Source: a virus
Reading direction: 5' to 3' (one strand)
IMG/VR virus record: IMGVR_UViG_3300020185_000146
Span: 1 to 34,311 of that record
Length of the DNA stretch: 34,311 nt
Made by a program: the position numbers and the translations under genes. The notes beneath the pieces were generated by a model that saw nothing but the letters and a program-made list of their open reading frames with translations, was not told the DNA's origin and did no database searches. Positions 1-34,311 of this stretch are shown here, piece by piece; positions within the stretch are counted from its first letter, which is position 1, and every line of letters begins with the position of its first letter.

Positions 1-3000
1 TACCTGATGAACCAGATAAACCTGAAGTACCTGAGGAACCGCTTGTACCTGATGTACCACTAGAGCCTGATGTACCTGAAGTACCTGATGAACCACTAGT
101 ACCTGATGTACCTGATGAACCAGATAAACCTGAAGTACCTGAGGAACCGCTTGTACCTGATGTACCACTAGAGCCTGATGTACCTGAAGTACCTGAGGAA
201 CCGCTTGTACCTGAAGTGCCACTAGAACCTGATGTGCCTGATGTGCCTGAGGAACCTGATGTACCACTTGTACCCGAGGAACCTGAAGTGCCACTAGTAC
301 CTGAAGAACCACTTGTGCCTGATGTACCACTAGAACCTGATGTACCTGATGTACCTGAAGAACCACTTGTGCCCGATGTGCCACTGCTGACTAAAGCTGA
401 AATGCAAAGTGTAACTAGTGTTGCATCATAATCTACTGGGGTTTCGCTTCCCCCACTAAATGAGGCAAAACTTATAGTAAAGGTATAACGTGTATCAGTC
501 CCTGTGGATTTTGTTACATTAGAAAAATTATAAGTAGCAATATTTCCATCATTGAATGTTATAGCAAGGGAACCATACCCAAAACCATCAATTATATCTA
601 AAAATGATTCTTGATCAGTTCCATTACTATCCTGGTGGTTTACTTCAAGGGAAGTTTGGGTAGTTATAGGGTTATTAAAGCTACTAAAATATATTTCACC
701 ATCTCCCGAAGGACCATTTTGCGCTAGCACATCATAATCAAGACATTTAAGATAAGTAACACCTGAGGAGCCACTTGTACCTGAAGTACCTGATGAACCT
801 GAAGTACCACTTGTACCTGATGAACCTGAAGTACCTGATGTGCCACTAGAACCTGATGTACCTGAAGTTCCTGATGAACCACTTAAACCTGAAGTGCCTG
901 AGGAGCCACTAGTACCTGATGTACCACTAGAACCTGATGTACCTGAAGTACCTGATGAACCACTAGTACCTGATGTACCTGAAGAACCTGATGTACCTGA
1001 AGTACCTGATGAGCCACTAGTACCTGATGTACCTGATGAACCTGAAGTACCACTAGTACCTGAAGAACCTGATGTACCACTTGTACCTGATGAGCCTGAA
1101 GTACCTGATGTACCACTAGAACCTGTAAGTCCTGAAGTACCTGATGAACCTGAAGTGCCTGATGTACCACTAGAGCCTGATGTGCCTGAAGTACCTGATG
1201 AACCACTAGTACCTGATGTGCCACTAGAACCTGATGTACCACTTGTACCTGATGAACCTGAAGTACCTGATGTGCCACTAGAACCTGAAGTACCTGATGT
1301 GCCTGAAGAACCACTTGTACCTGATGTACCACTAGAACCTGAAGTGCCTGATGTGCCCGAAGAGCCACTAGAGCCTGAAGTGCCATTTACACCATCAGCT
1401 ATTATTTCAAAACACATTAAATCATTATCACTAGCACCATCTTGAACATTAGATAATGTGTAATATATAAGAGTCCCATCAACTCTAATACTATCAAATC
1501 TAGCAACAAAAGCTGTTGAGGGACTAGATTGACCTTTTAAAAATAAACTTCCACTTTCTATTTGTTCAGAAAGAGCAGTAAAAAATACATCAAGATCTGT
1601 ATTACTTCCTATAGTAAATCTACTTTGGGTTGCTTCAGTTTTAATGGTGTTATAATAAAATTCTCCGGCACTTACGGATACATCTGTACTACCTTCTTGG
1701 TATTCATATTCAACACAAAAACCATCGTGGCCTGATGAACCACTTGTACCAGAAGAGCCTGATGTACCTGATGAACCAGATGTACCTGATGAACCTGAAG
1801 TACCACTAGTACCTGAAGAACCAGATGTACCACTAGTACCTGAAGAACCTGTTAACCCCGAAGTACCTGAAGTACCACTTGAGCCTGATGTACCTGAAGT
1901 ACCACTTGAGCCGGAGGTACCTGAAGAACCACTTGTACCTGAAGTACCGCTAGAACCTGATGTACCTGAAGTACCTGATGAACCACTAGTACCTGAAGTG
2001 CCTGATGAACCTGATGTTCCTGAAGTGCCGCTTGAGCCTGAAGTTCCTGAAGTGCCGCTTGAGCCTGAGGTACCTGAGGTACCACTTGAGCCTGTAGTAC
2101 CTGATGTACCACTACTTACTAAAGCATTTATACATAAAGTAACAGGACCCGCCATATCAGTGGGTTTATCTGCTACAAGACCATCAATATAAGCATAACT
2201 TATATCAAAAGTATATACTCCACCGGTTTCTGTGACATTGTTAAAATTATATATTATTGTTATGGTTCCATCAGATACTGAAAGAGAACCATAACCAAAA
2301 TTTTTAATTATGTCTAAAAATGAGGATTGATCAATTGAATTGTTATCAGTTTGATTTACTGCTAAACTAGTTTGTATAATTAAAAAACCATTAGGAACTG
2401 AAAAGAATATTTCTCCGGTTCCTGCAGGTGAAGAAGTTACTAAATCATAATCAAGGCATTTAAGAAAAGTTGTACCCGAAGTGCCACTTGAGCCTGATGT
2501 GCCCGAGGTACCACTTGAGCCAGATGTACCTGAAGAACCACTTGTACCTGATGTGCCACTAGAGCCTGAAGTACCTGATGAACCACTAGTACCGGATGTA
2601 CCACTAGAACCTGAAGTGCCTGAGGTGCCTGATGAACCACTAGTACCTGAAGTGCCTGATGAACCTGATGTTCCTGACGTCCCACTTGAGCCTGAAGTTC
2701 CTGAAGTACCACTTGAACCTGAGGTACCACTTGAACCTGAGGTACCACTTGAACCTGATGTACCACTTGTACCCGATGAACCACTTGTACCCGATGAACC
2801 ACTTGTACCTGATGTACCACTTGTACCCGATGAGCCTGGGGTGCCATTAGGTATTATATTAATACAAGTTTCATCATCCCCACTAAAAGGAGTAACTGAA
2901 GAAGATGCTATAGCATTTAGTCCTGTAAGAGCTACATAATATTGTGCTGGGGAAGATGCTGGGATCTGTTGAACTGAGTCAACCCCTGTATAAGTAAATG

Positions 3001-3345
3001 TTACAAACTCACTTCCATACTTTTCAGCTATATTAATAGTACCAGCTTGGTGTTGGGTTAAATATTCTGTAAAATTTACATTATCTTGAGAACTTGTGTT
3101 AATACGTAAAGTAGCAGCGTTATTAACATTATAGGAGGTAGCTTGGTTAGAAGAATCACTAGTATTCCATGATCTATCCCAAGGATAAATGTCAGAACTA
3201 GCACCAATATTTTTTCTATCATAAAAAATACAATATTCACTTTGCCCGCTAGTACCTGATGTTCCTGAAGAACCACTTGAACCTGAAGTGCCACTTGTAC
3301 CGGAGGAACCTGTTAGACCACTTGTACCCGATGTACCTGATGTAG
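1..3345 (-). repeat. Collagen-like 9-bp tandem repeat blocks
   Basis: Four long blocks (about 1-387, 771-1383, 1735-2118 and 2472-2845) and a short one (about 3247-3345) consist of a degenerate 9-bp unit. On the coding strand the unit encodes Gly-Thr-Ser or Gly-Ser-Ser, with occasional Gly-Leu-Ser. Synonymous sites vary (for example AGT/TCA/TCC for Ser), so the protein repeat is more regular than the DNA repeat. Unit length is a multiple of three, so slippage would change spacer length and keep the frame open. Confidence 0.9.
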
Positions 3346-3748
3346 TGCCCTCTCCTCCACCACCACTTCCAGTAAATAATATACAAACTTGAGTACCTTC
3401 TTGGAATGGTTGTCTTTTAGAAGTTGATAAATTTGTACTACCATCTATTATAAATTCTACAAAGTTACCTTGATCAGTAATACTAGAATACTTAAAAATT
3501 ACATAAATATCAGGATTAGTCCTATCATATATAGTAACTACACCAGAAGTAGAAACTTCTAATAACCCTTCAAGATCAACATCCAAATTAGTAGTTTTAT
3601 GGATATTAATTTTAGTAATATTGTCCACAAATTTAGTAGGACCAAAAGATATTCTACCTTTACCCGGAGTAGTATTGGGAGCTACTATAGTATAAGGAAT
3701 ACAAAGTATTCCTTTAGGTTCTCTATCTATTTTAAAATCTAGTGCCAT
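1..3748 (-). CDS. Giant collagen-like tail fibre, 3' end beyond window
   Basis: The frame opens at an ATG at 3748-3746 and I traced it without a stop to base 1 (1249 codons), so the C-terminus lies outside the window. The product begins MALDFKIDREPKG and has an N-terminal domain of about 135 residues, presumably the baseplate anchor. After that, collagen-like Gly-Thr-Ser/Gly-Ser-Ser linkers alternate with four globular modules at about residues 168-300, 427-547, 672-789 and 994-1121. Modules 2 and 4 are clearly homologous: both have LKCLDYD, then FLDII..FGYGSL, then TLCI.ALVSSG. Modules 1 and 3 share a looser pattern that ends in a Cys followed by a short Ile-rich strand and Gly. Phage adhesins commonly use such repeats as stiff spacers. 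A promoter-like motif lies 23 nt upstream. The receptor target cannot be inferred. Frame and fibre role are secure; module function is unknown. Confidence 0.88.
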   Translation of the reverse strand, partial: MALDFKIDREPKGILCIPYTIVAPNTTPGKGRISFGPTKFVDNITKINIHKTTNLDVDLEGLLEVSTSGVVTIYDRTNPDIYVIFKYSSITDQGNFVEFIIDGSTNLSTSKRQPFQEGTQVCILFTGSGGGGEGTTSGTSGTSGLTGSSGTSGTSGSSGSSGTSGTSGQSEYCIFYDRKNIGASSDIYPWDRSWNTSDSSNQATSYNVNNAATLRINTSSQDNVNFTEYLTQHQAGTINIAEKYGSEFVTFTYTGVDSVQQIPASSPAQYYVALTGLNAIASSSVTPFSGDDETCINIIPNGTPGSSGTSGTSGTSGSSGTSGSSGTSGTSGSSGTSGSSGTSGSSGTSGTSGSSGTSGTSGSSGTSGTSGSSGTSGTSGSSGTSGTSGSSGTSGSSGTSGTSGSSGTSGSSGTSGTSGSSGTSGTTFLKCLDYDLVTSSPAGTGEIFFSVPNGFLIIQTSLAVNQTDNNSIDQSSFLDIIKNFGYGSLSVSDGTITIIYNFNNVTETGGVYTFDISYAYIDGLVADKPTDMAGPVTLCINALVSSGTSGTTGSSGTSGTSGSSGTSGTSGSSGTSGTSGSSGTSGTSGSSGTSGTSGSSGTSGTSGSSGTSGSSGTSGTSGSSGTSGTSGLTGSSGTSGTSGSSGTSGTSGSSGTSGSSGTSGSSGTSGSSGHDGFCVEYEYQEGSTDVSVSAGEFYYNTIKTEATQSRFTIGSNTDLDVFFTALSEQIESGSLFLKGQSSPSTAFVARFDSIRVDGTLIYYTLSNVQDGASDNDLMCFEIIADGVNGTSGSSGSSGTSGTSGSSGTSGTSGSSGTSGTSGSSGTSGTSGSSGTSGTSGSSGTSGTSGSSGTSGTSGSSGTSGTSGSSGTSGLTGSSGTSGTSGSSGTSGTSGSSGTSGTSGSSGTSGTSGSSGTSGTSGSSGTSGTSGSSGTSGTSGSSGTSGTSGSSGTSGLSGSSGTSGTSGSSGTSGTSGSSGTSGTSGSSGTSGTSGSSGVTYLKCLDYDVLAQNGPSGDGEIYFSSFNNPITTQTSLEVNHQDSNGTDQESFLDIIDGFGYGSLAITFNDGNIATYNFSNVTKSTGTDTRYTFTISFASFSGGSETPVDYDATLVTLCISALVSSGTSGTSGSSGTSGTSGSSGTSGTSGSSGTSGTSGSSGTSGTSGSSGTSGTSGSSGTSGTSGSSGTSGTSGSSGTSGTSGSSGTSGLSGSSGTSGTSGSSGTSGTSGSSGTSGTSGSSGTSGLSGSSG

Positions 3749-3765
3749 AAAACTAGTAAAGGTTA

Positions 3766-3779
3766 TTTATTATAAATAT
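3766..3779 (-). promoter_or_regulatory. Putative late promoter motif upstream of giant fibre gene
   Basis: The coding strand reads ATATTTAT then AATAAA. It begins just after the stop of the upstream gene and the 8-mer ends 23 nt before the fibre ATG. It matches the element found in nine other gaps (ATATTTAT, 3 nt, A/C, AA). A promoter role is inferred. Confidence 0.5.
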
Positions 3780-4376
3780 TTAAAATTCCTGGTTATAAAA
3801 CTCTAGGTAATTAAAATTAAGATATTGGTTTAAACCTTCTATTTTGTTTTTTCTTTCAGTTAAAGAAATAATTTTTTGATTAGTAGATTTTACTTGTAAC
3901 TCATTCCCACTAATCAACCATGTTAAGTTAAATATTAAGTATAAAGTATAATCATATCCAGAATCTTTTTTAAATAATTTATCATATATTTTTTTATTTA
4001 TTTCTATATATAAATTTTCGTTTATTTTTTTAGCAAAATATCTTTGAATTTTACCTTTTTGGTAATCTTCTTTTAATGGGGAAGGTTTTTGATAATAAGG
4101 AAGGTGTAAAGTTTTAGTTACATCTTTATTTTTTAAATTTTTATAAATTTCATTACCTTGAGCATAAGTAAGTAAAGATATTTTAGGTTTAGGTAATATA
4201 GGTATTAATTGTAAAGGTATTGATGGAGTATCTTGAGGGTTTTTACCTGTAAAGAATTTATTTTTAGAAGTTACCCAATAATATCCAATGTATTCTTCTT
4301 GAGAGGAAATAATTTGAAATTGTTTCCCTGCAGTAAATAGATTTTCTTTTGTTTGTGATTTAGGATAATAGGGCAT
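3780..4376 (-). CDS. Conserved-looking baseplate-cluster protein, unknown function
   Basis: This 198-aa soluble protein is rich in Lys, Tyr and Asn, with no signal peptide or membrane segment. The N-terminal region (MPYYPKSQTKENLFT, then EEYIGYYWV and FTGKNPQDTP at about residues 28-50) is reminiscent of a short protein I associate with baseplate genes of marine T4-like phages; I know no function for it. It starts 3 nt after the stop of the 833-aa hub-like protein and ends just before a promoter-like motif, so it is probably the last gene of the baseplate transcription unit. A minor baseplate or adaptor protein is plausible from context, but no catalytic or binding motif is visible. Confidence 0.75.
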   Translation of the reverse strand: MPYYPKSQTKENLFTAGKQFQIISSQEEYIGYYWVTSKNKFFTGKNPQDTPSIPLQLIPILPKPKISLLTYAQGNEIYKNLKNKDVTKTLHLPYYQKPSPLKEDYQKGKIQRYFAKKINENLYIEINKKIYDKLFKKDSGYDYTLYLIFNLTWLISGNELQVKSTNQKIISLTERKNKIEGLNQYLNFNYLEFYNQEF

Positions 4377-4379
4377 TAA

Positions 4380-6881
4380 TTATTCTATTTTTAAAGTACT
4401 AAAAGCATTTGTATTAAAAGAATTTGGGGATGGGGTGTCTCCTTCTATAGACCTAGCTTTAGGAGAAGAAAGTGTTGAATATGTTGTAGTCCACTCATTC
4501 CCTACAATATTATGATCAATAGATGTTATTATAAATTCTATCCCTTTGTCATAAGAAGGTGGTAAAATATTAGGAGTTAATTCAAACTTTTGATATAAAA
4601 GGGCTCCTGATAGTCCTTCTAAAGTAATTTGGAGATTTACAGGAATAAAACCTTTTCCTGCTATTTCCCCATTTTTAGTTTTTATAGCTAAATCATATTT
4701 AAATAAACTTGCGGCATTGCTAGAAGCAGTTCCTATGTCAGGTCCTGTAGGGGATAAAAAATTATAGTATGTATTTACTAAATAATTATAATATTTTTTA
4801 TATATTACTTTTAATTTTTTTTCAACAGAATCGTTATTTTTTCCTTTAGAAGCAGAAGCAGTATCTAATTCTTGTAATCTATCCACATGACCTAAATTCC
4901 ATCTTCCTATTAAAGCAGTACTATCATTTATATTATCTTTTGTAGCTACTGCTCCAACCGCCATTTCTTTAGCAGTGTTAGGAGTTAGTTCTGATACCAT
5001 ATTAACATTTTTAATAAAGCTTCCTTGGGGGGTTAAAGTATTTACCCCATAAACTCTTAATTGAGTAGGTTCTATATCTTCTCCTATTTTAGATTCTACT
5101 AATCCTGGAATTTTAGTGTCATCTTGGATTACTATTTTGTTAGAAGTTTCATTATAGGTTACAGTAAATTCATTAATATTTCCTAAAGATATTTGGATAC
5201 GAAACATTAATTCATTTAAAAATTCAAATAAACGAATATTATTATTTGGATCTACTGCTTCCAAAGCATCCAAAATTTCAGCTATACATTCCATATTTAC
5301 ATAAATATCTCCTATTACACCTACAAAAGGAAGTTCGGGAGATGTTCTAAATTTATCTGGTATGATAGTTTGTAAAAAAGAATTTACAGGGTTGTCAAAT
5401 CCTTCATAAGGTGGAAATTCAAAGGGAACAAGGCAAGTATAAGGATCAGATGATCCCGCGCAAGGGTGAGTAAAAATTTCATTTAAATATTCTAATCCTA
5501 TTAAGGGCTGTACCTCTTTTAGTTCTTCATCTGTAGTTCCGGGTTGAGAAAAATTTAATTTTAATATAGTTTCTGTAATGAAGGAAAAAAGTGAACCTAA
5601 AGTTAAATAATAATTTTCTCTATCCTTTTTTTTACTATCACCACTTTCAAATTTAATAGCTAAAAGATTACCTATTTTTTTATACCTATTAATATCATTA
5701 TATTTTATCCAATCTGCATTTTTTAAAGTTAAAACATCATTTAACAATTTATTATTTAATACAGATTTATATTGGTTGCTAAATATAGTCCCAGCATATT
5801 CATCATAATTTAAGGTATTGAGTGGAGTACCTCCAATAGTAGTTTCACTATCTTCTAATGCTCCCGCTTCTAGAAGTTCTTCTAATTTTCCTTTAGAAAT
5901 AAAATTTTTTACAACTCCTAAAAATGCAGTATCTGTAGTGTGGTCATTAGGGATTTGTTCTCCTAAATCATTTGCTATTTTTATTTCTTCTTCAGGAGTT
6001 AAATTTTTTATTACAAAGTTTGAAGGATAATCAAAAACTTTTAAAGAATTTCCAGGAAAATTCATTATAAGAGAATCTATTATTCCTCCTATAGAAACAG
6101 CATTTATAGTTATATCATAACTACCATCCCCATTAAAAACCCAAGAAAAATTAGATATTTTAGCTAAACCTCCATCATAATTTCCAGAAGATTTTTGTCT
6201 ATCATTTTTTAATTGCTGTATTATGTCATCCTTAGACCCATTAAATAATGCTGTAAAAGCCCCTGTGTTGTATTCAGGGGTACCTTTAAATTCAAATTCT
6301 TCACCTTCTCCTTCTCCATCGGTAAAATATGAAGTGTGACCCCATTCTACTAATATATAATATCCTAGTCTTAAATATAAAGCATCAATTATTCTAAATT
6401 GATCTAAATTTTGAGCTTTTAGTTTTAAAACATATTTGCGAATAGATCCTCTATTTTGATGAGTAACTTTTAAACTATTTATACCTGGGGGAGGGGTATA
6501 ACCATACTCTGAGGATCCAAATCCGTAAGAATACTTAGAACTATCAAGAAAAGAATTTCTTGATTCTTGAGAAGGTACTACTCCCCCTAAAGGGGATTGA
6601 TAAGTTAAAATATTATTTGGGTTATCTTTAGCAGGTGTAATCCCCCCAAATAATATAAACCCCTTAGCTAAGGTATCACTAAGGAGATTTTGATCTTTTA
6701 TTTGATCATCTGCTATATCTTCTGTTAAATTTACAGAAGAAGCTACTCTTATCCAAGAATTTTTATTAGATAAAAATTGTATTTCTTCAGGAGAACGTTG
6801 AGATTTTCCTAAAATTTCTTGTCTTTTATCTATTTGACGTTTTACCCAATTACTAAAAGGTGCTCCTACTATATCTTCCAT
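4380..6881 (-). CDS. Baseplate hub-like structural protein
   Basis: This 833-aa protein lies directly after a gp53-like LysM gene. At about residues 138-185 it has a conserved-looking block, LKVTHQNRG then RIIDALYLRLGYYILVEWGHT. Its C-terminus has ITSIDHNIVGNEWTTTYSTL, which recalls the last strands of hub proteins of the T4 gp27/Mu gp44 type, where an 'H-x-I...W/Y-x-T' motif ends the second barrel. It is about twice the length of T4 gp27 (391 aa), with long insertions in the middle. No lysozyme or puncturing-spike motif is seen. The gene begins 2 nt after the LysM gene stop. A hub or tail-tube-connecting role is inferred from the motif and synteny; another large baseplate role is possible. 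Confidence 0.65.
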   Translation of the reverse strand: MEDIVGAPFSNWVKRQIDKRQEILGKSQRSPEEIQFLSNKNSWIRVASSVNLTEDIADDQIKDQNLLSDTLAKGFILFGGITPAKDNPNNILTYQSPLGGVVPSQESRNSFLDSSKYSYGFGSSEYGYTPPPGINSLKVTHQNRGSIRKYVLKLKAQNLDQFRIIDALYLRLGYYILVEWGHTSYFTDGEGEGEEFEFKGTPEYNTGAFTALFNGSKDDIIQQLKNDRQKSSGNYDGGLAKISNFSWVFNGDGSYDITINAVSIGGIIDSLIMNFPGNSLKVFDYPSNFVIKNLTPEEEIKIANDLGEQIPNDHTTDTAFLGVVKNFISKGKLEELLEAGALEDSETTIGGTPLNTLNYDEYAGTIFSNQYKSVLNNKLLNDVLTLKNADWIKYNDINRYKKIGNLLAIKFESGDSKKKDRENYYLTLGSLFSFITETILKLNFSQPGTTDEELKEVQPLIGLEYLNEIFTHPCAGSSDPYTCLVPFEFPPYEGFDNPVNSFLQTIIPDKFRTSPELPFVGVIGDIYVNMECIAEILDALEAVDPNNNIRLFEFLNELMFRIQISLGNINEFTVTYNETSNKIVIQDDTKIPGLVESKIGEDIEPTQLRVYGVNTLTPQGSFIKNVNMVSELTPNTAKEMAVGAVATKDNINDSTALIGRWNLGHVDRLQELDTASASKGKNNDSVEKKLKVIYKKYYNYLVNTYYNFLSPTGPDIGTASSNAASLFKYDLAIKTKNGEIAGKGFIPVNLQITLEGLSGALLYQKFELTPNILPPSYDKGIEFIITSIDHNIVGNEWTTTYSTLSSPKARSIEGDTPSPNSFNTNAFSTLKIE

Positions 6882-6883
6882 TT

Positions 6884-7195
6884 TTAACCATTATTCAATT
6901 TATTATAACTATCTAAAATACTTGAAATTTTTATAGGAATTCTTAACTGAAAACCTGGAGGGGGGATTAAAGTTCCAAATATTATTGAGGGGTTTGCGCA
7001 AGCAATTACCCACCATAAAGATTTATCATTATAATATCTATTGGCTAATAAGTCATATCTATCCCCAGATTGTGTTATGACATATATATCATTTACAGAA
7101 AGGGGAATAGTTGGATATTTTGTTGTAGAACGGAACCTAACTCCTTCTTTGACTATGGAGTCATTTTGTATTTTTATATTAGTATAACGTTTCAT
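6884..7195 (-). CDS. gp53: gp53-like baseplate wedge protein with LysM-type fold
   Basis: This 103-aa protein contains DIYVITQSGDRYDLLANRYY followed by WWVIACANP and then the IPPPGFQLRIP segment. That is the usual layout of the LysM-like phage baseplate family (T4 gp53 and the short LysM proteins next to hub genes): a 'GDRYDLLANRYYND...LWWVIA.AN' core followed by a 'PG..LRIP' strand. In T4, gp53 joins the wedge to the central hub. The gene start overlaps the preceding gene's stop in TAATG, implying translational coupling, and the hub-like gene follows after 2 nt. The protein is shorter than T4 gp53 (196 aa), keeping mainly the LysM part. The family call is strong; the precise wedge position is inferred. 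Confidence 0.82.
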   Translation of the reverse strand: MKRYTNIKIQNDSIVKEGVRFRSTTKYPTIPLSVNDIYVITQSGDRYDLLANRYYNDKSLWWVIACANPSIIFGTLIPPPGFQLRIPIKISSILDSYNKLNNG

Positions 7196-9042
7196 TATTC
7201 AGAAGTTTGTGGGGAAGAATAAGGTTTATAACCTCTATTATCTGATCCTAAACTAATGAATTGAGATTCTGGGGGGATATCTAATTCGTCAAAGAATCTG
7301 TCTTCTACAGTAGTAGATTTAATAGTTCTAGGGAGGAATTGGTGAATAGGTTTAAAATTCATATTAACTTCTATTAAAGTAGGCAATTCAGCAGAATTTT
7401 TATCTATTTTTCCATTATCTAACCTAGCAATTTCCCAAGGGGAATCCTCAGGAAAAGCATATTCTAATTTTTCTATTATTCCTGGAGTTTTGTTTAAATA
7501 ATCTCCTATGGTTAATTCTACTAAATTTCCTCTCATAAATCCTCCTTCAGAATAATCAGGAGTCATAACAGATGCTAAATAATTTAACTTATCATAAGTA
7601 GGAAATAATTCTGCTCTAGAACTTACATGAACTTTAAAAGCTACACTAATACTTCTGTCAAATCCTTGGTATCTATAAAAATTTTCTCCTCTTCCCATAT
7701 ATCTAAAAGAATTCCATTCAGCTGAATAGTCATCTCCAAAATTAGATAAATAGGCTCTAAAATGGGTATAAACTTTTCTTTCAGGATTATCATTATCTAA
7801 TACTGCAAAATAAAATTTAATTATATCTTCATAGCCTTCTGCTACTCCATCTTCAGTAGCATATATTCTTCGATAGTTTAATTTATCTACTCCGTTTAAT
7901 TTACCATTAGGTTCTTTTTGGTAATAAGCTTCTCTATCTAATGTAGAACTATTTCCAGGGTCCCCAGCATTATAAGTTGTATTTCTATTAAATTGAGAAT
8001 AATCTGCTATTCTACCTAAAATAGTTTTTTTCACTCCAGAAGATGCTGTGGAATTGTCTTTTAAAATTTTAGCAAAATTACCTATACTAACTAATCCCGT
8101 TCCTTCTAATCTAGTAAGGGAAACTTCATTTTCAAGTTGGTTATAAGTAAGAGCAAGTATTTGTTTTTTTAATTCTTTAGATGATAAATCATTGGCCCAA
8201 GTTTCAGTAAATTCATACCTTTTAATACGGGTTTGACCTACACCTAAAACAGAATTAGGTCCTCCTAGATATTGAAGAAGAACTAAATCGTTATTTCTAT
8301 TTATATCTAATTTTAGAGCATCTCCTGCTTTAATGCTTTGACCATCTTGATTGAGTTTAGCAGTTTTTAAAGCTACTAAACGATTTAATTTTCCTGTTTC
8401 TTCATTTCCATTAAATTCATATCTTAAACGATATTCATATTTATCATTATCATTTACACTAGGTAATAATCCTTGTTTGTTAAAATGAATGCCACTAATA
8501 GCTCCAACTGCTATTTGGGCTAAAGTATTAGCAGGGCTATATATTCGTTTAGGATTTCCTAAAGTTTTAGGGGCTGATAAAGATAGACCTGTTTGTTTTA
8601 GAAGATATAAAACTCCCCCAGTTCCATCAAGCCCCCATTGTGTAAGACGATCAAGGTCTGTAAGAGTGGCATTTAAATATCCTGATCTGCCTATTACATC
8701 TTTACCAGGGGAATTATTGGGTCCTGAATCATCATACTTAGGTACAGGAGTCCATATGTAAGGAGATTTACTGCCTCCTTTTTTACTAGGTTGAAGATTC
8801 CTATATTCACTTTCAATTAAAGTTTTTCCTGTGCGGGTAATAGGTTGAAGTAAAGGGCTATCTCCTGTTCTGTTGACCGGATATTCTGTTGTGTTTTTGT
8901 TTCGAAACTCAGAGGGAGTTGTGTTAGAAACATTTATAAGGTTTTCTCCAATTTGGGGTATAGCCTCGTTTCCATCTCTTGAAGGTGGTGGACCTTCAAA
9001 AGGATATCTTAAATTTGAAGTAAGATTAACTATACCAGGCAT
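7195..9042 (-). CDS. Baseplate/tail-tube-junction structural protein
   Basis: This 615-aa protein has an extended Pro/Asn-rich N-terminus (residues 1-110). A segment at about 135-200 contains QWGLDGTGGVLYLLKQTGL and then SPANTLAQIAVGAISG. The C-terminal part (about 470-595) has HVSSRAELFPTYDKLNYLAS, GGFMRGNLVELTIGDYL, PGIIEKLEY.FPEDSPWEI and EVNMNFKPIHQFLPR. I associate this C-terminal pattern with tail proteins that immediately precede LysM/hub genes, but I cannot name a T4 orthologue with confidence (gp48 or gp54 would fit the position). The start is an ATG preceded by a run of nine A and no Shine-Dalgarno. A terminator hairpin lies just upstream and no promoter motif was found there, so the gene may depend on readthrough. 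Confidence 0.7.
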   Translation of the reverse strand: MPGIVNLTSNLRYPFEGPPPSRDGNEAIPQIGENLINVSNTTPSEFRNKNTTEYPVNRTGDSPLLQPITRTGKTLIESEYRNLQPSKKGGSKSPYIWTPVPKYDDSGPNNSPGKDVIGRSGYLNATLTDLDRLTQWGLDGTGGVLYLLKQTGLSLSAPKTLGNPKRIYSPANTLAQIAVGAISGIHFNKQGLLPSVNDNDKYEYRLRYEFNGNEETGKLNRLVALKTAKLNQDGQSIKAGDALKLDINRNNDLVLLQYLGGPNSVLGVGQTRIKRYEFTETWANDLSSKELKKQILALTYNQLENEVSLTRLEGTGLVSIGNFAKILKDNSTASSGVKKTILGRIADYSQFNRNTTYNAGDPGNSSTLDREAYYQKEPNGKLNGVDKLNYRRIYATEDGVAEGYEDIIKFYFAVLDNDNPERKVYTHFRAYLSNFGDDYSAEWNSFRYMGRGENFYRYQGFDRSISVAFKVHVSSRAELFPTYDKLNYLASVMTPDYSEGGFMRGNLVELTIGDYLNKTPGIIEKLEYAFPEDSPWEIARLDNGKIDKNSAELPTLIEVNMNFKPIHQFLPRTIKSTTVEDRFFDELDIPPESQFISLGSDNRGYKPYSSPQTSE

Positions 9043-9064
9043 ATGTTTTTTTTTAGAGAAAATA

Positions 9065-9103
9065 AAAAGACCTTTTTTCCTTTATCAGGAAAGAAGGCCT
9101 TTT
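9065..9103 (-). terminator. Rho-independent terminator after the 56-aa gene
   Basis: A 16-bp arm pair surrounds a 7-nt loop (9081-9087). The arms form 14 Watson-Crick pairs, one G-U and one C-A mismatch. On the minus strand the hairpin is followed by a T-rich tail (TTTTTATTTTC). It lies between the 56-aa gene and the 615-aa baseplate gene. Confidence 0.8.
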
Positions 9104-9146
9104 AATAACCAATTTAAAGGTCTATAATTCCAAATATTCCCTAAAA

Positions 9147-9317
9147 TTATTGTGGGGGGTTATCTAGATATCTACCAGGAGTAGCGCCATCATTGATATC
9201 AAAAAGGGAGCCTTGTAAAATGTTAACTCCATTATTTGAAGGGGCGGGGTTAGTAATTTGTGGATCACCTCCTCCTAGACTTAAATTGCTTGTTGATACT
9301 GAGTCTATTAGTGCCAT
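9147..9317 (-). CDS. Small virion-cluster protein (56 aa), unknown function
   Basis: ATG at 9317-9315, TAA at 9149-9147. The product starts MALIDSVSTSNLSLGGGDP and ends ATPGRYLDNPPQ. It is low in charge, Gly/Asn/Pro-rich and has no membrane segment. It has its own promoter-like motif 42 nt upstream and a strong terminator downstream, so it is probably expressed, perhaps as a short monocistronic message. It lies between the tape measure and baseplate genes, which suggests a minor tail component or assembly factor, but nothing in the sequence identifies it. Confidence 0.7.
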   Translation of the reverse strand: MALIDSVSTSNLSLGGGDPQITNPAPSNNGVNILQGSLFDINDGATPGRYLDNPPQ

Positions 9318-9353
9318 GATTTGTTTGTTTTAAAAGTGAAAATTAAAAATCGA

Positions 9354-9367
9354 TTTATTATAAATAT
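9354..9367 (-). promoter_or_regulatory. Putative late promoter motif upstream of 56-aa gene
   Basis: The coding strand reads ATATTTAT then AATAAA. It starts 15 nt after the tape measure gene ends, and the 8-mer lies 42 nt before the ATG of the small gene. Same element as in nine other gaps. Confidence 0.5.
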
Positions 9368-9382
9368 TACATATTTTTGGAA

Positions 9383-12300
9383 TCATTGAATTCTATATGA
9401 ATTTCTTCCTATTGATTCCCCTACTTTATTACCATCTAATTCTACTATAACAGGGCGGTTTACTACTTGATTCATTTGTTGAACAAATTGTTTCATAGTT
9501 GTATCTAAATCTGCTACTTTTTGTTCTAAAGTAGAATTATCGGTTGTTACATTTTCTACTACTGGGGTATTTTGTGGTATATTATATGATGTAATAGTTT
9601 CAATGGAATTGGCGTTAGTCATACCATCATTAACATATGAAATGTTAGGAGAAACAACAACCCCATCATTAGTTGCAGTAACCGCAGTGGACCCAAATCT
9701 ATCTGTTATTGAAAAGGGGCCTCTTGAAGGTGATGCAGATCCATCTTCTACTTTTTGTGGTAACTCAGTAAAAGCATTAACCATAAATTCTCCTAATCCT
9801 CCAGAACCAAACTTATCGGCTATTGCTTTTCCTAAAATTTGACCTAAAATACCTCCTACAATACTTCCAACTATAGTTCCAGGGGGTCCTAAAAGTGGGG
9901 TTAATGCTATTCCTCCTAATATAGAGCCCCCCATACCACCTAAGGTTTCATATCCAATACTTCCAAGTTCTTCATATAATTTTGAAATAGGTGGAGATTG
10001 AGGATCATTTTTATATTCCTGTATAGCTTCATAACCTTTATATCCTCCTAGTAAAGCATCTATAATAGGACCAATATAAGGTAATTTTTTAGTAGTGTTT
10101 TTAGCTAAATTAAATGCTCCTTTTTTAATAGGGGATGAATTAAATATTTGACCTACTATTGATGGAGCATTACTTCCTAATTCTCCAAATGTATTATACA
10201 ACCATTCTTGAGGGCTTGAAATGAATTCTGATGCTACTTTTGCTGAGGAGATGCCAAATTCTGTTACTAAGTTATAATAATCTTTAGAGGCTTCAAATAC
10301 TTCTCCAAAGAAACCATCTCTTGTATAAGTTAACGATTTCTTTTCTAATTGGCCTTGTGGGCTAAGCATAAAATCAGGAGTTTGGGCTAAAGGAGTACTA
10401 GTTTGAGGTATTTCAGGTTGAGAAATTAATTCAGGTTGAGAAACTATTTCAGGGTTATCTTTTAAATATTCTGCAAATTTCTTAGGTGTAAATAAGGCTC
10501 TATATGTTCTACCTCCTACAATTCCATCACTATTTAAACCTTGTGAAGATTGATATTGTTTTAAATATCTACGAGATCCCCCACCATAAAAACCATCTGA
10601 GAATCCCTCATCTAAATTATAAGTATCTTTTAATGTGGTTTGTACATCTCTTACTAAAGTATTTTTTCCTACATCCTGCATTTTATATTTAAGGAGTTTA
10701 TCTTTTTCATAGACTTCTTCGTGAGTAGGTGCGGGGGTGTAACCTTTTCTTAATGTAAGCTCTTCAACTTGAGGTGAAATGTTTTCTAATACTATTTTAT
10801 GAAATTCTGCTTTTGATTCTGTTTTAGATTCTATTGAATTTTGAAGTTCTTCACCAAACCTTCCAGCAGGTTCTATTTCAGGGGAGGTTAAAAGTAAAGG
10901 TTGGGAAAATGCTATCTCTGGGGAAGGTTCGTTTATTTTTTCATTTGTTTTTATTTGTCTTTCAGCTCTTCTCTTGGCTCTTCTTGCTTGTCTTTCAACT
11001 TTTCTTTTAGCTCTTCTTGTTTGCCTCTTTTCTCTTTCACTTTGTTCTATAGGTGAAGGTTTTATTCCTAAAAGTTCTGTAGGGTGTTCTATTTCTAATC
11101 TATTATTTTCAACATAATCAAAAATGTCTATTAATTCAAGAGGTTTTAATTTTTTATCTGCTCTTCGTTGTTTTTTTCTTTCTTTTTTTTCTTTACGAGA
11201 CACAGCATCTTGAACTCTTTGAATAGAACCCTCCTCATATTCACCAGTTTTGGTAGATAAATTAGCAGAAGGTACAACTCTAGAGCCATATTCTTTTTTA
11301 CCAAAAATATAATCCCATCCTGTAGGAACGCCTATCTTAGGATTAATAGCAGATCTAAACATCTCTGCTTTTTCTTCACTTACATAATTTTTTATAAATT
11401 GAATAATATTTTCTCTGTATTGGGGTACAAAGAAGTCTCTTATATCTCTAGCTGCTCCGCCTCCAGCATAGCGATTTTTATGTGTGCTCCTAGGAGTTTT
11501 TTCTATATTGCCTATTATTCCAGGAAGTGGAGTAAAATCGTAAGGATTTAGACCTAATTCATTATACCTAGTATCACCCGTTTGTCCCTTAAGATTTTTT
11601 CTTATATCACGAGGAATGTAATTATAATAAGTACTATATAATGAGTTTTCTATAAAATCTTCAACCCCTTCAGAAACTACAAAATTCTTGTTAATAAAAT
11701 GGGTTTGATTTTGCTCTTTGGGTAGTACGGCTTGATATGAAGTAGCATTTCTAATAGAATTAAAAGTGCTAACAAGATCATTAATTCTTGTTGTATCAAA
11801 GTCTATTAACTCTGAGGTTCTTTCTTGGTTAAATCCGATTGTGTATCTGTGAGCTAATCCTTTTCCTAACCTTTCAATAGCTCTATATAAAGCTAATAAA
11901 CCATTCCCCGAAGCTGAAATAGATTCAATATCATTTGTTTTGTAATTAATTGCTGGGAAGCTTAATTCTCCTGAATTGGTGATTTGGTCTTGTTTTCCAT
12001 CTTGGTAATTTACAATAAATGAATCTTTTGCTGGTGGAGTATTGGCTGATGGGGTAAAATTAGATAATAGTTGGCTATCTGCCATGTTTTTCATAGTACT
12101 ATTAAAATATTTTTTACCAAAGGATTCTACAGCTTGTGCCGTAAATAAATCTTTATAATTTTCAGAGGTAACTCCAGTAACTCCTAATTGTTGAATAGTA
12201 TTAAGGTTATTAATTTGGGTTGATGATGTTGTTCCAGCAACTTCCGTATATGAAATATTTCCGGCAGTTCCATCTTTAACTTTTTGGACCATCACCCCAG

Positions 12301-15300
12301 ATTGACCAACTTTAACATCTAAAGCACCAAAATTTTCACTTACCGGGAATACCGGACCTCCTTTTCCAGACATTCCATCAGATACATAAGAAACATTTGG
12401 TGATACTACCAATTTATCGTTAGGATGGGTAATAGCTAGATTACCATTGACATCTTCGATTTTAAAGGGACCATTATTTGAAATGGAAGCAGCATCTGCT
12501 ACTTTTTGAACATTATGAAATGTTGTAACTCCATCATTTGTTTCTTGTGTGACTCGGCTGTTAAAGGATTTTAAAAGTGTGCTCATAACATCTTCATTAA
12601 CACCCTCGTTTTTTTGAAGATTTACGATTATTTCCTCAATATTCTTAAGTTCTTCACTACTTATCCCTTCACTAGCAAAACCTTGGATACTATTAAGTTG
12701 TTTCTCAGTTAAAATACTTTTAAATGTCTTACCATCTCCAATTTCAAAATCTAAAAGATTGCTAATTAAATTATTTGCCTCATCTTCTCCTGTTTGTGCG
12801 TTAAAAGATTTATATAGTTTTTCAAGTGATTCATTTATAAGATTAGCATTGATTGCCATTTGGTTTGATTGGACCCCCACTTGTGATACGTAGTTTTCAT
12901 TTCTAGCAAGGGCTGTTTCTAAGGTTTTCCCAACTGCCATTAAACCTGCCGCAACCATGTCCCCAGTTTCTTCTAAATCCTTATCCAAAAACTCCGTTCC
13001 TAACTTACTTTGCTGTTCAACTGCTGCTCTAGTTGCTATGTCTAGTTGTTCAGGATTTAAAATTCCTCCAGTTGTTTCACTAATTAATTTTTTAGTTGCT
13101 TCAAATAATGTTTGGGTTTCAGTAATAGCTTCTTCAGCAAATTCTTTAGCCATTTGGCGCTCAAAACCAAACCCGGTCATTAAAGCTTTTTCAACTGCTT
13201 GAATTTGGTCTTCTTTGTTATCAGATGAATCAATTGCATCTTTTAGTTTTACCGTTCCTAGACCACTTCTATCACGTATAACCCTAAAACCCTCAATTGT
13301 CTTTTGAAGATCTTCAAATTGGGCTTTTTGATTATCATCTAAAATCTCTGATTTAAATTCATCATCATTTAAAAAGTTATTGATAACATTTTGCTTGGCT
13401 TCTATGCTGCCTTTATCTCCAAATAATCTATCAGCTTCCTTTTGTGCTAATTTAGTTTGAGCATCTATTACACCTTGTGTTGAGGTCTCTAATTCAGCAA
13501 ATTTAGTTTTTTGGTTATCAATAGCGGTTTCTAATAAAGTTGAAGATGTGATAACTCCACTAATAGCATCCTCATATTGTTTGGTTGTAATTTGCCCTGA
13601 AAGGAGGAGGTCATCTGCAAATTCTTTTAATTGGAGACCTGTTAATTCTAAAGCTCCATTAACCATAACCCCACTATCTTCAGCTAATGAATCAAATCCA
13701 CTTTGGAGGTTTGTTGTTGATTGAATTAATAAAAATTCTTGCTGTGCCTTTCTAAGGGATTGAGCTGCCTCTCTTTGTTTTTCGGATTCTACTAATTTTT
13801 TTCTAGCTTTATCTAAGGAGTCTTGATATTTTTCCATAGACCCTACAGCTCTACCTCCAAAATATCCTACACCCGCACCAATACCAGCACCAATTGCTGT
13901 ACCTACTCCTGGTAGGATTAAAGTACCTATAGCAGCTCCTAAAGCAGCTCCTCCTCCTGCTCCTACAAGTCCTCCTAAAGCTTCAGCACTTTCTCCTTCT
14001 GTGTTTCTTTCATTTAGTTGAGCAACATCATAAGCACCTTTAGCTACAAAACCTGCAGCGGCAAGGGCACCTGCTACTGTTGCTAAGCCTGCAATGGCAG
14101 TTCCAGTTCCTGCTGCTGCTGTGTTTCCTGCTACAGTAGCGGTTCCTGCTCTTGCAGCATTTTGAGCAGCTGCTCCATATAATCTTGTTCCAGCAGCATT
14201 GGTTACTACAGCTCCTCCTTTTGTACCTAATTGACCTGTTATATTAGGACTTAAAGTAGTAGCTATTCTACTTCCAAATCTACCTAAACGAGTACCTTGA
14301 GCAAATCCTGTTCCTCCTTGGGGTATTCCCCCTGTTTTAGATATGTCTCTTACATACATAGGATTTAAAGGGGTAGCTCCCATTTTAAATAAAAGTTGCA
14401 AACCTTTTAAACCAGCCGCCCCTAGGATTATTTTTATAGGATTTTCTTTAATATAATTAATAGTAGCTTTTAATCCCTCATAAAAGGAAACTACTCCACT
14501 TGCAGCTGATTTAATGTTGTCCGCTATTTTTCCAGCATCTATCCCTTTAATAAAATTTGCTACACTCTCAGCTGTTGATTTTACTATACTTAAAGATCTT
14601 TCTAAAGGATCACCTATATTAGAAATACCTTCTATATCAAATAATTCTTTTACTATGTCTCCGAGTAATCCATAAAAAGATTCAAATACATCATATACTG
14701 CTAAAAAAGTTTTTTTAATTTCAGGACCATGTTCTTTACTAAAGTCTATAAGGATTAATCCTATATCATTAAGTTTTTTACCTAATTTTGAGGCAGTACT
14801 AAGAAATCCCTTTTCTAAAGAATCAGAAGCATCTTCTATAGATATCCCAAATTCTTTAAAGAAAGGTTCCATTTCTTTTATCATTACCCCTCTAATGTCT
14901 TGCACTAGTTGTAATATACCTCTAAAAGCTTGTGCTACAGGTCTCATAGCTTCAGCCATCTCTAATTGTGATGTAACTAATGCTCTTTGTCTTTTAGCTT
15001 CTAATTCTTGTGCTGATGCTTTTCTAACTTGTTCTACTAATTCTCTGCTAGCCCCTTTTTCTCTCATTAAAGCCATAGCTTTTTCTTCAGAACCAGTTTT
15101 TTCAACTAATTTAAGATAATCTGCTTGAGCCTCACTCATGTCTTCAAACCCAGTGCCCGCTAAAAGTTCTTGAGTTTTGAGAACATCTGCTAATTCATTT
15201 CTAGTCATACCAACAGCAGCCGCTAATGCCTCTTGTTGGATAACATTCATTCTACCAAATTCAGCTGCTGATCCTGCTTGGCGGGATATTTCACTTGCTA

Positions 15301-17152
15301 ATGTTCCTAAATCATTATTTAAAGCTGCTTGTCTTGCTTTTTCAAGATTTAAATTTTTCCCAGTTAATAGCTCAGCTTCCATTTCTTTAGAAATAGAACT
15401 TTCAAAATCTAAAAGGCTGCTACCTATACTTTCTACTTTACTTAATTCTAAACCTAATTTTTTGGCATTAAAAGCAGCAATTCCTAAATTAGTACCATGG
15501 CCCCTTGAAGTTAATACTATAGCAGAACTAGCATTTGCTACTTCTTTCATTACCTCACTTTCATTAAGGGCAATATTTTCTCTTGCTTTTAACGATTTAA
15601 TTTGAAGACCATATTCATTATTTAATTCTTCAGCATTTTTTCCTTGAAGTTGCCCTAATTTAACAAAATCAGCGGCTTGTTTATTAGTAAATCCTAATCT
15701 TTGAACTAAAACTCCAAAACTTTCTACAGTTTCATCACTAAATTTTTGGGTAGTACCAAAAGCTTGTTGTAAACTTTCTGTTAACTTAAGAACTTCTTCA
15801 GGTAACATTGCTAATTTATTACCTATTCTATCGGCTTGATTAAATAAAGTTTTAGCTTCATTAGTACTTATGCCTAAATTAGTAGCTAAATCAGCTGTTG
15901 CTTGGGAGTATTTAAAGAGAAGTTCTTCACCTACTTTAAAAGATTGTACAAATCCTTTAATGCTGAAGAAAGAGTCCATAAAAAATTCTACAAATTCATT
16001 AAAATATCCTTTAATTTCTCCAGCTACTTTTTTGGCAGGAGCTAATAAAGCATTAAATGCTAATTTAAAAGGTTGTACAATAAATTTATTAAGGACTCCT
16101 AAAGTAAATAGTGCAAATATTTCTTTAGCTAAAACTTTAAGAAAACTACCTAATCCTTTAAAGAAAATGTTAAGTTTACTTCCCAATCCAACCGCTTCTT
16201 GTCCCGAGTTGGTTAATTGTTTAGCTAAATCTCCTGAGGCTTCACTACCTGCATCAATAGCATCTTGTATTTTAGAACCTTCAAACCCTAATCGTTTTAG
16301 GAGTTTACCTGAAATACCTAGTGTGTTATTATAGAAACTTTGGGCTCTATTTATAGTTTTTAATCTATTTTCTTGATCTTCAAGATAATCTAGTCCTTTT
16401 TCTTGTGCTATAAGCGTTTCTTGGAGGGCTAAAAGCATTTTTTGTTGAAGAGACAATCCATCTTCCTGCGTTTCAAGTTTATCTCGTTCCGTGCTTAAAC
16501 CTTCTTCATTTAATAAAAATTCTTTTTGTAAATCAGTTAAGTTCTTTGCTCTAGCTGATTTTTGGGCTTCCATTGTCATAAGGGAGGCTTCAGCTTGTAG
16601 ATAAGCTTCAGAATCCGCTTTTATTCCTGCAAGAGCAAGTTCATTAATAAATTCTTCTTGTTCTTTTATTTTTACTTGAAGGTCAAAAAAACTTTCAGCT
16701 TCATTAACTCTTTTTTTCCCTAATTTATCTTCTACAATTCTTTGTCTATCTTCTATGCCTAGGATTTTATTACGTTGAGCTTCAATTTTTTCTAAATCCT
16801 TTTTTTCTCTATCGTTTAATCTTTTAGTTTCAGCTCCTATATTATTAATAAGTTGTCTTCTATTACGTTCTGCTTTTTCAATATCTTTTTGAAGTTTTTT
16901 AATTTCTTCATAAGGATTTTGCATATCACGAGCAGCTTTAGCTACTTGTCTAATTGCAACAAGGGCTTGTTTATTACCTTCAGTAAAATCACCTTTTGAT
17001 AATCTACCTAAAGCTCTATATTGGTCTACTAATTCACTACTTCTAGAAGATAAAATAGATATAAAATCAGAAGCATCTGTTAAACCGCTAGTATATTCTC
17101 CTAAAGCTTTATTAAGTTCCCTTTGATTTCCTAACTGATCTTCAGTAGCCAT
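9383..17152 (-). CDS. Tail tape measure protein, very large (2589 aa)
   Basis: The N-terminal 75-265 residues are highly charged and heptad-like (coiled coil). Long Ala/Leu/Lys-rich helical stretches follow. Two glycine-zipper hydrophobic regions at about 1008-1110 and 2385-2455 could insert into membrane. Two very basic patches lie at about 1979-1997 and 2037-2072 (KEKKERKKQRR; RRAKRKVERQARRAKRR). About residues 2166-2221 resemble a peptidoglycan-binding type 1 repeat (DVQTTLKD..., DGFYGGGSRRYLKQYQSSQG, DGIVGGRTYRALF). A GPF.I.D....SPN.SYV.DGM motif occurs twice (about 1559 and 2477). The C-terminus VIVELDGNKVGESIGRNSYR is typical of tape measures. The location after tube and chaperone matches the usual tail-gene order. 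The protein sets tail length and is ejected into the host envelope. It is over four times T4 gp29 (590 aa). No lytic catalytic domain was recognised. Confidence 0.92.
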   Translation of the reverse strand: MATEDQLGNQRELNKALGEYTSGLTDASDFISILSSRSSELVDQYRALGRLSKGDFTEGNKQALVAIRQVAKAARDMQNPYEEIKKLQKDIEKAERNRRQLINNIGAETKRLNDREKKDLEKIEAQRNKILGIEDRQRIVEDKLGKKRVNEAESFFDLQVKIKEQEEFINELALAGIKADSEAYLQAEASLMTMEAQKSARAKNLTDLQKEFLLNEEGLSTERDKLETQEDGLSLQQKMLLALQETLIAQEKGLDYLEDQENRLKTINRAQSFYNNTLGISGKLLKRLGFEGSKIQDAIDAGSEASGDLAKQLTNSGQEAVGLGSKLNIFFKGLGSFLKVLAKEIFALFTLGVLNKFIVQPFKLAFNALLAPAKKVAGEIKGYFNEFVEFFMDSFFSIKGFVQSFKVGEELLFKYSQATADLATNLGISTNEAKTLFNQADRIGNKLAMLPEEVLKLTESLQQAFGTTQKFSDETVESFGVLVQRLGFTNKQAADFVKLGQLQGKNAEELNNEYGLQIKSLKARENIALNESEVMKEVANASSAIVLTSRGHGTNLGIAAFNAKKLGLELSKVESIGSSLLDFESSISKEMEAELLTGKNLNLEKARQAALNNDLGTLASEISRQAGSAAEFGRMNVIQQEALAAAVGMTRNELADVLKTQELLAGTGFEDMSEAQADYLKLVEKTGSEEKAMALMREKGASRELVEQVRKASAQELEAKRQRALVTSQLEMAEAMRPVAQAFRGILQLVQDIRGVMIKEMEPFFKEFGISIEDASDSLEKGFLSTASKLGKKLNDIGLILIDFSKEHGPEIKKTFLAVYDVFESFYGLLGDIVKELFDIEGISNIGDPLERSLSIVKSTAESVANFIKGIDAGKIADNIKSAASGVVSFYEGLKATINYIKENPIKIILGAAGLKGLQLLFKMGATPLNPMYVRDISKTGGIPQGGTGFAQGTRLGRFGSRIATTLSPNITGQLGTKGGAVVTNAAGTRLYGAAAQNAARAGTATVAGNTAAAGTGTAIAGLATVAGALAAAGFVAKGAYDVAQLNERNTEGESAEALGGLVGAGGGAALGAAIGTLILPGVGTAIGAGIGAGVGYFGGRAVGSMEKYQDSLDKARKKLVESEKQREAAQSLRKAQQEFLLIQSTTNLQSGFDSLAEDSGVMVNGALELTGLQLKEFADDLLLSGQITTKQYEDAISGVITSSTLLETAIDNQKTKFAELETSTQGVIDAQTKLAQKEADRLFGDKGSIEAKQNVINNFLNDDEFKSEILDDNQKAQFEDLQKTIEGFRVIRDRSGLGTVKLKDAIDSSDNKEDQIQAVEKALMTGFGFERQMAKEFAEEAITETQTLFEATKKLISETTGGILNPEQLDIATRAAVEQQSKLGTEFLDKDLEETGDMVAAGLMAVGKTLETALARNENYVSQVGVQSNQMAINANLINESLEKLYKSFNAQTGEDEANNLISNLLDFEIGDGKTFKSILTEKQLNSIQGFASEGISSEELKNIEEIIVNLQKNEGVNEDVMSTLLKSFNSRVTQETNDGVTTFHNVQKVADAASISNNGPFKIEDVNGNLAITHPNDKLVVSPNVSYVSDGMSGKGGPVFPVSENFGALDVKVGQSGVMVQKVKDGTAGNISYTEVAGTTSSTQINNLNTIQQLGVTGVTSENYKDLFTAQAVESFGKKYFNSTMKNMADSQLLSNFTPSANTPPAKDSFIVNYQDGKQDQITNSGELSFPAINYKTNDIESISASGNGLLALYRAIERLGKGLAHRYTIGFNQERTSELIDFDTTRINDLVSTFNSIRNATSYQAVLPKEQNQTHFINKNFVVSEGVEDFIENSLYSTYYNYIPRDIRKNLKGQTGDTRYNELGLNPYDFTPLPGIIGNIEKTPRSTHKNRYAGGGAARDIRDFFVPQYRENIIQFIKNYVSEEKAEMFRSAINPKIGVPTGWDYIFGKKEYGSRVVPSANLSTKTGEYEEGSIQRVQDAVSRKEKKERKKQRRADKKLKPLELIDIFDYVENNRLEIEHPTELLGIKPSPIEQSEREKRQTRRAKRKVERQARRAKRRAERQIKTNEKINEPSPEIAFSQPLLLTSPEIEPAGRFGEELQNSIESKTESKAEFHKIVLENISPQVEELTLRKGYTPAPTHEEVYEKDKLLKYKMQDVGKNTLVRDVQTTLKDTYNLDEGFSDGFYGGGSRRYLKQYQSSQGLNSDGIVGGRTYRALFTPKKFAEYLKDNPEIVSQPELISQPEIPQTSTPLAQTPDFMLSPQGQLEKKSLTYTRDGFFGEVFEASKDYYNLVTEFGISSAKVASEFISSPQEWLYNTFGELGSNAPSIVGQIFNSSPIKKGAFNLAKNTTKKLPYIGPIIDALLGGYKGYEAIQEYKNDPQSPPISKLYEELGSIGYETLGGMGGSILGGIALTPLLGPPGTIVGSIVGGILGQILGKAIADKFGSGGLGEFMVNAFTELPQKVEDGSASPSRGPFSITDRFGSTAVTATNDGVVVSPNISYVNDGMTNANSIETITSYNIPQNTPVVENVTTDNSTLEQKVADLDTTMKQFVQQMNQVVNRPVIVELDGNKVGESIGRNSYRIQ

Positions 17153-17163
17153 GTAAAATATAG

Positions 17164-17177
17164 TTTATCATAAATAT
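17164..17177 (-). promoter_or_regulatory. Putative late promoter motif upstream of tape measure gene
   Basis: The coding strand reads ATATTTAT then GATAAA. It directly follows the hairpin at 17178-17207, and the 8-mer lies 17 nt before the tape measure ATG. Confidence 0.55.
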
Positions 17178-17207
17178 GGAAGGGTGATGCTTTCGCACCA
17201 CCCTTTC
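17178..17207 (-). terminator. GAAA-loop hairpin ending the chaperone unit
   Basis: On the coding strand the arms GAAAGGGTGGTGC and GCATCACCCTTCC flank a GAAA tetraloop. There is one G-U pair and one A-C mismatch. The hairpin begins at the stop of the frameshift ORF. It lacks a clear U-tract because the promoter-like motif follows immediately, so it could be a weak terminator or an mRNA 3'-end stabiliser. Confidence 0.55.
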
Positions 17208-17529
17208 ATATACGTTCCCCTGCTCTTATGTCTGAGGGGGGTTTAGCAAAGTCTATTTGTCTGCTACCTCCTGAAGATTGGGTTGGCTGGGATGCTTCAT
17301 TTTTTTGTTTTAGAAAATCTAATATTTTATTAAATGTAAATTTTCGCAACCAAATAGGCATGTTGTATACTGTATGCCAATCAAATCCCCCATTACCATG
17401 ATACACTATATCATGTATCATCCCAAACATATTTAATCTATATTCAGGCGTCAGGCCAAAAAAACGTGACCCCGATAGGGATCTTAACATCTTCTTGAGT
17501 ATCACCACCATCTTCGGGGTAAAAATCAA
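17206..17529 (-). CDS. Frameshift extension of tail assembly chaperone (GT-type, gp51-like)
   Basis: This open frame overlaps the end of the 263-aa chaperone gene and is in the +1 (equivalently -2) frame relative to it. The part upstream of the seven-T run is probably not used. The meaningful part (about 83 residues after the run) begins GLTPEYRLNMFGMIHDIVYH. It contains HTVYNMPIWLRKFTFNKI, similar to the 'Y.MP.WLR.FY..KI' signature that I associate with C-terminal parts of T4-like tail assembly chaperones. It then ends in a hydrophilic Ser/Gln-rich tail. A chaperone fused to such an extension, made at low frequency, is the lambda G/GT arrangement; the fusion would be about 342 aa. Independent translation from an internal ATG (the Met in NMFGM, for example) is possible. 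Its position between chaperone and tape measure supports the call. Confidence 0.7.
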   Translation of the reverse strand: MIFTPKMVVILKKMLRSLSGSRFFGLTPEYRLNMFGMIHDIVYHGNGGFDWHTVYNMPIWLRKFTFNKILDFLKQKNEASQPTQSSGGSRQIDFAKPPSDIRAGERI

Positions 17530-18235
17530 ATGTTAAGTCCATATCGGGCTGGATCTCCTTGATATGCTCTCTTAATGCTCTTGAATCACGAGCTAAGAAA
17601 TATTTGTCAACAAATTCTCTAATAGTTTTCTTTGAGTCATCCCCATTTACCGATAAAAGCATGTGCTTTAATCTAGTTGATAATTCAGCTGAGGATTGTT
17701 TGTTTATTTTTTTTAAACCTTTTACTTCACCTTCAATCATTTTTTCATCTTTATTATTTAAGATTTTAAATGTTACGGGTGTTTCAGTATGAGGAAGAGT
17801 ATAGTGGAATTCATTATTATTAGATTCTACTAAATCTTCTTCTTTAATCCATTTAGGATCAATTTCAGATAAATCAATTGTAACCTCTTGTCCTTCGTAT
17901 TCAAAGGTATAATCTTTACCATAGCCTAAAATGCGAGAGGCAACCATTATAGCGTTTTTATCGCCTACTACAAGGTCATCATAATTACACTTTGAAACAA
18001 TCAGCGATTGCATCAACTTGTCAAGAACAATGCCTTGTCTAATGTAATTTTGGTTAGTTAATATATCTTCTTCTTTAGCTGTCATGTATTTCATTTCAAC
18101 TTTACCAGAAGATAAGGGATTGTTTTTAGGATAAAGTAAACCTTTTGAAGGTAACTCTATAATTTCTGTAGGAAATTGGAATTTTTTTTCCACAGGCTCT
18201 ATTTCAGGAGCTTTAACTGTTTTTTCATCACTCAT
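17444..18235 (-). CDS. Tail assembly chaperone, T4 gp26-like
   Basis: This 263-aa soluble acidic protein has a disordered first 20 residues. ELPSKGLLYP follows, then VEMKYMTAKEEDILTNQNYI and LMQSLIVSKCNYDDLVVGDKNAIMVASRI...YG. This pattern (short 'LPSKG..YP', 'M...EE..L', 'L..GD....L...RI..YG') is that of the T4 gp26-type baseplate/chaperone family. Its location between tube and tape measure matches the lambda G position, so I favour a chaperone that coats the tape measure during tail assembly. The frame ends VTFFWPDA just past a run of seven T, where a frameshift would join it to the downstream 83-residue extension. A promoter-like motif lies 25 nt upstream and a terminator separates it from the tube gene. 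No Shine-Dalgarno is present. Confidence 0.8.
   Translation of the reverse strand: MSDEKTVKAPEIEPVEKKFQFPTEIIELPSKGLLYPKNNPLSSGKVEMKYMTAKEEDILTNQNYIRQGIVLDKLMQSLIVSKCNYDDLVVGDKNAIMVASRILGYGKDYTFEYEGQEVTIDLSEIDPKWIKEEDLVESNNNEFHYTLPHTETPVTFKILNNKDEKMIEGEVKGLKKINKQSSAELSTRLKHMLLSVNGDDSKKTIREFVDKYFLARDSRALREHIKEIQPDMDLTFDFYPEDGGDTQEDVKIPIGVTFFWPDA
17459..17465 (-). promoter_or_regulatory. Candidate programmed frameshift site (seven T, +1 or -2)
   Basis: Read in the chaperone frame the coding strand is ACG TTT TTT TGG CCT GAC GCC TGA. The downstream open frame reads TTT TTT GGC CTG ACG. The -1 frame stops within a few codons after the run (GCC TGA), so only a +1 or -2 shift gives a fusion. Phe-tRNA can re-pair on the T run for either. 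The GAAA-loop hairpin is about 250 nt downstream and is too far away to act as a stimulator. Confidence 0.6.
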
Positions 18236-18254
18236 TTGTTAATAACTTTTAATG

Positions 18255-18268
18255 TTTGATATAAATAT
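18255..18268 (-). promoter_or_regulatory. Putative late promoter motif upstream of chaperone gene
   Basis: The coding strand reads ATATTTAT then ATCAAA. It lies immediately after the T-tract of the terminator at 18271-18304, and the 8-mer is 25 nt before the chaperone ATG. Confidence 0.55.
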
Positions 18269-18270
18269 AT

Positions 18271-18304
18271 AAAAAAACAAGAAAAGCGCACTTTCGTGCG
18301 CTTT
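18271..18304 (-). terminator. Strong rho-independent terminator after tail tube gene
   Basis: A perfect 9-bp stem (AAAGCGCAC/GTGCGCTTT) with a GAAA tetraloop occupies 18283-18304. On the coding strand it is followed by CTTG and seven T. It lies 22 nt past the tube gene stop and closes the sheath-sheath-tube unit. Confidence 0.9.
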
Positions 18305-18326
18305 CCTTATTAAAGTTTTGTATTAA

Positions 18327-18815
18327 TTAATAGTTTAATACACAGTAGTCAGGTGCTACAGTCATTGTAATAGACTGAGCTGTATTTTCTGTATCCCAGC
18401 TATAATCACCGAAATTAGCGTCTACAATAAAGCATCCTTTCAAAATCCATTCTGAAACTATATCACCGACAGGACCTAAAACACTTAATGTTAAGTCCTT
18501 TTTGTAATAATCAGAATAACCATCTCTACCTGTTACGGATTCGTGGTGTAATCTTACCCATTCCATTATTTGTTGGGTTCCCGAAGGAGAAATGGGGTCG
18601 TGCAAGGTTAACTGAACATTACCCCAAGTTGTTTTACCCTTAACTTTTCTGTACACGTTAATGTGATTAAGAGTTACTTCACCTTGTGTTAATGTAATAG
18701 CACCAACACCTTTTACTATATATGACTCAATGCCATCAACTGACATTAAGAATCTATTCTGTTGTTTGGGTTCAAACGCTGTAAAAAACAGCTCGTTTGT
18801 ATCTAATACTGCCAT
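18327..18815 (-). CDS. gp19: Tail tube protein, T4 gp19-like
   Basis: This 162-aa protein is almost exactly the length of T4 gp19 (163 aa). It begins MAVLDTNELFFTAFEPKQQNRFLM, followed by a strand ending in the IESYIVKGVGAI region and a central TTWGNVQLTLHDPISPSGTQ. That is the usual 'NRF.m.i.g......v.....p........v......v.G...WG.v.lt..Dp' tube pattern. A C-terminal GCFIVDANFGDYSWDTENTA and SITMTVAPDYC follow, as in the gp19 family, where the tube ring's outer strands end. It lies directly downstream of two sheath genes, as expected for the sheath-tube pair, and is followed by a strong terminator. The leader is A-rich (AAAATAAAAATAAGAAAAT before ATG) with no Shine-Dalgarno. The tube forms the inner channel of the contractile tail. 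Confidence 0.9.
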   Translation of the reverse strand: MAVLDTNELFFTAFEPKQQNRFLMSVDGIESYIVKGVGAITLTQGEVTLNHINVYRKVKGKTTWGNVQLTLHDPISPSGTQQIMEWVRLHHESVTGRDGYSDYYKKDLTLSVLGPVGDIVSEWILKGCFIVDANFGDYSWDTENTAQSITMTVAPDYCVLNY

Positions 18816-18870
18816 ATTTTCTTATTTTTATTTTGTTTGCGTTGTATTTAATTTAAAATTATAAAACTTA

Positions 18871-20640
18871 TTAAGCTGGGAATTCAGCACCTGTTGGTAA
18901 GACATTGAAGTCGAGTACTACAAATTCCGCAGATTTTACGGGTTGGAGGTAAATAGCACCTCTCAACTCATTTCTATCAATTACATCAGGACCATTGTTA
19001 GTATCATCCATTACTACTTTAAAAGCATATATGCCTTGTCTTTGTTGTACTAATTCCATATAAGGATTAACAACTGCAAGAAAAGCATTTCTAGTTGCTA
19101 AAGAGTTAGGTTCAAATACTAAATTTTGAGCAACATTACCAATAAAGTCTTTAAGTGTTATTAACAATCTTCTAACATTAACTCTGTCAGTTGCTGATGC
19201 CGCTGATTGTAATGTTTTTTGACCATATACCGCTACACCTGTAGATGGGAATTTAACAAGTGGGTTTACTTTATTTTCATACAAAGTATCTCTATCAGCT
19301 CTAGGTAATGTTCTTTCAGGAAGAACTACATTTGCTATATTACCTCTAGTTAAACCTGCAGGAGCAAACCATGCAGCTGATGTGTTATCATTAAAGACAT
19401 ATACTGATGGGATCAGAGTTGATGCAGGGCACCAAACTGCTTTACCAGTTTGTGAATCGTTTGTTAACAACCAAGGCCAATATGAAGCACCATATGAGGT
19501 ATTTAATAAATTAGCTTGAGTAGTTACGTCACTTACATCTTTTCCATAAGTAACTAAATCAATAGGTATAAGAGCATCTGTTCTAGTCTGTATATCGGTG
19601 ATAAGCTCATCAATTATACTTTTGTGAGTTGCAAATTCATATATTAATCCAGGTAAAGATATTACATTAAATTTATATTGATCTTTATTTTTTAAAATAT
19701 CAACAAAATTTGAATAATCAGCTGAAGGGGTTAATCCTTGAGAATTAGTATTAGTAATATTTTCATTCATATTACATCCACCTGCGGGAACTACAAGTCC
19801 TTTTCCTGAAGCAAAAGCTCCATTTTGAATAGCAGGAACTGAAGCGGTGAAATCAGCATTACTTATATTACCTGCTGCATCTAAATAATTAGGAGTTGTT
19901 TCATTTACTGCTGAAACATATACATAATTACTTTTAGAAGGATATTCACCATTAATTTTTACATAATAGTCGCTATTATCGGGGTCAATTCCTACTTCAG
20001 AATAAGTATCTCCAATTAATTTAGAAATATAATTGTCTGAAAAAGGGTCTAAGCTTACACCTCTATAGGTTTCAATTACTTTTTTATCCGTAGATTTATC
20101 ATCAGCTTGTCTGATAATAAGGGTAAAAGTACCTGAAGCTTCATCTCTAGAAGTAATTTCCCATCTTAAATTATCTTTAGAACCACTTACTAAAGTTGAA
20201 GTAGCGTGACTATTATAGAAGTCAGTAGACGAAGTACTATTCATCACAGCTCCTTGAGAAATTGTTGTTAATTCGAATACACCAGTTCCTGTATAAGTGC
20301 CATCATAACTTGCACTATTTCCTACTTTAGTAGATACTGAAGAAGTGAAAGAGGTAAAGTCACGAACTACCCTTTGTACTAATAAATTAGTACCTCCTTG
20401 TTGGAAGTAATTTTGGGCTGTTATTGAAGTTAAAAATGAGTAATCTTCTCCACCACTTAAAAAAGTAGTTCCGAATTTAGTTTTGAAGTCACTAAAAGTA
20501 GTTACTGTAGTAGGAATACCTACGGGTCCTAAAGGGGTAGGACCCACAACAGCTGCCCCTACAGGGGCGGCTGCTGCTTCTAATATTGTAGGCACATCCT
20601 CATTAGTAAATACTCCTGGTGAGATTATTTGTTCTGCCAT
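18871..20640 (-). CDS. gp18: Tail sheath protein, second copy
   Basis: This 589-aa protein is similar throughout to the sheath gene immediately upstream. It shares MAEQIISPGVFTNE at the N-terminus, GPTPLGPVGIPT with the matching strand near residue 35, NYFQQGGTNLLVQRV near 80, and a C-terminal domain with RVNVRRLLITLKDFI, NPYMELVQQRQGIYAFKVVM, NGPDVIDRNELRGAIYLQP and NVLPTGAEFPA. These are the features of the phage sheath family (T4 gp18, 659 aa), whose C-terminal domain carries the inter-subunit strands. The middle (residues 120-330) differs most between the two copies; in T4 the middle domains face outward. The gap to the upstream copy is 41 nt with no promoter motif, and the tube follows after 55 nt. 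Sheath assignment is secure. Whether both copies are in the virion is unknown. Confidence 0.93.
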   Translation of the reverse strand: MAEQIISPGVFTNEDVPTILEAAAAPVGAAVVGPTPLGPVGIPTTVTTFSDFKTKFGTTFLSGGEDYSFLTSITAQNYFQQGGTNLLVQRVVRDFTSFTSSVSTKVGNSASYDGTYTGTGVFELTTISQGAVMNSTSSTDFYNSHATSTLVSGSKDNLRWEITSRDEASGTFTLIIRQADDKSTDKKVIETYRGVSLDPFSDNYISKLIGDTYSEVGIDPDNSDYYVKINGEYPSKSNYVYVSAVNETTPNYLDAAGNISNADFTASVPAIQNGAFASGKGLVVPAGGCNMNENITNTNSQGLTPSADYSNFVDILKNKDQYKFNVISLPGLIYEFATHKSIIDELITDIQTRTDALIPIDLVTYGKDVSDVTTQANLLNTSYGASYWPWLLTNDSQTGKAVWCPASTLIPSVYVFNDNTSAAWFAPAGLTRGNIANVVLPERTLPRADRDTLYENKVNPLVKFPSTGVAVYGQKTLQSAASATDRVNVRRLLITLKDFIGNVAQNLVFEPNSLATRNAFLAVVNPYMELVQQRQGIYAFKVVMDDTNNGPDVIDRNELRGAIYLQPVKSAEFVVLDFNVLPTGAEFPA

Positions 20641-20681
20641 GTTATTTTATTTTCAAATGTTTATTTTAATTATTTATTTAA

Positions 20682-22445
20682 TTAAGCGGTAGGGAATTCA
20701 GCACCTGTTGGTAAGACATTAAAATCAAGTATTATAAATTCTGCAGTCTTAACGGGTTGGAGATAAATAGCACCTCTTAATTCGTTTCTATCAATAACAT
20801 CAGGGCCGTTATTAGTAGCATCCATTACTACTTTAAAGGCGTACAAACCTTGTTTTTGTTGTACAACTTCAAGATAAGGATTAACAACTGCCAAGAAACT
20901 ATTTCTAGTTGCTAAAGAATTAGGTTCAAATACTAAATCTTGAGCTACATTATTGATAAAGTTTTTTAAAGAAATTAACAATCTTCTAACATTAACTCTA
21001 TCCGTTGCAGAGGCTTTTGTTTGAAGTGTTTTTTGACCGTATACTACAACACCTGTGTTGGGGAATGTAGCAATAGGATTTACTTTATTAGTATACAAAG
21101 TATCTCTTGAAGATCTTGGTAATGTTCTTTCAGGGGCTATTACTTTAGGCATAGATCCTCTAGTAAAGCCTGCGGGAGCAAACCAAGCTTCAGCATTATT
21201 ATCATTAAAAACATATACTGATGGGATAATGGTTGATGCAGGCACCCAAGCATTTTTATTTAAATCTTCATCACGTACTTTAACCCAAGGCCAATAAGAA
21301 GACGCATATGAAGTATTTAAAGTACCTGCTTGAGTAGTTACAGTTGATAAAGCAGCATTATATGGAACTAAATCTATTGGAATCAAAGCATCACCCCTAG
21401 CAGTTAAATTAGTAATAATACTATCTAATTGTGTTTTATGACTGGATTGGTTATAAAGTAATCCCGGAGTAAATAACACATTATAAGGGAATTCATCTTT
21501 ATTCTTTAAAAGATTAATTGCACCTTCATAATCGTCACCTTCTAGTCCTTGAGTATTTTTATCTACAATATTTTCATTATATAAAGTACCTGCAGCTTGA
21601 GCTCCAAAAATTGTACCACTTGCATTTCCAAATGAACCACTTTGATTAGCAGGTATTTTAAAGGCATCCGCTGCTATTCTAATATTATTATCTTCGTCTA
21701 AATAATCAGGAGTAGTATAATTAACTGAATTAATTACCACATATTTACTAATATTTGGGTATTGTCCTGTTACACTGACATAATATCCGTTTGAACTATC
21801 TCCTGCAATAGATTTGACTTGGTTACCAACTCTTTTAGCAATAAAGTTTGGTGAACGTGGGTCTAGGTTAACTCCTCTAAAGGTTTCTAATATAATCTTT
21901 TCAGAATTTCTATCATCACCTTGTCTAACACTTAAAGTAAAAGTACCAGATCCTGTGTCTGCTTGGGAAATTTCCCATCTTAAATTGTCTTTAGTACCTG
22001 TTGGAAGAGTATTACCTGCGGCTTCGGTGTCACCAGTATTCATTTTATCCCCTTCAGAAATGGTATTAATTTGGAATACATTATTATCCGCTAAAGCACC
22101 ACCATCACTACCCGTTTCAATTTGAGAAGAAGTTGCTGCTGTAAAAGCATTACCAGCGTCTGAAGCACTAGCTACTCTAGTTACTAATAAACGTTGTCCT
22201 CCTTGTTGGAAATAGTTGTAAGCTGCTATATTGGTAAAATAGTTTCTAGCTACACCTCCACTAACAAAGGTACCACCAAATTTTTGTATATAGTCACTAT
22301 AAGTTGTTGTTATAGTAGGAACCCCAACAGGACCTAATACTGTAGGACCTATAATAGCAGCACCTACAGGTACTACGGGGGCTTCAGTTGTCACAGGAAC
22401 ACTTTCATTTGTAAATACTCCTGGTGAGATTATTTGTTCTGCCAT
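20682..22445 (-). CDS. gp18: Tail sheath protein, first copy
   Basis: This 587-aa sheath protein starts MAEQIISPGVFTNESVPVTT and has GPTVLGPVGVPTITTTYSDY, NYFQQGGQRLLVTRV, RVNVRRLLISLKNFINNVAQ, NPYLEVVQQKQGLYAFKVVM and, at the C-terminus, EFIILDFNVLPTGAEFPTA. It is the first gene of the sheath-sheath-tube unit and has a promoter-like motif 23 nt upstream. Both sheath copies share not only the coding ends but also the bases just before the ATG (AAATAAC and similar), which indicates a tandem duplication including the leader. Sheath subunits stack around the tube and contract to drive it through the host envelope. The two copies have diverged most between about residues 110 and 330. Confidence 0.93.
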   Translation of the reverse strand: MAEQIISPGVFTNESVPVTTEAPVVPVGAAIIGPTVLGPVGVPTITTTYSDYIQKFGGTFVSGGVARNYFTNIAAYNYFQQGGQRLLVTRVASASDAGNAFTAATSSQIETGSDGGALADNNVFQINTISEGDKMNTGDTEAAGNTLPTGTKDNLRWEISQADTGSGTFTLSVRQGDDRNSEKIILETFRGVNLDPRSPNFIAKRVGNQVKSIAGDSSNGYYVSVTGQYPNISKYVVINSVNYTTPDYLDEDNNIRIAADAFKIPANQSGSFGNASGTIFGAQAAGTLYNENIVDKNTQGLEGDDYEGAINLLKNKDEFPYNVLFTPGLLYNQSSHKTQLDSIITNLTARGDALIPIDLVPYNAALSTVTTQAGTLNTSYASSYWPWVKVRDEDLNKNAWVPASTIIPSVYVFNDNNAEAWFAPAGFTRGSMPKVIAPERTLPRSSRDTLYTNKVNPIATFPNTGVVVYGQKTLQTKASATDRVNVRRLLISLKNFINNVAQDLVFEPNSLATRNSFLAVVNPYLEVVQQKQGLYAFKVVMDATNNGPDVIDRNELRGAIYLQPVKTAEFIILDFNVLPTGAEFPTA

Positions 22446-22462
22446 GTTATTTTAAATTAATT

Positions 22463-22476
22463 TTGTTGATAAATAT
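22463..22476 (-). promoter_or_regulatory. Putative late promoter motif upstream of sheath-sheath-tube unit
   Basis: The coding strand reads ATATTTAT then CAACAA, with the 8-mer 23 nt before the first sheath ATG. In this copy the motif is inside a short inverted repeat (TTGATA, 2 nt, TATCAA), which the other copies lack. Confidence 0.55.
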
Positions 22477-22497
22477 CAAAGTTTTTCAAGTTGCGTT

Positions 22498-22749
22498 TTA
22501 TTGTTTAGAAATGGTTCCATGTTCTAAATTAATGACCCCATCTCCATATTTTTTATTTAAAGTATTAGCTATTTCAATTTCTTTTTGTTTTACTTTATCT
22601 AGTTTTTCAATAAATTTTTCTTTTTGTAACTCAAGAGATTGAATTTGATATTCAACTGGGCCAAAAGAATCTATTAAATTATTTTGTTCTTGTTGTAATT
22701 CTTTTAATTCCTTTAATTCTTGTTCTTCTAATGATATAACATTTTCCAT
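22498..22749 (-). CDS. Small coiled-coil protein (83 aa) between gp15-like and sheath genes
   Basis: Residues 5-68 form one continuous, highly charged heptad-like helix (LEEQELKELKELQQEQNNLI..., then LELQKEKFIEKLDKVKQKEI). The end reads LNKKYGDGVINLEHGTI, a short hairpin-like tail. I have seen similar small 'coiled coil plus KYG.G.INL..G' proteins in tail-gene clusters of marine T4-like phages, but I know of no assigned function. It has its own promoter-like motif 18 nt upstream and sits between the tail-completion gene and the sheath gene. A scaffold or assembly factor for tail or neck is possible from context only. Confidence 0.75.
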   Translation of the reverse strand: MENVISLEEQELKELKELQQEQNNLIDSFGPVEYQIQSLELQKEKFIEKLDKVKQKEIEIANTLNKKYGDGVINLEHGTISKQ

Positions 22750-22761
22750 AATATAATACTT

Positions 22762-22775
22762 TTGAATATAAATAT
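22762..22775 (-). promoter_or_regulatory. Putative late promoter motif upstream of 83-aa coiled-coil gene
   Basis: The coding strand reads ATATTTAT then ATTCAA, with the 8-mer 18 nt before the ATG and just after the gp15-like gene's stop. Confidence 0.5.
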
Positions 22776-22785
22776 GGTAAAATTT

Positions 22786-23700
22786 TTATAAATTGGTATT
22801 AATGTCATCTAAGAAACGATTCTTTCTTTCATTTGTAAGAGCTTCAGAGGTTTCACTTGTAAAGTTTATTTTAGAGTCAGTAGAGTATTTGTTCAAAGCA
22901 TTAAGATCTTTTTGAACTACATTAGGAATAATATATCCCGGCATTTTTATATCAAAATTTGCTTTTACCATACGTTGGGAACCTGCTTGAATTTCTGTTA
23001 CTGTTTGATAACTACTAATTAAAGCTCTAAATTTAAACCTTTCAGGATCTCCCCAATAAGTGTCTGCTGCAAAATTAATAGCTTCTATTATATGGTTTAA
23101 TTGTTCGACATAGTAAGTGTAAACTATACAACTATATAATAAATTTACATAATCAGGCATAACTACTGCTTGATAAGTTTTAATAGGTTCATATCCATTT
23201 AAAATACTTATATTATTATAAGAATTTTGACGAGTGTATTTTTGTTGAAAAACCCTATAAGTTTGAGGATAATTAGCATCTATTTTAGTAGTAATACCCC
23301 TAACTCTATCTATATTTATTCTCCTAAACATAATAATAGGAGCCATAATTTTACCTTTATCATCTCTATAATATCCATCCTTTTGTACTGATTTCCAACG
23401 TTCAGGGGAACCATATATTACGGGGACAGCTATCCTATTACCATTTTGGATTACTGAAGGGCGGATTACATTATCAAAATAATATTTAATAGTTTCATCT
23501 ATGTCCTTAATGCCTATTGTTAAAGGTTTATGGGTATCATCTTTTTGGGAGAGTTGTTTTGCTCTTTCAGGGTTAACAACTTGGTTATTAGTCCTAGTGT
23601 CAATAGGAGTATTAGGATTACCCCTATGAGGATCCGTAGGGGTAATTTGGGAAAGGGATATTTCTCTTTGTGATTTAGGGATTGGGGTTTTGCCTGCCAT
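22786..23700 (-). CDS. gp15: Tail completion and sheath stabiliser protein, T4 gp15-like
   Basis: This 304-aa protein has a hydrophilic N-terminus (residues 1-65). Blocks like those I recall from T4 gp15 then follow in order: AVPVIYGSPERWKSV (T4 VPITYASKEHF), IIMFRRINIDRVR (T4 LPRINL), PDYVNLLYSCIVYTYYVEQLNHIIEAI (T4 IYELSIFTRYEDDMFQIVEQI), then WGDPERFKFRALISS and MVKANFDIKMPGYIIP. gp15 caps the head-proximal end of the tail and stabilises the extended sheath. The start overlaps the preceding gene stop in TAATG. The order gp13-, gp14-, gp15-like and then sheath and tube matches T4, with the terminase genes absent from between. It is longer than T4 gp15 (272 aa) because of the N-terminal tail. 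Confidence 0.83.
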   Translation of the reverse strand: MAGKTPIPKSQREISLSQITPTDPHRGNPNTPIDTRTNNQVVNPERAKQLSQKDDTHKPLTIGIKDIDETIKYYFDNVIRPSVIQNGNRIAVPVIYGSPERWKSVQKDGYYRDDKGKIMAPIIMFRRINIDRVRGITTKIDANYPQTYRVFQQKYTRQNSYNNISILNGYEPIKTYQAVVMPDYVNLLYSCIVYTYYVEQLNHIIEAINFAADTYWGDPERFKFRALISSYQTVTEIQAGSQRMVKANFDIKMPGYIIPNVVQKDLNALNKYSTDSKINFTSETSEALTNERKNRFLDDINTNL

Positions 23701-24206
23701 TACCTTTCTTTAGTTATGCCAAATTTATCAGCGGGTTCATAGTGAGTTTCACATATAACTGAGAGGCTAGCTCCAAATTTGTCTAAACCCGGATTTAGGG
23801 GGTTTACGTCATTAGGAAATTCAGGATTTTTACCCATAAAATATTGATTAGCTACAACAGTATCTACTTGATAATATCCTTCTTGGTATAATATAATGTC
23901 TCCTACTTCCATTAATACCCCTGCTTCCATTAAATCTTCTCTAAAAAATTTAAAAGTAATACCCCAATTAAAGTCTACACCTAAGTCATTTTCAGGATAT
24001 TCTTGATCACGTCTATCTATTAGTACGTTAAATAATGTAGGACCATTATAAAATTTCCCCCCTGCTGCTTCACCATATAAATTAAAAGTAGTTTCTTGTA
24101 GTTTTAGTTTATATACAGAACATTGTTGAGTAATTATATCACCTAGTAATTCTCTATTAACTTTTTTAAATAGATTAATATCTCTAGTTCCTCCAAATAA
24201 TGCCAT
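23700..24206 (-). CDS. Neck protein, T4 gp14-like (candidate)
   Basis: This 168-aa protein begins MALFGGTRDINLFKKVNREL. It has KLQETTFNLYGEAAGG, FNVLIDRRDQ, a GVDFNWGITFKFFREDLMEAG segment with DIILYQEGYYQVDTV, then NQYFMGKNPEF and a final SVICETHY strand. The 'GDII.Y.E.YYQVD.......F.GKNP' part recalls gp14 neck proteins, whose C-terminus carries a similar 'FEID.....' strand. The assignment rests mainly on position: it lies between a gp13-like and a gp15-like gene, with 1-nt TAATG overlaps on both sides, so the three are translationally coupled. gp14 proteins help seal the portal and join head to tail. I am fairly sure this is a neck component, and less sure that it is strictly gp14. Confidence 0.68.
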   Translation of the reverse strand: MALFGGTRDINLFKKVNRELLGDIITQQCSVYKLKLQETTFNLYGEAAGGKFYNGPTLFNVLIDRRDQEYPENDLGVDFNWGITFKFFREDLMEAGVLMEVGDIILYQEGYYQVDTVVANQYFMGKNPEFPNDVNPLNPGLDKFGASLSVICETHYEPADKFGITKER

Positions 24207-25360
24207 TATCCAATAAAAATTGTGCGGGGTACGTTATTTAAATCTTTTTGTAAAAACTCAGCTTCATTAGCTTTTTTTTCTAATAATTTATTACGGGAAG
24301 TTTCTTCTAGATAACCTCTTAATCTTTCTAATAAAGCAGTTTTTTCAGAAGTTGCGGCTGTAATTAAATCATTATGATTAAGTGTAGTATCTGATCCTGG
24401 GATTGGGATAGTGGTATATTTGCCTCTTATGTAACCTAACATTTCTTTAGTTAAGGCTAAAGCATATTCAAATATCCATTGTCTCCCTATGGAATTAATG
24501 TAAGCGTAAGTAGGGTTAGTATAAGGTACTGTAGAAACATCTGTTATAACTCCTACACCAGCACTTCCTGAGACTATTGGGTTATTTCTATCCGATTTGA
24601 GGATATAATTAAAATATAATTTTTCATCTCTTAAAGGAATTGGGAATATTCTAATCTTATTATTTACTAATTCAAAACTATAATTAGATTTTCTAATTTG
24701 GTCATTAAATTCAATAGCTTGGAGTTTTGCTAGGTCATAATTTATAGGCATCATCATAAAATTGATACCTGGGGACATTCCTCCAAATCCAAATTGGTCC
24801 ATAAAACTCCCCATATCTGATGTTCCTACTCCTGCATAGGGATCAAAGAAACGGACAATTGCAGGTCTAGCTTCATAAAATATTTTTTTAACTTCTATAT
24901 TATTTTTACTTTCACTTATAGAATCAGCAAACTCTTGTAAATCGTATACTTGAGTACCTTTTGTCATTTCAATGCTACCTGTTCTATATTCAACATTACC
25001 TCCTACACCAGCTTCAACTCCATATTGTTCTGCTATTTGTATTGTTCTCCCCAAATTAGGTTGGGTAAGTTTATAATTTAAATTGGATCCTGTAGTAGCT
25101 CCTTCTAGGGATAAATAATTTTCACTTGCCTTAAAAGCAAATACTTCATTACCATAAGTAGTTACTGCTTCTTCAAATGCCGTATAAAAATTAATATCTT
25201 GTAATTCTACATCTGTAAGAGGATATCCTAAACGGCGTGAACAAAATACCGCTACCTTTTCAGCATCAGTTTGAAATTCTATATCATTATCATAAAAACC
25301 AAAAGGAGTATCCCCGGGGAAAAATGAACTAGAGCCGGGCCATATAGGGGTATTTGCCAT
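24206..25360 (-). CDS. Neck protein, T4 gp13-like (candidate)
   Basis: This 384-aa protein begins MANTPIWPGSSSFFPGDTPFGFY. Residues 30-75 (AEKVAVFCSRRLGYPLTDVE, then NFYTAFEEAVTTYGNEV) recall head-tail connector folds. The C-terminal third has QWIFEYALALTKEMLGYIRGKY, then PGSDTTLNHNDLI and EKTALLERLRGYLEE, resembling gp13-type neck proteins ('...YA.A..KE.LG.IRGKY...P.PG...TLN...L...A..EK..L...L'). In T4, gp13 and gp14 form the collar that closes the filled head. It is the first gene of a TAATG-linked trio and has a promoter-like motif 11 nt upstream of its ATG. A Met/Gly-rich stretch at about residues 180-205 (FGFGGMSPGINFMMMPINYD) is probably a loop. Assignment to gp13 is by motif memory and synteny. 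Confidence 0.68.
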   Translation of the reverse strand: MANTPIWPGSSSFFPGDTPFGFYDNDIEFQTDAEKVAVFCSRRLGYPLTDVELQDINFYTAFEEAVTTYGNEVFAFKASENYLSLEGATTGSNLNYKLTQPNLGRTIQIAEQYGVEAGVGGNVEYRTGSIEMTKGTQVYDLQEFADSISESKNNIEVKKIFYEARPAIVRFFDPYAGVGTSDMGSFMDQFGFGGMSPGINFMMMPINYDLAKLQAIEFNDQIRKSNYSFELVNNKIRIFPIPLRDEKLYFNYILKSDRNNPIVSGSAGVGVITDVSTVPYTNPTYAYINSIGRQWIFEYALALTKEMLGYIRGKYTTIPIPGSDTTLNHNDLITAATSEKTALLERLRGYLEETSRNKLLEKKANEAEFLQKDLNNVPRTIFIG

Positions 25361-25365
25361 GTTGT

Positions 25366-25379
25366 TTGTTTATAAATAT
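25366..25379 (-). promoter_or_regulatory. Putative late promoter motif upstream of neck gene trio
   Basis: The coding strand reads ATATTTAT then AAACAA. The 8-mer is only 11 nt before the ATG of the gp13-like gene, so a promoter here would give an almost leaderless message. Confidence 0.55.
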
Positions 25380-25402
25380 TATAAATTCCAACAAAAGCAA
25401 AA

Positions 25403-26095
25403 TTAAGTAATACCATTTATAGAATCAATATCCCCCCAAACAGTACCATTCCAATTATTTATGTTAGCTGTGGCTATCCCGTCTACTTCGGCAACACCTG
25501 CTGGACCTGACCCTCCGCCTGTTAAGGTATAATCTAAATATATATTTGCTGCTACACTTGCATCTATTCCAAATATATAACTTACAGCTGAACCGGGATC
25601 AGAATTACTATAATCATTATCGTATTGTATAACAGCGCAAATAAAGTAGTCATTAGTTTGCATGTCCGAGAATGCCGTACTTTTTAAAGTAAAGACATTA
25701 TTAGAACTAGTATTCCACCCATTAAAGTTATCATTGTAATTAGTGTTAAAACTTAAATTACTATAATCTCCTCCTGTTATGGCACTTTGTCCATCTCCAC
25801 CAAAAGCGGTACTTGGTACTAATATTCTTCTACCTCCACTACTACTAAAACCTTTAACATTTACAGAGGCAGCACTAACTGTTCCTGTAATTGCGGTGGT
25901 ATCAAAATAAAGAAAAGTTCTATATATATTATATGCTAAACCTCTTCCTCCACTAGAAGCTACATAAGAAAAAGCATTTGCAGATTGGCCTGAAATATTT
26001 GCAGATTGACCAGTTGTACCATTTCGAACAGCATTGTGACTTGGTTGATTTACTAATCTGGAATAAGCAGCCGTTGAGACATTTATTGTAGGCAT
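25403..26095 (-). CDS. Small adhesin/fibre-associated protein (230 aa)
   Basis: This Ser/Gly/Asn-rich, low-charge protein appears all-beta. Residues 45-75 (SSGGRGLAYNIYRTFLYFDTTAI) and the following SAASVNVKGF resemble the 'R.yl.FDts.i....i..A.l' start of beta-sandwich carbohydrate-associated domains. The C-terminus (ANINNWNGTVWGDIDSINGIT) looks like the short 'I..WNG..W..I..ING' tail seen at the end of phage fibre-type proteins. The start is 1 nt after the stop of the 625-aa fibre, so it is the last member of that fibre unit. It may be a fibre tip, accessory adhesin or decoration protein. No chaperone-like features are seen. The virion role is inferred from composition and context. Confidence 0.7.
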   Translation of the reverse strand: MPTINVSTAAYSRLVNQPSHNAVRNGTTGQSANISGQSANAFSYVASSGGRGLAYNIYRTFLYFDTTAITGTVSAASVNVKGFSSSGGRRILVPSTAFGGDGQSAITGGDYSNLSFNTNYNDNFNGWNTSSNNVFTLKSTAFSDMQTNDYFICAVIQYDNDYSNSDPGSAVSYIFGIDASVAANIYLDYTLTGGGSGPAGVAEVDGIATANINNWNGTVWGDIDSINGIT

Positions 26096-26096
26096 A

Positions 26097-27974
26097 TTAT
26101 GCTTTCTTAATATAATCTGGGGATGGGTTAAAATAAACTACATTAGTAGATATTTTATACCCCATTATTCTAACAATTTTTCCTGTTCCTGGTTGGGTTG
26201 ATGTTAGCCTCCCTACTGCTGTTGATAAATAAACAGGGTCTCCAGCACTACCTCCGGGATCAGTGGCCATGTATACTGGTCCTTCTAAAAGCATACCATC
26301 TGAGGGGTCACCTGCTGCTGCTGCTGCTGTTGCTACTGCCATCCATCCTTTAGATGTAGATTCATTATCGGCGTCAGCACTGCCCCATGCTGCACTATTG
26401 TAATAATAAACATATCCTGCTGAAATAGGATCAGGACTAGTAACGCTAGTATAAAATATACGAGAGCCAGGACCATATGTACCTGCTGAAGAAGCACCTT
26501 GGGGGGTTATTTTAATAGTACTAGCTGCTAAAATACCTGATAAAATGGCATCAGTTCCATCAAAAGTAAAATTAGCATCCCCATCTATTGAATTGGAATC
26601 AGTAAATGTTGCTATTCTATTATTTACTCCATTTGAAGCATCTACTAAAGCTGAACCCCAAACTCTAGAATCAATTTCATCTGTTTTTAAAACATTGTCT
26701 GAGTCTTTGATAACAACAGAATTATCTACTCCTGTAGGCATATTCGGTACTTCAATAGTATCCGATATTGTTACTTCTCCAGTAATGTCTAATAAAGTAC
26801 CATCAAAATTAAGATTAGCATTTACAACACCCCCACCTGTACCATCATAAGTAATAACACCATCTTGAGTAGTTCCTGTAAGATTTAGTAAACCTGATGA
26901 TCCTGATGTACCTGAAGTACCATCTGCTCCATTTTCACCTGAAGTACCTGATGATCCTGATGTACCTGAAGTACCTGAGGTACCATTGGCACCATCTGCT
27001 CCATTTTCACCTGAGGTACCTGATGATCCTGATGTACCTGAAGTACCTGATGATCCTGATGTACCTGAAGTACCTGAAGTACCATTGGCACCATCTGCTC
27101 CATTTTCACCTGAGGTACCTGATGATCCTGATGTACCTGAAGTACCTGATGATCCTGATGTACCTGAAGTACCTGAGGTACCATTAGCACCATCTGCTCC
27201 ATTTTCACCTGAGGTACCTGATGATCCTGATGTACCTGAAGTACCTGATGATCCTGATGTACCTGAAGTACCTGAGGTACCATTGGCACCATCTGCTCCA
27301 TTTTCACCTGAGGTACCTGATGATCCTGATGTACCTGAAGTACCTGAGGTACCATTAGCACCATCTGCTCCATTTTCACCTGAGGTACCTGATGATCCTG
27401 ATGTACCTGAAGTACCTGATGATCCTGATGTACCTGAAGTACCTGAGGTACCATTAGCACCATCTGCTCCATTTTCACCTGAGGTACCTGATGATCCTGA
27501 TGTACCTGAAGTACCTGATGATCCTGATGTACCTGAAGTACCTGAGGAACCACTTGTACCTGAGGTGCCTGAAGAACCTGATGTGCCACTAGTACCTGAG
27601 GAACCACTTGTACCAGATGTACCTGAGGAGCCACTTGTACCTGATGTACCTGAAGAACCTGATAATCCTGAAGTACCTGATGATCCTGATGTACCATCTG
27701 CTCCATTTTCACCTGAGGTACCTGAGGTACCTGAACTGCCTGAAGCTCCTGGTCCTAAAGGAATTTCAGTCCAACCATTAATATTAGCATAATTACTTAA
27801 ATCAGTAAGGATAAAATAACCTTCTACTCCAGATCCTGTTTGATATACTGTAAGGCCTTCAAATACATTGTCTGTTGCTAAACTAAACCTTTCAGTGGAA
27901 TTAGCCAGCGTGAACCTTGCGTCTACGGGTTGGTCATTACCTACTGTGAATCCGTCTCCTACTGATATTGGCAT
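26097..27974 (-). CDS. Collagen-like tail fibre with shared N-terminal anchor (625 aa)
   Basis: Residues 1-75 are homologous to the N-terminus of the 173-aa protein at 30599-31120. Both have GF..GN..PVD.R.T.A, then NVFEGL.VYQ, LTD.SN and NGWTEI, which suggests a common attachment module. Residues 77-365 are collagen-like, with tandem 33- and 24-residue blocks each containing ENGADGANG. The C-terminal 250 residues form a beta-rich domain with FDGTLLDITGEVTISDTIEV, RVWGSALVDASNG and, at the end, GRLTSTQPGTGKIVRIMGYK and YFNPSPDYIKKA, like other phage fibre tails ('...G.v.r.vG.......v.fnp...'). The start overlaps the preceding gene in TAATG. The gene and fibre role are secure; the receptor is unknown. 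Confidence 0.88.
   Translation of the reverse strand: MPISVGDGFTVGNDQPVDARFTLANSTERFSLATDNVFEGLTVYQTGSGVEGYFILTDLSNYANINGWTEIPLGPGASGSSGTSGTSGENGADGTSGSSGTSGLSGSSGTSGTSGSSGTSGTSGSSGTSGTSGSSGTSGTSGSSGTSGTSGSSGTSGTSGSSGTSGENGADGANGTSGTSGTSGSSGTSGTSGSSGTSGENGADGANGTSGTSGTSGSSGTSGENGADGANGTSGTSGTSGSSGTSGTSGSSGTSGENGADGANGTSGTSGTSGSSGTSGTSGSSGTSGENGADGANGTSGTSGTSGSSGTSGTSGSSGTSGENGADGANGTSGTSGTSGSSGTSGENGADGTSGTSGSSGLLNLTGTTQDGVITYDGTGGGVVNANLNFDGTLLDITGEVTISDTIEVPNMPTGVDNSVVIKDSDNVLKTDEIDSRVWGSALVDASNGVNNRIATFTDSNSIDGDANFTFDGTDAILSGILAASTIKITPQGASSAGTYGPGSRIFYTSVTSPDPISAGYVYYYNSAAWGSADADNESTSKGWMAVATAAAAAGDPSDGMLLEGPVYMATDPGGSAGDPVYLSTAVGRLTSTQPGTGKIVRIMGYKISTNVVYFNPSPDYIKKA
26885..27745 (-). repeat. 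Nested tandem repeat, 99-bp and 72-bp units
   Basis: The landmark CCATTTTCACC (plus strand) starts at 26929, 27001, 27100, 27199, 27298, 27370, 27469 and 27702/3. Spacings are therefore 72, 99, 99, 99, 72, 99 and then a longer irregular gap. Units differ by exactly 27 bp (three 9-bp subunits, TSGTSGSSG). Units are nearly identical in DNA, unlike the more degenerate 9-bp repeats in the other fibre genes, so the array is probably a recent expansion. Confidence 0.9.
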
Positions 27975-28882
27975 TAGAATATAAATTGATAGGTTTGTGA
28001 GGAAATAGAAGTAGTACCATTAGATTGATAAATAAAATATTCAACTCCTGTCCATCCATTTCCTCCATCGATAGTTATAGTGTATTTAGTAAAACTATTA
28101 GTAACAGTAAAGCCATTTCCATCCTTAATTTGGGATAAATTTCCATATCTAGAAGGATACGCAAATTGAAGAAATTGGGAAGAAGCAGACCATGTTACAT
28201 CTTGACTAGAAGGCTTAGTTTTTGTTAATTTAGTAGCACCATCATCTTCTATATCAGTTGATGTCGCAGATGATAAATCTGTAGTACTTACATTATAATA
28301 TATAGGATATACAAAAGTATAATATCTATAAGCATTTAGCTCAGCGCTGTTAGTTTGATCAAACGCTCTTATTCTAAGGGAAATACTTTTACTATTACTT
28401 GTAAAGGAGGTCATACCAAGTGTATGACCTGAAGCAAAATTAAAAGTATTACTACTTCCTAAAGTTTCGGATGTTAAATCTTCTTGGAAATTGCCAGTAT
28501 CAGCATTTGATGCTGTAACTGTAAGTTGATGAGGAAATAACCCATTTGGGGAATTTGACCCTGCTGTAAATGTTACTTTACCCGCAGTAAAGTTACTACT
28601 TGTTCCTACCTCTCTTGTACCTGTTCCTATACTACCCCCAGCAGTAGTTTGTAGTCCAGGGGTTCCTAATGAAGATTGAATAAATGTAATTAATATACTC
28701 CTAAGTAAAGTTTCTACTGAAGATCCTTGGTCAAATGTTGTTCCCGAGGATACCCCTCCTACAGTTTGGTTTGCTTCTAATTCTTGTTGAAGTTTTAGAT
28801 CCCCTGTTATACCCCCACTTGAGGTAATTTCGTTAAGGATAGCAGTGCTACCGGATGTTATGACCTTTTTCCAATTTGGCAT
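27974..28882 (-). CDS. Fibre-tip-like structural protein (302 aa)
   Basis: The N-terminus MPNWKKVITSGSTAILNEIT matches the start of the 406-aa protein at 29342-30562 (MAEWKKVVVSGSDVSQLN), suggesting a shared attachment motif. The middle (residues 50-190) is Ser/Thr-rich and beta, with an EVGTSSNFTAGKVTFTAGSN repeat-like strand pair. The C-terminal part (about 235-302) has SQFLQFAYPSRYGNLSQIKD, then NSFTKYTITIDGG and VEYFIYQSNGT. This 'FAYPS.YG.LS.I.D ... Y..Y' pattern is common in receptor-facing domains of phage tail proteins. The message has a structured leader of about 69 nt after a promoter-like motif. It is coupled (TAATG) to the 625-aa fibre downstream, so both are probably made together. 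Confidence 0.78.
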   Translation of the reverse strand: MPNWKKVITSGSTAILNEITSSGGITGDLKLQQELEANQTVGGVSSGTTFDQGSSVETLLRSILITFIQSSLGTPGLQTTAGGSIGTGTREVGTSSNFTAGKVTFTAGSNSPNGLFPHQLTVTASNADTGNFQEDLTSETLGSSNTFNFASGHTLGMTSFTSNSKSISLRIRAFDQTNSAELNAYRYYTFVYPIYYNVSTTDLSSATSTDIEDDGATKLTKTKPSSQDVTWSASSQFLQFAYPSRYGNLSQIKDGNGFTVTNSFTKYTITIDGGNGWTGVEYFIYQSNGTTSISSQTYQFIF

Positions 28883-28896
28883 TTCAATTCACTGCG

Positions 28897-28941
28897 GTTG
28901 GTTACATCAAAGTGTGATGCCCACTTCCCTTACGGGCCAAC
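28897..28941 (-). ncRNA. Structured 5' leader, possible three-way junction
   Basis: On the coding strand GTTGG (28941-28937) pairs with CCAAC (28901-28897). Enclosed between them are CCC-GTAA-GGG (a GNRA-type loop; an alternative CCC...GGG pairing further along also exists) and CATCA-CACTT-TGATG. This could fold as two hairpins in a closing stem. It lies between a promoter-like motif and the 302-aa gene, where other genes have short A-rich leaders, and its GC content is locally high. It could be a translational control element or a processing site. No known riboswitch was recognised. Confidence 0.4.
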
Positions 28942-28945
28942 AATA

Positions 28946-28959
28946 TTTGCTATAAATAT
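28946..28959 (-). promoter_or_regulatory. Putative late promoter motif upstream of structured leader
   Basis: The coding strand reads ATATTTAT then AGCAAA. The 8-mer is 69 nt before the ATG of the 302-aa gene, which is the longest spacer of the ten copies. Confidence 0.55.
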
Positions 28960-28967
28960 GAAAAAAA

Positions 28968-29135
28968 TTACTTAGATGTAGTCTTTTTTGGAGGAGTTTT
29001 AGATTTATTTAAATCAGAAATATTTGTTTCTAATTTTATTTGTAAGGTAGATATTCTTTGAGCATCCGAACCTTTTATTGTTATATGGTTTAATGATTCT
29101 CTTAGTACGCTTAATTCTTCAATTGTATAACTCAT
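28968..29135 (-). CDS. Tiny coupled protein (55 aa), unknown function
   Basis: ATG at 29135-29133 overlaps the TGA of the 63-aa gene in ATGA, so translation is probably coupled. Product: MSYTIEELSVLRESLNHITI, then a helical segment LQIKLETNISDLNK and a basic, Pro/Lys-rich end (KTPPKKTTSK). It looks like a short amphipathic helix or coiled-coil protein with a charged tail. It is inside the fibre block, so a fibre assembly or chaperone role is possible but unsupported by any motif. It ends 9 nt before a promoter-like motif. Confidence 0.65.
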   Translation of the reverse strand: MSYTIEELSVLRESLNHITIKGSDAQRISTLQIKLETNISDLNKSKTPPKKTTSK

Positions 29136-29323
29136 GTTCCTAATTTAACATATTGGTTTTGTAACTTAACTACTACTTTATAGAGAGTATCTAAATCTTC
29201 TCCTTTAAAGTTAGATTCTTTAATAGTATTTAATATAAATTCAATTTCCTGCTTATCCAAGTTACTTGTTGGTGAAGGTTTAGCTTTTTGTTGTTGAGTT
29301 TGTACTTTATCAAATAATCCCAT
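29132..29323 (-). CDS. Small conserved-looking protein (63 aa), unknown function
   Basis: Starts MGLFDKVQTQQQKAKPSP. The rest (LDKQEIEFILNTIKESNFKG, DLDTLYKVVVKLQNQYVKL) is a compact helical region with the 'EIEF.L..IK.S.FKG...LY....KLQ' pattern that I recall from short proteins in T4-like fibre clusters. I know no function. It starts 19 nt after the 406-aa gene, with only a degenerate copy of the promoter-like motif (one mismatch, 29335-29342) in front. Its stop overlaps the next ATG. A regulatory or assembly role is only a guess. Confidence 0.75.
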   Translation of the reverse strand: MGLFDKVQTQQQKAKPSPTSNLDKQEIEFILNTIKESNFKGEDLDTLYKVVVKLQNQYVKLGT

Positions 29324-29341
29324 AACTAATTAAATTAAATA

Positions 29342-30562
29342 TTAAACGTAAATCCAAATTTCACTATCGCTTCCAACAAACATGTTGCCTTTTTTATCGT
29401 ATTTAGCAACAACTTCAGTATCGGGATCAGCAGTAGTTCCTTCTACTACAAAATTAACAAAAGCATCTGGGGAAAATGTAGTAGCATCTGCTGAGAAACT
29501 ACCTGTAACACCCCATCTTACGTCAGCTGAACTCCAAGCAAATGTTTCACCTACATCTTGGGTAGCTTGTTGAATAACAATACCACCAGGGGCAGTTCCT
29601 GCAGATCCAGAATTTAATAGAATAAATTGGTCAGCAACTAATAAGTTTTCTGTGTTTTGGAACGAAGCTGTACCTTGAACAACAAGATCCTTATTAATTG
29701 TAATAGTGTCACCTGAGAATGTTCTATTGCCAGCAATTGTGTCTGCTAATCCATACGTTACAGTACCACCGGTACCTAAAGTAATTGAGGAACCACCATC
29801 TATTGTAATTTCATTAGCAGTACCAGCAAATGTAATTTGAGTATTACCTTCTACAGCATCACCTGCTGAAGAACCATAATCTACACTAAATGTAGCTGCT
29901 CCTGAACCATCAAAAGTGCCATTAGTAGAAGATAAACCTGTTCCTGCTGTTAAAGCATTAGGTACTTTAAGGGTAGATAATGTATTTGATGAAAGTGTAA
30001 TCGTAGTACCATCAGCAACGTCGCTGTTAAGCATTGTACCTTCAACAGCACTTGCTTGAATTACTGAATTTCCATCAACATCTACATTAACATCACCTGA
30101 AATAGTGGAAAGAATAGAACCTGAAATAGCTTGGGTTAATGTTGAGGTATTAACAGCAACATCATTAGTATTGTGAGTGCCTGCTCCAACTGCTGCTGTT
30201 CTAGCAGTGCTACCATTATAAGCATCACTTGAAGCTAAACCATTACCAATAGTTAAATTTGCTAAGTTACCACCAAGTGAAACACCACTAATAGTAGAGT
30301 TAGCTAAGCTTGTGTTAGGAATAGCACTTAAACCAAAGGTTAAAGTATCTGAACCGGCGGCAGCACTAATATCTAAACCTTGGTCTGAGCTTGAAGCAAA
30401 GTTTAAAGTATCAGCACCTTGATCTGCTATTAAATTAGTTCCATTAAACGAAGCAGTAGCAAATGCATTAGGAGCAGCATCAGCTGCTGTTAAATATCCT
30501 GCGTCGTTATTTAGTTGTGATACATCACTACCACTAACTACTACTTTTTTCCATTCAGCCAT
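29342..30562 (-). CDS. Tail fibre-like structural protein (406 aa)
   Basis: Starts MAEWKKVVVSGSDVSQLNND, sharing the 'WKKV..SGS' start of the 302-aa protein. The body is a Gly/Asn/Ser/Thr/Ala-rich beta-repeat sequence with spaced DTLNFASSS, SDTLTFGLS, TITLSSNTLS and QITFAGTANEITI strands, typical of a trimeric beta-helical fibre shaft. The C-terminal 120 residues (NKDLVVQGTASFQNTENLLV, then DQFILLNSGSAG and KYDKKGNMFVGSDSEIWIYV) form a distinct end domain of the type found in marine phage fibres. No chaperone or autoprotease motif such as the Ser-Asp of peptidase S74 was recognised. A promoter-like motif with one mismatch lies 24 nt upstream. Confidence 0.82.
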   Translation of the reverse strand: MAEWKKVVVSGSDVSQLNNDAGYLTAADAAPNAFATASFNGTNLIADQGADTLNFASSSDQGLDISAAAGSDTLTFGLSAIPNTSLANSTISGVSLGGNLANLTIGNGLASSDAYNGSTARTAAVGAGTHNTNDVAVNTSTLTQAISGSILSTISGDVNVDVDGNSVIQASAVEGTMLNSDVADGTTITLSSNTLSTLKVPNALTAGTGLSSTNGTFDGSGAATFSVDYGSSAGDAVEGNTQITFAGTANEITIDGGSSITLGTGGTVTYGLADTIAGNRTFSGDTITINKDLVVQGTASFQNTENLLVADQFILLNSGSAGTAPGGIVIQQATQDVGETFAWSSADVRWGVTGSFSADATTFSPDAFVNFVVEGTTADPDTEVVAKYDKKGNMFVGSDSEIWIYV

Positions 30563-30580
30563 TTTGTTTTATTTTTAAAT

Positions 30581-30594
30581 TTGATTATACATAT
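30581..30594 (-). promoter_or_regulatory. Variant late promoter motif upstream of 406-aa fibre gene
   Basis: The coding strand reads ATATGTAT then AATCAA: one mismatch in the 8-mer, but with the conserved downstream C-AA. The 8-mer is 24 nt before the ATG. Confidence 0.4.
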
Positions 30595-30598
30595 ATGA

Positions 30599-31120
30599 TT
30601 ATTCAATTCCCATATAAAAACTTCCATTTGAATAATAAAGTCCACCTGTAATTGCGGTTGGGGCGGAATTCATGTTGCCTAAGGTTAATACACCTTCATT
30701 ATTAACTTTAAGCTTTTCATCTTGGCCGTTACCATTTTCAAGTTTTATAATAAAAGGAGTTGTACCTGTAGATCCTGTTATTTCTATACTGCTACTTATT
30801 GATAATAAACTACCAGTAAATAACATATGTTCTTCTGCGAGGATTCCTGTTGAGGTACCATCCGATGTAAGGATTCTATTATCACCAGGATTTGTAATAC
30901 TAGTGCCCCCTGCTATTTCAGTCCATCCATTATCATTTCCTACATTACTAGGATCAGTTAAGACATATAATTCATTAGTATCTTGTTGATAAACTATTAA
31001 CCCTTCAAATACATTATTTATAGAAAACCCCTTTCTTGCAGTTGCATCTGCTACAGTTATTCTAGAGTCAACAGGATCTGTATTACCTATTTGGAAGCCT
31101 TGGGGGAGAGTATACGGCAT
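30599..31120 (-). CDS. Short fibre protein with shared N-terminal anchor (173 aa)
   Basis: Residues 1-75 (GFQIGNTDPVDSRITVADAT, NNVFEGLIVYQQDTNELYVL, NDNGWTEI) are homologous to the first 75 residues of the 625-aa collagen-like fibre. There is no collagen region here; instead a beta-rich segment (about 80-173) has LFTGSLLSISSSIEITGSTG, LKVNNEGVLTLGN and the end GGLYYSNGSFYMGIE. The last part looks like a typical fibre C-terminal 'GGL.Y..G.FY.G' motif. The ATG is 4 nt after the stop of the 855-aa fibre, so it is probably co-translated. A short fibre or an adaptor competing for the same attachment site is plausible. Confidence 0.78.
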   Translation of the reverse strand: MPYTLPQGFQIGNTDPVDSRITVADATARKGFSINNVFEGLIVYQQDTNELYVLTDPSNVGNDNGWTEIAGGTSITNPGDNRILTSDGTSTGILAEEHMLFTGSLLSISSSIEITGSTGTTPFIIKLENGNGQDEKLKVNNEGVLTLGNMNSAPTAITGGLYYSNGSFYMGIE

Positions 31121-31124
31121 CTAC

Positions 31125-33692
31125 TTAAGTTGATAATTCATAATCTGCTGATGATCCCCCTCCTCCGGATTGAATAAATGTTGTTACATAAAATCTATAA
31201 CCCCCTATAGTACCTGTAGTGAAGGCTCCTATAGATCCAAAACCATCAATACTAATTGCGTTAAGAGTGTATGCATCATCCATCACAATATAAATATATT
31301 TGTCTCCGGACCATGATATTGTAAAGGTGTCACCATTTGGATTTTGGTTGTTAAAATCAAGTGTACCCCCATTATCTGTCCAATCTGCTACATCTAATAA
31401 TTCCGCCTCTGTAGGAGATAAATTACTAGTAAAATGACCTGATGGAAAAGCCGCATATCTTAAACTAATAATACGGTTAAATGCTTTACTTCTATTAACA
31501 GTTGTTGTTGTAGGGGTACCTAATCCATTCGAATTGTAATTACCCGTTATTGTTAAATTAGAGGGGTCACCCGTAGCTGTAAATGTTATAGTATTACCAC
31601 TCTTATTATTTTCTACACTTGTTTCAGCCCATCCTCTTAATGTGGCGCTACTAGCAGAAATATATGTAGCATCTCCCGTAACTCCTCTTTCTATAGCGGA
31701 TGTAGAATTATTAGTTTTGTTAGTTATATAATTATCATTTGATAACCCTGTCCATGTAAATGTATAATTGGGTTGATTTGGGTTAGCTTTACTTAAAGTA
31801 GTACCTGAGGCATCCCCCGAATCTATACTTATGTCTGATCCATCTTCTAATTGAACATTTAATCCAGCTTTAAATGTATGAGAACCCGAATGTAAATAGC
31901 TTACATAATCTTGTATATCAAACGTTATAGGAGAGCTATCTACACTAATAGTATCAATTTGGGTTTCAACCCCATTAATATCTGCTAATAAAGAAGCTGA
32001 ATTAAATGTATTAGTAGCATCTAATGTATATGGAAAACTAAATGTATAATTATCATCTATTACATATGAACCCGCACCTGGGCCACTAAATCTATCTGTG
32101 TTAAATCCTGATGTAGTAAGGGTTCCAGGTACAGGTAATGATGGGGTTCCAAATTGTAATATTAACTGCCCGCCACTAGCTGTAACAAATACATTATTAT
32201 CAAAATCCAATATTTTAAGGGTAGATAAATCTACTGCAGGTGAGGAACCAGTTTGATATTGGGTAGTATTTCCTCCTTCACCCCCACTTGATATTTCTAA
32301 TCTAGCTGTTCCTCCTCCTAAATCTGTTAATTCTCCACTTCCTGAAATCTCTAACCTATTAACTTCTGTAATATCTACAGAACCACTTACTATTTGTAAA
32401 CTAACCCCAGAAGTACCTGAAGTGCCACTAGAACCTGATGTACCACTTGTGCCTGAGGAACCACTAGAACCTGATGTGCCTGATAATCCTGAAGTGCCTG
32501 ATGTGCCTGAGGAGCCACTTGTACCTGCTGTGCCACTAGAACCTGAAGTACCATCTTCACCTGATATACCTGAAGTACCTGAAGAACCTGTTAAACCACT
32601 AGTACCTGAAGTACCTGAGGTACCTGATGTGCCACTTGTACCTGAAGAACCTGATGTGCCACTTGTACCTGAAGAACCATCTCTACCTGCTGTGCCACTA
32701 GAGCCTGAAGTACCATCTTCACCTGATGTACCTGAAGTACCTGAAGAACCTGTTAAACCACTAGTACCTGAAGTACCTGAAGTACCTGATGTGCCACTTG
32801 TACCTGAAGAACCTGATGTACCACTTGTACCTGAAGAACCTGAAGTACCATCTCTACCTGCTGTGCCACTAGAGCCTGAAGTACCATCTTCACCTGATGT
32901 ACCTGAAGTGCCTGAAGAACCTGTTAAACCACTAGTACCTGAAGTACCTGAGGTACCTGAGGTACCTGATGTGCCACTTGTACCTGAAGAACCTGATGTG
33001 CCACTTGTACCTGAAGAACCTGAAGTACCATCTCTACCTGCTGTGCCACTAGAGCCTGAGGTACCATCTTCACCTGATGTGCCTGAAGTACCTGAAGTGC
33101 CACCTGTACCTGATGTGCCACTTGTGCCTGAGGAACCTGATGTGCCACTTGTGCCTGAAGTACCAGGTGTACCTGGAGCACCTTCTTGGTTTATGGTCCA
33201 ATCATCATATGTACTTCCGTCTCCAGTTGAAGTAGAAGATACTCTTAACTCTCCAGTTCCACTTGTGTATTCTAATACAGTTGCTGTAAAACTATCATTT
33301 ATAGGGTCTGTAGTAGATGCTATTAGAGCAGATAAACCTGCGGACCATTGTAATCCAGTTTCTATTGTTAAAGATATTTCTATCCCTGTAGAAGTTGGGA
33401 TTGAAAATTCTGTGGAAGAAGTAGTAGAAAATCTATCAGAAGTACCACTTGTCCCACTAGTTCCTGCTGTACCAGAAGTGCCTGATGAACCACTTGTACC
33501 GGATTTACCTGTGGCTCCTTCACTAATTGTTACTACTTGGGTATATTCTTCTTGAACAATTAAGCTAGTTTGAGGTAATTCAATAGTAACAGACTTATTA
33601 CAAACTCTATCCGTAACAATAACCTTTTCATTTTGGTCTTGTAAGATAATTTGGTTTGGTTGGTCTGATATGTTGATTGAGTTACGACTCAC
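31125..33692 (-). CDS. Collagen-like tail fibre, GTG start (855 aa)
   Basis: The start is GTG at 33692-33690; no closer ATG preserves the N-terminus (SRNSINISDQPNQIILQD). Residues 1-60 are a beta-rich anchor. A short collagen segment (about 60-85) is followed by a globular insert at about 85-170 with LTIETGLQWSAG, DPINDSFTATVLEYTSGTGE and YDDWTIN. This is a module often found between collagen-like parts of phage fibres ('t.ETGL.ws.G......s.....f.a.v..Y.s.tG.L.v......G.....W.i'). Residues about 172-430 are collagen-like. The C-terminal 425 residues are a beta-rich receptor region ending GGGGSSADYELST. The start overlaps the 48-aa ORF by 11 nt. There is no promoter motif in front, so expression probably comes from upstream. 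Confidence 0.87.
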   Translation of the reverse strand: MSRNSINISDQPNQIILQDQNEKVIVTDRVCNKSVTIELPQTSLIVQEEYTQVVTISEGATGKSGTSGSSGTSGTAGTSGTSGTSDRFSTTSSTEFSIPTSTGIEISLTIETGLQWSAGLSALIASTTDPINDSFTATVLEYTSGTGELRVSSTSTGDGSTYDDWTINQEGAPGTPGTSGTSGTSGSSGTSGTSGTGGTSGTSGTSGEDGTSGSSGTAGRDGTSGSSGTSGTSGSSGTSGTSGTSGTSGTSGTSGLTGSSGTSGTSGEDGTSGSSGTAGRDGTSGSSGTSGTSGSSGTSGTSGTSGTSGTSGLTGSSGTSGTSGEDGTSGSSGTAGRDGSSGTSGTSGSSGTSGTSGTSGTSGTSGLTGSSGTSGISGEDGTSGSSGTAGTSGSSGTSGTSGLSGTSGSSGSSGTSGTSGSSGTSGTSGVSLQIVSGSVDITEVNRLEISGSGELTDLGGGTARLEISSGGEGGNTTQYQTGSSPAVDLSTLKILDFDNNVFVTASGGQLILQFGTPSLPVPGTLTTSGFNTDRFSGPGAGSYVIDDNYTFSFPYTLDATNTFNSASLLADINGVETQIDTISVDSSPITFDIQDYVSYLHSGSHTFKAGLNVQLEDGSDISIDSGDASGTTLSKANPNQPNYTFTWTGLSNDNYITNKTNNSTSAIERGVTGDATYISASSATLRGWAETSVENNKSGNTITFTATGDPSNLTITGNYNSNGLGTPTTTTVNRSKAFNRIISLRYAAFPSGHFTSNLSPTEAELLDVADWTDNGGTLDFNNQNPNGDTFTISWSGDKYIYIVMDDAYTLNAISIDGFGSIGAFTTGTIGGYRFYVTTFIQSGGGGSSADYELST
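32405..33175 (-). repeat. Collagen-like repeat block with 9-bp step variation
   Basis: The landmark CCATCTTCACCTG (plus strand) starts at 32551, 32713, 32884 and 33064. The unit lengths are therefore 162, 171 and 180 bp, each differing by exactly one 9-bp subunit. Each unit encodes collagen-like GTS/GSS with an 'SGEDGTSGSSGTAG' landmark. Confidence 0.85.
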
Positions 33693-33828
33693 AGTTTCTT
33701 ATATTTACTATGTTGTTAAGTTTTGTTAAAATAACACTAGTATCTACCATAGAAACAATTATTACATCTCCACAGTTTTCTGTTACTATTATTTTAGACA
33801 AAGTTTTTAAGGGAACTACCTTGTTCAT
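33682..33828 (-). CDS. Small coupled ORF (48 aa), unknown function
   Basis: ATG at 33828-33826 overlaps the TAA of the 132-aa gene in TAATG; the stop is TAA at 33684-33682, inside the beginning of the GTG-started fibre gene. Product: MNKVVPLKTLSKIIVTENCG, then a hydrophobic, probably beta, segment (DVIIVSMVDTSVILTKLNNI) and an end NIRNCES. It fills the whole gap between the two genes and has the overlap used elsewhere in this window, so I consider it real. It could mediate translational coupling into the weak GTG start. The function is unknown. Confidence 0.55.
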   Translation of the reverse strand: MNKVVPLKTLSKIIVTENCGDVIIVSMVDTSVILTKLNNIVNIRNCES

Positions 33829-34226
33829 TAAAAACTGCCTAATGTTACATTTTTGCTTAACTTAACATTTCCTTCTAATAGTCTTGTGACTATTGGAAAT
33901 TCACTTCCTGTAGCTAGCTCTAGATCATAAGAGGCTTCATTAAAATTCAATAAAGAAGAGGAATTAGCAGATATAAAAATTCCTATAGTACCCGATGTAG
34001 GAGGGTTTAATCCGTCAGATCCACTAAAATTTAATCCTGTTCCATCTGGTTCTAAACTACTTGATAATGTAATGTATACAGTATCAGATCCTACAGAAGG
34101 ACGAATTTGCATTCTGCCCTGATATCCTGTTAGGTCTATGGGGTTATTACTAGAGTCTTTATAGGCTAACTCAAAATCTAGAGTTGCTCCTTGTTCAATT
34201 GTAAATGAGTATCTTCCAGCAGACAT
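33828..34226 (-). CDS. Fibre-block beta-sandwich protein (132 aa)
   Basis: Starts MSAGRYSFTIEQGATLDFEL, then YKDSSNNPIDLTGYQGRMQI, a DTVYITLSS strand, SGTIGIFISANSSSLLNF and YDLELATGSEFPIVTRLLEG near the end. The pattern 'F.I.QGATF...l.ykD..g.piDLTGY..rmqiR.....' and '.Y.LEl....g.v.RLLeG.v.ls..vT' is one I associate with short Ig-like/BppU-type proteins next to phage fibre genes, where they join baseplate to adhesin. This is likely a baseplate-fibre adaptor. It has a promoter-like motif 11 nt upstream and is coupled to the 48-aa ORF. The exact role is inferred. Confidence 0.75.
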   Translation of the reverse strand: MSAGRYSFTIEQGATLDFELAYKDSSNNPIDLTGYQGRMQIRPSVGSDTVYITLSSSLEPDGTGLNFSGSDGLNPPTSGTIGIFISANSSSLLNFNEASYDLELATGSEFPIVTRLLEGNVKLSKNVTLGSF

Positions 34227-34231
34227 ATTAT

Positions 34232-34245
34232 TTTCATATAAATAT
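34232..34245 (-). promoter_or_regulatory. Putative late promoter motif upstream of fibre block
   Basis: The coding strand reads ATATTTAT then ATGAAA, with the 8-mer 11 nt before the ATG. It abuts the stop codon of the upstream partial gene. Confidence 0.55.
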
Positions 34246-34311
34246 TAATAAATCGGATTATCCACATAATATTCTCTTAAATTCTCTACAATTTCATTAC
34301 GATGGTTAGAT
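34245..34311 (-). CDS. C-terminal end of an upstream gene, unidentified
   Basis: The last 21 codons of a frame that enters from beyond the right edge read SNHRNEIVENLREYYVDNPIY and end in TAA at 34247-34245. Charged and aromatic residues in a helical pattern, followed by the promoter-like motif, make this look like a genuine gene end. There is too little to assign a function. Confidence 0.6.
   Translation of the reverse strand, partial: SNHRNEIVENLREYYVDNPIY

Follow-up and report, generated by a model that had tools for sequence, protein, structure and literature searches.

Tail assembly chaperones of the lambda G/GT type come in two forms through programmed frameshifting, and the kind of shift varies: the tail genes of Mu use a -2 shift and those of HSTV-2 likely a +1 shift, both of which reach the +1 frame, and T4 has been named as an exception to the G/GT frameshift (PMC5009743). 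We found no report of frameshifting in the T4 gp26/gp51 family in the open-access literature. When a hairpin refolds immediately 5' of a slip site, it stimulates +1 and attenuates -1 frameshifting in yeast and with 70S ribosomes, with an effect that varies with its stability and spacing (PMC3639245, PMC6321510), and a hairpin beside the E site is reported to favor +1 (PMC6321510).

The DNA analyzed here (hereafter, the window) is a stretch of 34,311 nucleotides from IMG/VR virus record IMGVR_UViG_3300020185_000146. A preliminary description of it had proposed a tail assembly chaperone gene with a +1 or -2, rather than -1, frameshift on seven T.

Results

Gene order and the core family

The genes concerned lie on the minus strand in the order sheath, tube, core, extension reading frame and a large presumptive tape measure reading frame. 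The tail sheath protein (18871..20640) matches phrog_23 with an E-value of 3e-64, and the gp19-like tail tube protein (18327..18815) matches phrog_4542 (E 2e-25), its match to PF06841 being below the cut-off. The 2589-aa reading frame at 9383..17152 is presumed to encode the tape measure protein from its size and position, and its equivalent in Flavobacterium phage immuto carries a tape measure annotation. The core-extension pair sits where G/GT-type chaperones sit, between the tail tube and presumed tape measure genes, and the order given in the preliminary description agrees with the phrog matches. Elsewhere in the window, there are tandem tail sheath genes (18871-20640 and 20682-22445, both matching phrog_23 at about 1e-64), and the reading frames at 26097-27974 and 31125-33692 match tail fiber and collagen-like minor tail families.

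Judged by profile and structure-model comparison, the core gene product (17444..18235, minus strand; 263 aa), the putative G form, is a member of the T4 gp26 family. It matches phrog_150 (E 1e-4) and has no PF12322 match itself; relatives that align with it match PF12322 (T4_baseplate) with E-values from 4e-15 to 1.5e-28. The AlphaFold model of the core, which was folded separately from the extension, has a pLDDT of 90.6, and Foldseek relates it to models of the gp26 family, with SP-15 gp26 at an E-value of 4e-16. Among PDB folds, the match to the HK97 chaperone 2ob9 was not significant (E 3-4; TM by target 0.38-0.42).

As first described, the core ends just after ACG TTT TTT TGG: its 3' end reads GGG GTC ACG TTT TTT TGG CCT GAC GCC TGA (reading frame 18235-17444), and the sole long continuation is the reading frame at 17532-17206, in the +1 (equally -2) frame. 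The seven T (17458..17464) are read as TTT TTT T|GG, preceded by the spacer codon ACG (17465..17467) and by the predicted hairpin GATCCC(TATC)GGGGTC (17468..17483; -7.7 kcal/mol), which ends 3 nt 5' of the run. Counted from the slip site, the extension (17206..17463), which would form the T part, comprises 85 codons and a stop, and the product of its reading frame includes RFFGLTPEYR...WHTVYNMPIWLRKF.

The frame offset and the extension in relatives

A scan of viral contigs yielded 80 relatives, in which all readable extensions lie in the same frame as that of the window. Further scans brought the number of loci whose frame could be classified by core and extension profiles to 164; in 162 of these the extension is in the +1/-2 frame, the two others being RAS14, a distant jumbo phage with a -1 extension, and the locus L169. 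In contigs from bacterial and archaeal bins, 15 of 16 readable cases are +1 and the remaining one (L193) is -1. The +1 arrangement is also present in isolates, among them Flavobacterium phage immuto, Microcystis phage Mel-JY01, Bacillus phage SP-15, Listeria phage LIS04 and Streptococcus phage GXN1. In immuto, the site reads AGC TTT CTT TGG. No relative in the window's clade joins core and extension in one continuous frame. In L169 (~2169-2408), the core belongs to the +1 clade, but TTC TTT TGG CCC TCC CGG TAA is followed by an extension that reads in the -1 (=+2) frame, owing either to an indel in the assembly or to a different type of shift.

The extension evolves as a protein. Among close relatives, its first 50 codons have a dN/dS of 0.14, close to that of the core end (0.10), and the identical bases read as a continuation of the 0 frame give 1.25; this purifying selection is evidence of coding. 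Across 34 diverse members, the extension residues L5, Y34, P37 and R41 are invariant, and in distant members homology in the extension frame starts where the slip site encodes FF. Synonymous identity is in excess by +0.34 to +0.44 at codons -1, 0, +1 and +2 around the slip in 117 non-redundant loci, compared with mostly about +0.05, and at most +0.21, elsewhere. Taken together, the shared offset in viral and bin contigs, the dN/dS of the extension and this synonymous freeze support the proposal of a tail assembly chaperone with a +1/-2 shift.

The slip site

Ten site types occur among 176 sites: TTT TTT TGG (120), TTT TTT TAC (37), TTT CTT TGG (9), TTT TTT TTC (3), TTT TTT CAC (2) and, once each, TTT CTA TTC, TTC TTT CGT, TTT TTT AGT, TTC TTT TAC and TTC TTT TGG. 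Without regard to phylogeny, all 176 contain an in-frame TTT followed by T or C, so that tRNA-Phe could re-pair one base downstream with a cognate codon.

Of 86 contexts, only 1 has T as the base 5' of the run, whereas 38 would be expected from codon usage, in counts that likewise ignore phylogeny; that exception comes from a longer T run whose reading was set one codon too late, and in the relatives the spacer codon does not otherwise end in T. At the codon before it, used as a control, 34 codons end in T against 38.8 expected. A base before the run that is almost never T removes the -1 heptamer.

An upstream hairpin

The preliminary description saw no nearby stimulatory structure, a statement that does not hold for the sequence just 5' of the T run, which is more structured than codon-shuffled nulls that retain every protein and the codon usage of each column. 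When 36-nt segments were scanned across 112 loci, z ranged from 0 to -3.7 upstream and fell to -8.0 once the 3' end reached position -3, these values being inflated because the shuffled nulls break shared ancestry (the controls themselves reach -3.7). Strong contiguous stems whose ends fall at -6 to -1, among which 53 distinct hairpins are listed, occur in 41% of loci, compared with 8% at control positions and 16% (maximum 24%) in shuffled sequences. With loci thinned at 25% divergence (79 loci), the corresponding values are 35%, 7% and 14%, with a z of -7.3. The minimum free energy fold uses -9 to -4 as a 3' arm in 95 of 129 loci, against 11-49 at control positions; a clear upstream stem is absent in the other 34, about a quarter.

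Six defined pairs were scored in the 59 loci with Gly at codon -3: 80.5% of cells are paired, compared with 32-53% when the pairing is slid. Part of this pairing is imposed by the protein, because the arms of the hairpin overlie a conserved I-P-x-G-V motif. The covariation score of these loci is 0.222 versus 0.159, and none of 500 shuffles reaches 0.222; neither the number of doubly changed pairs nor that of pair types is above the shuffles. On these comparisons, the covarying 5' hairpin, which typically ends about 3 nt 5' of the T run, is probably a stimulator of the shift and is our candidate for that role.

Two other kinds of stimulator were considered and rejected. Internal Shine-Dalgarno pairing likewise stimulates +1 and attenuates -1 frameshifting. 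Neither form of it is universal here: GGG occupies codon -3 in 43 of 65 Gly codons, where it also fits the hairpin arm, and GGAGG-like stretches about 30 nt upstream of the site are found in only some loci. Bacteroidia ribosomes are described as sequestering the anti-Shine-Dalgarno sequence (PMC9976891), and since Flavobacteria are frequent among the named hosts and bin labels of the clade, the hairpin may replace the Shine-Dalgarno sequence.

A structure downstream of the site was also set aside. RNAalifold found no downstream consensus in 50 aligned loci, the z values from codon shuffling of the extension (-2.9 to -4.9) go only slightly beyond those of core controls (to -3.6), and a palindrome at the conserved codons for IHDIVYHG, with a z of 2.6, is mostly dictated by the amino acids. 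In the window, the palindrome ATGATACATGATATAGTGTATCAT lies within the extension at about 17400-17425 on the minus strand; near-palindromes recur in relatives and seem largely due to conserved codons.

Related clades

The distant members Atu_ph07, PA5oct, RAS14 and LR756511 have the extension in the -1 frame, at NNT TTT TTY. In 79 of 82 loci with gp26 of the cyanophage type (L195 and L211-L290), 'gp51' is likewise a -1 extension, with NNT TTT TTC lying one codon ahead of the stop, and these -1 sites have no upstream hairpin (6% vs 7%). The annotated starts of the 'gp51' hub assembly catalyst in cyanophages look artificial, for example in KBS-M-1A. Cyanophage S-SCSM1 (L194, ~2660-2700) has a U_UUU_UUC site and an extension that is nevertheless open in +1, or that has its own ATG.

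T4 genes 26 and 51 (L092, 4803-5429 and 5480-6229) both match PF12322; the match spans all of gp26, and gp51 has an additional 48 C-terminal residues. In pairwise hhalign comparisons, whose E-values are not corrected for a database, the probability is 97.9% between jumbo-type and window-type extension profiles, 93.9% between jumbo-type and cyanophage profiles and 96.3% between the cyanophage profile and the T4 gp51 C-terminus; window-type extension and gp51 C-terminus compared directly give 1.3%, which is not significant. The extension thus appears to be related to the gp51 C-terminus by way of intermediate clades. In a quick tree, T4 gp26 groups with gp51 and two changes between +1 and -1 are required, the deep placement being unsure on account of long branches. 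Since gp51 resembles core plus extension, the comparison suggests that in T4 a gene duplication replaced frameshifting, with the GT form encoded directly.

Discussion

The data presented here make it likely that one gene of the window yields two chaperones, the core (G) and a fusion (GT), by a programmed +1 shift at ACG_TTT_TTT_TGG that is aided by the upstream hairpin. In our proposal, P-site tRNA-Phe on an in-frame TTT followed by T or C would re-pair one base downstream, on another Phe codon. The mRNA hairpin about 3 nt 5' of the T run would refold behind the ribosome, beside the E site, where it would favor forward and disfavor backward slippage, and a base other than T would be maintained before the run, precluding the -1 heptamer U_UUU_UUU. 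If lambda is a guide, the role of G would be to coat the tape measure protein, and that of the T part of GT to recruit tail tube subunits. We infer the direction of the shift, the function of the hairpin, the roles of the proteins and the ratio of the products.

The frame reached is the one first described; the equal standing then given to +1 and -2 is what we would revise. A -2 shift like that of Mu (PMC5009743) would have the peptidyl-tRNA re-pair two bases upstream and give a product one Phe longer; it leads into the identical frame, and the T7 majority of sites is compatible with both. Cognate -2 re-pairing is possible at 163 of 176 sites, and TTT serves as the first Phe codon in 83 of 86 contexts, compared with a background of 78%, as -2 would prefer. 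However, 13 sites of five types (TTT CTT TGG, TTT CTA TTC, TTC TTT CGT, TTC TTT TAC and TTC TTT TGG) bar cognate -2 re-pairing and all of them allow cognate +1, in tallies that do not correct for phylogeny, and a hairpin adjacent to the E site is reported to favor +1 (PMC6321510). We therefore favor +1 and regard -2 as unlikely.

The remaining explanations, which do without a ribosomal frameshift, fare worse. Were the extension a separate gene with its own start, translationally coupled and never fused, its public annotation in immuto and Mel-JY01 as a separate hypothetical ORF would be correct, and a TAATG overlap of core and extension is indeed seen in the distant relative Cygsa01. In the 117 loci, however, there is no conserved start codon: candidate starts are scattered, the extension frame around the site lacks ATG in 58 loci and any of ATG, GTG and TTG in 26, and in 13 an extension-frame stop stands immediately 5' of the slip. 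A separate gene, whose conserved start codon had been named beforehand as an outcome that would speak against frameshifting, would also leave the frozen T run unexplained; homology sets in at the slip site, and we consider a separate gene very improbable. Transcriptional slippage on the homopolymer, producing mRNAs of shifted length, is more improbable still: seven T is short for it, interrupted sites (TTTCTTT, TTCTTTT, TTTCTAT) retain the frame offset, and a covarying hairpin lies directly 5' of the run. Homopolymers are also prone to sequencing and assembly error, and the offset of L169 does differ, but the same offset in 162 loci, including the isolates immuto and SP-15 and bin contigs, makes an error here hardly credible; the continuous frame in relatives that would have betrayed one was not seen in the clade.

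Our preferred reading, the programmed +1 shift, would bring the T4 gp26 family within the reach of G/GT frameshifting and give a fusion product that is missing from the phage annotations examined. More broadly, we are evenly divided on a two-part proposal for this T4-like clade, the hosts of which are probably mostly Bacteroidota: that a natural 5' hairpin at the E site drives +1 and replaces a poorly read internal Shine-Dalgarno sequence, and that the gene family has taken four routes to two chaperone forms, namely shifts of +1 and of -1, a small separate gene and, in T4, gp51 as a full-length second gene. If true, this second gene would explain why T4 lacks a G/GT frameshift, and the gp26/gp51 pair would be, as our comparison suggests, the same device split over two genes. 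A naturally conserved 5' hairpin would be a candidate +1 stimulator through which a mechanism studied in reporters becomes testable in phage.

Like the refolding hairpins of the reporter studies (PMC3639245, PMC6321510), the hairpin of the window lies directly 5' of the slip, beside the E site; those were constructs, whereas this is a natural, covarying element of the clade with a candidate role read from sequence. The Mu (-2) and HSTV-2 (likely +1) tail chaperone genes reach the +1 frame as that of the window would, with different slip sequences. T4 gp26 and gp51, the hub assembly chaperones of PF12322, share the core family, and the C-terminal part of gp51 appears related to the extension through intermediate profiles, but they are two separate, divergently oriented genes that use no frameshift. 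Cyanophage gp26/'gp51' shares the core family and has a related extension, reached, unlike that of the window, by -1 at NNT TTT TTC right before the stop and with no upstream hairpin. Finally, lambda G/GT shares with the window the position between tube and tape measure genes and a C-terminal extension gained by a frameshift close to where the first gene ends; lambda uses a -1 shift at a lambda-type site, whereas the window appears to combine a +1 shift, a T run and a 5' hairpin with an unrelated-looking core, that of T4 gp26.
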